Part shown: piece by piece, positions 1 to 64,000 of the stretch | How the letters are laid out: each line of letters begins with the position of its first letter | Position numbering within the stretch: position 1 is the first letter of the stretch | Source: Ureibacillus acetophenoni | GTDB taxonomy: Bacteria > Bacillota > Bacilli > Bacillales_A > Planococcaceae | Reading direction: 5' to 3' | Length of the DNA: 64,000 nt | NCBI RefSeq assembly: GCF_900220965.1 | Contig: NZ_OBQC01000005.1 | Coordinates: forward strand, 1 to 64,000 | The notes under the pieces: model-generated | Told to the model about the DNA's origin: nothing | The model's input: the letters and a program-made list of their open reading frames with translations, nothing else | The model's database searches: none | Made by a program: the position numbers and the translations under genes

Positions 1-190
1 TAAATTGTATTATCCGGTATTAGCCCCGGTTTCCCGGAGTTATCCCAAACTATAGGGCAGGTTGCCCACGTGTTACTCACCCGTCCGCCGCTAACCTTTC
101 AAAAGCAAGCTTTTAAAAGGTTCGCTCGACTTGCATGTATTAGGCACGCCGCCAGCGTTCGTCCTGAGCCAGGATCAAACTCTCCATAAA
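1..190 (-). rRNA. rrs: 16S ribosomal RNA, 5' end (partial)
   Basis: Read on the minus strand this is the start of a bacterial 16S rRNA: the conserved 5' segment GAGTTTGATCCTGGCTCAG, then the GACGAACGCTGGCGGCGTGC block and the start of the V1 region. The mature 5' end is placed at the TTTATGGAGAG that precedes it. The gene runs off the left edge, so only about 190 nt are visible. The operon is transcribed leftward, away from the sporulation genes, as the rrn operon next to the pdaB locus is in Bacillus subtilis. Confidence 0.98.
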
Positions 191-371
191 ATGTAGAATT
201 TGAGTTAAGCTCTAAATTCATGCTGGCATCAATGTTGATGTCCAAAATTGTGTTTCTATAATAGAAACGTTTAATTCATTAACGTTTTGTTGTTCAGTTT
301 TCAAGGTTCATTATTCGTCATCTCTCGATAACAACTTTTATATCATAACATCTTACCGAAGTAGATGTCAA
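191..371 (-). promoter_or_regulatory. rRNA operon promoter and leader with boxA-like element
   Basis: On the minus strand a TTGACA -35 (366-371) is followed after 18 bp by a TATGAT -10 (342-347), giving a start near 335. The transcript then has about 145 nt of leader before the 16S. At about 290-312 it contains CCTTGAAAACTGAACA, very similar to the boxA/antitermination segment of Bacillus rRNA leaders and spacers. Two short hairpins follow (one is GTTTCTA/TAGAAAC at about 250-266). The rest of the interval up to the next gene at 514 is AT-rich, with no gene visible. Confidence 0.85.
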
Positions 372-513
372 CAACTTTTTTTAATTTCTATCGCCATGTC
401 AGCGGCGACTTTTCTATACTAACATCGTTTATTCATGAAAGTCAACATAATTTCATAAGTTTTTTTAAGGACATGTTTTATTAATTCAAATCCAATAATA
501 AAGGAGTATATGA

Positions 514-1167
514 ATGATTCGCAAAGTAGTATTAGCATTTGCTATAGCTCTAGTTTTATTCTTTTTTGTTTTCCCCCAAAGAGATTCTATTATTTCTGTG
601 TTTCAAATATCCGATGAACCAGTGATAATATCGAAAGGAAATTATGGACAATCGATCATATTAGAAGTTTCTTTTTCACATGATGGATTTCTTGAATGGT
701 TAGAATCATTAAAACAACCTTATCCACTTTTAATGGTGAAAGCTGATTGGATTGAACGCTCTCCAAAATATATTGATGTCATAAAGAATAAGAATATCCC
801 TATAGGCTTACTTGGAGGGGAAGGCGCCAAAGACTACACAACGGAATTGTTTAATAAAGATGTAGCAATTTACGAAAAACACCTTCAAAGCAAGCCTTTA
901 TGGTTTATGACATCAGATTACAATTATACGGATGAATTAAAACAATCTATATTCAATGAACAAGTGAATATGTTATCACCTACGACTCTTTATAAAGAAG
1001 ATGATCCATTAAATAATGAAAAGGGTGCGATCATTTCAATCCCGTTACATGAAGAATCCAAAACAAATTTTGAATCACTAACTAAGCTTTTGTATTCTCA
1101 GAAGTTTATGTCCATAGAGGAAAATATTTTTGGTTATTCAATAAAATCAAAGAAAATGCCTGAGTAA
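514..1167 (+). CDS. PdaB-locus protein, possibly a degenerate polysaccharide deacetylase
   Basis: A 217-residue protein with an N-terminal membrane anchor or uncleaved signal (residues 5-21), the rest predicted extracytoplasmic. It sits between rrn and kbaA, convergent with kbaA, exactly where Bacillus subtilis has pdaB, a sporulation polysaccharide deacetylase. The middle part, with SPKYIDVIKNKNIPIGLLGG, is faintly reminiscent of the NodB fold segment 'pyilDiLkkynv.atfFv.G', but the metal-binding TFDDGP and HSxxH motifs of active deacetylases are absent. A catalytically dead NodB-fold relative kept at this locus is therefore an inference from position and weak resemblance. It could also be an unrelated membrane-anchored protein. 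The start has a good AAAGGAG ribosome binding site. Confidence 0.6.
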   Translation: MIRKVVLAFAIALVLFFFVFPQRDSIISVFQISDEPVIISKGNYGQSIILEVSFSHDGFLEWLESLKQPYPLLMVKADWIERSPKYIDVIKNKNIPIGLLGGEGAKDYTTELFNKDVAIYEKHLQSKPLWFMTSDYNYTDELKQSIFNEQVNMLSPTTLYKEDDPLNNEKGAIISIPLHEESKTNFESLTKLLYSQKFMSIEENIFGYSIKSKKMPE

Positions 1168-1172
1168 ATTAA

Positions 1173-1213
1173 AAAGGGCTAGTACATTTTATTTTTGTAC
1201 TAGCCCTTTAATT
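1173..1213. terminator. bidirectional intrinsic terminator
   Basis: A 14-bp perfect inverted repeat (AAAGGGCTAGTACA and its complement, 1173-1186 and 1196-1209) with A-rich and T-rich flanks lies between two convergent genes and can end transcription from both sides. Confidence 0.9.
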
Positions 1214-1216
1214 TGT

Positions 1217-1900
1217 TCAAGCTTTTGCTTTTTGTTGCCCTTCAATTTTACGTGTTTTTTTACGTTCTTCTAGTTTCTTTCGATCCTCATCTGATTTTGC
1301 ATTGTACTTTGGCAGTGCCAACAATTGGTATGCATTAACTGCGACAAGTGGGAATAATAACAGTGCAACATATGTATCTATATTACCTTGGCGACCCATT
1401 AGCGCAATAATCCACTCTAATGATGTAACTACAATCATAAAAAATAGCGAAGAAACTAATATATGTTTTTTGTTTGTTAATTGTACTTTTTTTACTGCTG
1501 TTGCTATCGATGCAAAAACTAAAAAGACCATTAATCCACCATAGAATAGCCAGTCTTGTACACTTTGTGCACTTGGATGAAATCTAAAAACAATAAGATC
1601 AAATAGTACGAAAAGAATTAATAAAACTTGAACCCAATTCCATAAAGTGAGTGTTCTAAAAATACCTACACCTACTTGGTGCAATGTTAAATATGCAAAA
1701 AATCCAGCTTGTGCTATTACACTCATTGTTATACCTAAAAGAATCATCCAGCTAAATGCAGCAAAAAATTCGCCTATTTCGCCTGCCGCTAAATAAGGTT
1801 GAAAGAAATTCCATCTTATAAAAATACCAGCAACACCTGTAACGATGCCACCAATGAGTACACACATGAGGAAGAATTTAATCCAATTTCGTATAGTCAC
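1217..1900 (-). CDS. kbaA: KinB-signalling pathway activation protein KbaA
   Basis: A 227-residue polytopic membrane protein with about six hydrophobic segments and a basic C-terminal tail rich in Lys, Arg and Glu. Length, topology and motifs (WNFFQPY near residue 31, QAGFFAYLTLHQVGVGIF at about 64-81) match KbaA, which in Bacillus subtilis is needed for activation of the sporulation sensor kinase KinB and so feeds the Spo0 phosphorelay. The locus agrees: in B. subtilis kbaA also lies between gerD and pdaB beside an rRNA operon. The gene is monocistronic here and convergent with the upstream membrane-anchored gene. Confidence 0.92.
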   Translation of the reverse strand: MTIRNWIKFFLMCVLIGGIVTGVAGIFIRWNFFQPYLAAGEIGEFFAAFSWMILLGITMSVIAQAGFFAYLTLHQVGVGIFRTLTLWNWVQVLLILFVLFDLIVFRFHPSAQSVQDWLFYGGLMVFLVFASIATAVKKVQLTNKKHILVSSLFFMIVVTSLEWIIALMGRQGNIDTYVALLLFPLVAVNAYQLLALPKYNAKSDEDRKKLEERKKTRKIEGQQKAKA

Positions 1901-2051
1901 GATGAACCTGTCCCCTTTTTTAATTTGTCCTTGTATATTTTAACAATCGTATTTAAAAAAAGCTAATCTATATAAACAAAGCAATACATATTATGCTCAG
2001 AAATGTGAACAATAATTGAAAGAGAGCCTTTAAACGAAAGGACTGAATATA

Positions 2052-2681
2052 ATGTTGAAACGACTACTAATCCTGTCAGTTGTATTACTGTTTTTAGCAA
2101 GCTGTTCCGATACGCCAACCCAAACGATGTCTTATGATGAGATAAAGAAAATCATGATCGATTCAATTCAGACAGAAGATGGAAAGAAAGCTCTACGTCA
2201 GATGTTAGAAGACCCAAGTATACGTGATTTAATTATACTTGAACATGATCAGGTGGAAACTGCAATAAAAGACACATTATTATCTGAAGAAGCTACAGAG
2301 TTTTGGAAAAAACAGTTTGAGGATCCTAAATTTAAAGAATCCATTGCGAAAAGTATGAAGGAACAGCAAACCGATATTATGAAAGACCTTATTAAAAATG
2401 CTACTTTCCAAGAAGATTTAGTTAAATTCTTCGGACAGCCAGACATGCAAAAACAATTAGAAACCATATTAAAGAGCTCAACCCTTCGTAAACAAATGGA
2501 GGAGGTTGTAATGCAAACGATAGAAGACCCTCTATTACAAACGAAATGGCAAGAGCTCATTAGAAAATCGGGTGAGGGAGCATCGAAAAGCGGCGGTAAA
2601 GAAGGCGGCGGTGAAGGCGGCGGCGAAGGTGGTTCTGGAGGCGGCCAAGGCGAAGGTGAAGGCGGCGGTTCTAGTAGTTAA
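2052..2681 (+). CDS. gerD: spore germination lipoprotein GerD
   Basis: A 209-residue lipoprotein. A signal peptide ends in the lipobox LASC with the lipidated cysteine at residue 18. The body is helical and charged and contains the GerD signature region (MSYDEIKKIMIDSIQTEDG from residue 26, then KKALRQMLEDP). GerD is a forespore-expressed inner-membrane lipoprotein that organises nutrient germinant receptors into the germinosome in Bacillus spores. The last 35 residues are almost only Gly, Glu, Ser and Lys, a flexible tail. The gene is transcribed alone, divergent from kbaA and convergent with the Mrp/SalA gene, as in B. subtilis. Confidence 0.95.
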   Translation: MLKRLLILSVVLLFLASCSDTPTQTMSYDEIKKIMIDSIQTEDGKKALRQMLEDPSIRDLIILEHDQVETAIKDTLLSEEATEFWKKQFEDPKFKESIAKSMKEQQTDIMKDLIKNATFQEDLVKFFGQPDMQKQLETILKSSTLRKQMEEVVMQTIEDPLLQTKWQELIRKSGEGASKSGGKEGGGEGGGEGGSGGGQGEGEGGGSSS

Positions 2682-2687
2682 AAACAA

Positions 2688-2717
2688 AGCGGATTGCAAA
2701 AATGCAATCCGCTTTTT
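2688..2717. terminator. bidirectional intrinsic terminator of gerD and salA
   Basis: A perfect 11-bp stem (AGCGGATTGCA and complement) with a four-base loop, followed by TTTTT on the plus strand and preceded by an A-rich stretch, lies between the convergent gerD and salA stops. Confidence 0.93.
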
Positions 2718-2720
2718 ACT

Positions 2721-3782
2721 TTATTTTTCTTCTAATTGCTTTACTACTTTCTCAGCGATTTCTAAATAAATTTTTCCTGTTGAATGATCTGTATCGTATA
2801 CAGATGGCGCAAAATCTTCTTTTGTCCAGTCAGGTTGTCCAAGGGGAACTTGTCCTAGTAACTCTGTACGCAATTCATCTGCAAGTTTTGGACCTCCGCC
2901 TTTACCAAATACATATTCCTTTTCACCAGTTACTTTTGACTCAAACCATGCCATATTTTCAATAACACCTAGAATATCATGGTTTGTTTGTAAAGCCATT
3001 GCTCCAGCACGTGCAGCAACAAAAGCAGCCGTTGGATGTGGCGTAGTAACAATAATCTCTTTAGATGTAGGTAATGCTTGATGAATATCAAGTGCAACGT
3101 CACCTGTACCTGGTGGTAAATCTAATAATAGGTAATCTAATTCTCCCCATTCCACATCACGGAAGAATTGATCTAATACTTTTCCAAGCATTGGTCCGCG
3201 CCATACAATCGGAGCATTGTTTTCAACGAAGAATCCCATTGAAATAACTTTTACACCCATGCGATCTACAGGATAAATACGATCTTCTTTGACAACTGGC
3301 ATTTCTTGAATCCCCATCATATCAGGAACACTAAAACCGTAAATATCAGCGTCAATTAAACCAACCTTTTTACCTAAACGAGCTAATGCTACAGCTAAGT
3401 TAACAGAAACGGTTGATTTCCCAACTCCACCTTTACCTGATGCAATAGCAATTACTTGTACAGTAGATAATGGAGATAAAATATCGTGAGTTTCAGTAGT
3501 TGTTGCTTTGCCACGGAAGCTTTCTAGAACTTCTGGAGCTAGTTCTTCAAAACGAATACCAACTGATGCCGCTCCAGCTTCTTTAAGTATTTCAACTATT
3601 TTCATTTGTAGTTGCATTTGTTCTGGTGTGTTTGTTTTTGCTATAGCAACTTTCACACTTACGTGTTTTTTCTCTTCTTTTATACTTACATTTAGAACAC
3701 CATTTGTTTGTTCTAAAGTCTTATGTAAAAACGGATCTTCTAATTCGCCTAATATTTGTCTAACTTGTTGTTCGTTTATCAA
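2721..3782 (-). CDS. salA: Mrp/NBP35-family ATP-binding protein SalA
   Basis: About 353 residues. An N-terminal DUF59/MIP18-like domain (roughly residues 1-85) is followed by a ParA/MinD-type P-loop ATPase with the deviant Walker A SGKGGVGKST and the switch/Walker B segment LLLDLPPGTGD. The C-terminal CxxC that carries an Fe-S cluster in many Mrp proteins is absent (the segment reads WFESKVTGEKEYVFGKGG), which is typical of the Bacillus SalA branch, a regulator that derepresses protease genes via ScoC. Iron-sulfur carrier function is thus less likely. A TTG start is chosen because an AGGGGTG lies six bases upstream and the resulting MINEQQVRQILGEL matches the family's N-terminus; a GTG three codons further out (3791) is the alternative. 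Confidence 0.9.
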   Translation of the reverse strand: MINEQQVRQILGELEDPFLHKTLEQTNGVLNVSIKEEKKHVSVKVAIAKTNTPEQMQLQMKIVEILKEAGAASVGIRFEELAPEVLESFRGKATTTETHDILSPLSTVQVIAIASGKGGVGKSTVSVNLAVALARLGKKVGLIDADIYGFSVPDMMGIQEMPVVKEDRIYPVDRMGVKVISMGFFVENNAPIVWRGPMLGKVLDQFFRDVEWGELDYLLLDLPPGTGDVALDIHQALPTSKEIIVTTPHPTAAFVAARAGAMALQTNHDILGVIENMAWFESKVTGEKEYVFGKGGGPKLADELRTELLGQVPLGQPDWTKEDFAPSVYDTDHSTGKIYLEIAEKVVKQLEEK

Positions 3783-3885
3783 GTCCAACACCCCTATAAT
3801 CTTTTCTATTTTTAGTATAGCATAGTGTTTTTGAAATCTTATCGAAAATGATTACGTTTTCAACAAGTATTTAAATCAAAATGAA

Positions 3886-3921
3886 GAAAAAAACCACTCA
3901 CCTTATTATTGGGTGAATGGC
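3886..3921 (-). terminator. intrinsic terminator of cwlD
   Basis: On the minus strand a GCCATTCACC/GGTGAGTGGT stem with one mismatch is followed by a run of T, directly after the cwlD stop codon. Confidence 0.88.
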
Positions 3922-3933
3922 TTTCTAATTTTC

Positions 3934-4647
3934 CTACTCAAACTCTAGATTCACATAATTTTCAATTCCATTTACGATTGCAGTTGCCATCTTCTCTTGA
4001 TAACTTTCATCGGATAGAAGTTCTCTTTCCTCATTATTACTTAAGAAACCTGTTTCGATTAAAACTGCTGGAACTTCTGTCTTTTTCAGTAAATAAATTT
4101 GTTTGATTGCTAAAGCTTCACGGTCTGTATTTTGTAATGTGCTCTTAATGGACTCTTGAACTGATTTTGCCAACAATTCACTATTAGGATGTCCTGTTTG
4201 GTGGTAGAAAACTTGCGCACCTCTCCATTTTTCTTCAGGAATTGCATTTGCATGAATTGTGATAAAAATGTCTGGTTGATTTGATTTAACAATTTCTTCA
4301 CGTAAAAAGATATCTTGTTTCTTACGTTCTCTTAAAGTAGCAAATTCCTCACTAGGAGCGTGCTCGTCCAACACATCACCATCAGTTGTTCTTGTCATGA
4401 CAACATCTGCACCCATACGTTTAAGTTGGTGTTCAACTTTTTTAGCAATCGACAGTGTAATTTCACTTTCGATTACAGCCTGAGAAGAAGCACCACCATC
4501 CACCCCTCCATGACCAGCATCAACAACAATTTTTACCCCACCTAATGGTTCAGGTAGGAAAAACTTTCTGTCAGATGCGTTTGTCTCATATACGACCACC
4601 GCTAAACAAACTAATAAAATAACAATTAGTGCAATCCAACGCTTCAA
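3934..4647 (-). CDS. cwlD: N-acetylmuramoyl-L-alanine amidase CwlD
   Basis: 237 residues: an N-terminal signal anchor (about residues 3-22) and one Amidase_3 domain. The zinc-binding and catalytic pieces are visible: VDAGHGGVDGGA (His), the Glu in ESEITLSIA, ITIHANA (His) and the catalytic Glu in LIETGFLSN. CwlD strips the peptide stem from muramic acid in the spore cortex, the step before muramic-delta-lactam formation by PdaA, so that cortex lytic enzymes recognise the cortex. Length and the neighbouring salA and gerD match Bacillus. The start is a TTG preceded by AAGGCGGTG. Confidence 0.95.
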   Translation of the reverse strand: MKRWIALIVILLVCLAVVVYETNASDRKFFLPEPLGGVKIVVDAGHGGVDGGASSQAVIESEITLSIAKKVEHQLKRMGADVVMTRTTDGDVLDEHAPSEEFATLRERKKQDIFLREEIVKSNQPDIFITIHANAIPEEKWRGAQVFYHQTGHPNSELLAKSVQESIKSTLQNTDREALAIKQIYLLKKTEVPAVLIETGFLSNNEERELLSDESYQEKMATAIVNGIENYVNLEFE

Positions 4648-4792
4648 ACTTGTACACCGCCTTTTGCAACCTTTTGCACTACTATACGCTAGAAAAAGGG
4701 CTTGTATGCGTAAAGTTTTGATTATGAAATAATAGAAAAAATATTCATAGTTTCAAATAAAAAATAACCCTTTTCTAACCTTTTTCTAAAAG

Positions 4793-4828
4793 TAAAAAGC
4801 TGTCCAACTTATGTTTATTGGACAGCTT
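4793..4828 (-). terminator. intrinsic terminator of the ABC exporter operon
   Basis: On the minus strand a perfect 11-bp stem (AAGCTGTCCAA and complement) with a ten-base loop is followed by TTTTACTTTT just after the stop of the second exporter gene. Confidence 0.9.
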
Positions 4829-4834
4829 GTGAAT

Positions 4835-6676
4835 TTATTCTTGTATTTGAAGTTGATTTTGTAAGTTATAGTAAAATCCGTGTTGTTTCATTAATGTTTC
4901 ATGATTTCCTTGCTCTAGTATTGTCCCGTCTTTAATAACAAGTATTTTATCGGCATTTTCGATTGTTTTTAATCGGTGTGCGATAACAAAACTTGTGCGA
5001 CCCTTCATCAAATTATTTAACCCTTTTTGAATATGAACTTCTGTCATCGTGTCGACACTAGATGTTGCTTCGTCTAAAATTAATATATCTGGATCTTCTA
5101 ATATCGCCCGCGCAATTGCTATTAACTGACGTTGACCTTGACTTAAATTCATCCCACCTGAAACAAGCATAGTATCATAACGCTTTGGTAAATATTTAAT
5201 AAAGTTGTGGGCATATGCTATTTTTGCGGCTTGCTCAACTTCCTCATCTGTAGCATCCAGCTTTCCGTAACGAATATTTTCACGGACAGAACCGGAAAAC
5301 AAATAAGTATCTTGTAAAACGACACCAATATGATCTCTTAAATTTTCCATTCGGTAATTTTTTATATTTTCACCGTCAATAAGAACTTCACCATTTCTCA
5401 CATCATAAAAGCGATTTAACAACTGGATAATTGTCGTTTTTCCTGATCCAGTAGGTCCAACAAGGGCAATTGTATCTCCTGCCTTTGCTTCAAATGAAAT
5501 GTTGCGAAGAACAGGTTTTTCTATGCCGTAATGGAAATCTACATTTCTAAACTTTACATCTCCATTAAACTTTTTCTTCGTAATTGCATTTTGGCTATCT
5601 TTCGGTTCCTCTTGTTCATCGATTATTTCAAATACTCGTTCAGCCCCTGCTATAGCAGATTGGAATGTGTTGAATAAGTTGGATAATTGGTTAATCGGAC
5701 GTAAAAATTGTCTTGAATAAGTAATGAATGAAGCAATGATTCCTATCGTTACTAGGTTATTAATAGACAATAAAGCACCTACACCTACAACTATTCCAAT
5801 TCCTAAAGTATTAATGAAGTTGTTTACCGGACCCATTAACCCAGTCACAATTTCTGCACGCATCGCTGATTTTCTTAGCTTTTCATTGGCCTCATTAAAT
5901 TGCTCGATAGTCGGGACTTCTTTTCCAAATAACGTTGTAATATCTGAATTAGAGATTGTTTCTGCAACAAATCCATTTAGTTGCCCTAGATCTCTTTGTT
6001 TCTCTCTATAGTTTTTACTACTGCGTTTAATAATTTGTTTAGCTGCCCATAGGATACATGGGATAATAAGCATGGTAACAATTGCTAGTGTCCAATTTAA
6101 GTAAAACATTGCAATTGCAGAACCAATTACGGTTAATATGGTTGAAATAATTTGAACCACACTTTGTGAAAGTGCTGCATTTAAATTTTCTATGTCATTT
6201 GTCATTCGGCTCATTAAATCGCCTTGTTGACGTTTATCAAAGGTTGCTAAAGGAAGCAATTGAAACTTTTCAAACAAATTCTGACGTAATCTCCAGATCG
6301 TCTTTTGCGATACACGAATCATTACAAAAGTTTGTAACCAGGTAAATATTGCACCCGCCACATAAATGGCAGTAAGTAGAAGAACCATTCGAATGGTGCC
6401 TTCAATATCGTTTACCAAAATATATTTGTCTATAATAATCCCTATTAATAATGGTCCTAGCAAACTCAATAAGGAAGATAGAATAACATAGACGATGGCA
6501 CTAATTAAACCAAGTCGTTCATTTTTTAAATAAGTCCATATTCGTTGAATTGTTCCCTTTTGGTCTTTCGCTTTTTCTGCAGGACCGTTAAATCGCCCAC
6601 CAGGATGTCTTAAAACATTCCGAGGTTCAGGTGGTCTTGCAGTTTGTGAAACAGGAGGTTGAACTGAATTACTCAT
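4835..6676 (-). CDS. heterodimeric ABC exporter, subunit with the consensus ATPase site
   Basis: 613 residues: a Pro-rich cytosolic N-terminus of about 45 residues, six membrane helices (about 55-335), then a nucleotide-binding domain. Walker A is GPTGSGKTT, the signature is LSQGQRQLIAIARAI, Walker B is ILILDEATSSVD with the catalytic Glu, and the switch His is present in VIAHRL. It overlaps the end of the upstream exporter gene by 8 bp, so the two are translationally coupled and very likely form a heterodimer like YfiB-YfiC, BmrCD or LmrCD multidrug exporters. The N-terminal extension resembles YfiC. The substrate cannot be read from sequence. Confidence 0.93.
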   Translation of the reverse strand: MSNSVQPPVSQTARPPEPRNVLRHPGGRFNGPAEKAKDQKGTIQRIWTYLKNERLGLISAIVYVILSSLLSLLGPLLIGIIIDKYILVNDIEGTIRMVLLLTAIYVAGAIFTWLQTFVMIRVSQKTIWRLRQNLFEKFQLLPLATFDKRQQGDLMSRMTNDIENLNAALSQSVVQIISTILTVIGSAIAMFYLNWTLAIVTMLIIPCILWAAKQIIKRSSKNYREKQRDLGQLNGFVAETISNSDITTLFGKEVPTIEQFNEANEKLRKSAMRAEIVTGLMGPVNNFINTLGIGIVVGVGALLSINNLVTIGIIASFITYSRQFLRPINQLSNLFNTFQSAIAGAERVFEIIDEQEEPKDSQNAITKKKFNGDVKFRNVDFHYGIEKPVLRNISFEAKAGDTIALVGPTGSGKTTIIQLLNRFYDVRNGEVLIDGENIKNYRMENLRDHIGVVLQDTYLFSGSVRENIRYGKLDATDEEVEQAAKIAYAHNFIKYLPKRYDTMLVSGGMNLSQGQRQLIAIARAILEDPDILILDEATSSVDTMTEVHIQKGLNNLMKGRTSFVIAHRLKTIENADKILVIKDGTILEQGNHETLMKQHGFYYNLQNQLQIQE

Positions 6677-8408
6677 CTAACATACCTCCTTTAACCTGTT
6701 GAGTATCGACAATTTCTTGATAGACTTTATTATCTTTTATCAATTCATCATGAGTACCCAGCCCTACAATTTCCCCATCATCCAAAACTAGTATCTGATC
6801 AGCATAACGTATGGAAGAAACTTTTGAAGAAACAATAAACTTCGTGCTGTCTTTAAACTGTTCTCTAATTGCTTTTTGTATTTTTCTTTCAGAAATACTA
6901 TCCACTGCAGATGTAGTATCATCTAGTATTAAGATTGCTGGTTGTCTAACGAATGCTCTAGCCATTGCAAGACGTTGCTTTTGCCCACCAGACAAATTAG
7001 TTGCCCCTTGAGTAATGAAATGATTTTCCTTTGCATCTAGCTTTTCCACAAACTCATAAGCTTGAGAAGACTTTAAAGCCTCTATAATCTCTTCGCTACT
7101 CGCATCATCTTTCCCGTACTTTATATTCTCATCGATTGTTTTTGAAAATAAAGTAGCTCTTTGCGGTGCAAAAGCAATGGCACTACGTAATGTTTGAAGA
7201 TCAATTTGCTTAATCGGGATATTATCAATACGGATTTCACCTTTGGTAACATCAAATAGCCTTGGGATTAGTTTAACAATGGTTGATTTTCCACTACCTG
7301 TAGCACCAATAATTCCTATAGTCTCACCAGGAAGAGCTTTAAAGGAAACCTCCTTTAAAACTGGCTCATTTTCTTCAATATAAGAAAAGCTAACTTTATC
7401 AAATTCTACTTGGCCTTTTAACTGAGTAGATAAAGCATTATCGGTAATTTTTATATCTAGTGTCTCTTCTAGTACTTCTACAATTCGATTGGCACTCGGA
7501 ATCGCACGAGCTATATTCATTAAAACTGCCGATGAACTCATCAAGCCACCCATTATCATCATTAAATAGTTAATAAACGCAACAATGACCCCTACTTGGA
7601 TTGTCCCATTTTCTACTTTAATAGCACCTTGCCACAATGCGATAATGATTCCAATGTTAACAACAAACATCGTTAATGGACCTAAAATACCGATAATTTG
7701 GTCGGCTTTAATATTTCTTTGCATTAATGATCCATTTACTGATGTAAATTTTTCAATTTGATGCTTTTTTCGGTTATAAGCTTTAACTACTCGTATACCT
7801 GCTAAATTTTCTTGTACTTTTGTGTTCACTTGGTCAATTGCTTCTTGTACTTTTAAAAATAACTTTCCAGAAATTTTCGTAAAAAAATAAATAGAAAAGG
7901 CTAAAATTGGAACTACAAAAAGTAGTACAGGAAATAGTTCACGAGCTGTAAAGAAAACAATAATAATTGCACCTATAAAAGTTAAAGGACCGCGCACGAA
8001 TATTTTTAAAAGCATTGTTAGTGCCCGTTGTAACGATTCAACATCACTAGTAATATTCGTAATTAATTTCCCAAGAGTAAAATGGTCTTTATTTCTACTC
8101 GAGAAATACGTAATGGTTTCATATAAGTCTTTTCGAATATCCGTTGCAAAATTAACTGCAGATTTAGTTGCATAAATGGAACATCCTACTCCCCCAATTA
8201 ACCCTAGTACAGCGCAAAGGATCATTAATCCAAACATTGTAACAACGTACCCTGTATCATTTTTTGCAATTCCATCATCTATAATATGTTTCATTATGGT
8301 TGGTTGTAATAAATCCATTGCAACTTCTAGCACCATCATCAATGGAGCAATAATTGTAAAGACCATATATGGTTTTAAGTATTTTGTGAGTTTAATTGCA
8401 GATTGCAT
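6669..8408 (-). CDS. heterodimeric ABC exporter, subunit with the degenerate ATPase site
   Basis: 579 residues: six membrane helices (about 15-300) and one nucleotide-binding domain. Walker A (GATGSGKST) and the signature (LSGGQKQRLAMARAF) are intact, but the Walker B ends ILILDDTTSAVD, so the catalytic Glu is Asp, and the switch His is replaced (IVSSKVSS). This pairing of one degenerate and one consensus site is the mark of asymmetric heterodimeric exporters such as BmrCD, LmrCD and TM287/288. It is the first gene of the two-gene operon. The 311-bp upstream region holds a cluster of TGTATAC boxes that may control it. Confidence 0.93.
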   Translation of the reverse strand: MQSAIKLTKYLKPYMVFTIIAPLMMVLEVAMDLLQPTIMKHIIDDGIAKNDTGYVVTMFGLMILCAVLGLIGGVGCSIYATKSAVNFATDIRKDLYETITYFSSRNKDHFTLGKLITNITSDVESLQRALTMLLKIFVRGPLTFIGAIIIVFFTARELFPVLLFVVPILAFSIYFFTKISGKLFLKVQEAIDQVNTKVQENLAGIRVVKAYNRKKHQIEKFTSVNGSLMQRNIKADQIIGILGPLTMFVVNIGIIIALWQGAIKVENGTIQVGVIVAFINYLMMIMGGLMSSSAVLMNIARAIPSANRIVEVLEETLDIKITDNALSTQLKGQVEFDKVSFSYIEENEPVLKEVSFKALPGETIGIIGATGSGKSTIVKLIPRLFDVTKGEIRIDNIPIKQIDLQTLRSAIAFAPQRATLFSKTIDENIKYGKDDASSEEIIEALKSSQAYEFVEKLDAKENHFITQGATNLSGGQKQRLAMARAFVRQPAILILDDTTSAVDSISERKIQKAIREQFKDSTKFIVSSKVSSIRYADQILVLDDGEIVGLGTHDELIKDNKVYQEIVDTQQVKGGMLDE

Positions 8409-8719
8409 AATTTACACCTTTTCTTTAGTGGTCTCAGTTTTCACTAGTTTATAGTAATACTAATTTCTTTCTATGAATAGTTATAGACCGTTATCTTTTT
8501 GTTCTAGATTTTTTTCATTCCAACGGTGTATACGGTTGTATATGCAATTTAATTGTATACAGTTGTATACCAAATGGTCAATTATGTTTTATAAGAGAAG
8601 CCTTGGCTGTTTCTAATATAGAATTGAACATCATAGTATAGTCATTGAGTGTTAAAAACTTCTAAATTCTACCTGTTTTATGCTACGATATTTCAAAATG
8701 ATAAATTAGGAGGTATTGT
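8409..8719. promoter_or_regulatory. divergent intergenic region with four TGTATAC boxes
   Basis: This 311-bp region separates the leftward ABC exporter operon from the rightward nitrilase gene. At 8527-8570 it holds TGTATA(C/T) four times, starting at 8527, 8537, 8554 and 8564, spaced 10, 17 and 10 bp apart, all readable on both strands because GTATAC is palindromic. That is an operator-like array, perhaps for a GntR- or MarR-type regulator encoded elsewhere. No regulator gene lies beside it. Unambiguous -35/-10 boxes were not identified, and no gene is seen in the rest of the region. Confidence 0.6.
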
Positions 8720-9577
8720 ATGAAAATTCGTGTTTCTGCAGTGCAATATCATTTACATACAATTGATAGATTTGAGGACTTTGTTAACCAGTGTGAACAT
8801 TATATAAAAGCCGCCCTAGAATTTGATACTGAATTTATTTTATTTCCTGAGTTTTTCACTACACAATTGTTATCGATAAAAGGGCCAAATGGCGAAGCAC
8901 TAACAATTAATGATTTACCTCCTTTTACAGAACAATATCATGAAACATTTACAAGGTTTGCGAAAGCATACAACGTTTATATTATTGCTGGTACACATGT
9001 TGTCAATGTAGAAGGGAAACTTCGCAATCGAGCTCATATGTTTTACCCTAATGGAAAAGTTGTGTCACAAGATAAAATTCATATTACACCTACGGAAGTA
9101 CATGAATGGAACATGTCAAAAGGTGATGGGCTAGAGGTATTCGATACAGATAAAGGTCGTATCGCAATACTAACTTGTTACGACATTGAATTCCCTGAAA
9201 TCGTACGTATGGCAAAAGCAAAAGGTGCAGATGTCATTTTCTGTCCTTCTTGCACAGATGACCGACATGGTTTCCACCGCGTTCGATACACAAGTCATGC
9301 CCGCGCCATTGAAAACCAAGTGTATGTTGTTTTGACAGGAACAGTAGGTGGACTTCCAACTGTCGACTTTATGCGCATGAACTTTGGCCAAGCAGCAATC
9401 ATTACGCCAAATGATGTACCATTCCCTCCAAAGGGTCTGCTTGCTGAAGGGGAAATTAATGACGATATGTTGGTTACTGCAGATCTTGACCTAGATCTTT
9501 TATATGAAGTTCGTGAAAAAGGTTCTGTAACTACTTGGAGGGACCGTCGAACGGACTTATATACAGATTGGAAATAA
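8720..9577 (+). CDS. carbon-nitrogen hydrolase (nitrilase superfamily)
   Basis: 285 residues forming one CN-hydrolase domain. The catalytic Glu-Lys-Cys triad is readable: Glu44 in LFPEFF, Lys119 in SQDKIHI and Cys153 in LTCYDIEFPE. These enzymes cleave amides or nitriles of small molecules in the cytosol. The gene is followed after 12 bp by a GNAT acetyltransferase gene, with a strong AAGGAGG between them that overlaps the nitrilase stop codon. In Bacillus subtilis YhcX the same two activities occur in one polypeptide, with GNAT first, so a joint function is likely although the substrate is unknown. The start is preceded by AGGAGG. Confidence 0.93.
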   Translation: MKIRVSAVQYHLHTIDRFEDFVNQCEHYIKAALEFDTEFILFPEFFTTQLLSIKGPNGEALTINDLPPFTEQYHETFTRFAKAYNVYIIAGTHVVNVEGKLRNRAHMFYPNGKVVSQDKIHITPTEVHEWNMSKGDGLEVFDTDKGRIAILTCYDIEFPEIVRMAKAKGADVIFCPSCTDDRHGFHRVRYTSHARAIENQVYVVLTGTVGGLPTVDFMRMNFGQAAIITPNDVPFPPKGLLAEGEINDDMLVTADLDLDLLYEVREKGSVTTWRDRRTDLYTDWK

Positions 9578-9589
9578 GGAGGCGCTACA

Positions 9590-10255
9590 TTGTATCGAAG
9601 TGAACAGCTACTTTTTTCTGATGGTAAACCAGTACGAATTCTTATAAGAAATTATGAAACGAATGATTTTGATGATCTCATCGACATACAAACAGAGTGC
9701 TTTCCCCCACCTTTTCCATCTGATCTTTGGTGGAATAAGGAACAATTAACGAATCATGTTACTCTATTTCCTGAAGGAGCACTTTGCATTGAAATAGATG
9801 GAAAAATTGTTAGTTCATTAACGGGATTGTGTGTAAACTTTGACCCTGCACAGCCAGACCATACTTGGGCTGAAGCAACAGACAATGGATATATTAACAA
9901 TCATGATCCAAATGGAAATACACTTTATATTGTTGATATTAGTGTAAGACCGGCCTACCGCTCTTTAGGTTTAGGTAAAATTATGATGCAATCTATGTAT
10001 CAAATTGTCGTTGAATTAGGATTGGATCGGCTGTTAGGTGGCGGACGAATGCCTGGCTATCATAAGCACGCAAATGAAATGACTGCCAAAGAATATGTTG
10101 ATGCTGTTCTTGCAGGTAAAATCCATGATCCTGTTATCTCGTTTTTACTTCGAGCAGGTCGTATGCCTATCGCTGTCGTTGAAAATTATTTAGATGATGA
10201 AGAATCCTTGAACTATGGCGTTTTAATGGAATGGAAAAATCCATTTAAAATTTAA
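9590..10255 (+). CDS. GNAT-family N-acetyltransferase coupled to the nitrilase
   Basis: 221 residues with a GNAT fold. The acetyl-CoA pyrophosphate-binding motif A is visible as VDISVRPAYRSLGLGKIMM (about residues 114-132, R-x-x-G-x-G type). The start is a TTG seven bases after AAGGAGG. It forms an operon with the preceding CN hydrolase and ends at a strong terminator. Equivalent GNAT and nitrilase domains are fused in YhcX-type proteins, which suggests acetylation and amide hydrolysis act on the same or linked metabolites. The exact acceptor is unknown. Confidence 0.9.
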   Translation: MYRSEQLLFSDGKPVRILIRNYETNDFDDLIDIQTECFPPPFPSDLWWNKEQLTNHVTLFPEGALCIEIDGKIVSSLTGLCVNFDPAQPDHTWAEATDNGYINNHDPNGNTLYIVDISVRPAYRSLGLGKIMMQSMYQIVVELGLDRLLGGGRMPGYHKHANEMTAKEYVDAVLAGKIHDPVISFLLRAGRMPIAVVENYLDDEESLNYGVLMEWKNPFKI

Positions 10256-10278
10256 TATGAGCGTTTTGTTATGTAAAG

Positions 10279-10315
10279 CAAAGTACAATCCCTTATTTTT
10301 GGATTGTACTTTTTC
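10279..10315 (+). terminator. intrinsic terminator of the nitrilase-GNAT operon
   Basis: A perfect 12-bp stem (AAAGTACAATCC and complement) with an eight-base loop and a TTTTTCTT tail follows the GNAT stop. It could also serve the convergent DUF3147 gene. Confidence 0.92.
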
Positions 10316-10337
10316 TTATAATGATTCAGTCAATTTT

Positions 10338-10679
10338 CTATGAAAAGAAGGCTTCCAGTATATATTTTTGTACCATTAATGATATCCCCCAACCTACAAC
10401 TCCCAATATAATAGCAATTGATAAGTGAATTGAATGTTTAAATGCTATATAAATGATTACTAACATTACAATTGTGGCAGGAAGACCTGCTATTACCCCA
10501 CCAGTAAATCTACTGATAGTATTGGCAGACTCCCCTTGTACAGTTAACCAAATGATACTTAGGATACTTATTAATGGTAAAGCAGCAATAATTCCTCCAT
10601 ATAAAGGGAATCGTCTTGCTAGTTCGGTTACGATTCCAATAATAGCTGCAGAACTTAATATCTTTATTATTAAATACAT
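10338..10679 (-). CDS. DUF3147 family small membrane protein
   Basis: 113 residues and almost entirely hydrophobic, with four predicted membrane helices. The pattern ELARRFPLYGGIIAALPLIS near residue 20 is characteristic of the DUF3147 family of small inner-membrane proteins of unknown function. Its ATG follows the stop codon of the upstream MarR gene immediately (TAA-ATG), so the two are co-transcribed and probably translationally coupled. The MarR protein may thus control this membrane protein. A transport role is possible but not shown. Confidence 0.85.
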   Translation of the reverse strand: MYLIIKILSSAAIIGIVTELARRFPLYGGIIAALPLISILSIIWLTVQGESANTISRFTGGVIAGLPATIVMLVIIYIAFKHSIHLSIAIILGVVGWGISLMVQKYILEAFFS

Positions 10680-11078
10680 TTATTTCGATACCTCACTTAG
10701 TAACTGAAAGGCACGAACAATTTGCATCTTTTCTTCATCGGATAACTTATTAAGTGCATTTTGTAACTTTTCCTCATCTAACTCTGTGTTCTTCTTTAAA
10801 ACACTTAAACCGGATTGTGTTAAATGTAGATAAACTTTACGTTGATCCTCTTCTGACCTTTCTTTATATAACCATCCACTGCTCACTAGTTTTTTTACAT
10901 GTTCAGAGGCGGTATTATGTGATATCAACAAATACTCTGCAATATCTCGAATCATTATATATTTCTTTTTATGTACTAGTTGCAATATACGGACACTCTG
11001 ATGGGATATTGCGTCATTTTGAACGGGATGAAGTTGAAAATATATATCTGTAAAGCATCTATTTATTACATTAATCAT
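10680..11078 (-). CDS. MarR-family transcriptional regulator
   Basis: About 132 residues with a winged helix in the middle (IRDIAEYLLISHNTASEHVKKL as helix-turn-helix, then the wing SSGWLYKERSEEDQRKVYLHLT) and helical dimerisation ends, as in MarR proteins. Start ATG at 11078 is preferred because it has GGGGG seven bases upstream; a GTG four codons earlier (11090) overlaps that site. It forms an operon with the DUF3147 gene. Two palindromes just upstream of the start are likely sites of autoregulation. Confidence 0.93.
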   Translation of the reverse strand: MINVINRCFTDIYFQLHPVQNDAISHQSVRILQLVHKKKYIMIRDIAEYLLISHNTASEHVKKLVSSGWLYKERSEEDQRKVYLHLTQSGLSVLKKNTELDEEKLQNALNKLSDEEKMQIVRAFQLLSEVSK

Positions 11079-11092
11079 AGTAACCCCCACTT

Positions 11093-11130
11093 AATCGTTT
11101 GAGACGATTATATCGCATTATACGATATAA
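11093..11130 (-). promoter_or_regulatory. twin palindromic operators upstream of marR
   Basis: Two overlapping palindromes lie directly upstream of the MarR gene. The first (11093-11109) has arms AATCGT and ACGATT separated by 5 bp. The second (11108-11130) has arms TTATATCG and CGATATAA separated by 7 bp. Both share the half-site core CGAT. This layout is typical of MarR autorepression; binding by this MarR is inferred. Confidence 0.65.
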
Positions 11131-11173
11131 CGACAAGTAATAGTTATTTATTTTGTTAAAACTCATTTTTACG

Positions 11174-11226
11174 TTGACATATTTTGAAAATTTGCATATA
11201 AATAATATATGAACATATGCTCATAT
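11174..11226 (+). promoter_or_regulatory. czrA-czcD promoter with overlapping ArsR/SmtB operator
   Basis: A consensus TTGACA (11174-11179) and TATAAA (11197-11202) are separated by 17 bp, so transcription starts near 11209. The palindrome with arms TATATGA and TCATATA (about 11206-11226) covers the start site. It matches the imperfect 'ATATGAACATATGTTCATAT'-type operators of CzrA/SmtB metal sensors. Repression by apo-CzrA and release by zinc or cobalt is the expected mode. Confidence 0.85.
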
Positions 11227-11244
11227 AAGAAAAAAGGTCAGGTG

Positions 11245-11586
11245 ATGATTTTGAGTCAAGATATACTGAACGACACTGTTCAACCTGTGCAGTCTAGTGA
11301 TTTAGATGAGGAAACATTATTTGTTGTTTCCCAAACTTTTAAAGCATTAAGTGATCCAACAAGGATTCGTATACTTAATTTCCTTTGTTCAGAAGAACAT
11401 TCTGTAAATGAAATTGCGGAGAAACTTAATTTGAGCCAGTCCTCTGTTTCCCATCAATTAAGATTTTTAAAAAACTTACGCCTCGTGAAATTTAGAAGAG
11501 AAGGTACAACGCTTTATTACTCAAATGACGATGATCATATTATGAACTTACTTCAACAAGCTATTGATCATGCAACACATACTTAG
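11245..11586 (+). CDS. czrA: ArsR/SmtB-family metal sensor, CzrA-like
   Basis: About 113 residues with an ArsR winged helix ([20 protein letters not shown], then [40 protein letters not shown]). The C-terminal helix has [19 protein letters not shown], whose Asp and His spacing fits the alpha5 zinc site of CzrA/SmtB. It precedes a cation efflux gene and its operator sits at the promoter. An ATG at 11209 opens the same frame but lies at the predicted transcription start inside the operator, so the true start is ATG 11245 or TTG 11251 (AGGTGA five bases upstream of the latter). Confidence 0.93.
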
Positions 11587-11618
11587 TGGAAAGATACTAA
11601 TTGAATGGGGGGAAACCC

Positions 11619-12575
11619 ATGGGAAATCATCATCACCATCATCATGATCATACTCATGGTGCGAATAAGAAAGTATTACTAATTTCGTTTATTATTATAA
11701 CTGCATATATGATTGTTGAAGCTATTGGAGGTTTTTTAACGAATAGCCTCGCTTTACTTTCTGATGCTGGCCATATGTTAAGTGATTCGATTGCTCTTGG
11801 TATCGCACTTCTTGCTTTCATATTAGGTGAAAAAGCTGCCAATCAACGAAAGACCTTTGGATATAAACGCTTTGAAATTTTAGCAGCTGTACTAAACGGT
11901 ATTACATTAATGCTCATTGCAGCATTTATTTTTTACGAAGCAATTGAACGTTTTGCGAATCCACCGGAAGTTGCAACGACAGGAATGCTTATAATTAGTT
12001 CTATTGGACTTCTGGTTAATATTCTTGTTGCATGGATAATGCATCGGGGTGCAGATACGGAAGAGAATTTAAATATGCGTGGAGCTTACTTACATGTGTT
12101 GGGGGATATGCTTGGATCGGTTGGAGCCATTATTGCCGCATTACTAATGATGTTCTACGGATTTGGGTGGGCAGATCCACTAGCAAGTGTCATCGTGGCA
12201 GCGCTCGTTTTGCGTAGTGGCTTTTATGTTACAAAATCAGCGGTGAATGTTTTGATGGAGGGTACACCTGAAAACACAAATATGGATGAGGTGATTCAGT
12301 GTATCCAAAAAACGGATGGAATCATTAGTATCCATGACTTGCACATATGGAGTATTACTAGCGGTTTAAATGCAATGTCCTGTCATGCAGTGGTAGATGA
12401 TGCAATGACCATTGCTGAAAGTGAAGAGATGCTTCGTAAAATTGAACATGACCTTTTACATCTCGGAATTCAACACGTTACGATTCAACTCGAAACAACC
12501 GCGCACACACATGACGAATCGATCCTTTGTCAAATCAAAGGAGAACAAGGTGGACATCATCACCACCATCATTAA
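11619..12575 (+). CDS. czcD: cation diffusion facilitator zinc/cobalt exporter, CzcD-like
   Basis: About 318 residues: six membrane helices and a cytosolic C-terminal dimerisation domain. Helices II and V carry the transport-site motifs (LLSDAGHMLSDS and HVLGDMLGSVGA, the His-Asp pairs of Zn2+ CDF proteins). His-rich stretches occur at both ends: six consecutive His near the start and a terminal HHHHHH. It uses cation/proton antiport to remove Zn2+, Co2+ or Cd2+. The start is ATG 11619, six bases after GGGGGGA; a TTG six codons upstream would overlap that site. It is co-transcribed with the CzrA-like repressor. Confidence 0.95.
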   Translation: MGNHHHHHHDHTHGANKKVLLISFIIITAYMIVEAIGGFLTNSLALLSDAGHMLSDSIALGIALLAFILGEKAANQRKTFGYKRFEILAAVLNGITLMLIAAFIFYEAIERFANPPEVATTGMLIISSIGLLVNILVAWIMHRGADTEENLNMRGAYLHVLGDMLGSVGAIIAALLMMFYGFGWADPLASVIVAALVLRSGFYVTKSAVNVLMEGTPENTNMDEVIQCIQKTDGIISIHDLHIWSITSGLNAMSCHAVVDDAMTIAESEEMLRKIEHDLLHLGIQHVTIQLETTAHTHDESILCQIKGEQGGHHHHHH

Positions 12576-12651
12576 AAGTTCAGTTTGATAAAAAAGGAGG
12601 ACATTTCATGGAGATCCTTCTACTAACATAATGCTTCACAATATATCCCAT

Positions 12652-12707
12652 AAAAAAGGTGACCCATAAGGCCGTTAATAATTAACCACCTTGAGGTCAC
12701 CTTTTTT
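12652..12707 (+). terminator. intrinsic terminator of the czrA-czcD operon
   Basis: A 13-bp perfect inverted repeat (AAAAAAGGTGACC and complement) encloses a second palindrome (GTTAAT/ATTAAC) and ends in TTTTTT. Between czcD and it, 12576-12651 holds only a consensus AAGGAGG (12594-12600) followed by a seven-codon reading frame (12609-12632) that I do not call a gene. Confidence 0.88.
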
Positions 12708-12754
12708 ACTCTTAACTTCATAAGGTAGACAAAACTGATCCACCCATTTATTGT

Positions 12755-13132
12755 TTAATTACATCTCACGAAGATAACACTACTAATTCCATTTGGTTGA
12801 CTAAACCCATCTGCTACAATCTTAAATCCATTACTGTATAGACAAGCAGTAAGTTGTGCAATCGTAGGTGCTGCCGGGTCGTTTTGTTGCCCTGGTACAA
12901 AAGCACAGCCAAACGCTGCGCCATTTGGAGTTACAGCGATTAATCGACCTGAGCTTGTGTCAAATGATGCAAATACTGATTGACAACTCTTAGGTTGTTT
13001 ATCATTTTCTTTATCTTTAAGAAGCTTTTTCAACAGGTCTAGTAGATCATCTAACTTGTCGTGATGTTTTTTGTCTCCATTACAACCACATTCATGTTTG
13101 TGTTTACCATCCCAATCATTATATCTTGACAT
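12755..13132 (-). CDS. Cys- and charge-rich protein of unknown function, possible spore-surface protein
   Basis: 125 residues, not recognised. The N-terminus is very polar (HKHECGCNGDKKHHDK), followed by a short Lys/Leu/Asp amphipathic helix (residues 26-45). The remaining 75 residues look like a compact beta-rich domain with four Cys (CQSVFAS, FGCAFVPG, TACLYSNG, IFVRCN at the very C-terminus). There is no signal peptide. The start has a strong AAGGAGGTGAAA. Cys-rich, signal-less proteins with polar tails are common in spore coats and exosporia, and the next gene upstream is also Cys-rich, so a spore-surface role is a guess from composition and neighbourhood only. Confidence 0.6.
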   Translation of the reverse strand: MSRYNDWDGKHKHECGCNGDKKHHDKLDDLLDLLKKLLKDKENDKQPKSCQSVFASFDTSSGRLIAVTPNGAAFGCAFVPGQQNDPAAPTIAQLTACLYSNGFKIVADGFSQPNGISSVIFVRCN

Positions 13133-13293
13133 AGTTTCACCTCCTTAATCTTTCGATACTACAGTATATTAATTTGTAAAATTACAATGGAGGCGTTTAT
13201 ACTAATTTTTTTAAATTACTAGTAAAATTTTTATTTGAGTCAATCGTCTAATAGAATAGTTAGCCCGAAGATGAGTTGATTTAATAGGCATTA

Positions 13294-14001
13294 CTATAGG
13301 TAAATTAACAAACGTTCAGATAAATCATCTTCAAAATAGCTACTTATTTTCTTTACTCTTCTATAGCGATTTTTTCGTCTTTTTTCTAATTTATATTCCT
13401 GCCTACATTTAGTCTTTCTCACTTGTCTTTTTACGGGGCTTTCTTGTCTTCTTTCTGGTAAACCTCTTATACAATGTGATTCTTGATTCTGCGCTAGATT
13501 AGAATTAAGTATATTCGCGAGTGTTACAACTGCAATAAGATTGAATATCGACTTGATTGTCTCTGTATCCGTAGGAATCTCTTCTGTGTTTTTTACAGAG
13601 ATCTTCTTTTTTTTTTCTTCTGCGGAACTTACGCAAAATGTTCGAGTAAATTGAATCTCTCCCTCGCATAGTTCGCCTGACGTACATCCAGAACAACGGA
13701 CAGAAACTTTTTTCACGTTATCTAATGCCATTGCGTAAAATCCAATTGGACCTTCACATGGAGGGGTTGGTACAGCTCTTTCAATTACATTACCGTTTTT
13801 CAATTCAATTACTAACGTCATTAAACAAGCGGTTGAGCCGTTTCTTACTTTAACTAGTAAATCCACCGTATTATCAGATAAGTCTTCAAAGTAAGTTCTT
13901 AATGCTCCGTCACATAATTGATCGATATTAATAGGTCCTATTTCCGATGTTCTCACTTCTACTTTTGGAGTTGAATAAACGAAATCATAAATTTCCTCCA
14001 T
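13294..14001 (-). CDS. Cys-rich protein with basic tail, unknown function
   Basis: About 235 residues. The first 130 residues form a beta-strand-like domain with Cys at regular places (QLCDGALR, STACLMTLV, PPCEGP, VRCSGCTSGELC, RTFCVS). The last 80 residues are a very basic tail rich in Lys, Arg and Gln. No signal peptide is present. The layout of the N-terminal domain, ending 'VRCSG...C...FCV', faintly recalls DUF3992 spore-appendage (Ena) proteins, but I cannot establish homology. The start at 14001 is chosen because AAAGGAGG sits six bases upstream; the frame opens ten codons earlier, but that ATG overlaps the ribosome binding site. Confidence 0.6.
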   Translation of the reverse strand: MEEIYDFVYSTPKVEVRTSEIGPINIDQLCDGALRTYFEDLSDNTVDLLVKVRNGSTACLMTLVIELKNGNVIERAVPTPPCEGPIGFYAMALDNVKKVSVRCSGCTSGELCEGEIQFTRTFCVSSAEEKKKKISVKNTEEIPTDTETIKSIFNLIAVVTLANILNSNLAQNQESHCIRGLPERRQESPVKRQVRKTKCRQEYKLEKRRKNRYRRVKKISSYFEDDLSERLLIYL

Positions 14002-14429
14002 TCTATCCCTCCTTTCTTTGTTAACTTTCACTACTATCTATCATTCTTTTACTAGTGATTAGCCCTTGAATAACTCATTATCGTTTTTAAGATTTCGTGA
14101 GCTAAGTACACTACTAATCCAGAATATAGTTGTAGCTTCCAGATTATCTTATTCAACATCCAGTAATTGAAATAGGTTAGTGTCGCGGGAATAGTATCAT
14201 TTCTAATATTTTTTATGAATTTTAGTTATAGGGGATTTGACTAAAAGAATTAATGGGAGTTTGACTTGTGTATTGTGATATTTGATTCATAGACAAATAC
14301 ACAATGTAAGTAGATGTTTGACAACATACATAAATATTCATATTTAGGAGAACAAGGATAACGTACCATGTGAAAGACCGAACTGTGGGGATAGTACCTA
14401 ATACAGCACTTCCTATTTGGTAAAAAAGC
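14002..14429. other. intergenic region without a recognised gene
   Basis: About 430 bp between a leftward Cys-rich gene and the terminator of the sugar-dehydrogenase gene. It contains an inverted repeat with arms TTGTGTATT and AATACACAA near 14271-14308. Two overlapping minus-strand frames of 60-73 codons begin inside or beside the dehydrogenase terminator, lack good ribosome binding sites and have unlikely compositions, so I treat them as chance. I see no RNA gene. Decayed sequence cannot be excluded. Confidence 0.5.
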
Positions 14430-14462
14430 CATAAAAAAACCATAGATTAAGTTATCTATGGT
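14430..14462 (-). terminator. intrinsic terminator of the sugar dehydrogenase gene
   Basis: On the minus strand the stem CCATAGAT/ATCTATGG with a six-base loop is followed by TTTTTTT, 27 bp after the stop codon. Confidence 0.9.
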
Positions 14463-14488
14463 ATGGCATTGATCCCAAACATAAGTGT

Positions 14489-15577
14489 TTAGTTACTAAG
14501 TGAAACGCTATATAATTTATCATCGTTTGACTGCGGGTTTCCACGGCCATCTGTATTATTTGTAACAAAATATAAAATATCTCCATCAATGAAAACATCA
14601 CGGATTCTACCAAGACCAGTTACAACATGATTTTGTTCACCAGTTTCAAGATTAAACTCTAGAATTGCATTTCCTCTTAAGGCTGCAACATACACTTTAC
14701 CGTTGTAGTAGGCCATTCCTGAAGGGGCCCATGTGTTATTACTGCCAGATGTAAAAATTGGTGTTACCATTCCTTCTTGTTCTTCAACCCCCTCAATGAC
14801 TGGCCAACCATAATTTAATCCGGCTTCGATTTTATTTATTTCATCATTTGCACGATTTCCGTGTTCACTTGCATACATCGTTCCATTAGGTGCCCACGTT
14901 ATTCCTTGTGGATTACGATGTCCATAACTATAAATATAAGAGTTGGAATTCGGATTATCAGTTGGAATCGTTCCATCTAAATTCATTCGCAAAATTTTAC
15001 CAGCTAAAGAATTTAAATTTTGTGCTAAAGATGACTCTAATGCATCTCCTGCGGTCGCATAGAGTTTTCCGTCTGGTCCAATTTTTAATCGCCCACCATG
15101 GTGAACTCTGCCGCTTGGGATTTTATCAAGAAGTACATTTTCCTCTTTCCATACATTGCCTTCTAAGAGCAAAGATACAATCCTGTTAAATTGACCAGTT
15201 TGATCTTCGTAAGTGTAATAAGCATAGGCACGATTGGATTCTAAAAAATCAGGTGCAAGAACAAAGCCCATTAAGCCTGCTTCAGCTGATTGGGAGAGTT
15301 GTTTATTTAACTCTATTCTTTGTCGAACTGCTTGTCCCCCTTCAATTTTTGTTATTGTTCCTGGACGTTCTGTAATATAAAACGTATCGTTGATCTTTTC
15401 TATGGCCCAAGGAATAGTTAAATTTTGAGCGATAACTACTGACTTTTCAGTAATTTTTGATACTTCAATGATTGGATCATTATTTTGGCCAACAATTACC
15501 TCTGGCTCTGGGGGATTACAACCTGTAAGTACAAGTAATAAAAAAGATAGAAAGAATACCTTCTTCAACAAAACCAC
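14489..15577 (-). CDS. PQQ-type sugar dehydrogenase (glucose/sorbosone dehydrogenase family) lipoprotein
   Basis: About 362 residues: a signal peptide with lipobox VLTGC (Cys20), then a six-bladed beta-propeller of the glucose/sorbosone dehydrogenase (GSDH/YliI) family. Typical pieces are IPWAIEKINDTFYITERPGTI, GLMGFVLAPDF, SGRVHHGGRLKIGPDGKLYATAGDA and YGHRNPQGITWAPNGTMYASEHG. The protein would sit on the outer face of the membrane and oxidise aldoses if PQQ is supplied; the His in RVHHGG and the RNPQG loop are conserved in the family. The start is GTG 15577 or, with better spacing from GAGGGG, TTG 15571. Confidence 0.9.
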   Translation of the reverse strand: MVLLKKVFFLSFLLLVLTGCNPPEPEVIVGQNNDPIIEVSKITEKSVVIAQNLTIPWAIEKINDTFYITERPGTITKIEGGQAVRQRIELNKQLSQSAEAGLMGFVLAPDFLESNRAYAYYTYEDQTGQFNRIVSLLLEGNVWKEENVLLDKIPSGRVHHGGRLKIGPDGKLYATAGDALESSLAQNLNSLAGKILRMNLDGTIPTDNPNSNSYIYSYGHRNPQGITWAPNGTMYASEHGNRANDEINKIEAGLNYGWPVIEGVEEQEGMVTPIFTSGSNNTWAPSGMAYYNGKVYVAALRGNAILEFNLETGEQNHVVTGLGRIRDVFIDGDILYFVTNNTDGRGNPQSNDDKLYSVSLSN

Positions 15578-15635
15578 TTCCCCTCATAATCATATTTTCT
15601 AATTTATTTTCGCCATTTACCATTATTTACACACA

Positions 15636-16601
15636 TTACTTTAAATAAAAACTTGAGCCATCAATCACTTCAACATCGTTTCGCTGACGAATATCCTTCA
15701 TTAAACTAAAAAGTGCTTCATCTTTCTTTTTCGCCTCAATCATACAGTGAATTTCATTTACTGTTCCTTTTATTTCATTTAAAAATCTGAAAAACATGTC
15801 TACATCTACATAATCAGAATGATGACGGAACTCAGACTCACTTTTCGGACTGGATATATGCATTTTAATTGGTAAAGTTGAGTCCTTCCAAGTAGTTACA
15901 ATTCTCTCCCAATTTTCTTGCCAATTTGGATTTTGATGATGGGCAAGGTGATGATGATAATCAAACACAAGAGGGATCCCTAACTTTTCACACAAATAAA
16001 GCGTATCATTTAAAGTAAATGAAGTATCGTCATTTTCAAGAATAATCATTTTCTGAATGCCTCTCGGAATATCCATCCAGTTTTCAATAAACCCTTCTAG
16101 CGCTTGTTCCGTGTCGTTGTAATTTCCTCCAACATGAAGAACACATCGATGAGTCGGGTTAATCTTCATTCCTTTTAACAAAAAGTAGTGCATTTTTAAT
16201 GTTTTAAGTGAATTTTTAAGTACAGTTGTCTCTGGAGAATTCAACACAACAAAATGATCTGGATGGAAATCTAACCTCATCTGATGTTCGTCTGCAAAAT
16301 CCCCTATCTCCCGCAACTTTTCCTTGAGCGGTTTCATATAATCCCAATCTGGAATTTCTTCATGGTTAGCAAGTGGGATAATTCTTGAAGTTAAACGGTA
16401 AAAATGAATTTCATTAAAAGCATTATGTCTAAGTAAACGGAGTGTATTTTCTAAATTGGTAAGGGCAATCCTCTCTAACTTTCGAATAGCTGCTTCTCGA
16501 TCTGCGATTTTTTGAAAAGCAGAAAATGTCATTGTTTTTGATGGAGAGGCATTTTTTAATTCCATACTCATGGCCACGTAACCTAGTCGTACAATCGTCA
16601 T
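15636..16601 (-). CDS. uvsE: UV damage endonuclease UvsE (UVDE)
   Basis: 321 residues of a TIM-barrel UVDE protein. It starts VRLGYVAMS, as the family does, and carries the metal-ligand segments FHPDHFVVLNSP, HVGGNYNDTEQA, LENDDTSF, VFDYHHH, KMHISSPK and HCMIEAKKKDEA (Glu and His ligands). The enzyme nicks DNA 5' of cyclobutane dimers and 6-4 photoproducts, starting repair independent of UvrABC; in spore formers it complements spore photoproduct repair. AGAGGTGGA precedes the ATG. It is transcribed alone, with a terminator from the upstream YczE gene in front. Confidence 0.95.
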   Translation of the reverse strand: MTIVRLGYVAMSMELKNASPSKTMTFSAFQKIADREAAIRKLERIALTNLENTLRLLRHNAFNEIHFYRLTSRIIPLANHEEIPDWDYMKPLKEKLREIGDFADEHQMRLDFHPDHFVVLNSPETTVLKNSLKTLKMHYFLLKGMKINPTHRCVLHVGGNYNDTEQALEGFIENWMDIPRGIQKMIILENDDTSFTLNDTLYLCEKLGIPLVFDYHHHLAHHQNPNWQENWERIVTTWKDSTLPIKMHISSPKSESEFRHHSDYVDVDMFFRFLNEIKGTVNEIHCMIEAKKKDEALFSLMKDIRQRNDVEVIDGSSFYLK

Positions 16602-16658
16602 CTAATCCACCTCTTTGATAGTATGAGATAACTTTAAATGTAGTAGTCATTTACACGT

Positions 16659-16690
16659 AAAAAAGACCCTCCCTATTCCGGAAGAGTCTT
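16659..16690 (-). terminator. intrinsic terminator of the YczE-family gene
   Basis: Minus-strand stem AAGACTCTTCC/GGGAGGGTCTT (with G-T and one mismatched pair) followed by TTTTTT, a few bases after the stop codon. Confidence 0.88.
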
Positions 16691-16694
16691 TATA

Positions 16695-17420
16695 TTATGA
16701 TGATACTTTCGAGACTTCACTTTGCACAGTCACTTCGTCTGATGCATCTTTCTTTGCTTCTTCTTTATCTTTATCAATCCAACTAAGTAAGTACTTTTGA
16801 TAACGTGGCATAATCCAACCTAAAATTTTACCAATGAAATACGCTGCAACGATTGTACCAATCCCAACAGCACCTAAAGTTTGAATAAAAATAATACATA
16901 CTAAACCTGCAATACATACATTTAATAGATCACTCAAAATTTTCGCCTTACTAAATTTCAACTTAAATTTATCGCTAATTACATAAGTAAGTGCATCATA
17001 TGGCATCAATGGGAATTTGGCTGAGAAATAACCTAATAATCCCAATGCAACTATAAATAAACTAATAATTAAAAATAGCCATCTTATAAGTAGTGTTTCA
17101 GGATTGGGGAATAATTGCACAAGGAATAATGTAAAATCCATAAAGAAACCAAACATAAATGAAATAATTAATTGTACAAGCGAATCTATCAAATCAATTC
17201 GTTTACTTAAAATGATTTGTATGAGAATAAATAAAACGTTTGCAACTATTGTCATGATCCCCACAGAGAATCCTGAAGTAAGAGCAAACGCATAAGCTAA
17301 TGATGAAACTGGTGATACGCCTAAATCAGCTTGTATAGAAAAACTAACACCAAGGGAAAGGAAAAACAAACCTACAACATACAAAGTAAGCCGTTTCATT
17401 GTCTTATTTATATGATTCAT
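16695..17420 (-). CDS. YczE/YyaS/YitT-family integral membrane protein
   Basis: About 241 residues with five to six membrane helices and a charged C-terminal tail. The segment GLFFLSLGVSFSIQADLGVSPVSSLAYAF and the later FPLMPYDALTYVISDKFKLKFSKAK are characteristic of the YczE/YyaS membrane family, whose biochemical role is unknown. ATG 17420 is taken as start because GAAGG lies seven bases upstream; the frame extends 16 codons further without a better site. A LysR regulator is encoded divergently 115 bp away and probably controls it, a common arrangement for this family. Confidence 0.88.
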   Translation of the reverse strand: MNHINKTMKRLTLYVVGLFFLSLGVSFSIQADLGVSPVSSLAYAFALTSGFSVGIMTIVANVLFILIQIILSKRIDLIDSLVQLIISFMFGFFMDFTLFLVQLFPNPETLLIRWLFLIISLFIVALGLLGYFSAKFPLMPYDALTYVISDKFKLKFSKAKILSDLLNVCIAGLVCIIFIQTLGAVGIGTIVAAYFIGKILGWIMPRYQKYLLSWIDKDKEEAKKDASDEVTVQSEVSKVSS

Positions 17421-17535
17421 ACAATCCTTCTTTCTAATCAGTAATCTTATATTCATCTTAGCATGCATTATGATATATTAATAATATATATTTTATATAA
17501 AAGTCATATCTAAAACTATATAACGGGGTCGAAAC

Positions 17536-18408
17536 ATGGATATACGTCAATTACAGTATTATAAAGAGATTGTCAAACAAGGAAGTATATCAAAAGCCGC
17601 GGAACTTTTGAATATTGCCCAACCTCCACTGAGTCAAGCATTAAAAAAGTTGGAATTAGAATTAGGAACAACTTTAATTCATCGATATCGACAAAAATGG
17701 CAATTAACTGAAACCGGTGAACTACTCTATCAATATGCAGAGCAAGTCTTGGGCCAGATGGAAGAGGTTCAACGTCGAATACAGGAAATCGAAGAAGGAA
17801 CAGCTGGTACTTTAAGAATTGGCGTTTCATCTGCATGTTCAAACATGCTAATTGATTATATTGCAGACTTCCGAAACAAGTTTCCTCAAATCAAAACGAA
17901 TATTTACTCAGGGGACTCAGAAGGGTTGTTAATGAAGTTAAATCATAAAGAAATTGATATCGCATTAATTATACGACCTAGTAATACAGAACAATATGAA
18001 TATAAATCGCTAAAAGAGCAACCAGCCGTTTTAATCGTTCCTAATGAATGGACTACCTCAATCTCAGAGCAACCTACTTTAGAAGAAATTGCCGAGTTTC
18101 CCTTTATCATGTTAGGTGCGATGGAAGGACATTCGTTTTATGAGAATATAATAAATTCATTTAATAAGCATGATTTAAATCCAAACATTATCATCGAATG
18201 TAAAGATATACAGATGGTTGTTGCTTTTGTAAACAGAGGTCTAGGTATTTCCATTATTCCAAGAATGGAATACCAATCATTACTTTTCGAACATTTTAAA
18301 GCTTATGAACTACATCAATTTAAAATTAATGTAGAACCAGTTTTAATGAAATTAAAGGGTGAACCAACGTCAAAAGCAGCTGCTTGTTTTTGGGATTTAT
18401 TTCAGTAA
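17536..18408 (+). CDS. LysR-family transcriptional regulator
   Basis: 290 residues: an N-terminal winged helix-turn-helix (MDIRQLQYYKEIVKQGSIS, AAELLNIAQPPLSQALKKLE) and a periplasmic-binding-like effector domain from about residue 90. It is divergent from a YczE-family membrane protein gene, so by the usual LysR pattern it likely regulates that gene from the 115-bp region between them, where AT-rich dyads lie. The effector is unknown. The gene ends at a terminator shared with the convergent SASP gene. Confidence 0.93.
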   Translation: MDIRQLQYYKEIVKQGSISKAAELLNIAQPPLSQALKKLELELGTTLIHRYRQKWQLTETGELLYQYAEQVLGQMEEVQRRIQEIEEGTAGTLRIGVSSACSNMLIDYIADFRNKFPQIKTNIYSGDSEGLLMKLNHKEIDIALIIRPSNTEQYEYKSLKEQPAVLIVPNEWTTSISEQPTLEEIAEFPFIMLGAMEGHSFYENIINSFNKHDLNPNIIIECKDIQMVVAFVNRGLGISIIPRMEYQSLLFEHFKAYELHQFKINVEPVLMKLKGEPTSKAAACFWDLFQ

Positions 18409-18416
18409 GATAAAAT

Positions 18417-18445
18417 GGGTTCATCGATTACACGATGAACCCTTT
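18417..18445. terminator. bidirectional terminator between lysR and the SASP gene
   Basis: A perfect 10-bp stem (GGGTTCATCG and complement) with a six-base loop lies between two convergent stop codons; TTT follows on the plus side. Confidence 0.88.
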
Positions 18446-18450
18446 AATCA

Positions 18451-18708
18451 TTATTTTTTGTTCAAATTTTCTTGTGCCATTCTTACAAGTTCCTTCACCA
18501 TGTTTCCGCCTAATCGGCCGCCAACTTTACCTGCTTCTTCTGAAGTAAGCTTTCCATTATAGCCCTCTTTTAACGGAACGCCAATTTCCTTTGCAATTTC
18601 AAACTTCGCTTGTTCAGGATTATTTGTGCCAGCAACTTTTGCTTTTAATTGATCCAATCCTTCTCTTGCTTCTGGTACTAATAGTTTATTTCTATTTCTT
18701 CGAGCCAT
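18451..18708 (-). CDS. small acid-soluble spore protein, alpha/beta type
   Basis: 85 residues, slightly longer than the usual 60-75. It carries both family signatures: KFEIAKEIGVPL (with the GPR protease site between Glu and Ile) and LTSEEAGKVGGRLGGNMVKELVRMAQ near the C-terminus. These proteins coat forespore DNA, switch it to an A-like form and protect it from UV and hydrolysis; they are degraded by GPR at germination. The N-terminal MARRNRNKLLVPEAREGLDQLK is also typical. Strong AGGAGG ribosome binding site. Forespore sigma-G control is expected from family knowledge. Confidence 0.96.
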   Translation of the reverse strand: MARRNRNKLLVPEAREGLDQLKAKVAGTNNPEQAKFEIAKEIGVPLKEGYNGKLTSEEAGKVGGRLGGNMVKELVRMAQENLNKK

Positions 18709-18771
18709 GTCAATCCCTCCTTTTTGTTAACATGGTCTAAAGTAGTTTTTTACATGTAAAGTTTTAATAAT

Positions 18772-18807
18772 AAAAAACGAATGATCTTATCGTGCTAGAT
18801 CATTCGT
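18772..18807 (-). terminator. intrinsic terminator of the VOC gene
   Basis: Minus-strand perfect 10-bp stem (ACGAATGATC and complement) with an 11-base loop followed by TTTTTT, just after the VOC gene. Confidence 0.92.
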
Positions 18808-18817
18808 AATTCAAGGA

Positions 18818-19807
18818 CTATTCGTATTTATTTATAAGATGCAGTTTAATTCCTGCCGGGTCATTCACTTCGATTTCATTGCCATTTTCATTAAAAGAAA
18901 TATTTTCTTTTGTTAAGTTTTCTTTCACTGTTGTCCACTCTGGTTGAGTCAATAATACATTAAAATGCTTCAACCCTTTTGCATTGTCTGGTGGAGATGG
19001 AATTCCCTTTCCTAACCAAGTATTCATTCCGATGTGATGATGATAACCATCTAGGGAAACAAAAAGATGACTGTCACTTTTTGCAACAATATCAAATCCT
19101 AGCACTTCTGTATAAAATGTTTCAGATTTCTCTATATCTGCAACTTGTAAGTGCATATGACCCATTTTTGTACCTTCAGGTAAACCAGTCCACTCATCAT
19201 CCTTCGCTAGATTATACAGTTCAGCAACATTTAACTGATAGGTTCCACCAACATACCCACCTTTACCATCACGGATCCATTCATTTGATGGGATATCTGC
19301 ATATATTTCAATACCGTTTCCTTCAGGGTCTGCTAAATATAGTGCTTTACTATATTGGTGGTCAGCTGCCCCCTGTAAATATAGCGAATCACTTAAATGA
19401 ATAAGGAATTGCCCTAATGTCCTTTCATCAGGAAGTAACAGAGCAAAATGATATAAACCCGTAGTTCCGAACGGTTTATCCAATGTATCTTTCTTTTCTT
19501 CTAGTATAAGTAAAGGATTTTTGCCATCAGCAGTGAGGGAAACTCGCTCACCTTCATCCTTCAATACATTAAAACCAATCGTTTTTTGATAAAAATCGCT
19601 CATTGTTTTTATATCGCCAACCGTTAATGTAACTGCCCCGACTCTAGCAGGTGAATTGATTTCATAATCTTTTGTAGCAACCTCACCATTATTTGCAAAT
19701 GCAAATGCAATTACTATGGCAATTAAGGCAACAGCCACGATAATTATTAAGTTTATTTTTGCAGTCTTTTTCTTACTGTTTTGATTCTTGCTGTTTTTTA
19801 ATGACAT
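18818..19807 (-). CDS. membrane-anchored two-domain VOC (glyoxalase/extradiol dioxygenase-like) protein
   Basis: 329 residues: a basic N-terminus, one membrane helix (about residues 20-38), then two VOC domains. Domain 1 runs from VGAVTLTVGDIKTMSDFYQ with YHFALLL (His) and GNGIEIYAD (Glu). Domain 2 starts MGHMHLQVADIEKSETFY and has HHHIGMNTW, but ends LHLINKY where a metal-ligand Glu is usual. The arrangement is that of Bacillus CatE/YwbC-type ring-cleavage or glyoxalase-like enzymes, but these are soluble; the N-terminal anchor would place the domains outside the cell. The substrate is unknown. Confidence 0.85.
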   Translation of the reverse strand: MSLKNSKNQNSKKKTAKINLIIIVAVALIAIVIAFAFANNGEVATKDYEINSPARVGAVTLTVGDIKTMSDFYQKTIGFNVLKDEGERVSLTADGKNPLLILEEKKDTLDKPFGTTGLYHFALLLPDERTLGQFLIHLSDSLYLQGAADHQYSKALYLADPEGNGIEIYADIPSNEWIRDGKGGYVGGTYQLNVAELYNLAKDDEWTGLPEGTKMGHMHLQVADIEKSETFYTEVLGFDIVAKSDSHLFVSLDGYHHHIGMNTWLGKGIPSPPDNAKGLKHFNVLLTQPEWTTVKENLTKENISFNENGNEIEVNDPAGIKLHLINKYE

Positions 19808-20023
19808 TCTATTTCTCCAAATTCAGTTAGTAGTTTTATATACTTAACATGTAACCATTTTAATTACAAGGATAAGTGAAAGTCAAAGATGTTAGCTTAT
19901 ATCGATCTAGTAATAATTTCCGTCATTTGTTCCTACACTTCTAACATGAATTTGTTAAACAAATTATGAGAAATCCTTGATTTTTCCTTATGAAAGTTCA
20001 TTATTAAAGGTGAGGTGAACAAC

Positions 20024-20596
20024 TTGGCACGTGAACGAAAATTTACAAAAGAAGAATTATATCACGCAGTAAAGCATTTACTACTTAAGCATGGCTACGA
20101 AGGATTTACTTTTACTGTACTTGCGAGCTACCTAGATGTTTCTAGAGCTGCAATTTATAAATATTATGAAAATAAAGAAGAACTAATAAGTGAATATATG
20201 GTTTATGAATTAGAAAAGTTTTTAAATGATATGAAAGCTATCGGAGAAAAGAAAACGTTTCAAGAGCAGTTCGATGCTCTGTTTGATATGATTTTTGCAG
20301 ATTTGAGCCTGTATGAGATTAGAACGATGGGAATGCAAATCCCTATTATTAACAAAAAAATTAAAATGAATAAACAAAAAATAAGTGGGATTATTGTGGA
20401 GTTATATTCATCACTTCAACAATTTGTTGAACTAGGAAAAAAGGAACAAGCGTTCAAGGAAGAGCTCCCAAATAATCTTATATTAGGAATGATTTTTGAA
20501 ACAGTAAATATTCCTAATCAAAATAATATTCCTCTTCCCGATTGGGTTGAGATGATTAAAGGTGTTATATGTCACGGATTGTTCAAAAACAATTAA
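20024..20596 (+). CDS. TetR/AcrR-family transcriptional regulator
   Basis: About 190 residues. The N-terminal helix-turn-helix is classical (FTKEELYHAVKHLLLKHGYEGFTFTVLASYLDVSRAAIYKYYENKEELISEYM); the rest is a helical ligand-binding and dimerisation domain. It is followed by an MMPL transporter gene whose promoter region carries inverted operator-like repeats, so it probably represses that pump. TTG 20024 is favoured because GAGGTGA is five bases upstream; a GTG at 20015 lies too close to its AAAGG. Confidence 0.92.
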   Translation: MARERKFTKEELYHAVKHLLLKHGYEGFTFTVLASYLDVSRAAIYKYYENKEELISEYMVYELEKFLNDMKAIGEKKTFQEQFDALFDMIFADLSLYEIRTMGMQIPIINKKIKMNKQKISGIIVELYSSLQQFVELGKKEQAFKEELPNNLILGMIFETVNIPNQNNIPLPDWVEMIKGVICHGLFKNN

Positions 20597-20597
20597 A

Positions 20598-20680
20598 TTG
20601 ACACTGGTGTAACCTTTGGGTAATAATTAAGAGGCGGAAATTATTCCGCTTATTTTTGCACCAAAGTTACACATCTGTCA
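20598..20680 (+). promoter_or_regulatory. mmpL promoter flanked by inverted TetR-type operators
   Basis: A TTGACA (20598-20603) and TAATAA (20621-20626) separated by 17 bp form a promoter right after the tetR stop. The -35 lies in a repeat, TGACA(n)GTGTAAC(n)TTTGG at 20599-20619, which recurs inverted at 20661-20680 (arms match at about 17 of 20 positions). Each copy contains an imperfect TGACA/TGTAA dyad, as expected for TetR-family operators. Between them a GCGGAA/TTCCGC hairpin (20634-20649) followed by TTATTTTT may end tetR transcription. Confidence 0.7.
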
Positions 20681-20704
20681 CTTTTATGAAAGGACTTAAC
20701 ATTT

Positions 20705-22807
20705 ATGAGAAAAACATTGCAACACGTCACAGATTGGGTTTCAACTAGAAAGGGAGCTTGGATTACTCTTATTATTTGGATACTCGCTATGGTCATTTTG
20801 ACAGTCGCAGTGCCTAGTGTAAGAGAGTATCAAGTAACATCAGTTGCAACTCTTCCAGAGGATATGCAATCTGTCATTGCCAATGACAAAATTGAAGAAT
20901 ATTTTGGTGATAGTGAACTATTACCAGCCATATTGGTTCTTCAATCAGATGATGAGGTCCAATTACAAGATTTAGTTACAATAACTGATGCAATTATCGG
21001 GAAAGATTTTGATGGTTTGAAAGAAATTGTTCCAATGGGAATGTTACCAGAACCAGCAACAAATGCATTCTTTTCTGAGGATCGTACGACAGCAATCATC
21101 CCTGCTAATCTAGACTCAAATTTAGACACAAAACAAGTAAAAGTTATTTTACAAGACATTGCAGAAATTGTTAACGATCAAACCGATTTAACATTATCCA
21201 TTACTGGACCTGCGGGAATCGCTGTAGATACTACAGATTTATTTACTCGTGCAGACGTAGTATTAATTTTAGCTACTGTTGGGATTATTTTAGTATTATT
21301 AATCGTTATTTATCGTTCACCATTAATTGCACTAATTCCGTTATTAGCTGCAGTGTTTGTTTATCAAGTTGTTACCCAGTTGCTAGGACTATTCGGTAAA
21401 GCTGGACTCCTAATGAGTACCCAATCCGTGTCAATTATGTCCGTCTTATTATTTGCTGCCGTAATTGATTATTCATTATTTGTTTTCTCTCGTTATAGAG
21501 AAGAGTTAAAACATAACGAAGATAAGCATTCAGCAATGAAGGTAGCTATGAGAGGAACCGGATTACCTGTCTTTTACTCCGGTGGTACAGTATTACTAGC
21601 TATGCTTATTTTAATCTTCGCCAACTTAGGTGATTATAAAAACTTCGCACCTATCTTTGGTGCTGCCTTAGTAGTGATTATGGTATCTTCGGTAACACTT
21701 GTACCGGCGTTATTTACATTATTCGGTAGAAAATCATTTTGGCCTGTTGTTCCAAAAGTAGGCGATACGACGGTAAAACCAACTTCTATTTGGAGTAAAA
21801 TCGGCCGATTTGTTACGAATAAACCCGTTGTTTCAATCTTAATTATCGGGGTATTTATTTTAGTAAGTGCATCTTATAATGTTAATTTAAAATACGAGTT
21901 TGACTTAATTAAATCCTTCCCAGAAGATATGCCTTCTAGGGTTGGTTATGAAGCATTAGAAGAAAAATTTGCACCTGGGGATCTTGCTGCAACGACTGTA
22001 CTTGTAGAGTCTAATACAGAAATCTCAGAAGAAAACCGTCAAGCCTTAATTGACGAGCTATTGAACCAGGATTATGTTGATACCGTAAGAATAGATAATC
22101 AAACAGAAGATGGAAAGGTACTGACTTACAGTCTAACATTTGAAAATAGCCCATATGCAATCGAATCGATTAATGCATTAGAATTAATTCAGGAAAAAGC
22201 TGATGAAATATTAGATGCAAGTAATATTGACGGTACTTTATATTTCGCAGGTGAAACAGCATCTTCCCTTGATGATCAAAACTTAAACGATCGAGACTTA
22301 ATTGTCATTGTATTATTAGAAACAATTTTAATCTTTATCATGCTTATTTTCTTAACAAAATCCATCAAAATGCCAATTTACATGATGGGAACGATTCTTG
22401 TTTCTTTCTTTGCAGCATTAGGTTTAGGTATGTTCTTAACGAACCTATTCTTTGGAATCGATACAATTAGTAATCGTGTACCAGTGTATGCATTCATTTT
22501 CCTAGTAGCCCTTGGGATTGACTATAATATCATATTAGTTTCTAGGTTCTTAGAGGAAAGAGAAAGACACTCTGTTAAAGAAGCAGTTCAAATCGCAGTA
22601 GCAAGTACTGGCGGAGTAATTTCGTCAGCGGGAATTATTTTAGCAGCCACTTTTGCGGTTCTAATGACTCAACCAATTCAATTACTATTCGTATTTGGAT
22701 TTATCGTAGCGGTAGGTATTTTAATCGATACCTTCTTAATAAGAGGGGTTTTATTGCCAAGTTTAATTGTCTTATTAGAGAAGGATAAAAAGAAAAAAGA
22801 AGCATAA
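20705..22807 (+). CDS. MMPL-family RND transporter
   Basis: 700 residues with 12 membrane helices arranged as two halves of helix 1, a large extracytoplasmic loop, then five helices. Both halves carry the Asp-Tyr proton-relay pairs of MmpL proteins (AVIDYSLFVFSRYREEL in helix 4, LGIDYNIILVSRFLEER in helix 10). MMPL pumps use the proton gradient to export lipids or hydrophobic compounds; Bacillus YdgH-type members respond to membrane stress. The TetR regulator upstream and twin operators fit an inducible efflux system. It ends at a strong terminator. Confidence 0.95.
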   Translation: MRKTLQHVTDWVSTRKGAWITLIIWILAMVILTVAVPSVREYQVTSVATLPEDMQSVIANDKIEEYFGDSELLPAILVLQSDDEVQLQDLVTITDAIIGKDFDGLKEIVPMGMLPEPATNAFFSEDRTTAIIPANLDSNLDTKQVKVILQDIAEIVNDQTDLTLSITGPAGIAVDTTDLFTRADVVLILATVGIILVLLIVIYRSPLIALIPLLAAVFVYQVVTQLLGLFGKAGLLMSTQSVSIMSVLLFAAVIDYSLFVFSRYREELKHNEDKHSAMKVAMRGTGLPVFYSGGTVLLAMLILIFANLGDYKNFAPIFGAALVVIMVSSVTLVPALFTLFGRKSFWPVVPKVGDTTVKPTSIWSKIGRFVTNKPVVSILIIGVFILVSASYNVNLKYEFDLIKSFPEDMPSRVGYEALEEKFAPGDLAATTVLVESNTEISEENRQALIDELLNQDYVDTVRIDNQTEDGKVLTYSLTFENSPYAIESINALELIQEKADEILDASNIDGTLYFAGETASSLDDQNLNDRDLIVIVLLETILIFIMLIFLTKSIKMPIYMMGTILVSFFAALGLGMFLTNLFFGIDTISNRVPVYAFIFLVALGIDYNIILVSRFLEERERHSVKEAVQIAVASTGGVISSAGIILAATFAVLMTQPIQLLFVFGFIVAVGILIDTFLIRGVLLPSLIVLLEKDKKKKEA

Positions 22808-22816
22808 TTACGCTAG

Positions 22817-22847
22817 CCTGAAGGGTTTTTCCCTTCAGGTTTTTTTG
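22817..22847 (+). terminator. intrinsic terminator of mmpL
   Basis: Perfect 9-bp stem CCTGAAGGG/CCCTTCAGG with a T5 loop and a T8 tail. Confidence 0.96.
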
Positions 22848-23025
22848 TTTTCCAACTTATTATTCAATTGAACATATTCTGTCGCAATTGTTTAACATTA
22901 TTTTTCATTAGTTATAAAGCAAAACACTTAGGGAACAATAAAGCTGAACAAAACCTGATACTTTCATAGGGTAAATTTCATAATGAAATTACAAATTAAA
23001 ATTTCTACCGAGAAAGGAATTCGTG

Positions 23026-24558
23026 ATGAAAAAAGTTTCAAATGTATTTTGGATTTCTGTTGCAATCGTCCTCCTTGCATGCATATATGGTGTTATTGCA
23101 CCAAAAAGTTTCGAAAAAACAACTGGGAATATTCAAGCATTTCTTACAACGTCCTTCGGCTGGTACTATCTAATCTTAGTTACGATCATTGTGATCTTTT
23201 GTCTTTTTCTTATTTTCAGCCCAGTTGGAATTATAAAACTTGGGAAACACGATGAGGAACCTGAGTTTTCTAGAGTATCTTGGTTTGCAATGTTATTTAG
23301 TGCAGGTATGGGAATTGGACTTGTATTCTGGGGTGCAGCGGAACCATTGTCTCACTTTATGAATCCTCCATTAGCTGAACCTGGAACAGACACAGCCTAT
23401 AAAGAAGCGATGCGTTATACATTTTTCCATTGGGGTATTCATGCTTGGGCTATATACGCAATAGTGGCATTAGCTTTAGCTTACTTCAATTTCCGCAAGG
23501 GTGAACCGGCGCTCATATCTTCTACCTTAAAACCAATTCTAGGCAAAAAGGCAATGGAAGGTATTTGGGGAACCGTTATTGATGTATTAGCCGTTGTAGC
23601 AACAGTTGTTGGGGTTGCAACAACTTTAGGCTTTGGTGCAACACAAATAAATGGAGGACTTTCTTTCTTATTTGGTATACCAAGTAATTTCACAGTTCAA
23701 TTCATCATTGTAGCAGTCGTAACAATATTGTTTTCCATTTCAGCATCAACTGGATTAGGGAAAGGTATTAAAATTTTAAGTAATGCTAACATGGTGTTAG
23801 CCGTTATTCTTTTGCTTTTAATGTTTATCATAGGACCTACCCTCCTTACGTTAAACATGTTTACAGACTCTCTTGGTGGTTATATTCAAAATATAGTTCA
23901 GATGAGCTTCCGTATGGCTCCACTAGATGAAGAGAATCGTACATGGATTAATGGATGGACAGTCTTTTATTGGGCATGGTGGATTTCATGGTCTCCGTTT
24001 GTAGGTATATTTATCGCTCGTGTATCAAGGGGAAGAACAATACGAGAATTTATTATAGGGGTTTTATTGTTACCTACACTTGTATGTTTTGTTTGGTTTT
24101 CGGTATTTGGTACAGGGGGAATTGAAGTTCAGAAAGCTGTATCTCACGACATTTCTCAATTAGCAACTGAAGAAGTATTGTTTGCTATTTTTAACGAATT
24201 ACCTTGGTCCACAATTTTATCTATTGTTGCAATTGCGTTAGTAAGTATCTTCTTTATAACATCAGCAGATTCTGCAACTTTTGTACTTGGGATGCAAACT
24301 ACATACGGATCCCTTAATCCATTAACTGCAGTAAAATTAACATGGGGAATCGCACAATCAATCGTTGCTTTAGTCCTTATTTATAGTGGTGGGTTACAAG
24401 CATTGCAAAATGCATTAATTATCGCTGCCTTTCCATTTTCCTTTGTAATGATATTAATGATGATTTCGCTATATAAATCATTAGTAAAAGATAAAAAAGA
24501 ACTTGGATTGTATCACAAGCCAAAGCCACGTAAAAAGGTTGAACATACAAACAATTAG
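23026..24558 (+). CDS. BCCT-family betaine/carnitine/choline transporter
   Basis: About 510 residues with 12 membrane helices. BCCT signatures are present: [18 protein letters not shown] near residue 90 and the helix-8 Trp-rich [23 protein letters not shown] near 315-335, plus the [11 protein letters not shown] segment. Members import glycine betaine or related quaternary amines with Na+ or H+ for osmoprotection; the GMGIG form of the glycine motif is the sodium-coupled type (OpuD-like). ATG 23026 is used rather than the adjoining GTG because AAAGGA is seven bases upstream. Originally convergent with rpsI before the island inserted. Confidence 0.95.
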
Positions 24559-24565
24559 CTTTTAA

Positions 24566-24625
24566 AGCCACTGGATAGTCATTCGTTAGTAGTTAATATA
24601 AGAATGATAATCCAGTGGCTATTTT
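24566..24625 (+). terminator. long hairpin after the BCCT gene
   Basis: Arms AGCCACTGGAT and its complement (24566-24576 and 24610-24620) form a perfect 11-bp stem around a 33-base loop, followed by ATTTTAG. Probably a terminator of the BCCT gene, with a weak U tract. Confidence 0.65.
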
Positions 24626-24639
24626 AGTTCTAAGATAAT

Positions 24640-24671
24640 AAAAAAACCCTCTCTCGAAAATCGAGAAAGGG
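24640..24671 (-). terminator. ancestral rpsI terminator left of the island
   Basis: Minus-strand stem CCCTTTCTCGA/TCGAGAGAGGG followed by TTTTTTT. It lies just beyond the left copy of the rpsI 3' end, so it was presumably the native terminator of rpsI before the element inserted and now has no gene ahead of it. Confidence 0.85.
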
Positions 24672-24694
24672 TTGTAAAACGTTGAATACAGATG

Positions 24695-24758
24695 ATTAAC
24701 GTTTTGAGAACTGAGGCGCACGACGAGCACCTTTAAGACCGTATTTTTTACGTTCTTT
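24695..24758 (-). repeat. left attachment site: 64-bp copy of the rpsI 3' end
   Basis: Perfectly identical over 64 bp to the 3' end of rpsI at the other end of the island. On the minus strand it encodes the last 20 residues of ribosomal protein S9 ([10 protein letters not shown] to FSKR) and the stop codon, but no start or upstream part. Identity stops abruptly (T against C at the next base), as expected for an integration core duplicated by site-specific recombination. Confidence 0.95.
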
Positions 24759-24872
24759 TATGTGTACTTATAATATGAAGATACATGGAATAAAACAGTC
24801 CTTATTATTCAAGGTTTAAATGTTTTTTATTAGCATAATTGAAATTTAATAATATACCGTTATATATGTTTC

Positions 24873-24890
24873 GTGACCAAAAGGTGACCA
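24873..24890 (+). repeat. arm-type integrase site, left end (two GTGACCA repeats)
   Basis: GTGACCA occurs at 24873 and 24884, an 11-bp period, about 115 bp inside the left attachment site. The same heptamer occurs four times inside the right end in the same orientation. Such short direct repeats near both ends are the arm-binding sites of lambda- and Tn916-type integrases. Confidence 0.75.
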
Positions 24891-25097
24891 ATTTATTGAA
24901 AGCATACACCATTAAGGACATCACTTTTTAAAGAAAATTTGACCCATAGTGAAATTCCAAGGAAAGAATTAATTCAAAAGTCAGAGAAAAGGTCTTTAAT
25001 TAGGATAAGACCTTTTCTATTTTATTAATAGAAAAATTCTAAGAATTATTTATTAAAAGCAAAAATTGTTTACTCTACGCTTCTATGGTAGTCTCTT
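24891..25097. other. left-end noncoding stretch of the island with a terminator
   Basis: The 339 bp between the left attachment site and the HNH gene hold the arm repeats and a bidirectional terminator hairpin at 24986-25017 (GAAAAGGTCTT/AAGACCTTTTC, 11-bp perfect stem). The hairpin could end transcription of the HNH gene. The rest is AT-rich with no gene. Confidence 0.75.
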
Positions 25098-27116
25098 TTA
25101 AATTTTCTGTAGCGTTCTTTCAAAGCTTGGTTCCAAATGTTTATTTAATCTAATATGAATTAAACGATTTGAATCAGTATTATTTAAAAAAAATAGTTCC
25201 CCCTCTTTTTCAAGTAGTTTTTTATAACCACCATACTCATAATGCATCACTTTATGATGATGTGGACACAACACTATGACATTCTTATAACTATCAAGAA
25301 ACTCCTCTGATTCATCATTAGCACCTATGCCTTCATGTAACGGAACGATATGATGCACTTCAACATACTTCTTACCTTCTTTAGTAATAATCTGCGGAAT
25401 CTGATCAGAATTTTCATTTCCACAAATTTGACAAGTATAATCGTATAATTCTTTTAGTAAAACAACTAGTTGTCTAGATCGTGCTATCTGTTCTACTGGT
25501 TGTTTAGTAGTGTTCAAATTACTCTGTAATTTTCTAATATTACCAAGCAGGAAATCCTCTACTTTATCAATTTCAACATCATCATCCTGCAGTTGAAGAA
25601 AAGCTCTATTTGTATTAATTGGTGATTGAATATTTTTTAAATAATCTTCTGCTTCTCTTTTAGATAATCGTTCAAAGCCCCATTCTTTTAATAACTCATC
25701 CTCGTCATAATTAATTTGGGTTGCATATGACCAAATTTTCTTATGAGGTAAAGTTTTTGATTCCAAATAAATTTTGTTATCGTTACTAACAAGTTTACAA
25801 TTTTCCTCAACCATTCTAATTAATTCGAGTTCTTTAAAATCGTCCCGACCATCTATCTCTTCAAGAACTGGAGTATAATTTTTGGGTTTTCCAACAAGCT
25901 CTACATTATAATAGTTTTCTAAATAATCTTTAAAACTCATTTTTTGAATGGATGAATCAACTCTAAGTAAATTATATAATTTTGTACCCGATGGTATATA
26001 AACCTTCGTTTTCTTATTAGCAGTTGAAAGTTCTTCATCAACACGAAACTTCAATATGCGTTCAAGAAGTCTCTCATATCTTTGTCCATCTTGATTACCG
26101 ATATACTTAAATCCGTATTCTTCCATTAACTTCTCAATAGTGATCCCACAATTATTGTAAGCAAAATGATATATTTTTTTGTAATCTTTGCTTTGCTTAT
26201 CCTCAAAAAATACATGACCTGTATCATCCATATTAGCCTCGATTATTTCAAAGATTTTTTTATTACGAGGCACTCCTTTAATAACACTTAAATTATTAAA
26301 ACCAAAATACTTATAAAAATCCTGAACATCTTTAAACTTATTAGATTTTTTCACCATTCTTTTCAAAGTACCAGTTTCACTTATTGTAAGTGTATACCCT
26401 TGTGGGTTTTTGGTGTCATACATAGCTAATTTATGAAGGAAATTTAACTCTTTTTCTTTAAACACATCAAAACCCTTTTTTATCAAGTTTTCAAACAGGC
26501 TAGAAGGCTGTTTAGAAGATAGTTTTAGGGTTCTATATGTACTTGTATCCCTAACTAGAAGGTAGAAATATTCTCCTACCTTTTGTTTTAATATTTGATA
26601 ATGTAATGTCCCATTACTATATTTAACTCTTCTTGTTTCAATCATATCGTCAAAAGTAATCAAATCATGTTCGGTTAACTTTTCTATTGGTTCAGGTAAG
26701 CTCTTACTATCTAGCGATGTACTGAGCCAAATAGCTAAATAATAACCGTTACATTTCAACATTTCTAAAACAAATATTATATTAAAATCTGTTTCCCTAA
26801 TAAGTTCTCTAAAAAGTGCCTTATTATGTCTAAACATTTTATTTTCTACTAAGAATAGATCTTCTTTTGGAACTAAATCTAGAGTCTCAAAATATTTAAA
26901 CCCTTGTGTGCTTAGATAATAACTAATTTTATTTTTTACATTTATGTCTTCACTTTTAAATAAATCTTTATATTCCGGAAAACTTACCATAAAGTTGTAA
27001 ATGGCATTACTTAGTTTTTTAAAATAATCCTGTAATCGAAATACCTTTTTATCTGGAAACAATAAATTCAATTCTTTATTCAAATCATTAATTTTCTTAT
27101 GCATGAGATACGACAT
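25098..27116 (-). CDS. large HNH endonuclease-domain protein with repeated modules
   Basis: 672 residues. Residues 545-640 form an HNH nuclease: CQIC (562-565), the beta-beta-alpha core VEVHHIVPLHEG (His 588-589), Asn612 and LCPHHHKVMH (617-626), with all metal and catalytic residues in place. The N-terminal 215 residues are helical and unrecognised. Between about 216 and 485 lie four divergent modules of 55-65 residues (about 216-277, 284-340, 344-408, 425-485), each ending with a pattern like 'L.EYGFKYIG', 'LKEWGFERLS' or 'FYKYFGFNNLS'; these could bind nucleic acid. It is farthest from the integrase, the usual cargo position. Antiphage defence is a possibility, not shown. Good GGGGGATG ribosome binding site. 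Confidence 0.8.
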   Translation of the reverse strand: MSYLMHKKINDLNKELNLLFPDKKVFRLQDYFKKLSNAIYNFMVSFPEYKDLFKSEDINVKNKISYYLSTQGFKYFETLDLVPKEDLFLVENKMFRHNKALFRELIRETDFNIIFVLEMLKCNGYYLAIWLSTSLDSKSLPEPIEKLTEHDLITFDDMIETRRVKYSNGTLHYQILKQKVGEYFYLLVRDTSTYRTLKLSSKQPSSLFENLIKKGFDVFKEKELNFLHKLAMYDTKNPQGYTLTISETGTLKRMVKKSNKFKDVQDFYKYFGFNNLSVIKGVPRNKKIFEIIEANMDDTGHVFFEDKQSKDYKKIYHFAYNNCGITIEKLMEEYGFKYIGNQDGQRYERLLERILKFRVDEELSTANKKTKVYIPSGTKLYNLLRVDSSIQKMSFKDYLENYYNVELVGKPKNYTPVLEEIDGRDDFKELELIRMVEENCKLVSNDNKIYLESKTLPHKKIWSYATQINYDEDELLKEWGFERLSKREAEDYLKNIQSPINTNRAFLQLQDDDVEIDKVEDFLLGNIRKLQSNLNTTKQPVEQIARSRQLVVLLKELYDYTCQICGNENSDQIPQIITKEGKKYVEVHHIVPLHEGIGANDESEEFLDSYKNVIVLCPHHHKVMHYEYGGYKKLLEKEGELFFLNNTDSNRLIHIRLNKHLEPSFERTLQKI

Positions 27117-27225
27117 TTACATCCCCCATTGTTAAATTATCGAAAGCACCTCAATAATTTCCTGATCCCCTTATATCAGCCTCTAATTATCAAAATCTTT
27201 TAGCTACAAATTAAAGTCTATGGTT

Positions 27226-28860
27226 TTATAATTCTCTTAGCACTTCTCCAACAGTTTTATACTTCCTACCATTCTTATAATATCCATCAATTAAGTAAAT
27301 AATTGAATCTACTTCACCACGTGACAAATATTCGCCATTGTTTTCCGCCACAGTACTTATCAATTCTCTTTTCTCAAAATTCGTCAAATAGCTCCAATCA
27401 TAACCATCTATATCTATAGTGGACGCTCCTAAGGTACTTACGTTACTTTGACTTGATTCGGATATCTCTATAACCGCTTCTCTTACAGTTTTATATTTCC
27501 TTCCATTTTCATAATAACCGTCTATCAAATAAATAATTGAATCTACTTCATCTTGAGATAAATATTCACCATTGTTTTCTGCTTCCGTATTTATAAATTC
27601 TCTTTTCTCAAAATTCGTCAAATAGCTCCAATCATAACCATCTATATCCATAGCTGTTTCCACAAAGGAATCTTCTTTGCTTTGACTTGATTCAGAATAC
27701 TCTTTAAGTACTTCCGCAACTGTTTTATACTTTTCTCCATACTGTGCATAAGTTACATCTACTAATAAAACAATTAAATCTATATCATCTTGCGATAAAT
27801 ATTTACCCTTGTTTTCCATTAACGTACTAATTAGTTCTCTTTTCTCAAAATTCGTAGAATTTCCCCAACCATAACCATCCATGTCTAAAGAAGGTTTTTC
27901 GAATGTACTTATTTTATCTTGGCTTGATTCCGAAATGTCTTCTCGCTCGCTGTTCTGAATATTCATACCGTTAATTGAAACTTCTTGATTACCATTGGAG
28001 TCAGTATTTTCTACATTTACTTCATCCTCAACTAAATAAATTCCTTCCTCCCGGTTAATTCCAATTGTATACTCCTTATTCAATTTCTCTTCTGAATCTC
28101 CACTAGCACTATTTGCCCCTATATTTCCTTTTGCAAATGTGCCTAGTAAGATAAGGATTAATGGTAATAATAATACTAACATCACCCTTAGGAATCCTAT
28201 TTTTCCATGAGTAATTTTCAAATTATTCTTGCGATCCCAATAGGTTATTCCATAAGCTTTTAAATCACTATAGGATTCTGCTAAACAAAAGAAACTTACT
28301 ATAGGAATACCCAACCCCAATCCCCTAAACCATAAAAATGTGCTTCTCTTTAGGGCTGTAGAAAGATTAATTCTATTCTCGTTTTTAGTTGTTATCTTTA
28401 TTCTAAGTAAATATCTCCCTAAAGTACTTCCAAATAACGTAAGTAAAATAGAATCAATAAATATCCATAAAAATAAACCAATCAATCCAAAAATAACACC
28501 ATTTGCTTCATACAAAACTTCACTTGGTAATATTAATGATAGAATTACAAAAAAGAGGCACAAGTCAAACATTTTAGCTAAGTATCTAATCCAAGGTCTA
28601 CTTTTCGAATAAGTCTGAGAACCGTTTTGCTTATAAGTCGTACTACTCGAAACCTCTAATGGCAATGGTGGAGGTGTAATAGTAGAAAAAAGTGATGCTA
28701 GTTGATCACATTCCCCAGCTGCTTTCCAATCATTCATATTACTTGTCCATACTAACGTGTTTTTATCTAATACTCCCTCAAGAAATAACGTTAACAACTT
28801 TGATTCTTCAATGGGGCCATTCTGTTTCCCTTTATAAACATAAAACCAAGTTGATTCCAT
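27226..28860 (-). CDS. GYF-RDD membrane protein with triplicated C-terminal domain
   Basis: 544 residues. Residues 1-58 are a GYF_2 domain (WFYVYKGKQNGPIEESKL ... LVWTSNMNDWKAAGE). Residues 88-215 are an RDD membrane domain with about three helices, and a further helix lies at 222-241. After a polar linker come three tandem copies of a domain of about 65 residues starting at residues 326, 405 and 483 (D-x-DGY-x-W, TNFEKRE, EN.G.YLS..E(D)VD, GRKYKTV), joined by SESSQS linkers. The last helix places the repeats on one side of the membrane, most likely outside. I know no characterised protein with this arrangement; the role is unknown. Confidence 0.8.
   Translation of the reverse strand: MESTWFYVYKGKQNGPIEESKLLTLFLEGVLDKNTLVWTSNMNDWKAAGECDQLASLFSTITPPPLPLEVSSSTTYKQNGSQTYSKSRPWIRYLAKMFDLCLFFVILSLILPSEVLYEANGVIFGLIGLFLWIFIDSILLTLFGSTLGRYLLRIKITTKNENRINLSTALKRSTFLWFRGLGLGIPIVSFFCLAESYSDLKAYGITYWDRKNNLKITHGKIGFLRVMLVLLLPLILILLGTFAKGNIGANSASGDSEEKLNKEYTIGINREEGIYLVEDEVNVENTDSNGNQEVSINGMNIQNSEREDISESSQDKISTFEKPSLDMDGYGWGNSTNFEKRELISTLMENKGKYLSQDDIDLIVLLVDVTYAQYGEKYKTVAEVLKEYSESSQSKEDSFVETAMDIDGYDWSYLTNFEKREFINTEAENNGEYLSQDEVDSIIYLIDGYYENGRKYKTVREAVIEISESSQSNVSTLGASTIDIDGYDWSYLTNFEKRELISTVAENNGEYLSRGEVDSIIYLIDGYYKNGRKYKTVGEVLREL
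27229..27885 (-). repeat. three tandem repeats inside the GYF-RDD gene
   Basis: Three in-frame copies of a unit of 78-79 codons. Copies two and three are nearly identical for the DIDGYDWSYLTNFEKRE segment and the GRKYKTV segment; copy one is more diverged. This indicates two duplication events, the second recent, and a locus prone to change in copy number by recombination. Confidence 0.9.
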
Positions 28861-28932
28861 AAAGCGTCTCCCTAATTTAAATTATTAATATACTAACCCA
28901 TTATGGCGGTTTCACTAGATTTGTAACCGCAA

Positions 28933-29394
28933 TTAATCACTACAACCACAGCGACCTAATGTATCAATGGGAAAACCACAAGAATTACATATCGAAGTAT
29001 TATGTACCGATACATTCCTTTGTTCAGGATTATATTTTTTTCCCTCAGTGATATTTTTATACGATACCTTTAATATATCCCTTGAACACTTTTTGCAAAT
29101 ATGATGCTCGATGTTATGAGTATTGAATAAATCCTTACTTTTACATCTTTTACAAAGGTTTATTATTAAATTTTTACTCTCAATAAAACTATCTATAAGC
29201 TTTTGTATCTCAATTATTACATAGTCTTGGATTTCACTTACTGTACCGTTTTGGATTAAAATATTTATTTCCCTTAGTAATTGTTTGTCTTGTATAATTA
29301 ATTTTCGTAAATTTCGTTCTACATGCTCATCATTTTCACATTTATTAGATAGCCATTCTTTCATTATTTTCTGGATAGGAAACAAAAAAGTCAC
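28933..29394 (-). CDS. small protein with two zinc-binding clusters, unknown function
   Basis: About 150 residues. The first 80 are helical. Cys81-x2-Cys84 with Cys100-x2-Cys103 forms a rubredoxin-like zinc ribbon; a second cluster at the C-terminus has Cys136-x2-Cys139 and Cys149-x-Cys151. I do not recognise the family. The frame opens with GTG 29394 inside a GAGGGGTGA site, so TTG 29385, six bases after it, is a likely start. It lies between the GYF-RDD gene and another zinc-ribbon gene on the island. Confidence 0.65.
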   Translation of the reverse strand: MTFLFPIQKIMKEWLSNKCENDEHVERNLRKLIIQDKQLLREINILIQNGTVSEIQDYVIIEIQKLIDSFIESKNLIINLCKRCKSKDLFNTHNIEHHICKKCSRDILKVSYKNITEGKKYNPEQRNVSVHNTSICNSCGFPIDTLGRCGCSD

Positions 29395-29439
29395 CCCTCA
29401 TTTACTAAAATTGTAAATTATGTTTAATTTTATTCTATA

Positions 29440-29471
29440 TAAAAAGACTCTTCACAACAAGTGAAAGAGTC
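29440..29471 (-). terminator. intrinsic terminator within the island
   Basis: Minus-strand stem GACTCTTTCAC/GTGAAGAGTC with a bulged base, followed by TTTTT, downstream of the zinc-ribbon gene. It separates the replication/regulation operon from the cargo genes. Confidence 0.85.
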
Positions 29472-29555
29472 CTAGGATATTATTACTAATAATTTTACTA
29501 TTTCTAAACATAAGTCGCCCTTTACTTATACCCACTAAATCCACTTACTGATTAC

Positions 29556-30173
29556 TTATTGTTTGAAATCTTTATTTAAATCTAAGAACTTATAAGCTCC
29601 ACGTAACCAGTACTGAAAGGACAATTCACTATATTTTTTAAACTTGCACCACAATTTCTGATATGCAATCCATTTCATATATTTAGGTTTAGCAGGAAAA
29701 GGCCGGTTTAAGTTATATTTATACTCCTTATCTATTTTTCTTGCGACTTGTTCAGCTTTCCGTTGATAATAGTAACTATCCGTTTTTGTATGTTGTTGGG
29801 AATAGTAGTTTAAATTACAACATGTCCTACACGCTAATCCAATATTATCACCATATAATTTGCTGCTTCTTCTACCGCATGATGAACATATGAACCAGTA
29901 TCTAACACCCCCATAATGACAGGGAGTTTGATCTACATAAATTCGTAATTCTAAATTTGAATAACTAAGGCTGATATACATTTCATCTGGATTAACAATA
30001 CCACTCCCAAGTACTTTCCTAGAATTAGTAGGTGAATGAAGAGTAAATGATGATAGCCCAGTATCATTGAACGCTTTAGAAAAGAATCTGATAGAGAACG
30101 TTAATCTATTTTCTACAATATCCTTACTTTTTACATACCCAGCTCCATATCTACCACTTCCTACTCCTCCCAT
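29556..30173 (-). CDS. MGGxGSGR-type zinc-ribbon protein of mobile elements
   Basis: 205 residues. The N-terminus MGGVGSGRYG is a recurrent motif of a widespread but uncharacterised family found on phages, plasmids and integrative elements. A zinc ribbon is formed by Cys96-x2-Cys99 (FICSSCGRRSSKLYG) and Cys115-x2-Cys118 (ACRTCCNLNYYSQ), followed by a basic helical C-terminus. DNA binding is plausible. A GGGGGG ribosome binding site precedes the ATG. The gene starts a unit that ends in the terminator at 29440. Confidence 0.75.
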   Translation of the reverse strand: MGGVGSGRYGAGYVKSKDIVENRLTFSIRFFSKAFNDTGLSSFTLHSPTNSRKVLGSGIVNPDEMYISLSYSNLELRIYVDQTPCHYGGVRYWFICSSCGRRSSKLYGDNIGLACRTCCNLNYYSQQHTKTDSYYYQRKAEQVARKIDKEYKYNLNRPFPAKPKYMKWIAYQKLWCKFKKYSELSFQYWLRGAYKFLDLNKDFKQ

Positions 30174-30303
30174 TCAAGCACCCCCCTGCATTTTCCTGAC
30201 CCTGATTTACCTAAATAATTAAAGAAAACTACCTTGTTTATGAAATCGTGATGTACTTATATCTAATTCCTTAATAAAGTTATAGTTAACGAATTACCTA
30301 ATT

Positions 30304-31041
30304 TTAAAACGAATACTCCAATTCCTCTAAATATCGAACGACACAACTTTTTCCACCATTTAACGCTAAGAACGATAAGATGTTACCATTATTCATAGGC
30401 GATAAGTATTCAAAATGGTAATCTATTATTTCCAACCATTTATCCTCATTGATATCTAAAGTAAGGCTTAAATCTTCGTAGTTTGAAATTAGCTCTCTCA
30501 TTTTCTCATCATTCATTGTTGGATGATCTGTTTTAAACATATCCATATATCGTTGTGCATAATAGGCGAAAGCCTCATTTTCTTCAGAAATGAGGTATAT
30601 GTTTTCTTTATTATTATTAATTTTAGTATTATTTAATTTATTATTATTAGTGTTCAGTTTTTTACCTTTTAAATGTTCAGTTTTTTTACTTTTAAAAGGT
30701 AAGTTTTTTTCCTTTAATATCTCCATAATCACTGTCTCATCTTCATTTATCTTAAAAAAACGCATTGGGGGAGAACCCCTGTTATCCCTCTTTATTAACT
30801 TTAACTCCACTAATTTATCAATTGCCTTTTTTTGCTGGTATTTAGTAAGCGTAGTATCTAGCTCCATATTTTCAATCGTATTAAAGAAAAAACCATCCTC
30901 CGTTAATAAGCCTCTTTGGGCAAAATACTGCTGTTTACTTATCAATTCAGCATATAACACAGCAGCATCCAAACCAATCAATCGAGACAATCTTTTGTTT
31001 ACTATGATACTCCCGTCAGACCGCAATAAATCCAAGATCAT
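30304..31041 (-). CDS. replication-initiator-like protein (DnaD/RepA-N winged-helix type)
   Basis: 245 residues. The N-terminal 110 residues (VNKRLSRLIGLDAAVLYAEL ... FFFNTIENMELDTTLTKYQQKKAIDKLVELKLIKRDNRGSPPMRFFKI) match the winged-helix region of DnaD-like replication proteins of plasmids, ICEs and phage satellites. A low-complexity Asn/Lys linker at about 127-147 precedes a helical C-terminal domain. It overlaps the excisionase-like gene by 4 bp (ATGA), so the genes are coupled. It may allow excised element DNA to replicate. Confidence 0.75.
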   Translation of the reverse strand: MILDLLRSDGSIIVNKRLSRLIGLDAAVLYAELISKQQYFAQRGLLTEDGFFFNTIENMELDTTLTKYQQKKAIDKLVELKLIKRDNRGSPPMRFFKINEDETVIMEILKEKNLPFKSKKTEHLKGKKLNTNNNKLNNTKINNNKENIYLISEENEAFAYYAQRYMDMFKTDHPTMNDEKMRELISNYEDLSLTLDINEDKWLEIIDYHFEYLSPMNNGNILSFLALNGGKSCVVRYLEELEYSF

Positions 31042-31337
31042 AAGTTATTTACCTTCGGTGTATGTTCGCCAGAATTTTTTTGAATCCACGCCTTTACTGC
31101 TCCTCGATTCAAACGAATTACTTGTCCTCTTTGGAAATAGGGAATGTCATTGCTATCTATCAATTTTCGTATTGTTGGGACACTCACCTTAAGAAACTCT
31201 GCTGCTTGCTTTATGGTCATAATATCCTTATCATCTTTTTCCGCTTTGATTTCTTCCATCATCTCTTTTAATACTGCTCTTAGGTCACCCTTACTAATCA
31301 ATATCTTGTCTTCGGGTATTTCAATCTTGAAGTTCAC
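31038..31337 (-). CDS. excisionase-like helix-turn-helix protein
   Basis: About 99 residues. The C-terminal half is a MerR-like/excisionase winged helix of the DNA-binding domain family common to Xis proteins (MTIKQAAEFLKVSVPTIRKLIDSNDIPYFQRGQVIRLNRGAVKAWI). It would bend DNA at the element ends and set the direction of recombination, or act as a regulator. The start is taken as GTG 31337, five bases after AGGTGA; the frame opens at 31346. It overlaps both neighbours, showing tight coupling with the HTH regulator and the replication gene. Confidence 0.8.
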   Translation of the reverse strand: MNFKIEIPEDKILISKGDLRAVLKEMMEEIKAEKDDKDIMTIKQAAEFLKVSVPTIRKLIDSNDIPYFQRGQVIRLNRGAVKAWIQKNSGEHTPKVNNL

Positions 31338-31521
31338 AAACATCACCTAGCTTACTAATCTCCAAAATTAACCACCTTTTCTCTTCCTGTTCCAATTCCT
31401 TTCGTAAAAGCCTTGAAAAAACACTTTCATCGATTTTCAATAATTCGGCTACTTCCCACTGCTTATAACCCATTGATTTAATCATATTTCTGATTTCTTG
31501 ATTAGCTTTTCTCTTCTTCAT
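31321..31521 (-). CDS. small Cro/CI-like helix-turn-helix regulator
   Basis: 66 residues with a single helix-turn-helix (NQEIRNMIKSMGYKQWEVAELLKIDESVFSRLLRKEL) resembling Cro/CI-type or phage-regulator domains. AAAAAGGAGG precedes the ATG. It is the first gene of the leftward regulation/replication operon and faces a rightward gene across 132 bp that contains a perfect palindrome, so it may repress one or both promoters and hold the element quiescent. Confidence 0.82.
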   Translation of the reverse strand: MKKRKANQEIRNMIKSMGYKQWEVAELLKIDESVFSRLLRKELEQEEKRWLILEISKLGDVCELQD

Positions 31522-31580
31522 TGAAGTACCTCCTTTTTAATTTACAAAACAAAACTTGAATTATTGTTTCTGTTGTTGTA

Positions 31581-31597
31581 ATGTTAGGTTAACATTC
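31581..31597. promoter_or_regulatory. palindromic operator candidate in the island's divergent control region
   Basis: AATGTTA-GGT-TAACATT is a perfect 7-3-7 inverted repeat in the middle of the 132 bp between the small HTH regulator and the rightward gene. It is well placed to control both transcripts. Core promoter boxes around it are weak, and I do not assign them. Confidence 0.65.
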
Positions 31598-31653
31598 AAT
31601 ATTTACATTTTTAATATATAAAAAGGGTAAATAATAAAAAGCGAGGTACATTT

Positions 31654-32676
31654 ATGACTAACAACTCAATCTGGTGGAAATCTGAATTTGAAATTGAAGA
31701 TATAAATGGAATTGAATTTATTGTTCAAATAAAAGGAGGTGAAAGAATTGATTATGATCCACTGAATTATGCTATACCAAATAAAAGACCAGACATTCCT
31801 AGTGGGCAAATAGAAATAGCTCCTCACATAGCATTAAGTCGGATTGATCCTGATAGTAAAGAAGAAATTTTAAGGTTCGTAAATGTATGGGGGCTATTAG
31901 GCTTACGAGATACAGCCATCTACGGTAATAAAGAAACAATCATCAATATATTTAATAATCATAATTTAGAACTTAATTATCCCAGTACAGAAGAGTTGTA
32001 TAACAATAATAAAAGACGTGGAGGTGAAAGGAAGCGTGAACCTTTAATTGTTATTCAAGAAGCTGTTCGGACTTTTCAAGAAATTGTACAAAATATTAGC
32101 TTGTATCATGAGGATGAGGGCTTAATAAAAGGCATTCGTAGTTATAAACAACAAATTGAGTTCAAGAAAGACGTAATACGTAGAGAAGATGTAACAAATC
32201 AAACTTATAAAGGTGCTAAACAAAAAGAAGCGAGAGAACTTTTTAATAAAGACACACAATCATTTATTACATTTGAAAGTTTAAATAGGATGCTATCTGA
32301 TGTACACCCACATGTATTTGCGGATACGAAGAACCATTCTATTTCAAAAGGTTGGCGTTTTAAGTCACTAATAGCAGCAATCTACCTAAGAGTTGCACTT
32401 GATTTAGAAGAAGATAAAAAAATAATTCATTGTAAATGGAGGAAATGTAATAAGCTGTTTATTCCTAATAGACCCGATAATCAACATTGCTCAGATGCCT
32501 GTAAAGACAATGAAAAAACAGATCGGGCGAATCAAAGAAAATGGTTGAAGGAAGCAATAGAACAATATAATACTCATCCAACAAACAAGATTGAAGAAGC
32601 ATTTAATTCCTTAATTCAAGAAGGAGTAAGCGGAAGAGTAAAAATATTAGGGGCAATCGGAAAAAAATTACGCTAA
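31654..32676 (+). CDS. CGNR-like zinc-finger protein next to the integrase
   Basis: 340 residues. Residues 60-95 contain RFVNVWGLLGLRDT, a motif recurring in uncharacterised phage and island proteins. Residues 260-283 form a treble-clef-like zinc finger, Cys260-x4-Cys265-x13-Cys279-x3-Cys283 (KWRKCNKLFIPNRPDNQHCSD), followed by a basic segment, reminiscent of CGNR zinc fingers that bind nucleic acid. It is transcribed toward the integrase with 37 bp between them, so probably one operon. A regulator or accessory recombination factor is plausible; function unknown. Confidence 0.7.
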   Translation: MTNNSIWWKSEFEIEDINGIEFIVQIKGGERIDYDPLNYAIPNKRPDIPSGQIEIAPHIALSRIDPDSKEEILRFVNVWGLLGLRDTAIYGNKETIINIFNNHNLELNYPSTEELYNNNKRRGGERKREPLIVIQEAVRTFQEIVQNISLYHEDEGLIKGIRSYKQQIEFKKDVIRREDVTNQTYKGAKQKEARELFNKDTQSFITFESLNRMLSDVHPHVFADTKNHSISKGWRFKSLIAAIYLRVALDLEEDKKIIHCKWRKCNKLFIPNRPDNQHCSDACKDNEKTDRANQRKWLKEAIEQYNTHPTNKIEEAFNSLIQEGVSGRVKILGAIGKKLR

Positions 32677-32713
32677 TTTTTTATTGTCATTATTAATAGA
32701 GAGGAGAAAATAA

Positions 32714-33865
32714 ATGGCATCATTCCAAAAGTACAATACTAAAAAAGGACAAATGTGGTTGTTTATTATCGACACTGGAATTGATCCTGAAACAGGTAAA
32801 AGACAACAGGCTAAACGAAGAGGGTTTAAAACGAAGAAAGAGGCACAACAAGCTGCTTTGGAACTTGAACAACAACTAGCAAACGGTATATCACTAAATC
32901 ATAATAAACTTACCTATCAAGACGTTTATGAAGAATGGTTTTCTACACACGTTAAAACGATTAAAATTAGTACCCAAAAGAGTATTGAATCAAAATTCAG
33001 TAAGCATATTTTACCTCGCTTTGGTCAATTAAAACTAAGGGATATTACCAAGACATACTGCCAAAAAGTAATTAATGATATAGCTGAGACCATTAATTCT
33101 GTTAATGACATTAAGATACAAGCTAACCAAGTTTTCAAGTATGCCTTAAAAATGGATATTATACAAAAGAATCCTATGGAGCATGTAAGCATACCAAGAC
33201 AACAAAGTGAGTTCATCACCGAAGAAAATGAAAAGGATGCGCGAAATTATTGGAAAAAGGAAGAGATAAGGAATTTCCTTACCTTAACTAAACAGGAGTT
33301 ATCATTTCGAGATTATGTATTCTTTCACCTTGCAATATATACAGGAGCGCGTAAGGGAGAAATTCTAGCTCTTACATGGGATGATATAGATTTCAAATCA
33401 GGATCTATTCGTTTTTCAAAAACACTTTTCCATAATAAAGGTCAATTCATCTTTCAAACGTCAAAAACAAAGGAATCTAGACGTTTAATCAGCCTAGATG
33501 ATAAAACCCTTTCACTACTTAAAAAATGGCGTTTAAAGCAAAAAGAATGGGTTATGGCAAAGGGAATTAAATCTGATTATAAAGAACTTATTTTTAATCG
33601 CGAAGATGGTTCTCCAATACGCTTGGCTTATCCTAATGAAAAGCTTGATATCGTAATAAAAAACCATAATCTTCATCGAATAACTATTCACGGTTTACGT
33701 CACACTCACGCCTCCCTTTTATTCGAAGCTGGTGCAAGTATAAAAGAGGTTCAAGAACGTTTAGGTCACTCTGATATACAAATGACCATGAACATCTATA
33801 CACACGTTACAGATACGTTAAAAGAGCAAACCGCGCAGAAGTTCCAAAAGTATATTGAACTATAA
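32714..33865 (+). CDS. int: tyrosine site-specific integrase of the rpsI element
   Basis: 383 residues with three parts: an N-terminal arm-binding domain of AP2-like type (about 1-58, KGQMWLFIIDTGIDPETGKR), a SAM-like core-binding domain (about 65-165) and the catalytic domain. Catalytic residues are all visible: Arg213 (GARKGE), Lys251 or 253, His326-x2-Arg329 (HGLRHTH), His352 (LGHSD) and the nucleophile Tyr362 (NIYTHVT). It is an intact lambda/Tn916-type integrase. Its gene ends 121 bp from the 64-bp attachment repeat, and four GTGACCA arm repeats lie in between. GAGAGGAG ribosome binding site. Confidence 0.97.
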   Translation: MASFQKYNTKKGQMWLFIIDTGIDPETGKRQQAKRRGFKTKKEAQQAALELEQQLANGISLNHNKLTYQDVYEEWFSTHVKTIKISTQKSIESKFSKHILPRFGQLKLRDITKTYCQKVINDIAETINSVNDIKIQANQVFKYALKMDIIQKNPMEHVSIPRQQSEFITEENEKDARNYWKKEEIRNFLTLTKQELSFRDYVFFHLAIYTGARKGEILALTWDDIDFKSGSIRFSKTLFHNKGQFIFQTSKTKESRRLISLDDKTLSLLKKWRLKQKEWVMAKGIKSDYKELIFNREDGSPIRLAYPNEKLDIVIKNHNLHRITIHGLRHTHASLLFEAGASIKEVQERLGHSDIQMTMNIYTHVTDTLKEQTAQKFQKYIEL

Positions 33866-33871
33866 GTGTAG

Positions 33872-33918
33872 GTGACCAGAAGTGACCAAAAAACATTTCC
33901 GTGACCAAAATGTGACCA
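33872..33918 (+). repeat. arm-type integrase sites, right end (four GTGACCA repeats)
   Basis: GTGACCA starts at 33872, 33882, 33901 and 33912, two pairs with 10- and 11-bp periods, all in the same orientation as the two copies inside the left end. Placed between the integrase stop and the attachment core, they are the expected arm-binding sites. Confidence 0.8.
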
Positions 33919-33935
33919 AAAGCGTTTTTCTACTC

Positions 33936-33972
33936 AAAAAAAGACCCTTTCCTCCGAAGAGAAAAGAGTCTT
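33936..33972 (-). terminator. rpsI terminator supplied by the island
   Basis: Minus-strand imperfect stem AAGACTCTTTTC/GGAAAGGGTCTT followed by TTTTTTT, immediately downstream of the current rpsI stop. It replaces the ancestral terminator now 9.3 kb away. It is also in position to stop integrase transcription. Confidence 0.85.
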
Positions 33973-33985
33973 GAAACGTAGATAT

Positions 33986-34049
33986 ATTAACGTTTTGAGA
34001 ACTGAGGCGCACGACGAGCACCTTTAAGACCGTATTTTTTACGTTCTTT
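33986..34049 (-). repeat. right attachment site: 64-bp 3' end of intact rpsI
   Basis: The second copy of the 64-bp direct repeat. Here it is continuous with the complete rpsI gene, and includes its last 20 codons and stop plus one base. Confidence 0.95.
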
Positions 34050-34379
34050 CATACGTGGATCACGAGTTAGTAAACCTGCAGATTTAAGTGCTGGACGGAA
34101 ATCTGGGTCAACTTGTAGTAACGCACGAGCGATACCGTGACGGATTGCACCAGCTTGACCTGTGAATCCACCACCGTTTACGTTTACGTGTACATCATAG
34201 CTACCTTTAGTTTGAGTTGCTTCTAATGGTTGGTTGATGATTAAGTGTAAAGTTTCGAATGGTAAGTAGTCTTCGATACTACGGTTGTTAATAACGATTT
34301 TACCTTCGCCTGGTACTAAACGTACGCGAGCTACTGAGCTTTTACGACGACCTGTGCCGATATATTGTACTTGTGCCAA
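33987..34379 (-). CDS. rpsI: 30S ribosomal protein S9
   Basis: 130 residues, full length, with the family motifs [16 protein letters not shown] at the start and [25 protein letters not shown] at the end (given here in two parts by residue 109-130); the C-terminal Arg-Lys tail reaches the P-site tRNA. It follows rplM by 22 bp as in other bacteria. The final 20 codons are the attachment core of the adjacent integrative element, so the present 3' end may come from the element, but the reading frame is intact. Confidence 0.99.
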
Positions 34380-34401
34380 GTGTATATCCTCCTCTAATTA
34401 A

Positions 34402-34839
34402 TTATCCGCGAAGCTCGTAAGCTTCTGGTTTTTGTGCAGCATGTGGATGTTCTGCTCCAGCGTATACGTGAAGTTTAGAGAACATTTGACGACCTAAAGA
34501 GTTTTTAGGAAGCATACCTTTAACTGCTAATTCTAGCATTTGACGTGGGTATTTTTCTTTCATTTCGCCAGCTGTACGTTGTTTTAAACCACCAGCGAAT
34601 TGAGTGTGACGGTAATAGATTTTACCTTCTAATTTGTTACCTGTTAATTCAATTTTTTCTGCGTTGATGATGATCACGTGGTCACCTGTGTCAACGTTTG
34701 GTGTAAATGTTGGTTTATGTTTACCGCGTAAGATTGAAGCTACTTCAGAAGCTAAACGTCCAAGAGTTTGGCCTTCTGCGTCAACTACTAACCATTTACG
34801 CTCTACTTCATGACCTTTAGCCAGAAATGTTGTACGCAT
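34402..34839 (-). CDS. rplM: 50S ribosomal protein L13
   Basis: 145 residues with the L13 features [34 protein letters not shown] and [16 protein letters not shown]. An early-assembly 23S rRNA-binding protein. First gene of the rplM-rpsI operon, with its own promoter and leader upstream. Confidence 0.99.
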
Positions 34840-34971
34840 TTATATATCCTCCTAATCGATTCGATTACCGTTATTTTTCATTATATAATCACTTATAAGA
34901 TTCGGGGCTTATTCGTGGTTGGTAATGAAAATACCATATGTCATCTTATAATATTTTTCAAACTAAGTCAA
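34840..34971 (-). promoter_or_regulatory. rplM promoter and putative L13 leader RNA
   Basis: On the minus strand TTGACT (34966-34971) and TAAGAT (34943-34948) are 17 bp apart, so transcription starts near 34936 and gives a leader of about 95 nt. It contains GGTA...TACC and a conserved-looking ACCACGAATAAGCCCCGAAT. Autogenous L13 leaders are known in Bacillales at this position; the assignment here rests on position and partial resemblance. Confidence 0.65.
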
Positions 34972-35017
34972 GAAAAAATATGAACACCTGGTGAAGTTGC
35001 TTCTTATTTTTTTTAAC

Positions 35018-35758
35018 TTAATAAAATACCTTTTCTAAAAATAAACCGTGTGGTGGTGCGGTTTTGCCAGCGTTCCCACGGTCCATCGATGCTATAATTT
35101 CCTTTAATTGGTTCGGATCACGTTTTTCAATACCGACTTCCCAAAGTGTACCTGCAATAATTCTCACCATGTTATATAAAAAGCCGTTACCTTCGATGGT
35201 CATATGTAACTCATCTTCATGCCATTTTAAATCCAATGAATGGACTGTACGTACTTTATCAACGACACTTGTATTTGCGGCACAGAAACAGGTGAAATCA
35301 TGGGTGCCAATTATATATTGAGCAGCATCTTTCATTTTTTCTATATTAGGTTTAACACCCTTCGTATCTACAGTGTAATGCCTTCTAAAAGGGCTTTGAA
35401 CTTGCTCACAACTCCAAATGTACCGATAACGTTTCCCTTTTACACTAAAACGAGCATGGAAGTCTGAAGGTACCTCTTCTACGTTCAGTATTCGAATATC
35501 ACTAGGAAGTTGAACATTTAATGCCTTTTGATAACGATCTACAGGTATTGATAAATTCGTATCAAAGTGAATAACTTGTCCAGAAGCATGAACTTTCGAA
35601 TCCGTACGACCACTCGCTGTGATACGTACGCTATCACCTTTATGCATTTTAGATAATACGTTTTCTATTTCGAGCTGAACTGTTCGCTCGCCTGGCTGTA
35701 CTTGATAGCCTGAAAAATGAGTGCCATCATAACTAATCGTAGCTTTTAAACGACGCAA
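35018..35758 (-). CDS. truA: tRNA pseudouridine(38-40) synthase TruA
   Basis: 246 residues. The catalytic motif ASGRTDSKVHASGQV contains the nucleophilic Asp; the second conserved block GNGFLYNMVRIIAGTLWEVG is near residue 192. It isomerises uridines 38-40 in tRNA anticodon arms. Start is a TTG with GGGGTGATG upstream. It follows ecfT by 14 bp and is co-transcribed with the ECF module as in Bacillus. Confidence 0.97.
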   Translation of the reverse strand: MRRLKATISYDGTHFSGYQVQPGERTVQLEIENVLSKMHKGDSVRITASGRTDSKVHASGQVIHFDTNLSIPVDRYQKALNVQLPSDIRILNVEEVPSDFHARFSVKGKRYRYIWSCEQVQSPFRRHYTVDTKGVKPNIEKMKDAAQYIIGTHDFTCFCAANTSVVDKVRTVHSLDLKWHEDELHMTIEGNGFLYNMVRIIAGTLWEVGIEKRDPNQLKEIIASMDRGNAGKTAPPHGLFLEKVFY

Positions 35759-35772
35759 ACATCATCACCCCT

Positions 35773-36570
35773 TTAGGTACGTAAATAGATTAATAATGCT
35801 GATAAGGCAACTAATACAACTAAACTAGTGGAATCACGCCAATCCCATTTTAATTTTCGATAACGTGTACGTCCTTCTCCACCACGATAGCCTCTAACTT
35901 CCATCGCTGTAGCTAAGTCTTCAGCACGTTTAAAGGCACTAACGAATAGAGGGACTAGTAACGGGACAACCGCCTTAATACGATCTTTTAATGGTCCAGC
36001 ACTTAAATCAGATCCACGAGCCATTTGTGCTTTCATAATTTTGTCCGTTTCATCCATTAGAGTAGGAATGAATCTTAGTGCTATAGACATCATTAAAGCT
36101 AATTCGTGAACTGGAAGCTTTATTTTCTTTAATGGATTTAATAATACTTCAATTCCATCAGTAATAGAAATTGGTGATGTTGTTAACGTTAAAATGGACG
36201 TTACAAAGACTAGAACGACAAATCGAATGGAAATGTATATCCCTTGTCTTATCCCTTGTTCATATACTTTAAAGAAGCCCCATTCAAAGACAATATTTCC
36301 TTCTCTATTAAAGATAATGTGGATTAAGAACGTAAATACTAATAAAATCAAAACAGGCTTTAATCCGTTAATTAAAAAATATAAACGAATCCGTGACATT
36401 AAAATAATAAATAGCGTAAACGCTAATAACAAACCATACGTAATTGTATTGTTTGCAATAAACACGACAATGATAAAAGCAAATACAAAAATTAATTTAG
36501 AACGTGGGTCAAGTCGATGAACAAATGAATCACCAGGAATATAACGACCAAAAATCATTTTTTCCATCAT
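35773..36570 (-). CDS. ecfT: ECF transporter transmembrane subunit EcfT
   Basis: 265 residues with about five membrane helices and the two coupling-helix motifs (MARGSDL near residue 187 and the Ala-Arg-Gly-like MEVRGYRGGEGR near 222) that dock on the two ATPases. As the shared scaffold of group II ECF transporters it serves several vitamin-binding S-components encoded elsewhere. Overlaps ecfA2 by 4 bp. Confidence 0.97.
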   Translation of the reverse strand: MMEKMIFGRYIPGDSFVHRLDPRSKLIFVFAFIIVVFIANNTITYGLLLAFTLFIILMSRIRLYFLINGLKPVLILLVFTFLIHIIFNREGNIVFEWGFFKVYEQGIRQGIYISIRFVVLVFVTSILTLTTSPISITDGIEVLLNPLKKIKLPVHELALMMSIALRFIPTLMDETDKIMKAQMARGSDLSAGPLKDRIKAVVPLLVPLFVSAFKRAEDLATAMEVRGYRGGEGRTRYRKLKWDWRDSTSLVVLVALSALLIYLRT

Positions 36571-37439
36571 TGCTCATCACTCTCCCTTCTTACTGAACTA
36601 GCAATTTCTAAAGCTAATTCCTCTTCAGTTAAACAAATTTTAGAGAGTTTTTTGCCTATTAAGTTCTCAATTTTTTGTTGAAATTTAATAATGCGTGGTA
36701 ATTCTAGACGGTAACTTTCTAGCGTTTTTCCATCTGCAAATATTTCACGGGGTGTTCCTGTTAGAACACAACGTCCTTCATGCATAATTGCTAAGTTGTC
36801 CGCATATTTCGCAGCATCTTCCATACTATGTGTAACAAGTATCGTCGTTAACCCTTGCTCTTTATGCAGTTGATAGAACATGTCCATAATTTCACGTTGT
36901 CCACGTGGGTCGAGTCCTGCTGTTGGTTCATCCAAAACAATCACTTCTGGTTGTAATGCAAGTACCCCTGCAATCGCAACACGTCTCATTTGTCCCCCTG
37001 AAAGATCGAAAGGAGACTTTTCTAGAACAGAATCAGGTAAGCCAACAAGACTAATTAACTCTCTTGCACGTTTTTTAGCTTCTTCTTCAGAAACACCGAA
37101 GTTCATCGGCCCAAACATTATATCTTTTAGCACAGTTTCTTCAAACAATTGATGTTCTGGGAATTGAAAAACGATACCTACCTTTTGACGTATAGGCTTT
37201 AATTCTTTTGCTTTTTTCCCTGCAACAATTACTCGATCTCCGATATGTACTTCACCTTCAGAAGGCTTTAATAAGCCATTAAAGTGTTGTAATATCGTTG
37301 ATTTTCCTGAACCAGTATGTCCTATAATAGCCTGATATGTCTTACTTGGGATCATTAAATCTACATCAAATAAAGCACGCTTTTCAAATGGTGTTCCCAT
37401 AGAATAAGCAAAACTTACTTGTTGAAGTTTGATGTCCAT
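36567..37439 (-). CDS. ecfA2: ECF transporter ATPase EcfA2
   Basis: 290 residues. ABC ATPase with Walker A GHTGSGKST, Q-loop IVFQFPEHQLFEET, signature LSGGQMRRVAIAGVLA, Walker B VIVLDEPTAGLD and switch His in LVTHSMEDA. C-terminal extension typical of Ecf ATPases. Overlaps ecfA1 by 25 bp and ecfT by 4 bp, so the three are coupled and energise vitamin uptake together. Confidence 0.97.
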   Translation of the reverse strand: MDIKLQQVSFAYSMGTPFEKRALFDVDLMIPSKTYQAIIGHTGSGKSTILQHFNGLLKPSEGEVHIGDRVIVAGKKAKELKPIRQKVGIVFQFPEHQLFEETVLKDIMFGPMNFGVSEEEAKKRARELISLVGLPDSVLEKSPFDLSGGQMRRVAIAGVLALQPEVIVLDEPTAGLDPRGQREIMDMFYQLHKEQGLTTILVTHSMEDAAKYADNLAIMHEGRCVLTGTPREIFADGKTLESYRLELPRIIKFQQKIENLIGKKLSKICLTEEELALEIASSVRRESDEQ

Positions 37440-38260
37440 AGATCATTCACCAACTCTTCTTCTGTCATATGTTCCCCAACTAATTGAACACCATTTGCTT
37501 TTAACAAGTTCGTCATTCTCATCGCAAAGGGCAATTCTAAACCAAATTCCACTAACTTATCACCAAGTGAGAAGACTTCTAGTGGAGAACCTTCCGCATA
37601 TTTTTTCCCATCATTCATAAATAAAATTCGGTCTGCTAATAAAGCTTCTTCAACATCATGTGTTATTGATAAAACGGTTAACCCTGTTTCTTTTCGTAAT
37701 TCCTGTACCGTATTTAGTACCTCAGCACGTCCCTGTGGATCGAGCATTGCTGTCGCTTCATCGAGTATTAGAATTTTTGGACGCATTGCTAGCGCACCTG
37801 CAATCGCAACTCGTTGCTTTTGTCCACCAGATAGATGATGTGGTTCATGATTTAAAAACGTATCCATTTTTACTTGTTTCAATGATTTATGTACTCTTTT
37901 TACCATTTCCTCGTGTGGAATACCGTTGTTTTCCAAAGCAAATGCAACATCGTCTTGTACTGTTGCCCCAACAAACTGGTTATCAGGATTTTGAAAAACC
38001 ATTCCGATTTGTGTACGAGTTTCCCAAAGGTTCTCCTCCGAAAGAACATTTTTCATCACACGAACTTCTCCTTCTTGAGGGAAAAGAAGTCCACTAATTA
38101 TTTTTACCATGGTAGATTTCCCAGATCCGTTATGTCCAACAATTGATATCCATTCGCCCTCATTAACGGTAAATGATACGTTTTGAACTGCTTTACGTGC
38201 GTCTTCTACTTCTGGAGTATATGAAAAACTTACATTATTAAACGACAGAATCTCACTCAC
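37415..38260 (-). CDS. ecfA1: ECF transporter ATPase EcfA1
   Basis: 281 residues. Walker A GHNGSGKST, Q-loop MVFQNPDNQFVGATV, signature LSGGQKQRVAIAGALA, Walker B ILILDEATAMLD and switch His in SITHDVEEA. Forms the asymmetric ATPase pair with EcfA2. The GTG start has GAGAGGAG upstream. First gene of the ecfA1-ecfA2-ecfT-truA unit, preceded by a 460-bp region rich in hairpins. Confidence 0.97.
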   Translation of the reverse strand: MSEILSFNNVSFSYTPEVEDARKAVQNVSFTVNEGEWISIVGHNGSGKSTMVKIISGLLFPQEGEVRVMKNVLSEENLWETRTQIGMVFQNPDNQFVGATVQDDVAFALENNGIPHEEMVKRVHKSLKQVKMDTFLNHEPHHLSGGQKQRVAIAGALAMRPKILILDEATAMLDPQGRAEVLNTVQELRKETGLTVLSITHDVEEALLADRILFMNDGKKYAEGSPLEVFSLGDKLVEFGLELPFAMRMTNLLKANGVQLVGEHMTEEELVNDLWTSNFNK

Positions 38261-38480
38261 GTCTAAGTCTCCTCTCAGCTAACTCTACTATTAATCTAAA
38301 TTCATCATATCTAATTTTGTTAAGGAAATATATATCATACTTTTACATATACAAAAATAAGGTACGTTAACAATCAGATAATAATCTAGAATGGAACGTA
38401 TCTTATTTTTACATATGTATTCAAATATTAGTGTCGCAAGAGTATAGTAAACTGGTACTCACTCCCATTATTAAATAAAT
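38261..38480 (-). promoter_or_regulatory. upstream region of ecfA1 with a long hairpin
   Basis: At 38354-38409 the arms AAAATAAG-x-TACGTT pair with their complement, giving a 15-bp stem with one mismatch around a loop that contains a second hairpin. On the minus strand TTATTTTTG follows, so it may be an attenuator or terminator about 95 nt before ecfA1. I did not find a confident promoter. Confidence 0.5.
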
Positions 38481-38656
38481 AAAAAAGCGCGCACCTCATT
38501 CAGAGAAATGCGCAAGAACAACATTTATGTTTAAAAGCTTGGCTGCTCATTTCCAAGCTCTTATTGAATGAGGTGCGGTAGAGCTAGACGAGACGCCATC
38601 ACTAAGGACCCGCTCATTTTAACGCTCAGTGCCATTTTATTGTCGTATAAATCATT
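38481..38656 (-). ncRNA. possible structured small RNA ending in a branched terminator
   Basis: Minus-strand sequence between the rplQ terminator and ecfA1. Its 3' part is a perfect 13-bp stem CGCACCTCATTCA/TGAATGAGGTGCG (38565-38577 and 38490-38502) enclosing an inner AGCTTGG/CCAAGCT hairpin, followed by GCGCTTTTTT. The 80 nt before it (GC-richer than the surroundings) may fold too. It does not show T-box hallmarks. It could be a small RNA, an attenuator of ecfA1 or simply a second terminator for rplQ. Confidence 0.45.
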
Positions 38657-38698
38657 TTAAAAAAAGGGTCCGGATTCAACCGGTGAACCGGACACCCC
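38657..38698 (-). terminator. intrinsic terminator of the ribosomal superoperon (after rplQ)
   Basis: Minus-strand GC-rich stem GGGTGTCCGG/CCGGACCC with internal pairing, followed by TTTTTTT, 22 bp after the rplQ stop. Confidence 0.93.
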
Positions 38699-38720
38699 TA
38701 TCGCAAGAATTGCAATTGAA

Positions 38721-39101
38721 TTAAACTAATTCAATAACAACTACAGGCGCACCGTCACCACGGCGAGGACCTTTTTTAAGGATACGTGTGTAACCACCTT
38801 GACGATCTGCGTAACGTGGTGCTACATCGTTAAATAACTTTTGTAATGCGAAAGTAGTTGATTCGTTACCATTCTCATCAGTAGTTGTTGCAACTTCACG
38901 ACGGATGAATGCAGCAGCTTGACGACGAGCATGTAAATCTCCACGCTTACCTAAAGTAATCATTTTTTCCACAACAGAGCGTAATTCTTTCGCACGAGCT
39001 TCTGTTGTTTCAATGCGTTCGTTAACGATTAAATCAGTAGCTAAGTCACGTAGTAACGCTTTACGTTGAGAACTTGTACGTCCAAGTTTTCTGTAACCCA
39101 T
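38721..39101 (-). CDS. rplQ: 50S ribosomal protein L17
   Basis: 126 residues; begins [25 protein letters not shown] and has [17 protein letters not shown], both diagnostic. Last gene of the S10-spc-alpha superoperon, followed by a strong terminator. Confidence 0.99.
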
Positions 39102-39143
39102 AGATGTTCCCTCCTTCTTTTAGATCTCGAGTAGAAAAGTTGC

Positions 39144-40088
39144 TTAGTCTTCTTTACGTAATCCTAAACCAAGCTCTTCTAATTTCGCTTTTACTTCTTC
39201 TAGTGATTTTCGACCAAGGTTACGGACCTTCATCATGTCATCTTCTGACTTGTTAGCAAGCTCTAATACCGTATTGATACCAGCGCGTTTTAAACAGTTG
39301 TAAGAACGAACAGAAAGATCTAGTTCTTCGATCGTCATCTCTAAAACTTTTTCTTTTTGATCCTCTTCTTTTTCAACCATGATTTCAGCCGTTTGTGCTT
39401 CGTTCGTTAAACCAACGAAGATATTGAGGTGCTCAGTTAAAATTTTTGCGCCGAGCGAAATCGCCTCTTTTGGACCAATGCTTCCATCAGTCCACACATC
39501 AAGTGATAATTTATCGAAGTCAGAGTTTTGTCCGACACGAGTGTTTTCAACTTGAAAATTAACGCGTGAAACTGGAGTGTAAATAGAGTCGATCGGGATC
39601 ACGCCGATAGGAAGATCTTCACGTTTGTTTTGATCAGCTGGAGTATATCCACGGCCACGACGTGCATACATACGAATACGTAAATGACCATTTTTAGCAA
39701 TTGTTGCAATATATAGATCTGGATTTAAAATTTCAACGTCACTATCATGTGTAATATCAGCAGCTGTGACAACTGCTTCACCTTTCACATCAATCTCAAT
39801 AACTTTTTCTTCGTCAGAGTAGATTTTTAGTGCAAGCTTTTTAATATTCAAAATAATAGATGCAACATCTTCAACTACACCTTCAACAGTTGAAAACTCA
39901 TGTAGCACTCCGTCAATTTGGATGCTTGTAACAGCAGCTCCAGGTAGAGAAGACAGAAGGATACGACGTAAAGAATTACCCAAAGTGTTTCCATATCCGC
40001 GTTCTAGCGGTTCGACAACAAATTTACCATGTTTAGAATCTTCGCTGATCTCAACAGTTTCAATCTTTGGTTTTTCAATTTCGATCAT
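39144..40088 (-). CDS. rpoA: RNA polymerase alpha subunit
   Basis: 314 residues. The N-terminal assembly domain (to about 230) has [20 protein letters not shown]; after an acidic linker the C-terminal DNA- and activator-binding domain runs [20 protein letters not shown] to the end. Lies between rpsK and rplQ as in all Bacillales. Confidence 0.99.
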
Positions 40089-40209
40089 TCAATTTACCCT
40101 CCTTCAAAACATCGGATGTATTAGGTTCATACCATCATATACTATTAATAATTGCACAAGTTATCGTTTTGCACAAACATGATGTACTCAAATACTTGAG
40201 ACGCACCCA

Positions 40210-40620
<411 letters not shown>

Positions 40621-40623
40621 TTA

Positions 40624-40989
40624 TTATTTTTTCTTGTTCGCTACAGTTTTACGAGGACCTTTACGCGTACGCGCATTATTTTTCGTATTTTGACCACGAA
40701 CAGGTAAACCACGACGGTGACGGATACCACGGAATGAACCGATCTCCATTAAACGTTTGATGTTTAAAGAAACTTCACGACGTAAGTCACCTTCTGTTTT
40801 GTAAGAATCTAATTGTTCACGAATACGGTTTAGTTCATCTTCAGTTAAATCGCGAACGCGAGTATCTTCAGAGATATCAGCAGCTGCTAATACTTTTTGT
40901 GCAGTTGTTTTACCAATACCGTAAATGTAAGTTAATGAAATTACCACGCGTTTGTCGCGAGGAATGTCAACACCAGCAATACGTGCCAT
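40624..40989 (-). CDS. rpsM: 30S ribosomal protein S13
   Basis: 121 residues, starting [26 protein letters not shown] with the [20 protein letters not shown] tail. Located in the head of the 30S subunit at the subunit interface. Follows rpmJ by 24 bp. Confidence 0.99.
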
Positions 40990-41013
40990 ACTATTAGTGC
41001 ACCTCCTTCTTAA

Positions 41014-41127
<114 letters not shown>

Positions 41128-41164
41128 CTAACCCAACCTCCTTAATATTCCGGAGTGCAAAAGA

Positions 41165-41383
41165 TTATTTAAAACGGTATGTGATACGACCGCGAGTTAA
41201 ATCGTAAGGAGATAACTCGATAGTAACCTTATCTCCAGGTAAAATTCTGATAAAATGCATACGAATCTTTCCAGATACGTGCGCAAGAACCGTGTGCCCA
41301 TTTTCTAATTCTACCTTAAACATCGCGTTTGGCAAAGTCTCAACTACTGTTCCTTCGACTTCAATTACATCGTCTTTCGCCAT
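41165..41383 (-). CDS. infA: translation initiation factor IF-1
   Basis: 72 residues of an S1/OB-fold protein ([20 protein letters not shown], then [20 protein letters not shown]). It blocks the ribosomal A site during initiation. ATG 41383 is the conserved start; a TTG just before it opens the frame. First gene after a long noncoding leader that replaces map. Confidence 0.99.
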
Positions 41384-41805
41384 CAACCCTATCTCCCTTC
41401 TATATGCATCTTTTCCGATTCTCTATTAGAGAAACCATCCAATTGTTTTCTTCAAAAGAAGCAACACCATAAACATATGCATGGATTGTATGAGAGATGT
41501 TCGAAAGACGCTCGTCTGGTTTCGCTTCACACAATCCACGGATAAACAAGATCTAGCTAGTAGATTATGTATTATCCTTATTGTTTAACGATAGCCGGAA
41601 TGTCTTGGATGAGAGATTCATACCCGTTTACACAGATGCTTCCACGAAACCCTTAACACACTTTTTAGTGTCATCCTATCTAAAATAAGCATTACACTTT
41701 TTAAAAGTGTATACCGGGCACATTATGCTTTTGCAACTCTCATAAATTTTTTGTTGCACCGCAGTTCACGCGCGAAAAGCAATATTATTCGCCTAATGCC
41801 GGGTA
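41384..41805 (-). promoter_or_regulatory. promoter and structured leader of infA in place of map
   Basis: The 422 bp between adk and infA hold no gene; Bacillus has map here. On the minus strand TTGCAA (41731-41736) and TATACA (41708-41713) are exactly 17 bp apart, so a transcript of the infA-rplQ genes could start near 41701 with a leader of about 315 nt. The leader contains a GGATTGTGTGA/TCATACAATCC stem (about 41482-41537, one G-U-type pair) enclosing CGAAA/TTTCG and GACG/CGTC helices, a hairpin of 9 bp at 41693-41712 and smaller dyads. No homology to a named leader is claimed. Confidence 0.6.
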
Positions 41806-42516
<711 letters not shown>

Positions 42517-42525
42517 TTACCAACA

Positions 42526-43821
42526 TTATTTCATAAAGCCTTTATAGTGACGTTTAACTAATTGTGACTCTAATTGTTTCATTGTTTCTAATGCAACACC
42601 GACTACGATAATTACACTAGTTCCACCAATTTGCGCTGAGGCAGGTAGGTTCATGAAATTAATAAATAGGATCGGTAACACAGAAATAACTACTAAGAAT
42701 AGAGCGCCTACAAATGTTAAGCGGTATAAAACTCTTGTTAAGTAGCTTTGAGTATCACTACCCGGACGAATACCAGGTATGTAAGCACCTTGTTTTTTCA
42801 GATTATCTGCTAAATTTTCTGGGTTCACTTGAATAAATGCGTAGAAATAAGTGAATGCAGCGATTAAACCAACATATATTAACATACCAACAGGTTTAGT
42901 GTAGTCAAACGTATTGGAAATGAATGTTGTTACACTGTTTTGACCGAAGAACATAGCTAGAGTCTGAGGTGTAACAATAAATGCCATTGCAAAGATTACC
43001 GGAATAACCCCTGCAGCATTTACTTTTAAAGGTAAATGCGTTTGCTGTCCGCCAACTTGTGCACCACGACCAGCAACACGTTTAGCATATTGAATTGGAA
43101 TTTTACGAAGTGCTTGTTGCACGTAAATTACACCAACAACGATAGCTAAAAGAATTACTACTAGAAGAGCAAGGATAATGATCTTAATGAAAAGTTGTTC
43201 TCCTGCACCTTCGATTTGTTGTGCATAAATTTGGTTTACTGCAGTTGGGATAGCAGCAACAATCCCGGCAAAGATAATGATCGAAATACCATTACCAACA
43301 CCGTGAGCAGTAATTTGTTCACCTAACCACAATAGGAAAGCAGTACCACCTGTTAAAACAATTGCAATTGTTAAGTAAGATAAAACACTTGTATCAGTGA
43401 TTAATGATCCACCGTACATTTGGTTGAAACCAAATGACATTGCAAATGCTTGGAGAAATGCTAATACAATTGTGAAATATCGTGTGAACTGTGCCAGTTT
43501 ACGACGACCAACATCACCTTGTTTAGCCCACTCGGAAAACTTTGGTACTACATCCATTTGTAATAACTGAACAATAATAGATGCAGTAATATAAGGCATA
43601 ATTCCCAATGCAAAGATTGAGAAGTTCGCCAATGCTCCACCACCGAATGTATTCAAGAAACCGACTAAATTAAATTGATCGGCAACTTGTAATACACTCG
43701 CATCTACGTTAGGTACTGGAATAAATGTTCCAATACGGAAAACGAGAAGCATTAATAGAGTGAAAATGATTTTATTTCTTATATCTCGAACACGCATGAA
43801 GTTAGAGATTGTCTGAAACAT
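42526..43821 (-). CDS. secY: preprotein translocase channel subunit SecY
   Basis: 431 residues, ten membrane helices. Typical segments: [20 protein letters not shown] at the start, FNLVGFLNTFGGGALANFSIFALGI for the plug and helix 2, and the C-terminal loop RPGSDTQSYL. Shares its start base with the end of rplO, so translation is coupled. Confidence 0.98.
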   Translation of the reverse strand: MFQTISNFMRVRDIRNKIIFTLLMLLVFRIGTFIPVPNVDASVLQVADQFNLVGFLNTFGGGALANFSIFALGIMPYITASIIVQLLQMDVVPKFSEWAKQGDVGRRKLAQFTRYFTIVLAFLQAFAMSFGFNQMYGGSLITDTSVLSYLTIAIVLTGGTAFLLWLGEQITAHGVGNGISIIIFAGIVAAIPTAVNQIYAQQIEGAGEQLFIKIIILALLVVILLAIVVGVIYVQQALRKIPIQYAKRVAGRGAQVGGQQTHLPLKVNAAGVIPVIFAMAFIVTPQTLAMFFGQNSVTTFISNTFDYTKPVGMLIYVGLIAAFTYFYAFIQVNPENLADNLKKQGAYIPGIRPGSDTQSYLTRVLYRLTFVGALFLVVISVLPILFINFMNLPASAQIGGTSVIIVVGVALETMKQLESQLVKRHYKGFMK

Positions 43822-44261
43822 TAAATCACCTCTGTTGTTCCACCAGCATTTTCAATAGCTTCTTTAGCTGATGCAGAGAACTTGTGAGCTTTTACTGTAA
43901 GCTTTTTATTAAGAGTTCCATTACCTAGAATCTTAATGCCAGCTTTTTCATTACTCACAACACCAGTCTCAACTAATAATGCAGGTGTTACTTCAATGCC
44001 ATCTTCAAAACGATTTAATGTATCAATGTTCACGATAGCGTATTCTTTACGGTTAATGTTCGTAAAGCCACGTTTAGGTAAACGGCGGAAAAGTGGGTTT
44101 TGACCACCTTCGAATCCAGGGCGTACGCCGCCACCAGAACGGGCGTTTTGACCTTTGTGACCTTTACCTGCAGTTTTACCGTTACCAGAACCGATACCAC
44201 GACCAACACGGTTACGTTCTTTACGAGAACCTACCGCTGGTTTTAACTCATGAAGTTTCAT
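43821..44261 (-). CDS. rplO: 50S ribosomal protein L15
   Basis: 146 residues; [22 protein letters not shown] and [23 protein letters not shown] (positions 1-60) define the family. Late-assembly large-subunit protein, upstream of secY in the spc operon. Confidence 0.99.
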
Positions 44262-44300
44262 ATGGGTGGCACCTCCTTGTTCAATGTTTAGGGATAATAA

Positions 44301-44483
44301 TTATTTTTCGTTAATAGTAACTAAGTGAGCTACTTTGTCTAACATTCCGCGAACAGCTGCGTTATCAGCATGTTCAACAGTTTGGTTTAATTTACGCAAA
44401 CCTAAAGCTTCAATTGTTTTTCTTTGAGCAGGTTTTGTACCAATAACAGATTTAGTAAGGGTGATCTCTAGTTTGTTAGCCAT
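44301..44483 (-). CDS. rpmD: 50S ribosomal protein L30
   Basis: 60 residues, [40 protein letters not shown]. Short bacterial form without the archaeal extension. Between rpsE and rplO. Confidence 0.99.
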
Positions 44484-44496
44484 TATGATTCCCCCC

Positions 44497-44997
44497 TTAT
44501 CCTAATAATTCTTCCACTGATTTACCGCGAAGTTTTGCAACTTCCTCTGCGCGTTTTAGTTCTTTTAATCCTTGGATTGTAGCACGTACCATATTGATTG
44601 GTGTGCTTGAACCTAGAGATTTTGAAAGAATATCAGTAATACCAGCAAGTTCAAGTACAGCACGTACTGGACCACCAGCGATAACTCCTGTACCAGCAGA
44701 TGCAGGTTTAATTAAAACTTTACCTGCGCCAAAGCGACCGTGTACTTCGTGTGGAGTAGTTCCACCAACACGTGGTACTTCAATTAAGTTTTTCTTCGCA
44801 TCTTCAACTGCTTTTTTGATTGCGTCTGGAACTTCTTGTGCTTTACCAGTACCGAAACCAACATGACCGTTTCTATCTCCAACAACAACTAGTGCTGAGA
44901 AGCGGAAGCGACGTCCACCTTTAACAACTTTAGCAACGCGGTTGATCGTTACTACGCGTTCTTCAAATTCAAGTTTGTTTGCGTCAATTCGACTCAT
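44497..44997 (-). CDS. rpsE: 30S ribosomal protein S5
   Basis: 166 residues with the double-stranded-RNA-binding start ([20 protein letters not shown]) and [22 protein letters not shown]. Involved in decoding accuracy; site of spectinomycin-resistance mutations in the N-terminal loop. Confidence 0.99.
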
Positions 44998-45018
44998 GAA
45001 GTATGTCCCTCCTTCTTA

Positions 45019-45378
45019 TTAAAATTCTAAGCCGTTTTCACGTGCAGCTTCTGCTAAAGCTTTCACACGTCCATGATATAAGTAACCACCGCGGTCAAAT
45101 ACTACATTAGTAATATTTTTTTCCACAGCACGTTTAGCGATAATTTCACCGATTTTTGCTGCAGCTTCAGCATTGTTACCAGCACCCTCAAAACCTTTTT
45201 CTTGAGTTGATGCACTAACAATTGTTACACCTGCAACATCATCAATAATTTGCGCATAAATGTTCTTGTTTGAACGGAATACGTTAAGACGTGGACGTTC
45301 TGCAGTACCAGAAATTTTTGTACGAACACGCGCATGACGTTTTTTACGAACTTGATTTTTATCTTGTTTCGTAATCAC
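45019..45378 (-). CDS. rplR: 50S ribosomal protein L18
   Basis: 119 residues; [20 protein letters not shown] and [20 protein letters not shown]. Binds 5S rRNA with L5 to form the central protuberance. Confidence 0.99.
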
Positions 45379-45412
45379 TGTGAGGTCACTCCTTTCTAAC
45401 GCTTATCTAGCA

Positions 45413-45952
45413 TTATTTACCTGTTTTACCTTCTTTACGACGAACATGTTCACCTTCGTAACGAATACCTTTACCTTTATAAGGTTCTGGTGGACGTACT
45501 GCACGGATGTTTGATGATAATGCACCAACACGTTCTTTATTGATACCTTTTACAATCACTTTTGTGTTTGAAGGAACTTCGATTTCTAAACCTTCTTCAG
45601 GTGTGAACTCAACTGGATGAGAATATCCAACGTTTAATACAAGTTTTTTCCCTTGTAATTGCGCACGATAACCGACACCGATAAGTTCTAGTGAACGAGT
45701 AAATCCTTCAGAAACACCAGTTACCATATTAGCTAGTAATGCACGAGTTGTACCGTGGATTGTACGGTGTTCTTTTGATTCAGAAGGACGTGTTAATGTG
45801 ATCACGTTACCTTCTTGTTCGATTTTAATATCTTGATTAAAAGTTTGAGTAAGTTCGCCTTTTGGTCCTTTAACAGTAACAGTGTTATCGTCTGCGATCG
45901 TTACTGTTACACCAGCAGGAACCTCGATTGGTTTTTTACCTACACGAGACAT
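45413..45952 (-). CDS. rplF: 50S ribosomal protein L6
   Basis: 179 residues, [17 protein letters not shown] at the start and [19 protein letters not shown] at the end. Two similar RNA-binding domains near the factor-binding site. Confidence 0.99.
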
Positions 45953-45982
45953 TTAGTTGCACCTCCATTCGTTTATAGCATA

Positions 45983-46381
45983 TTACCAAATGTAAGCTAA
46001 GATTTCTCCGCCAACTTGTTTAGCACGAGCTTCTTTATCAGTTAAAACACCTTGAGAAGTTGATACTAAAGCGATACCTAAGCCGTTTAATACTTTTGGT
46101 ACTTCGTTTGTTTTAGCGTAAACACGTAGTCCAGGTTTTGAAATACGTTTTAAACCAGTAATAACACGTTCATTATCTTTACCGTATTTTAAGAAGATAC
46201 GGATGATACCTTGTTTATTGTCTTCAACATACTCTACATCACGGATGAAACCTTCACGCTTTAAAATTTCAGCGATTTGTTTCTTTAAATTTGAAGCAGG
46301 AACTTCTAATTTTTCGTGACGAACCATGTTCGCATTACGAATGCGAGTAAGCATATCTGCAATTGGATCAGACATTGTCAT
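45983..46381 (-). CDS. rpsH: 30S ribosomal protein S8
   Basis: 132 residues, [20 protein letters not shown] and the C-terminal [29 protein letters not shown] is eight bases before the first ATG; a second ATG two codons in is the start used in many species. Confidence 0.99.
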
Positions 46382-46410
46382 ATATTTTACCTCCTTCCCA
46401 AATTAGGGGA

Positions 46411-46614
<204 letters not shown>

Positions 46615-46617
46615 TTA

Positions 46618-47157
46618 TTACTTTTGGAACGGCATACCGAATTGTGTCAATAACTCGCGAGCTTCTTCATCAGAATTCGCAGTCGTTACGATCACGATGT
46701 CCATACCGCGTACTTTTGAAACTTTATCGTAATCGATCTCAGGGAAAATTAATTGTTCTTTTACACCTAATGTGTAGTTTCCGCGACCGTCAAATGCTTT
46801 TTTAGATACACCACGGAAGTCACGTACACGTGGAAGTGCAATTGCGATTAATTTATCTAAGAAATCATACATACGGTCACCACGTAATGTAACTTTTGCT
46901 CCGATTGGCATACCTTCACGTAGGCGGAATCCAGCGATTGATTTTTTCGCTTTTGTTACAACTGGTTTTTGACCTGTAATAATCGTTAATTCTTCTACAG
47001 CAGCATCAAGTGCTTTTGAGTTTTGAACAGCGTCACCAACACCCATGTTGATAACGATTTTTTCAACTTTAGGCACTTGCATAATAGATTTATAATTAAA
47101 TTTGCTCATTAGAGCTGGAGAAACTTCTTTTGAATATTTTTCTTTTAGGCGGCTCAT
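46618..47157 (-). CDS. rplE: 50S ribosomal protein L5
   Basis: 179 residues with [20 protein letters not shown] and [19 protein letters not shown]. Binds 5S rRNA and contacts P-site tRNA. Confidence 0.99.
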
Positions 47158-47185
47158 GTTCGTACCTCCCTTCTTAGTTTACTTA

Positions 47186-47494
47186 TTAGTCGATTACTGC
47201 ACCTGATTTTTTTGCAACACGAACTTTTTTGCCATCTTCGATTTTATAACCTACACGAGTCGGCTCGCCAGATTTAGGATCGATAAGCATTACGTTCGAA
47301 ACGTGAATTGCAGCTTCTTGGCTTACAATTCCACCTTGTGGGTTTAACTGGTTAGGCTTAACGTGTTTTTTAACAATGTTTACACCTTCAACAAGAACAC
47401 GGTCTTTTTTAGGGAACGCTGCTAATACAACGCCTTCTTTACCTTTGTCTTTACCAGTAATAACTTTTACTTTGTCGCCTTTTTTTACATGCAT
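47186..47494 (-). CDS. rplX: 50S ribosomal protein L24
   Basis: 102 residues starting [20 protein letters not shown] (KOW motif). The frame opens 11 codons earlier, but AGGAGGTG directly before the ATG at 47494 and the family N-terminus fix the start. One of the first proteins in 50S assembly. Confidence 0.98.
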
Positions 47495-47593
47495 TATGTG
47501 TCGCACCTCCTTGATTGGTACTGTCATGTAAATCTATTTTTATTTCCTAACACTCTAGATCTTCAGAAGTAAAATACTTCTTCGATTAAGAAG

Positions 47594-47962
47594 TTATAGA
47601 ACTTCTGGAGCTAGAGAAACGATTTTCATGAAGTTGCTATCACGTAGTTCACGTGCAACAGGTCCGAAAATACGTGTTCCGCGAGGTGATTTATCGTCTT
47701 TGATAATTACACATGCGTTTTCGTCAAATTTGATATAAGTACCGTCTTTACGACGTACACCAGATTTAGTTCGAACAACAACAGCTTTTACAACGTCACC
47801 TTTTTTGACAACGCCTCCAGGTGTTGCTTTCTTAACTGTACAAACGACGATATCGCCGATGTTCGCAGTCTTACGTCCTGAACCACCTAGTACTTTGATC
47901 GTTAATACTTCACGAGCACCTGAGTTGTCAGCAACTTTCATACGACTTTCTTGTTGGATCAT
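47594..47962 (-). CDS. rplN: 50S ribosomal protein L14
   Basis: 122 residues, [40 protein letters not shown]. Contacts 16S rRNA in an intersubunit bridge. About 100 bp separate it from rplX. Confidence 0.99.
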
Positions 47963-48004
47963 TTAGGTTACCTCCCTTCGGAAATTAGAAATCCGAAAAT
48001 GTTA

Positions 48005-48268
48005 TTAAATAATAACCGCTTTTTCTACGATTTCAACTAAACGGAAACGTTTTGTAGCTGAAAGTGGGCGAGTTTCCATGATACGAACGATATCACCGAT
48101 TTTCGCTTCGTTTAATTCATCATGAGCTTTGAATTTTTTAGAGTATTTTACACGTTTACCGTATAATTTGTGTTTCTTGTGTGTTTCAACAAGAACTGTT
48201 ACTGTTTTATCCATTTTGTCAGAAACAACACGGCCTGTGTAAACTTTGCGTTGGTTACGCTCAGTCAT
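48005..48268 (-). CDS. rpsQ: 30S ribosomal protein S17
   Basis: 87 residues, [20 protein letters not shown] and [22 protein letters not shown]-fold, primary 16S rRNA binder. Confidence 0.99.
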
Positions 48269-48286
48269 ACCTTACAACCTCCTTTA

Positions 48287-48911
<625 letters not shown>

Positions 48912-48913
48912 AA

Positions 48914-49570
48914 TTATTTGCCTCCTTCCACAGAGTTCTTCTTCGTAGGAAGGACTTCACCACGGTAAATCCATACTTTAACACCTAATTTACCATAAGT
49001 TGTGTCAGCTTCTGCGTGAGCATAGTCGATGTCTGCACGAAGAGTATGAAGTGGAACAGTTCCTTCACTATAATGTTCAGCACGCGCGATATCAGCGCCA
49101 CCTAAACGACCAGATACTTGTGTTTTAATTCCTTTTGCACCAGCACGGATTGTGCGTTGGATTGCTTGTTTTTGAGCACGACGGAATGATACGCGGTTCT
49201 CAAGTTGACGAGCGATATTTTCTGCTACTAAACGAGCATCAAGATCAGCTTTTTTAATTTCAATAATATTAATATGAACGCGTTTACCAGTTGTATCGCT
49301 TAAGTATTTACGTAAGTTTTCTACTTCTGTACCGCCTTTACCAATTACCATACCTGGTTTCGCAGTATGAATTGTAATGTTTACACGGTTTGCAGCGCGT
49401 TCGATTTCTACTTTAGAAACAGCAGCTTCTTTTAAAGCAGATTCGATATATTTACGAATTTTGATATCTTCGTGTAAAAGAGTTGCATAGTCTTTTTCAG
49501 CGTACCATTTTGACTCCCAGTCACGAATAATACCAACTCGTAATCCTATTGGATGTACTTTTTGACCCAC
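48914..49570 (-). CDS. rpsC: 30S ribosomal protein S3
   Basis: 218 residues: KH domain with [18 protein letters not shown] and the C-terminal domain [20 protein letters not shown]. At the mRNA entry channel. Confidence 0.99.
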
Positions 49571-49573
49571 GGA

Positions 49574-49918
49574 TTAACCCTCCTTCTTCTCAGATACCAC
49601 TAGAGTAATGTGGCTTGTGCGTTTGTTAATTGCGCTTGCACGTCCTTGTGCACGTGGACGGAAACGTTTTAATGTTGGACCTTCATCAACAAATACTTCA
49701 GAAATAACTAAATTGTTTACATCTAATTCATAATTATGCTCAGCGTTCGCAACTGCAGATTTTAACACTTTTTCAACGACTGGAGACGCCGCTTTTGGAG
49801 TATGACGTAAAATTGCAACTGCTTCACCTACTTGCTTACCTCGGATTAAGTCTACAACTAGACGTACTTTACGAGGAGCGATACGCACTGTGCGAGCGAT
49901 AGCTTTAGCTTGTGTCAT
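49574..49918 (-). CDS. rplV: 50S ribosomal protein L22
   Basis: 114 residues, [20 protein letters not shown] and the tunnel-lining loop [20 protein letters not shown] (macrolide-resistance region). Confidence 0.99.
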
Positions 49919-49940
49919 TCGAATTTACCTCCTCTCAAAA

Positions 49941-50219
49941 TTAGCGTCTTGTTTTTTTGTCATCCGCACCGTGACCTTTATAAGTACGTGTTGGCGCGAA
50001 CTCGCCTAACTTATGACCTACCATATCTTCTGTTACGTATACAGGAACGTGTTTACGTCCGTCGTATACAGCAATTGTTAATCCAACGAAGTTCGGGAAG
50101 ATAGTAGAACGGCGAGACCAAGTTTTAATTACTTGTTTTTTCTCTGAACTCTCTTGTGCTTCCACTTTTTTCATTAAGTGATCATCGACAAAAGGTCCTT
50201 TTTTCAAACTGCGACCCAT
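49941..50219 (-). CDS. rpsS: 30S ribosomal protein S19
   Basis: 92 residues, [40 protein letters not shown]. Head of the 30S subunit, contacts S13. Confidence 0.99.
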
Positions 50220-50279
50220 TTAGGAACCTCCCTCCGTGACATCACCACGGTACGACTAGCGAACCGTAGTTACATCACT

Positions 50280-51110
50280 TTATTTTTTACGACCACGAAT
50301 AATTAACTTATTCGATTTATTTTTCTTGTTACGAGTTTTGAAACCAAGAGCTGGTTTACCCCATGGTGTCATTGGTGACTTACGTCCGATTGGAGTACGT
50401 CCTTCACCACCACCGTGTGGGTGATCGTTAGGGTTCATTACAGATCCACGTACAGTTGGACGTTTACCTAACCAACGAGTACGACCTGCTTTACCGATGT
50501 GGATAAGTTCGTGTTGTTCGTTACCAACTTGACCGATAGTAGCACGGCAAGTAGCTAAAACTAAACGTACTTCACCAGATTGTAAACGAACGATTACGTA
50601 TTTACCTTCACGTCCAAGTACTTGAGCAGAAGTACCAGCTGAACGCACTAATTGTCCGCCTTTACCAGGTTTTAACTCGATGTTATGGATTGTAGTACCC
50701 ATTGGGATGTTTGCAAGTGGTAATGCATTACCTACTTTAATATCAGCTTCCGGACCAGAAACGATTGTTTGACCTACTTCTAATCCTTTTGGAGCTAAGA
50801 TGTATGTTTTTTCACCATCAGCATAATTGATTAAAGCAATGTTAGCTGAACGGTTTGGATCATATTCGATAGTGGCAACGCGTCCTGGAATGCTGTCTTT
50901 CACACGTTTGAAGTCGATAATACGGTATTGACGCTTATGACCCCCACCATTATGACGAACAGTAATTTTACCCTGGTTGTTACGACCAGCTTTGCGTTTT
51001 TTAGGAGCAAGTAGAGATTTCTCTGGTTTAGATGCTGTAATTTCCGCAAAGTCAGATGCCGTCATGTTACGACGACCATTTGAGGTTGGTTTATACTTTT
51101 TAATCGCCAT
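50280..51110 (-). CDS. rplB: 50S ribosomal protein L2
   Basis: 276 residues; [20 protein letters not shown] and the conserved [15 protein letters not shown] with the His implicated in the peptidyl-transferase region. Primary 23S rRNA binder. Confidence 0.99.
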
Positions 51111-51162
51111 GTGTATTCCCTCCTCTTTATAAGTTCAATTCAGATCTAAAAATCTTTAGTTA

Positions 51163-51441
51163 TTAAAAGATTTCGATTTCGTTAGAATCAGCAGTTAATT
51201 TAACAATCGCTTTACGACGTTTGTTTGTGTAACCACCGAATTTACCTACGCGCTTGAATTTACCTTTGTAGTTCATGATGTTTACTTTTTCAACTTTTAC
51301 TCCAAAGATTTCTTCAATTGCATCTTTTACTTCCGTTTTGTTCGCACGAACATCTACTTCGAAAGTATATTTTTTCTCAGCCATAAGCTCAGAAGAACGC
51401 TCAGTAATGACCGGACGTTTAATAATATCACGTGCTTCCAT
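51163..51441 (-). CDS. rplW: 50S ribosomal protein L23
   Basis: 92 residues, [40 protein letters not shown]. Docking site of trigger factor and SRP at the tunnel exit. Shares one base with rplD. Confidence 0.99.
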
Positions 51442-52064
51442 TATCCAAGCACCTCCTCAACTTTTTCTACTGCAGCTTTAGTGAATACAACTTTTTCGTG
51501 ACCTACAAGATCAAGAACGTTGATTCCTGAAGCTGTTAAAACAGTTACACCAGGGATGTTACGAGCAGATAATGCTACGTTTTCATCTAGTTCAGCAGTA
51601 ACAAATAATGCTTTTTTAGCAATGTTTAAGTTACCTAAAATTGCTTTGAAGTCTTTTGTTTTTGGTGCATCTAATTGTAATGCATCAAGAACAAGGAAGT
51701 TTTGTTCTACAACTTTAGCTGATAAAGCTGATTTAAGAGCTAAGCGACGAACTTTCTTCGGTAATTTATAACTATAGCTTCTTGGAGTTGGTCCGAATAC
51801 TGTACCACCACCACGCCATTGTGGAGAGCGGATAGATCCTTGACGAGCACGACCAGTTCCTTTTTGACGCCATGGTTTACGACCACCACCAGCAACTTCT
51901 GAACGGTTTTTTACTTTATGATTACCTTGACGTAGAGAAGCGCGTTGAGCGATTACTGCGTCGAATAATACAGCTTCATTTGGCTCGATTCCAAAAATCG
52001 CATCGTTTAATTCGATTTCGCCTACTGAAGCACCTGTTTGACTAAGTACGGATACCTTTGTCAT
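51441..52064 (-). CDS. rplD: 50S ribosomal protein L4
   Basis: 207 residues, [20 protein letters not shown] (tunnel loop) and [20 protein letters not shown]. In several bacteria L4 represses its own operon; in Bacillus this is not established for the S10 leader. Confidence 0.99.
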
Positions 52065-52090
52065 TCCTGTTTCCTCCTTTCTTCGGGAAA

Positions 52091-52720
52091 TTATTTAGAT
52101 TTTACAGCTGATTTCACTGTAACTAATGCTTTTTTAGAACCAGGAACATTACCTTTAACAAGTAGTAAGTTACGCTCTGCATCCACTTTAACGATCTCTA
52201 AGTTTTGGATTGTAACTACATTTCCACCCATTTGACCAGGTAATTTCTTTTGTTTGAATACGCGGTTCGGAGCAACTGGACCCATAGAACCGACACGACG
52301 GTGGTAACGAGAACCGTGAGACATAGGTCCACGAGATTGTCCGTGGCGTTTAATAGCACCTTGGAAACCTTTACCTTTTGTTACACCTGTTACGTCTACT
52401 ACATCGCCTTCAGCGAAAATTTCTACTTTGACTTCTTGACCAACTTCGTATTCTTCCGTATTTAAGTTGCGGAATTCACGAATGAAGCGCTTAGGAGCAG
52501 TATTCGCTTTTGCTACGTGACCTTGTGCTGGTTTGTTTGAAAGTTTAACACGCTTATCTTCGAAACCAATTTGGATTGCTTCGTAGCCATCAGTTTCAAC
52601 AGTTTTCTTTTGAAGTACTACGTTTGGAGCAGCTTCGATAACTGTTACAGGAATTAAATCTCCGTTTTCAGCGAAAACTTGAGTCATACCGATTTTTCTA
52701 CCTAAGATTCCTTTAGTCAT
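52091..52720 (-). CDS. rplC: 50S ribosomal protein L3
   Basis: 209 residues, [20 protein letters not shown], and the long loop [20 protein letters not shown] near the peptidyl-transferase centre. Confidence 0.99.
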
Positions 52721-52768
52721 TTGTCACACCTCCTGTGATATTTAAAAAGTTTCTATTTGTTTTTACCA

Positions 52769-53234
<466 letters not shown>

Positions 53235-53443
53235 GTACTTTTTGCTAAATTCTTTATTATTGTTATGGTTGCATTGCTTTATCTGCATATCTTTTCTTAA
53301 GACCTTTTACAGTATATATAATATGAGCACAGTAATCAATTGTTTTGTTATTATTTTATACTGGTAATTTAATCTATTTTGATTACCTAAAATAATAGTA
53401 GCCACGTTTACAAGTAGCTACTATTATCATCTTCTGATTTTAT
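53235..53443. other. intergenic region with the antiporter terminator
   Basis: Between the S10 promoter and the antiporter stop. At 53389-53428 the arms ATAATAGTAGCCAC and GTAGCTACTATTAT form a stem with one mismatch and TTATTTT follows on the minus strand: a probable terminator of the antiporter gene. Nothing else is recognised here. Confidence 0.7.
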
Positions 53444-54763
53444 TTATAAAACAAAGGATATTGCAATCCATCCAAAGATTATTAGCGGGATATTATAGAA
53501 GATAAATGTCGGTACACATGTATCCCAAATATGATTATGTTGTCCATCAGCATTTAATCCTGATGTTGGACCTAAAGTTGAATCAGACGCTGGAGAGCCT
53601 GCATCACCTAGTGCACCTGCCGTACCAATTAACGAGATAATAGCTAATGTACTTAAACCTAATTCCAATGATAGAGGTACAAAGATTGCTGCAATGATCG
53701 GTATAGTCGCAAAAGAGGAACCAATCCCCATCGTTACAACTAAACCAATGATTAGCATCAATAATACCGCTAAACTGACATTGCCATTCAATATATCTAA
53801 TGTATCGTTCACTAACAGCTCTACATGACCAGTTTCATTGATAACAGCTGAAAAGCCGTTTGCTGATATCATGACAAACCCAATAAACGCCATCATCCGG
53901 AAACCATCAGATAGAATTGTATCTGCCGCTTTCCATCTTAATGCTCCTGTTATGTACAATACTAGAATACCAGCAAGAGCAGCTACAATCATCGAATTTG
54001 TAGAGATTTGAACGACAACCGTAATTACTAATGAAAGAATGGTAAATAAAACATTTTTTTTGCTTATAGTAATCTCAATTTTTTCTTCCATTATATTAAC
54101 TTCTTTATAGACCCTTGGTTTTCTGTAAATAAAGAAAGCACATACCAGTCCTATTGCCATTCCTAACACAGGAATAGCCATCGCCTTTGGAATATCTGCC
54201 ATATCTATTGGTAATCCTGCTAGGCCTATTTGTTTTGCAATAATCTCTTGATAGATAAACCCAAATCCATAAGGTAAAAATATATATGGTGTGATTAAAC
54301 CGAAAGTTAAAATACATGCGATTAACCGACGATCCACTTCCAACATATTAAGTATCTTTAATATCGGTGGGATTAATAGTGGAATAAATGCAATATGAAT
54401 TGGGATTAGATTTTGTGAAAATATCGCCATTAATAATAATAAGAGAAATATTAATACTTTTACTAAACTTCTCTTTTGGGATTCACCATTCCGACCTACA
54501 ACTTTTAGTATTTTATCTATTAATAATTCTGTAATTCCGGTTTTGGATATTGCGACAGCAAAACCACCTAATAAACCATAACTTAAGGCAACTTGTGCCC
54601 CGCCACCTAATCCATTTTGAAAAGCTTCAATTGTTTCTGTTAACGTCATACCACCTGTTAAACCACCTACGATTCCACCAATGACTAGAGACAACACAAC
54701 ATTGATTCGTAGTAAGCTTAATACTAACATTACGAGTACTGCTATTAATACTGCGTTCATCAT
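53444..54763 (-). CDS. Na+/H+ antiporter family protein (YuiF-like)
   Basis: 439 residues with about 11-12 membrane helices. The sequence pattern (INVVLSLVIGGIVGGLTGGM, then GLGGGAQVALSYGLLGGFAV and the C-terminal GDAGSPASDSTLGPTSGLNAD) is that of the YuiF/NhaC-like Na_H_antiporter family in the ion transporter superfamily. Substrate could be Na+/H+ or an amino acid. Transcribed alone between the bce module and the S10 operon. Confidence 0.88.
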   Translation of the reverse strand: MMNAVLIAVLVMLVLSLLRINVVLSLVIGGIVGGLTGGMTLTETIEAFQNGLGGGAQVALSYGLLGGFAVAISKTGITELLIDKILKVVGRNGESQKRSLVKVLIFLLLLLMAIFSQNLIPIHIAFIPLLIPPILKILNMLEVDRRLIACILTFGLITPYIFLPYGFGFIYQEIIAKQIGLAGLPIDMADIPKAMAIPVLGMAIGLVCAFFIYRKPRVYKEVNIMEEKIEITISKKNVLFTILSLVITVVVQISTNSMIVAALAGILVLYITGALRWKAADTILSDGFRMMAFIGFVMISANGFSAVINETGHVELLVNDTLDILNGNVSLAVLLMLIIGLVVTMGIGSSFATIPIIAAIFVPLSLELGLSTLAIISLIGTAGALGDAGSPASDSTLGPTSGLNADGQHNHIWDTCVPTFIFYNIPLIIFGWIAISFVL

Positions 54764-54840
54764 TAAACCCCATACTTTCCTCTGCTAAATTACTAACGTA
54801 CTAGAGTGTAATCACTTTTTGAAATAAAGTCAATGTAAAT

Positions 54841-54888
54841 AAAAGTCGTTATAATTTTCCCTAAATTCGAGAAATTATAACGACTTTC
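54841..54888 (-). terminator. intrinsic terminator of the bce operon
   Basis: A perfect 16-bp inverted repeat (AAAGTCGTTATAATTT and complement, 54842-54857 and 54872-54887) followed on the minus strand by TTATTT, just after the bceB stop. Confidence 0.88.
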
Positions 54889-54893
54889 TTCTA

Positions 54894-56873
54894 TTATAAT
54901 GAATTATTAACAACTCTTTTATAATATTGGATAGTTAGTACTGCAAATACTCCATACATTAAAATGTACAAACTCATTATGATCATTAATGGTGTTTCAA
55001 ATTCTGTTCCAAACAAAAACCAACCTGATTTTACAGCAAAGTAACTATGCAACAATCCAATGAATAAAGGTACACCGAAACTAAATAGCTGTTTTGCGTA
55101 AATCCCTTTCATAATATTCGAAGTTGAGAATCCAATTTTTCGTAACGTTGTATAAGACTCTTTCTCATCTTCTGCCTCCGCCATCTGTTTAAAGTATAAG
55201 ATACTTCCCGTTGTAAGCAAGAAAGCTAGGCCTAAAAAAGCAGTTACAAAAATAGTCATACCAAATGTTGCGATATTTTCTTTTCTAAGCTCTTCATATG
55301 AGGAAGGTGTGTGTGTAAACGGGTGCCCTTCAACGATTTCAAGTTCAAAACCTCTTGCATCTGCTAAATCTTCATAAATAGCTTCTGCTTTTTCTAAATC
55401 ATTATTATCTTTAAGATTAATTCCAATTTGAGTCCGTTCTTTCCCACTAGCACTAATTTGATCAAACAAATCGTCCGTAACAACTAATACAGGACCACCC
55501 GTATTAACTGCACTATATAATAAGAAGTCTTCACGTATATCAGTAACAAATAAAGTTACTTCCAAATCTTCCGTTTTAGCTACAATATTTTTTTCTTTCT
55601 GTAACGGCATAATTTCAGATAGTACATTAACATAGCTTGTCAAAAGAGCTTCACCATCATTAATTTCTACATTAGGTACTTTCTTTTGAAAATCGCTTAA
55701 AGAGATTACGCTTGTTTTCATCTCATCAGTGAAAAATAACGGACTATCTTTTAAGCCATTGCTAATCAATTCTTCAATATTTAAATCTACCTCAGACATA
55801 AGGTAATCTTCTTTTTCATACCTAATGCCTTCTTTGTTTAATAATTCAAGAAACTCGACACCTTTATTATCAATGATCATATAATCGTAAGGCGATGATT
55901 GTCTTGCATTATTTTCAGAGGAATAATAAGAAATGTATGATAGACCCATTATCCCAATAGCTAGGGCTGTTAATGTTGTAATTAAAGTTAATGATTTTGC
56001 GTTCGATTTCATTCGATGCATTATAGGTGATATTGCGAGAACATCGACAACATTTAAATGTCCCTTTTTTCTACTACGTAACAAATTCATAATAAATGAT
56101 ACTGAGAATCGGAAAAATAAAAACGTTCCAAAAATCGTCGATGCTAAAATAAGTAGCATATTCATAAAGAGATTAGTCGCAGCATCTGGATCTGCAATAT
56201 TAAACAATTGTGTCGACTTATAGTAACCATAGTATATTAGCGCAATGCCTATAATCCCCATAATCATTTGGAATACTCCAAATGGTTTTATGCGTTCATC
56301 AGCCTTTTTGGATGCATTAAATAGTGATAACAAAGATACTCTTCTAATCATCCATATCATTTGAATAAGGATTACAACTAAAAGTATTGTAAAGACAATA
56401 GTCGATTGCGTTAATGCTTCAATTGAAAATGTAAGATCTACAACTGCCTCAAGTTCTACTAACCTTAGAAGAATCATTGCAAATATTCTAGAGCTTAAAA
56501 AGCCTAATACCATCCCTACTCCAACAGCTAGTATAAATAGTATGATGTTTTCTAATGCGATCAGCCTTACAACTAATCCCTTCGTCATTCCTATCAATTG
56601 ATATAAGCCAATTTCTTTACTTCTTCTCTTCATGAATAAATGATTCGCATACAATACAAAAAACGTTACAATAAAATAAAGTATATAGCTAGCAACTTCA
56701 AAACCTGTACTGGCTGTCCCACTTTTTTCTAATGTTTCAATGACTGACGGATTTGTGTATAACGTAGTAAAAGAAAAGCATAGTGTAACACTAAATATTA
56801 AGGCAAAGAAATATAGATAATAGTGTTTTAAATTCTTTCTCATACTTCTTAGAACAAGTTTACTAAGAGTCAT
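54894..56873 (-). CDS. bceB: Bce-type ABC transporter permease (BceB-like)
   Basis: About 659 residues with ten membrane helices in the FtsX/MacB-like order and a large extracytoplasmic domain (about residues 310-520) between helices 7 and 8, the hallmark of BceB-type permeases. These free lipid II-cycle intermediates from peptide antibiotics such as bacitracin and also sense flux for the partner kinase. Start ATG 56873 ([14 protein letters not shown]) has GGTGAT upstream and overlaps bceA by 11 bp. Confidence 0.93.
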
Positions 56874-57624
56874 ATCCATCACCACCCAATACACTTTGGG
56901 TATTTAAAATTTGTTGGAAAAACTGATTACGTGTTTTGTCTCCACGATATAGCTCTGTATAGATCTGTCCATCCTTTAAAAATAGTACTCTAGAACAAAA
57001 ACTTGCTGCAACGGAATCATGAGTAACCATCATAATTGTTACAGACTTTTGTTGATTAATATTTTCTAAATTAGTTAGTAATGCGGTAGCAGATTTAGAA
57101 TCTAACGCCCCTGTTGGCTCATCCGCAAAAACTAATGTTGGATTTGCAATAAGAGCACGTGCAGCAGAAGTTCTTTGCTTTTGACCACCTGATATTTCAT
57201 TTGGGTATTTGTGCAATATATCTGCTATGCCAAGTAAGCCAACAAGTTCTTTCAGACGATTTTCAGCTACTACTTTAGGAAGTTTACTTATTGATAACGG
57301 TAGTAATATGTTTTCCTTAACCGTTAAAGTATCAAGTAGATTGTAATCTTGGAAGATGAAACCTAGTTTTTCTCTTCTGAAATTCGCTAACTCTTTTTCT
57401 TTCATGCTTCTTAAGTTTTTACCGTCGATTTCAACAATACCTTCTGTTGCAAAATCGATTGAACATAAAACATTTAATAGAGTCGTTTTCCCAGAACCAG
57501 AAGGACCCATGATTCCTACAAACTCTCCTTCATTTACTTCTAAATCTATACCTTTTAAAACTTCGTGTGCATTTGACTTTTTTCCATATATTTTTCTTAC
57601 TTTTCTTCCAATTAAAACTGCCAT
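56863..57624 (-). CDS. bceA: Bce-type ABC transporter ATPase (BceA-like)
   Basis: 253 residues. Walker [11 protein letters not shown]-loop [14 protein letters not shown], signature [15 protein letters not shown], Walker [13 protein letters not shown], switch His in MVTHDSVAA. MacB/LolD-type ATPase dedicated to BceB, with the characteristic short C-terminus. GAGAGGAG precedes the ATG. Confidence 0.95.
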
Positions 57625-57723
57625 AGAAATACTCCTCTCTTTTAGCTAATTTCATTTTAACTTTTAGCATGGATTTCTACGCTCGTTTTAGATGACAAAA
57701 TAAAATGGTAGGTGACAATTTTG

Positions 57724-58740
57724 TCATCTACCGAGAATTTCTTGATATTCATTTTTATTCGGAAATTGTAACGTGAAAATCGAACCTTCATTTACCTTAG
57801 ACTCAACAATTATTTTTATGCCGAGTTTTTTTGCCGCATCATTTGCTAAAAAAAGGCCCATACCGGTAGACTGAAAGGATTCTCGACCTACTGTACCAGT
57901 GAATGACTTTTGAAATATACGAGATATATCTTCCACAGGTATACCAATTCCATGATCTTGAATATGTAACAATAGGTGCTCTTTATCATCTATTTCTGTA
58001 AAAAGATGAATTTCTGTATTCTCATAGCTATATTTAATGGCATTAGATAATACTTGTCTAATGATAAAGGACAACCACTTTCGATCAGTAATAACTTCTT
58101 GCTCCAAACCATCAATTTGGAACCCGAGGCCTTTTTCCATACACCAAGACTGAAAATCTTTTATTTCCTTATAGACAACTGACTTTAACTCAACTATTTC
58201 AAACCGATTATCTTTTTCAATTGTAGCTAATCTTGTATTGTGTAGTTGCTGATCAAGTAAATAATTTATTCGTACCCATTCTTTTTCGATTTTTTGTTGG
58301 ATTTTCAAATCTTCAACTTGTTCAACCATTAGCTTCATAGCGGTTAATGGGGTCTTCATTTCATGAACCCATGCAAGTACATCTTCTGTGTCTTCTAACA
58401 CTCTAATCTTCGTTTCATTTAATAAGGCTTCTTTTTTCTCCAATATGCGAATAAAATGTTCCATATATTTTCGCTGGTATGGGGATAGGTTTTCAGCATT
58501 CAAATCACTTAAATTATTATTCTCAAATACATTTCCCAGGAAATTTTTAAATTGAGCAGTTTCTTTAAAATAGCGCCAACCAAAGAAAGATAAGAACAAA
58601 AAAATTACTATAAGGTTGAAGTATCCAATAGAGATTCCTGATAATCCTATATCAAGATAAAATAAAACATTCATTATGAGTAATAATAAAATAAAGAAAA
58701 CAATCCAAGCCCATCGTTCCCTTATATATAAGAAAAGCAT
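57724..58740 (-). CDS. bceS: intramembrane-sensing histidine kinase (BceS-like)
   Basis: 338 residues. Two membrane helices (about 10-28 and 34-53) with almost no extracellular loop; the H-box WVHEMKTPLTAMKLMVEQ has the phosphorylated His followed by Glu-Met-Lys-Thr-Pro as in BceS kinases; N-box RQVLSNAIKYSY, G boxes IQDHGIGIP and GMGLFLAN. It senses through the BceAB transporter, not directly. Stop and start of bceR/bceS are three bases apart. Confidence 0.95.
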   Translation of the reverse strand: MLFLYIRERWAWIVFFILLLLIMNVLFYLDIGLSGISIGYFNLIVIFLFLSFFGWRYFKETAQFKNFLGNVFENNNLSDLNAENLSPYQRKYMEHFIRILEKKEALLNETKIRVLEDTEDVLAWVHEMKTPLTAMKLMVEQVEDLKIQQKIEKEWVRINYLLDQQLHNTRLATIEKDNRFEIVELKSVVYKEIKDFQSWCMEKGLGFQIDGLEQEVITDRKWLSFIIRQVLSNAIKYSYENTEIHLFTEIDDKEHLLLHIQDHGIGIPVEDISRIFQKSFTGTVGRESFQSTGMGLFLANDAAKKLGIKIIVESKVNEGSIFTLQFPNKNEYQEILGR

Positions 58741-58743
58741 ACG

Positions 58744-59433
58744 TCACCTCTTCTGTGTTACAGCCATATAGCCAAGACCTTTCTTTGTAACAATGACATT
58801 TTCAAGTCCAATTTCTTCAAGTTTTTGTCTTAACCGATTCACATTTACTGATAATGTATTATCGTTTACAAACCGTTCATCGTCCCATAACTTTCTCATT
58901 AACTCGTCTCGCGAAACAATATGATCTACTTGTTGAACAAGTACTCTTAATATAAATAATTCATTCTTTGTCAATTCAATACTTTGATTATTAATACTTA
59001 TTATTCCTTTTGAATAATCAATTATTGCATCATTCCATCTTATAATATCTGTCTGCTCTTCTGAATAATCGTAAGTACGACGCAGTAAGGCTTGCACTTT
59101 AGCAATGAGCACTTCCATATGAAAAGGCTTTTGTACAAAATCATCTGCACCCATTTGCATTGCCATAACCATATCCATTGGATGATCACGAGATGATAAA
59201 AATATAATAGGTACTTTTGAATGAGCTCGAATTTCACGACACCAATGAAATCCGTCAAACGCTGGTAATTGAATATCGATAATTACTAATTGCGGTTTTT
59301 CCTCAAAAAAATAATCCATCACTTTTTGAAAATCCTTTGGACCCACTACATCTATAGCCCATTGTTGAAATCTTTCCTTAATCATTTCAAAAATTGATTG
59401 ATCATCTTCTATAAGTAAAATTTTAAAATCCAC
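58744..59433 (-). CDS. bceR: OmpR-family response regulator (BceR-like)
   Basis: About 229 residues. Receiver domain with acidic pocket IEDDQ, phosphoacceptor Asp in LVIIDIQLPAFDG and Lys in VQKPFH; OmpR-type winged helix at the C-terminus (LTKNELFILRVLVQQ, DNTLSVNVNRLRQKLEEIG). GTG 59433, five bases after AGAGGTGA, is favoured over the GTG at 59442. Heads the bceRSAB module and probably activates it. Confidence 0.95.
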   Translation of the reverse strand: MDFKILLIEDDQSIFEMIKERFQQWAIDVVGPKDFQKVMDYFFEEKPQLVIIDIQLPAFDGFHWCREIRAHSKVPIIFLSSRDHPMDMVMAMQMGADDFVQKPFHMEVLIAKVQALLRRTYDYSEEQTDIIRWNDAIIDYSKGIISINNQSIELTKNELFILRVLVQQVDHIVSRDELMRKLWDDERFVNDNTLSVNVNRLRQKLEEIGLENVIVTKKGLGYMAVTQKR

Positions 59434-59518
59434 AAATATCACCTCTCACTTTTTACATTGTAACATGTTTTTCCATTTATCATTAAACTCGAGAAGGCTT
59501 ATTTAGATTTTACAAATA

Positions 59519-59560
59519 AAAAAAACCAACTTTAGGGCGTCCCCTAGAGTTGGTTTTTAA
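59519..59560 (-). terminator. intrinsic terminator of tuf
   Basis: Minus-strand stem AACCAACTCTAGGG/CCCTAAAGTTGGTT (one mismatch) with loop GACG and TTTTTTTT tail. Confidence 0.95.
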
Positions 59561-59578
59561 AGCTTTTAAAAAGCTAAA

Positions 59579-60766
59579 TTATTTTTGGATTGTAGCTACT
59601 ACACCAGCGCCTACAGTACGTCCACCCTCACGGATAGAGAATTTAGTACCTTCTTCAAGAGCGATTGGAGAGATTAATTCTACAGACATTTCAATGTTGT
59701 CACCAGGCATAACCATTTCTACGCCTTCTGGTAAGTTGATAACACCAGTTACGTCAGTTGTACGGAAGTAGAACTGAGGACGGTAGTTAGAGAAGAATGG
59801 AGTGTGACGTCCACCTTCTTCTTTTGATAAAACGTAAACTTCAGCTTTGAAAGTTGTGTGTGGAGTGATTGAGCCTGGTTTAGCTAATACTTGACCACGT
59901 TGGATATCTTCACGAGCAACACCACGTAATAATGCACCGATGTTGTCTCCAGCTTCAGCATAATCTAATAATTTACGGAACATTTCTACACCAGTTACAG
60001 TTGTAGATTTAGCTTCTTCAGCAAGACCGATGATTTCTACTACGTCTCCAACTTTAACTTGACCGCGTTCTACACGACCAGTTGCAACTGTACCACGACC
60101 AGTGATAGAGAATACGTCCTCTACTGGCATCATGAATGGTTTGTCAGTTTGACGTTCTGGAGTTGGGATGTACTCGTCAACAGCGTTCATTAACTCAACG
60201 ATTTTTTCTTCCCATTCTGGTTCACCTTCAAGAGCTTTTAAAGCAGAACCTTTGATTACTGGAAGATCGTCGCCTGGGAAATCGTACTCAGATAATAAGT
60301 CACGTACTTCCATTTCAACTAATTCTAATAATTCTTCGTCGTCAACCATATCACATTTGTTTAAGAATACTACTAAGTAAGGAACACCTACTTGACGTGA
60401 TAAAAGGATGTGCTCACGAGTTTGTGGCATTGGGCCGTCAGCAGCAGATACTACTAAGATACCGCCGTCCATTTGAGCAGCACCAGTGATCATGTTTTTA
60501 ACATAGTCAGCGTGTCCTGGGCAGTCAACGTGTGCATAGTGACGTGATTCAGTTTCGTATTCGATGTGAGAAGTATTGATCGTGATTCCACGCTCTTTTT
60601 CTTCTGGTGCGTTATCTACGTCAGCATATGACTTAGCTTCTCCACCCATTCTTTTTGAAAGAACTGTAGCGATTGCAGCAGTTAATGTAGTTTTACCATG
60701 GTCAACGTGTCCGATTGTACCAATGTTAGCATGCGTTTTCGAACGGTCAAATTTTTCTTTAGCCAT
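59579..60766 (-). CDS. tuf: elongation factor Tu
   Basis: 395 residues. G1 [12 protein letters not shown]3 [12 protein letters not shown]4 NKCDMVDD, with domains 2 and 3 complete. Delivers aminoacyl-tRNA to the ribosome. Last gene of the str operon, with its own leader hairpin and a strong terminator; codon use is highly biased as expected for an abundant protein. Confidence 0.99.
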
Positions 60767-60901
60767 TAGAGATAGCCTCCTATAATCTGTTTTATTATTT
60801 TTTTTATGTTATAACTGTTTGGCAAGAAAATACTTCCTTACCAAACAATCATAGCTTACAAATTATTTATACTTTATACAAGACGAAATTTCAAATATTA
60901 A
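60767..60901 (-). promoter_or_regulatory. fusA-tuf intergenic leader with hairpin
   Basis: 135 bp between fusA and tuf. On the minus strand GTTTGGTAAG and CTTGCCAAAC (60837-60846 and 60817-60826) pair in a 10-bp stem with a ten-base loop, about 50 nt before the tuf start. No U tract follows, so it is more likely a processing or regulatory hairpin than a terminator. A separate tuf promoter is possible but I could not fix its boxes. Confidence 0.5.
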
Positions 60902-62977
60902 TTATTCGCCTGTATTTTTTTTGATAATTTCTTCAGAAATTGATTTTGGTACTTCTTCATAGTGATCAAATACCATTGAGAATACACCACGACCTTGTGT
61001 TGCAGAACGTAAAGTAGTTGCATATCCGAACATTTCTGAAAGTGGAACCATTGCACGAACAACTTGTGCGTTACCACGAGCTTCCATACCTTCTACGCGA
61101 CCACGGCGAGAAGTGATGTTACCCATAATATCACCAAGATATTCTTCTGGAACTACTACTTCAACTTTCATAATAGGTTCTAATAGAACTGGATTACATT
61201 TTTTCGCAGCACCTTTAAGTGCCATAGAAGCAGCTATTTTAAATGCCATCTCATTCGAGTCAACATCATGGTATGAACCATCAAATAGTTTTGCTTTAAT
61301 ATCGATTAATGGGAATCCAGCAATTACACCATTTTCAAGTGAATCTTTAAGACCAGCTTCTACTGCTGGGATATATTCACGAGGAACAACCCCACCAACG
61401 ATAGCGTTCTCAAATTCGAAACCTTTACCTTCTTCGTTCGGTGAAAATTCGATCCAAACGTGACCGAATTGTCCACGACCACCTGATTGACGTACGAATT
61501 TACCTTCTACTTGTGCAGAAGTACGGAATGTTTCACGGTAAGATACCTGAGGAGCACCTACGTTACATTCTACTTTAAATTCACGTTTCATACGGTCAAC
61601 TAAGATATCAAGGTGTAACTCACCCATACCAGAGATAATTGTTTGACCAGTTTCTTGGTCAGTGTGAGCACGGAATGTTGGGTCTTCTTCTTGAAGTTTT
61701 TGTAAAGCTTGTCCCATTTTATCTTGGTCAGCTTTTGATTTTGGTTCAACAGATAAAGAGATAACTGGTTCTGGGAAATCCATTGACTCTAAAATAACAT
61801 GGTCTTTCTCGTCACATAGAGTGTCACCAGTTGTAGTATCTTTAAGTCCTACAGCAGCAGCAATATCACCAGCGAATACTTTAGAAATTTCTTCACGAGA
61901 GTTTGCGTGCATTTGAAGGATACGACCTACACGTTCACGTTTACCTTTTGTTGAGTTTTGTACGTATGAACCTGATTCTAAAACACCAGAGTAAACACGG
62001 AAGAATGTTAATTTACCAACATAAGGGTCAGTCATAACTTTGAATGCTAGTGCAGCGAATGGCTCTTCATCGCTAGAATGTTTTTCAACTTCTTCACCAT
62101 CATCATTAACACCTTTAATTGCTGCTACGTCAGTAGGAGCAGGTAGGTAGTCAATTACAGCATCAAGCATTAATTGAACACCTTTGTTTTTGAATGCAGT
62201 ACCACAAACAACTGGGTAGAATTGAACTGATAATGTAGCTTTACGGATACCAGCTTTTAATTCTTCTAGTGTGATTTCTTCACCAGCGAAGTATTTTTCC
62301 ATAAGTTCTTCGTCTAGTTCAGCAACTGCTTCAACTAATTTTTCACGATATTCTTCAGCTTGCGCTTTATATTCTTCAGGAATTTCACTTACAGTAATAT
62401 CAGTTCCAAGGTCATTACCATAGAAGATAGCTTTCATTTCAACTAAATCAATGATACCTTCGAATTGATCTTCCGCACCAATTGGTAATTGGATTGGATG
62501 TGCATTAGCTTGTAAGCGATCATGTAAAGTGCCAACAGAGTATAAGAAGTTTGCACCAATTTTGTCCATTTTGTTTACAAATACAATACGTGGAACACCG
62601 TATGTTGTAGCTTGACGCCATACTGTTTCAGTTTGAGGCTCAACACCTGATTGAGCATCTAGAACTGTTACAGCTCCGTCAAGTACACGTAAAGAACGTT
62701 CAACTTCTACAGTGAAGTCTACGTGTCCTGGAGTATCGATGATATTTACGCGGTGACCTTTCCATTGAGCTGTTGTAGCAGCAGAAGTGATTGTAATACC
62801 ACGTTCTTGCTCTTGCGCCATCCAGTCCATTTGAGCTCCACCATCGTGAGTTTCACCGATTTTATGAATCTTACCAGTGTAATAAAGGATACGCTCTGTT
62901 GTTGTTGTTTTACCAGCATCAATGTGAGCCATGATTCCGATATTACGTGTATTCTCTAGTGAGAATTCGCGTTTCAT
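60902..62977 (-). CDS. fusA: elongation factor G
   Basis: 691 residues from [21 protein letters not shown]1 [13 protein letters not shown]3 DTPGHVDF, G4 NKMDK, then domains II-V. Drives translocation and, with RRF, ribosome recycling. ATG 62977 is used: GGAAGGAG lies ten bases upstream, while the frame opens 14 codons earlier inside that site. Confidence 0.99.
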
Positions 62978-63179
62978 AGGAAAATTTCTCCTTCCAAATT
63001 GGTTTAGACTATATTGCAAATATGCCTAAGCATAATTTTAACTAAGATTTCATATATGTGAATGATTAAATCATATTCTTTACGAAATCTTGAAATTAGC
63101 TTAGGCAGTTAACATCAATTTTAATAAGTAAAATGATGTTAAACTAGTACTAGCCTTATCATCTAGTACATAGTCTAAA
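62978..63179 (-). promoter_or_regulatory. rpsG-fusA intercistronic RNA with a long imperfect hairpin
   Basis: The 200 bp between rpsG and fusA contain nested inverted repeats: TGCCTAAGC/GCTTAGGCA (63023-63031 and 63099-63107), AAGATTTC/GAAATCTT (63044-63051 and 63084-63091) and ATGATT/AATCAT inside, forming one extended stem of about 85 nt. In E. coli the str operon is controlled by S7 binding to an intercistronic structure, there between rpsL and rpsG. A comparable role here is only a possibility. Confidence 0.5.
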
Positions 63180-63650
63180 TTACCAGCGATAGTGTGCGAA
63201 TGCTTTGTTTGCTTCTGCCATTTTGTGCATATCTTCACGTTTCTTAACTGAAGCTCCAGTGTTGTTAGATGCATCAAGAATTTCGTTAGCTAAACGCTCT
63301 TCCATAGTTTTTTCACCACGAAGACGAGAATAGTTAACTAAATAACGAAGACCTAAAGTAATACGACGTTCTGGACGAACTTCAACTGGTACTTGGTAGT
63401 TAGAACCACCAACACGACGAGCACGTACTTCAAGTACTGGCATAACGTTGTTTAAAGCTGCTTCGAATACTTCTAAAGGCTCTTGACCAGAACGTTCTTT
63501 AACTAGTTGGAACGCACCGTATAAGATTTTTTCAGAAGTACCTCTTTTACCATCAATCATCATTTTATTGACTAAACGAGTTACTAGTTTTGAATTGTAA
63601 ATTGGATCTGGTAACACGTCACGTTTGGAAACAGGACCTTTACGAGGCAT
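63180..63650 (-). CDS. rpsG: 30S ribosomal protein S7
   Basis: 156 residues, [38 protein letters not shown]. Nucleates the 30S head and contacts the E site. AAAGGAGG precedes the ATG. Confidence 0.99.
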
Positions 63651-63800
63651 GTGTTTTCCTCCTTTCGAAAATTATCTAATTTATATAATCAAGTTGCCTA
63701 TCGAAATTTATACTTTGATTTTGAACCGTGCGCACGTTTCATATGAATTCAAAATCTTGTATGAATAACAAAGGCTCTCTTAAAGTTTTAGGAAACTAAA
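63651..63800. other. rpsL-rpsG intergenic region
   Basis: 150 bp inside the str operon. I see no clear hairpin with a U tract and no gene. The S7-binding region of E. coli would correspond to this place. Confidence 0.5.
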
Positions 63801-64000
63801 TTATTTTTTCTCTTTTGGACGTTTTGCTCCATATAGAGAACGTGATTGCATACGGCCGTTTACACCAGCAGTATCAAGAGCACCACGAACGATATGGTAA
63901 CGTACCCCTGGTAAGTCTTTTACACGTCCACCGCGGATTAATACTACGCTGTGTTCTTGTAAGTTATGACCTTCACCAGGAATGTAAGCAGTAACTTCAA
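63801..64000 (-). CDS. rpsL: 30S ribosomal protein S12, C-terminal part
   Basis: The minus strand from the window edge reads [20 protein letters not shown] and, further on, [20 protein letters not shown] before TAA, the C-terminal half of S12. The 5' part lies beyond the window. It controls decoding accuracy; the streptomycin-resistance site around Lys88-Pro91 falls in this visible part. Confidence 0.98.

Follow-up and report, generated by a model that had tools for sequence, protein, structure and literature searches.

Islands inserted at rpsI have already been published, namely McRImecD of Macrococcus caseolyticus (PMC5341023), IMESag-rpsI of Streptococcus agalactiae (PMC5090054) and PICI-like elements (PMC7487436). 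McRImecD has a tyrosine integrase at the 3' end of rpsI, a 61-bp direct-repeat core that includes this 3' end, and an int gene with divergent HTH and Xis genes; in the parts consulted it has no transfer or packaging genes. Excision of McRImecD-1 has been demonstrated, and rpsI-associated integrases of up to 46% identity were already reported in Bacillus (PMC5341023). IMESag-rpsI, of about 9 kb, always lies at the rpsI 3' end and excises (PMC5090054), and in group B Streptococcus this 3' end is used by ICE, a prophage and PICI-like elements of unsure class (PMC7487436). Here, a stretch of 64,000 nucleotides from Ureibacillus acetophenoni (hereafter the window) was found to hold what is very probably a site-specific integrative element of 9.3 kb, one of the tyrosine-integrase kind that targets rpsI, and its host is a Ureibacillus/Lysinibacillus-like member of the Bacillota. 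It shares with McRImecD the position of the integrase, the divergent HTH and Xis genes and the lack of clear transfer or packaging genes, and its core measures 64 bp. The following features define its boundaries:

24695-24758, minus strand: left core repeat (attL core), the displaced native rpsI tail; 64/64 against the right copy and against the G010 empty site
33986-34049, minus strand: right core repeat (attR core), the tail of the functional rpsI; 64/64 identity
33987-34379, minus strand: host rpsI (S9), the target gene, frame open
23023-24558, plus strand: host BCCT transporter, also the left neighbour at the empty site; 90% identity in G010
24645-24673, minus strand: displaced native rpsI terminator-like hairpin (z -5.58), like the G010 hairpin
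33941-33972, minus strand: element-borne terminator-like hairpin, now behind rpsI (z -4.79), like the hairpins of the G006 and G009 elements

The two core copies are identical over 64/64 positions, the 65th base being different, and are 9,291 bp apart, start to start, so bracketing a unit of 9,291 bp. They correspond to the 3' end of rpsI (20 codons, the stop and one base). This sequence occurs exactly twice in the genome (G000; 39 contigs, 3.98 Mb), which excludes a chance repeat and bears out the perfect duplication of the rpsI end described in an earlier, sequence-only reading of this DNA. The same reading held that the element brings its own rpsI end and a terminator, a claim supported by the core copies, by the terminator-like hairpin that each of them has of its own, and by comparison with G010, G006 and G009. 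GC content is lower inside the element (31.0%) than in the 10-kb flanks (34.4 and 37.9%).

Since there was no second strain of the host species, the empty site was taken from another species, G010, which has the most similar rpsI. In G010 the BCCT gene is convergent to rpsI and one identical core (64/64) is present, and the window flanks, joined at one core, align to it unbroken over 3,492 columns at 86.3% identity, which is the arrangement that had been predicted for a relative without the element genes. A second rpsI tail is present in six of the 24 other genomes of the genus; an integrase of the same family adjoins rpsI in G006, G009 and G018, and no integrase match at E <= 1e-60 was obtained in G014, G017 and G021. 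Judged by eye, the stretch between the rpsI tails of G017 contains several transposase-like genes.

The element has nine open frames, in which the integrase and a candidate regulator are followed, on the divergent side, by HTH, excisionase-like, O-like initiator, zinc-ribbon and cargo genes:

25098-27116, minus strand: cargo, 672-aa protein with a C-terminal HNH nuclease domain (PF13391, 2.6e-07; HNH region only, mREase_IV, 1.6e-05)
27226-28860, minus strand: cargo, 544-aa protein with GYF_2, RDD and three C-terminal tandem repeats (234 nt)
28933-29394, minus strand: 153-aa zinc-ribbon-like protein (weak matches, below Pfam cut-offs)
29556-30173, minus strand: 205-aa zinc-ribbon-like protein (weak Pfam match, 0.025; relatives in streptococcal satellite phages)
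30304-31041, minus strand: 245-aa O-like replication initiator (family match)
31038-31346, minus strand: 102-aa HTH_17/excisionase-family protein, putative Xis (Pfam and PHROG matches)
31321-31521, minus strand: 66-aa small HTH protein in Str-like position (Pfam HTH_37, just under cut-off)
31654-32676, plus strand: 340-aa protein in the Stl/Rpr regulator position (no Pfam match)
32714-33865, plus strand: 383-aa tyrosine integrase of the rpsI-associated lineage, full frame, catalytic residues in place

Family matches and gene layout recovered the divergent regulator candidates and the excisionase-like, replication-initiator-like and cargo genes that had been named from the letters. The 340-aa protein presumably ends in a CGNR-like zinc finger, a motif for which Pfam gave no match. 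It matched no known DNA-binding family and is not a recognised repressor; it had no match in the phage collection and two insignificant ones among solved structures (best E 0.14), and its predicted structure has a pLDDT of 44, with residues 1-257 under 50. The HNH protein, whose structure predicted from the single sequence has a mean pLDDT of 38, is possibly an anti-phage protein. No relative with a solved structure was found for the 205-aa protein, and scans of viral contigs gave no relative of the 340-, 205- or 672-aa proteins. The initiator showed no BLASTP similarity to that of the G009 prophage; its gene contains AT-rich 23-bp direct repeats (30644-30689) that may be a replication origin.

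Among the nine proteins, no capsid, portal, large-terminase, relaxase or coupling-protein family stood out, and no primase, known interference gene or convincing TerS was found. Structural and lytic genes were absent, and lysis appears only as the label of a weak integrase match (phrog_4855, 0.0057). A complete prophage or ICE was rejected, given that no large-terminase, portal, capsid or relaxase family stood out among these proteins. The claim that transfer, packaging and capsid genes are absent stands in that none is clear; set against it is one weak match of the excisionase-family protein to phrog_57, 'terminase small subunit' (1e-4, over the HTH), whereas its best HTH family scored 1.7e-20.

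The distribution of four of these proteins was surveyed in 261 genomes of the family. The 340-aa (E <= 1e-8) and 205-aa (E <= 1e-6) proteins were found only in the window's own genome, the HNH protein (E <= 1e-15) in three genomes and the O-like initiator (E <= 1e-10) in four, own genome included in both counts; that is, in the other 260 genomes two proteins had no match and two had distant matches only. An order-level search (261 genomes, with the same handles as the family search where listed) gave nothing further. Because these proteins are absent or distant in relatives, the island is, judged from gene distribution, acquired. Vertical phylogeny, which the sequence-only reading had named as counting against its interpretation, is not followed by the four searched proteins, and vertical inheritance was rejected.

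The integrase gene adjoins the 3' end of rpsI and reads towards it. The earlier claim of an intact enzyme proved correct, the full 383-aa frame having R213, H326, R329, H352 and Y362 all in place. Relatives were examined at 110 loci, 30 from the search of family genomes and 80 from a further search, and rpsI was adjacent in 18 of them (17 distinct places), including Bacillus, Paenibacillus, Oceanobacillus, Sporolactobacillus and Macrococcus. A tree was built from 102 of the 110 loci, 14 of these being rpsI-linked; left out were L085, which comes from the same record as L038, any row containing stops and any that covered fewer than 300 query residues, the rpsI-linked L078, L130 and L149 among them. 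On this tree the rpsI-link label requires three changes, a value as low as which was obtained in 0 of 500 shuffles. From this sequence comparison the rpsI-linked integrases appear clustered, a single clade not being established, and the integrase of the element, which the sequence-only reading proposed to set against rpsI-specific ones, groups with them. The Macrococcus integrase in the tree (L084, M. brunensis, 41% identity) sits in another branch, and two close relatives lie away from rpsI, in G208 (71%, a broken copy) and L076 (58%). Integrases of this wide family are common, occurring at 1e-60 in 99 of the 261 family genomes, and the viral-contig scan yielded integrases at 19 loci, none of them above 38% identity.

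Short repeats next to both cores were then of interest as binding sites for this enzyme:

24873-24890, plus strand: left putative arm-type sites, two GTGACCA at 11-bp pitch (motif count, sister-element geometry)
33872-33920, plus strand: right putative arm-type sites, four GTGACCA at 33872, 33882, 33901 and 33912 (motif count, sister-element geometry)

These six same-strand copies, two inward of the left core and four inward of the right one, are six of the seven GTGACCA in the window and fall within 250 bp inside the cores. The pattern GTGACCAAA was seen four times against 0.65 expected, and the pattern RGTGACCA was not enriched (4 seen against 1.98 expected). Two sister elements have the same geometry, with all six sites reading GTGGTCA. 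The six GTGACCA copies are thus probable integrase arm sites, on motif count and geometry. At Int residues 18, 33 and 34 the element has I, A and K, versus K, T or S, and T in the six TGGTCA-type integrases with an aligned N-terminus, five of which are rpsI-linked. A causal role of these residues in the arm-site switch is unsupported, as L055, L060, L103 and L106, more distant integrases with TGACCA tandem sites, keep K, T and T. Since all six arm sites differ in the same way, co-evolution of integrase and sites can be put to the test here.

A decaying genomic island, that is, a prophage or island remnant no longer mobile, is an improbable account of the locus. Breakage is frequent among sister loci (in G006 two frames make up the integrase, and in G208 a fragment interrupted by a stop is left of it), and G017 retains rpsI tails without an integrase match, but the present element has identical cores, a full-length integrase that retains its catalytic residues, six uniform arm sites and nine open frames.

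An integrative element it very probably is, and its class was weighed next. The suggestion of a phage satellite or minimal mobilisable element would agree with the satellite-like layout, but searches for a transfer gene, a clear packaging gene or a resident helper found none. A phage satellite of the PICI kind, in which a protein of the helper phage would relieve repression by the 340-aa protein as master repressor, and that phage would replicate the excised element and package it via a cos/pac site, is a real possibility, if somewhat short of an even chance. As described in the available part of PMC6092414, PICIs and SaPIs share with the element the order of int and regulator against divergent HTH, Xis, Rep and accessory genes, without structural genes, although the 340-aa protein that takes the repressor position here belongs to no known DNA-binding family. 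The 205-aa protein matched 108 phage records, the title of each beginning with Streptococcus; among the best 10 of the 108, nine bear the name of a satellite phage and the tenth is a 10.5-kb element obtained by antibiotic induction, and the match is located a short way past the primase in the three records examined. Relatives of this protein, however, also occur on 26 plasmid records, at least one of which, pFGCSD4 with a P4-family primase, looks satellite-like. Prophages located at rpsI, with terminase, portal and other virion genes, are present in G009 (on two contigs) and G112 (far end not located), and speak for this reading in that they bring packaging genes to the site; yet prophages at this site in relatives go against the published rule that prophages never occupy the sites of PICIs (PMC6092414). 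The element further departs from PICIs in its size, 9.3 kb versus about 15, in having no primase, known interference gene or TerS match beyond the weak phrog_57 one, and in that no helper is known. The own genome gave 0 matches to TerL (phrog_2, phrog_9) and HK97-type portal (PF04860) profiles; phrog_38, a TerL/portal-type family, occurs in G112. The zero result with three profiles weakens the case for a current helper phage.

Mobilisation in trans by a conjugative element, through a non-canonical relaxase or an oriT only, would make the locus an integrative mobilizable element like IMESag-rpsI. The common site and similar size (about 9 kb; PMC5090054) and the replisome-organizer genes known in IMEs (PMC5704250, in the part consulted) agree with this; the nine proteins include no relaxase or coupling-protein family, however, and AAA_10 matched the own genome once, with a score that fell short of the curated cut-off, so that we regard it as unlikely.

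For the integrative element as preferred here, the following course may be proposed. Int would bind the GTGACCA repeats as arm sites and recombine attP with the rpsI tail; because attP would carry the last 20 codons and the stop, S9 would be rebuilt unchanged, and the element's hairpin would end the rpsI transcript. The divergent pair of the 340-aa zinc-finger protein and the 66-aa HTH protein would hold the element quiescent until induction, when Xis and Int would cut it out; the circle would then be maintained by the O-like initiator, with host replisome proteins, until transfer. Since no relaxase or clear packaging gene was found, transfer would most likely occur via a helper phage or passive routes. 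The HNH and GYF/RDD genes would be cargo, plausibly protective.

A wider view, which we hold to be doubtful, is that small islands built on one int-regulator-HTH-Xis core share the rpsI tail as their landing site, swap defence cargo there and live as satellites of prophages integrated at rpsI, and that here the integrase and all six arm sites switched together from GTGGTCA to GTGACCA with spacing kept, a natural specificity switch. If true, the HNH and GYF/RDD genes would be undescribed anti-phage cargo.

Cargo swapping at one site can be compared across type I restriction-modification, PDC-M33 and HNH genes. The rpsI element of Bacillus marasmi (L075) has the module of integrase, 340-aa protein, HTH and Xis in common (69, 38, 57 and 47% identity) and carries type I restriction-modification genes instead; that of G006 (L065) has Int, Xis and the arm-site geometry in common with the present element, its hairpin is similar, and it carries the PADLOC candidates PDC-M33A/B. 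Neither gave a match to the O-like initiator. McRImecD, of 16-18 kb, carries mecD and virE, with restriction-modification genes in McRImecD-1 (PMC5341023), versus 9.3 kb, an O-like initiator, HNH and GYF/RDD cargo and a 340-aa regulator candidate here, the integrases being set side by side from description. IMESag-rpsI has a MobV relaxase (PMC5090054), whereas no relaxase was found here, and the group B rpsI elements (PMC7487436) are streptococcal and likened by description only. Going by titles, no such element was found in the literature on Lysinibacillus or Ureibacillus (a report may exist in print), and PMC6008420, on Lysinibacillus, does not concern one. The rpsI island is cleanly bounded, has its empty site in another species and comes with probable arm sites and a terminator; it illustrates that a ribosomal gene can serve as insertion target with its protein unchanged. 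While rpsI islands as such are known, this is a well-documented further member, extending the site of Macrococcus resistance islands and streptococcal IMEs to a Ureibacillus/Lysinibacillus-like host.

The sequence-only reading had placed a 9.3-kb integrative element between two perfect copies of the end of rpsI, and this duplication was borne out. The two copies of the core, which comprises the last 20 codons of rpsI, the stop and one base, are identical at 64 of 64 bases and lie 9,291 bp apart; no further copy turned up when the whole genome (3.98 Mb, 39 contigs) was searched. Because both copies are identical, the crossover point within the 64 bp is not readable.

Features of the element boundaries and target gene
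24695-24758: left core copy
24873 and 24884 (region 24873-24890), same strand as the right four: GTGACCA, putative arm sites
33872, 33882, 33901 and 33912 (region 33872-33920), same strand: GTGACCA, putative arm sites
33986-34049: right core copy
33987-34379, minus strand: rpsI

rpsI was found in all 25 genomes of the genus searched, the closest to that of the window being in relative G010 (98%). There, rpsI faces a convergent BCCT gene (90% protein identity) and only one core is present, with all 64 bases identical; this is the empty site predicted for a relative lacking the element. Joining the window flanks with one core gave one unbroken alignment to G010 of 3,492 columns at 86.3% identity. 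In the four other single-copy genomes opened (G013, G002, G008 and G004) the core was present and the BCCT match was absent from the stretch read. To the left of the left core, the hairpin is like the native rpsI hairpin of G010, and the one following the functional rpsI is like those carried by the elements in relatives G006 and G009; the left core is thus the native tail in a displaced position, and the hairpin now behind rpsI came with the element. In folding against 200 shuffles, z was -5.58 and -4.79 for the two hairpins of the window and -4.73 for that of G010, all shuffles being beaten, and these scores and likenesses support the earlier claim that the element brings its own gene end and terminator. 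A plain terminator-pattern scan was not above chance (4 terminator-like sites versus 3.5 expected).

The integrase had been described as intact, and its 383-aa frame is indeed open, with R213, H326, R329, H352 and Y362 present. In 18 of 110 integrase loci (30 from family genomes and 80 from named genomes), or 17 after removal of one double-counted place, an oppositely oriented rpsI tail follows no more than 900 bp downstream. A tree built from 102 of the loci pairs the window's integrase with that of G006 (100/98) and next with that of Bacillus marasmi (100/99). The rpsI-linked integrases cluster; they require three changes in the tree, so a single clade is not established. An integrase fragment in genome G208 (71%) and the integrase of locus L076 (58%) did not lie near rpsI in the stretches read, which counts against strict site fidelity. 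Locus L076, from Paenibacillus profundus, carries a TGGTCA tandem motif and represents an apparent change of target.

Six GTGACCA sites on one strand flank the cores; the rest of the window holds one copy, on the opposite strand. GTGACCAAA was seen 4 times versus 0.65 expected, a count reached in none of 100 shuffles; RGTGACCA was not enriched (4 versus 1.98 expected). The six-site layout is the same in G006 and Bacillus sp. FJAT-29814, at nearly equal distance from the core, with a pitch across all three of 11 on the left and, on the right, successive pitches of 10, 17 or 19, and 11. From this position and regularity, we infer that the six are arm-binding sites of the integrase. All six read GTGGTCA in both G006 and FJAT-29814, the latter with one extra copy on the other strand; the change at the centre turns TGGTCA into its own reverse complement. 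A first guess at integrase residues as the cause of this uniform change failed. Behind the integrase, at least two TGGTCA were found in 7 of the 18 rpsI-linked loci, TGACCA in the window, and neither in 10, several of which carry other short tandem motifs, as judged by eye.

The integrase and a 340-aa protein are encoded in one direction; a 66-aa HTH protein, an excisionase-family protein (Xis), an O-like initiator (phrog_428 match, 1.3e-12), 205-aa and 153-aa zinc-ribbon-like proteins, a GYF_2/RDD protein and an HNH protein are encoded in the other. Three tandem 234-bp repeats at 27228-27932 (81% and 64% to the first) encode the repeated C-terminal part of the GYF_2/RDD protein, and AT-rich direct repeats at 30602-30689, within the initiator gene, are perhaps origin iterons as in O-like systems. 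At rpsI in B. marasmi, the integrase (69%), 340-aa protein (38%), HTH protein (57%) and Xis (47%) recur near type I restriction-modification genes, in a 21-kb locus with one core and its far end not located; G006 shares the integrase (76%, frame broken) and Xis (53%). Cargo thus differs from element to element while the core genes are shared, and both of these relatives have defence-type genes. PADLOC candidates PDC-M33A and B lie in the G006 element with its split integrase (L065:7269-10798). The HNH protein may likewise be a defence protein. A search of 261 family genomes with the integrase, 340-aa, 205-aa and HNH proteins and initiator found distant HNH relatives in two other genomes (32% identity), adjoined by a gene that we take to resemble a PD-(D/E)XK nuclease, initiator relatives in three others, and the 340-aa and 205-aa proteins in the window's genome only. 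The 205-aa protein matched 108 phage records, all with Streptococcus as first word; the ten of these that were listed are nine named satellite phages and one 10.5-kb antibiotic-induction element (29-36% identity). It also matched 26 plasmid records.

Counting the window's genome, 7 of the 25 genomes of the genus have an additional rpsI tail. An integrase of this family adjoins rpsI in the window and in G006, G009 and G018. G014, G017 and G021 have surplus tails and no integrase match at E <= 1e-60, nor at 1e-5 in the G017 stretch, where several genes are transposase-like by eye. In that stretch (G017:C1:2228000-2247500) three tails, one of the functional gene, span 15.5 kb with transposase-like genes between them, perhaps a decayed tandem at this one site. 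G009 carries a prophage at rpsI, spanning two contigs whose join is inferred from the tail on the second; the seven proteins scanned were terminase small and large subunits, portal, head protease, tape measure, tail protein and endolysin. In G112, of another genus, terminase subunits, portal and major head protein lie within 30 kb of the rpsI-linked integrase, the far end not being located. Integrases of these prophages (L066, L192 and L193 in G009; L072 and L194 in G112) are 43-44% identical. The 14.2-kb G018 element holds an integrase, a regulator, an HTH/Xis-like gene and a DnaD-like initiator; no structural family appeared when two of its proteins were compared with PHROGs and four with Pfam. 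A record named as a 128-kb plasmid (pBSUNA05-1, Bacillus subtilis NA05) holds rpsI, rplM, rpoA and other core genes, and is either part of a chromosome or a replicon of an unusual kind.

Judged by its gene order, the element has the layout of a phage-inducible island (PICI). Its only small-terminase match is a weak one over an HTH, and with no match in the host genome to two large-terminase profiles and one portal profile, there is no sign of a helper. An integrative mobilizable element needs a relaxase, and none was found here. Two PICI traits, as given in PMC6092414, are not shared: a primase was not found among the element's proteins, and its attachment site is used by prophages in relatives. 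In group B Streptococcus, rpsI is recorded as a site of PICI-like elements and of a prophage (PMC7487436). PMC5341023 describes Macrococcus rpsI islands and already notes rpsI-associated integrases in Bacillus. The element is best filed among integrative islands that target rpsI, of the type known from Macrococcus.

What the first reader, a model, noticed from the sequence alone, without database searches (positions are those of the whole stretch)
25098..27116. Large HNH protein with four divergent repeated modules, a possible new defence or nuclease family
An intact HNH nuclease (CxxC, HH, N, H residues present) is fused to about 540 residues that fit no family I know. Residues 216-485 can be read as four modules of 55-65 residues, each ending in a '(Y/W/F)GF-x2-(I/L)' turn. 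A repeat array joined to a nuclease suggests modular nucleic-acid recognition. The gene lies at the end of the island farthest from the integrase, where satellites often carry antiphage genes.
Basis: partly seen in the sequence, partly recalled or inferred. Interest (0 to 1): 0.65.

Follow-up and report, generated by a model that had tools for sequence, protein, structure and literature searches.

The report
Modular-repeat HNH nuclease, probably anti-phage
A mobile DNA island inserted in a ribosomal-protein gene carries a DNA-cutting enzyme joined to a row of related, previously undescribed building blocks that probably read DNA; it looks like a one-gene defence against foreign DNA, but nobody has tested it.

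Summary
The 672-aa gene (25098-27116, minus) is intact, with an HNH_2/McrA-type nuclease at residues 562-622. The rest matches no Pfam, NCBIfam or PADLOC family. Residues 216-487 hold four copies of one ~60-residue module, and a fifth, diverged copy lies at residues 1-76. Full-length homologues in Paenisporosarcina, Pontibacillus, Neobacillus, Heliorestis and Desulfosporosinus carry 4 to 6 modules. Profile comparisons of module positions score 30-89, against at most 15 for shuffled columns. A single module is modelled at pLDDT 89.7 without a confident known fold; the best lead is ribbon-helix-helix (weak). The gene is the distal cargo of a 9.3 kb element between 64-bp att repeats at the 3' end of rpsI. 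A sister element in the same genus carries a PADLOC defence candidate (PDC-M33) in the same slot, and two homologues neighbour PDC-S26 and PDC-S28 genes. No homologue was found in 50,697 phage records or IMG/VR, which argues against a phage homing enzyme. Best reading: a single-gene restriction-like nuclease whose module array reads DNA. DNA binding and defence are inferred, not shown.

The parts
25098..27116 (-). 672-aa modular HNH nuclease gene
26889..27116 (-). N-terminal diverged module (residues 1-76), aligned with module m0 of homologues
   Evidence: alignment
26472..26888 (-). Residues 77-215: region aligned with the HTH and small alpha/beta domain of homologues; HTH not recognisable in the window protein
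26274..26471 (-). Module m2 (residues 216-281), degenerate at the single-sequence level
26088..26270 (-). Module m3 (residues 283-343), best-preserved module
25875..26087 (-). Module m4 (residues 344-414), with inserted residues
25656..25847 (-). Module m5 (residues 424-487)
25134..25481 (-). Helical lead-in and HNH nuclease domain (residues 546-661; HNH_2 core 562-622)
24695..24758 (.). att repeat, distal copy (64 bp, identical)
33986..34049 (.). att repeat inside the 3' end of rpsI (64 bp, identical)
32714..33865 (+). Tyrosine integrase of the element
   Evidence: PF00589 E 2e-30
31038..31346 (-). Excisionase-like small DNA-binding protein; 53% identical copy in the G003 sister element
30304..31041 (-). 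Replication-initiation-like protein
   Evidence: phrog_428 E 1.3e-12

Best explanation
It is a single-chain, DNA-reading HNH endonuclease that acts as a one-gene restriction-type defence carried by an rpsI-integrated element. The modules (each a helix, short strands, a helix-turn-helix pair and a closing 'GF' strand) form a tandem array, together with an HTH in most homologues, that grips DNA over an extended site. The C-terminal zinc-braced McrA-type HNH domain then cuts. Because no methyltransferase was identified among the element's scanned genes, self-protection would come from reading a foreign modification, a long rare site absent from the host, or a DNA state seen only during invasion. 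Shown: intact nuclease motifs, repeat homology, variable module number, purifying selection in a homologue pair, cargo position. Inferred: DNA binding, cleavage, defence.
For: HNH_2 hit and conserved catalytic residues; closest solved nuclease domain is EcoKMcrA, PDB 6ghc E 1.8e-5, and PADLOC mREase_IV E 1.6e-5 over the HNH part. Repeats real. Homologues keep an HTH beside the first module, and the module also occurs beside an HTH in a 248-aa protein (L092). Module register matches ribbon-helix-helix families above shuffled controls: 18.8 and 20.9 against 11.0 and 13.4; a winged-helix family gives 13.2 against 12.0 without useful register. Homologue pair G034/G154: dN/dS 0.12 overall, 0.11 over the module part. 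Cargo slot: the sister element in G003, at the same att with a 76% identical integrase, carries PDC-M33A/B there. Homologue neighbours: PDC-S26 (E 1.2e-69) and PDC-S28 (E 9.3e-137). No homologue in phages or viral contigs.
Against: No experiment on any member was found. Module charge is mixed: m5 is acidic in most members, so not every module need touch DNA. RHH resemblance is only 22-27% probable and no fold match is significant. The window copy's HTH is not recognisable. Two PDC neighbours and one sister cargo are few, no background rate was measured, and PDC families are themselves candidates. No PADLOC model covers the protein beyond its HNH part.
Confidence: 0.5

Rival explanations
1. A site-specific selfish (homing-type) or element-serving nuclease: the array recognises one long target and the cut favours spread or retention of the element that carries it.
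For: Free-standing HNH genes with modular DNA-binding domains are typical of homing enzymes (general knowledge); the gene lies in an integrated mobile element; scattered, patchy distribution.
Against: No homologue in 50,697 phage records or in IMG/VR. Homologues lie in different chromosomal and plasmid contexts without a shared target gene. The element already has its own tyrosine integrase. The G003 element uses the same site without this gene.
Confidence: 0.2
2. A DNA-metabolism or regulatory protein of mobile elements (for example replication or copy control), in which HNH cutting serves processing of the element's own DNA.
For: Operon-like array with a replication-initiation-like gene and zinc-ribbon genes on the same strand; a homologue lies near SSB-like, RadC-like and Cas4/RecB-like genes in Heliorestis.
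Against: No conserved partner gene around the homologues; the G003 sister element lacks it yet keeps integrase and excisionase.
Confidence: 0.15
3. A decaying copy: the family is functional elsewhere, but the window copy has lost its HTH and diverged modules and is no longer selected.
For: Window modules score far lower than those of relatives, and the HTH region carries insertions.
Against: 672 codons stay open and all nuclease motifs are kept. No second copy in the genome and no close relative, so selection on this copy itself could not be measured.
Confidence: 0.1

Closest known systems
EcoKMcrA and TagI (type IV, modification-dependent HNH restriction enzymes)
   Same: C-terminal HNH domain with the EVHH...N...C-P-x-x-H pattern; single-chain architecture with N-terminal DNA-sensing part (PMC6212794).
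   Different: No SRA, EVE, PUA or wH sensor was recognised; instead 4-6 modules of an undescribed kind plus an HTH. Modification dependence is untested.
wH-HNH and PUA-wH-HNH type IV enzymes (PMC11037411)
   Same: Small DNA-reading domain(s) fused to HNH; single-chain enzymes.
   Different: The module is repeated, and matched the winged-helix control profile little better than shuffles and without useful register.
HNH homing endonucleases with NUMOD or HNH-associated repeats
   Same: Repeated small modules joined to HNH.
   Different: None of these Pfam repeats was reported for the protein (E up to 1) or for 30 single modules (E up to 10); no phage homologues.
Ribbon-helix-helix DNA-binding domains (RHH_1, NikA-like)
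   Same: Same register of strand, long helix, turn, short helix; two weak NikA-like Pfam hits among 30 modules.
   Different: Known RHH domains work as dimers of separate chains (general knowledge); here units are tandem in one chain with an added helix and strand. Probability only 22-27%.

Membership tests
HNH_2 / HNH nuclease superfamily | HNH_2 profile above cut-off and conserved His/Asn/Cys motif | tested here: met
   PF13391 30.8 bits, cut-off 21; invariant residues in alignments
Type IV modification-dependent HNH restriction enzymes | McrA/TagI-type HNH domain | tested here: met
   6ghc E 1.8e-5; mREase_IV E 1.6e-5 over residues 560-629
Type IV modification-dependent HNH restriction enzymes | A known modification-sensor domain (SRA, EVE, wH, NEco) | tested here: inconclusive
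   No such Pfam family listed; structure of the N-terminal part poorly modelled
Type IV modification-dependent HNH restriction enzymes | Cleavage only of modified DNA | not testable with these tools
   Needs enzyme assay
Phage or intron homing HNH endonucleases | Location in intron, intein or phage genome, with relatives there | tested here: not met
   Cargo of an rpsI element; no relative in phage records or viral contigs
Homing HNH endonucleases | NUMOD or HNH-associated repeat families | tested here: not met
   Not among Pfam hits of the protein (E up to 1) or of 30 modules (E up to 10)
Ribbon-helix-helix superfamily (for the module) | Strand-helix-helix profile similarity | tested here: inconclusive
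   hhalign score 18.8-20.9, shuffles at most 13.4, probability 22-27%
Ribbon-helix-helix superfamily (for the module) | Intertwined two-fold unit with paired strands that bind DNA | not tested
   Only a single-module model was made; no significant fold match
Known anti-phage system in PADLOC | Match of a system model over the whole protein | tested here: not met
   Only HNH-part matches

The most novel reading that the evidence does not exclude
The array is a tandem, single-chain set of ribbon-helix-helix-like units in which each module reads a few bases, joined to an HNH nuclease: a naturally modular restriction enzyme whose specificity evolves by gaining, losing and diverging modules.
Probability: 0.2. 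Interest if true: 0.85.

Novelty: new variant of a known kind. Interest (0 to 1): 0.52.

Why it matters
The module has no curated family, yet occurs in HNH nucleases, in an HTH protein and in leucine-rich-repeat proteins. If it binds DNA, it would be a new class of repeat-based DNA reader. Variable module number (4 to 6 in full-length relatives) gives natural variants that make the specificity question directly testable. If the gene protects cells, it adds a single-gene system missing from the defence catalogue searched here.

Tried and rejected
Genome-contig scan with the single protein found no relative; an alignment was needed. Viral scans with two alignments found none; the module-only alignment was too variable for that scan. 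The full-length structure from five sequences is poor (mean pLDDT 48.9) and was not used for fold searches. An attempt at a deeper two-module alignment failed because identical stretches were stacked, so one module was modelled instead. Fold searches with it gave no significant match: PDB Foldseek best E 1.4, VIA-align best Z 3.2 (a Spo0J/ParB chain), viral best E 0.28. Profile search of the PDB with the module: best E 0.21, taken as chance. Winged-helix as the module's family: control profile barely above shuffles. Weak Pfam hits in the module region (TseB, DXP_synthase_N and the like) were rejected as below cut-off and not shared by homologues. A two-gene system with the neighbouring GYF/RDD gene was considered and rejected: none of the homologue loci whose ORFs I listed showed such a neighbour, but this was judged from ORF starts and annotation, not from a dedicated search.

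Full report
CHECK OF THE OBSERVATION. The ORF 25098-27116 (minus, 672 aa) is as described. HNH_2 matches residues 562-622 above its cut-off; no other family reaches its cut-off in Pfam or NCBIfam. PADLOC and PHROGs hit the HNH part only. The fourth module has a degenerate motif.

HOMOLOGUES. tblastn and profile searches found full-length relatives: Paenisporosarcina sp. HGH0030 (L018, the same protein as L002), a second genome of the same genus (L026), Pontibacillus sp. ALD_SL1 plasmid (L015), Neobacillus niacini (L019), a record labelled Klebsiella grimontii plasmid pNY3A (L014), Heliorestis (L020), Desulfosporosinus (L021), and shorter relatives L022, L023 and L055. None was found in phage records or viral contigs. 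Only three of 261 genomes of the family carry a full-length copy, window included.

THE REPEATS. The family aligns as: module m0, in some members preceded or followed by an extra module (Paenisporosarcina, Neobacillus, pNY3A); a helix-turn-helix; a small alpha/beta region; modules m2 to m5; a helical lead-in; HNH. Heliorestis and Desulfosporosinus lack m4. Module positions compared as profiles are mutually related (probability 87-99%, scores 30-89; shuffled columns at most 15.2), while the HTH and alpha/beta region score like noise. An HMM trained without the window protein finds its modules at 44.6 bits against 13.7 for the best shuffle. So the four modules of residues 216-487 are real. A diverged fifth copy at residues 1-76 rests on alignment with m0 of the homologues. 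Variable copy number is the strongest sign that the module is a true unit.

FOLD OF THE MODULE. An 18-row alignment gave a single-module model at pLDDT 89.7, pTM 0.73: helix, short strands, long helix, short helix, short strand. In the weak full-length model (mean 48.9) the same order of elements recurs five times, with block pLDDT of about 64-80 over much of m3 to m5. No solved or viral structure matches significantly. The register of strand, long helix, turn and short helix matches ribbon-helix-helix families better than shuffles (18.8 and 20.9 against 11.0 and 13.4), but probability is only 22-27%; a winged-helix control gave nothing useful. RHH-like is therefore a lead, not an assignment. 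Outside the nuclease family the module occurs in a 248-aa protein followed by an HTH (L092, Sigma70_r4_2 E 1.4e-4) and in BspA-type leucine-rich-repeat proteins of about 1,185 residues (L074/L093 checked; L196 by hit and length only).

THE NUCLEASE. The HNH profile's best solved relative is EcoKMcrA (6ghc, E 1.8e-5). TagI appears weakly. These are type IV enzymes (PMC6212794). Sensor-HNH fusions that read base modification are common in that class (PMC11037411). No such sensor was recognised here. Genome pair G034/G154 shows purifying selection over the whole gene (dN/dS 0.12; 0.11 in the module part, 0.18 in HNH).

THE ELEMENT. A 64-bp identical repeat at 24695-24758 and 33986-34049, the second covering the 3' end of rpsI, bounds a 9.3 kb element. 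Its genes are a tyrosine integrase, an excisionase-like protein, a replication-initiation-like protein, zinc-ribbon proteins, a GYF/RDD membrane protein and the nuclease as last gene. No relaxase, terminase or capsid family was hit among the genes scanned. In the same genus, G005 and G002 have single att copies (empty site). G003 has a sister element at the same att with a 76% identical but interrupted integrase, and G023 a 14 kb one. The distal slot of the G003 element holds a three-gene set whose first two genes match PADLOC PDC-M33A (E 5.7e-53) and PDC-M33B (E 7e-16). The 3' end of rpsI is a known integration site of Streptococcus mobilizable elements of about 9 kb (PMC5704250). Beside homologues: a PDC-S26 gene in Paenisporosarcina and a PDC-S28 helicase in Desulfosporosinus. 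PDC genes are 'phage defence candidates' (PMC11514479), so this is support by association only. No background rate for such neighbours was measured.

MECHANISM. Most likely the array and HTH bind DNA over an extended site and the HNH domain cuts, as a one-gene restriction-type defence (0.5). Shown: intact motifs, repeat homology, copy-number change, cargo position. Inferred: binding, cutting, defence and self-avoidance. The mixed charge of modules (m5 acidic in most members) warns that some modules may contact protein or be structural. Rivals: a selfish site-specific nuclease (0.2), an element-processing nuclease (0.15), a decaying copy (0.1).

NOVELTY. The combination is not in the libraries searched. 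It works like a modular DNA-reading HNH nuclease. Membership in the type IV class is met for the nuclease domain only; the homing class is not met by location or relatives.

Noticed in passing
window 24695-34049; L107, L108, L110, L111: rpsI 3' end is a hot spot for small integrated elements in this genus: same 64-bp att, different cargo in G003 and G023, single att copies in G005 and G002.
   Followed up: partly
L107 1088-2116 and 2313-2606: The integrase of the G003 sister element is split into two ORFs, so that element may be immobile.
   Followed up: no
window 27226-28860: GYF_2 + RDD membrane protein whose C-terminal part repeats three times a segment like 'DIDGYDWSYLTNFEKRELISTVAENNGEYLSRGEVDSIIYLIDGYY'; the repeats reach no Pfam cut-off. 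It precedes the nuclease gene.
   Followed up: partly
L014 (CP079755.1 170282-196009): Region labelled Klebsiella grimontii plasmid pNY3A has 34% G+C and a nuclease 70% identical to that of Neobacillus; probably a mislabelled or contaminating Bacillaceae plasmid.
   Followed up: partly
L014 2450-11440; L019 568-5478: The nuclease gene follows an Hsp70-containing gene cluster in both (beta-CASP metallo-hydrolase in L014, HEAT-repeat protein in L019); possibly a conserved neighbourhood, no PADLOC system named.
   Followed up: partly
L074/L093, L196: Two or three module copies at the N-terminus of a BspA-type leucine-rich-repeat protein of 1186 aa (L074/L093); L196 is a similar-length hit not examined.
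   Followed up: partly
L092 1327-2073: 248-aa protein with one module followed by a sigma-region-4-like HTH, next to a helicase-like gene.
   Followed up: partly
window 31654-32676: Divergently transcribed 340-aa protein before the integrase with a C-terminal cysteine-rich, possibly zinc-binding stretch; no Pfam family, weak phrog_30403 match.
   Followed up: no
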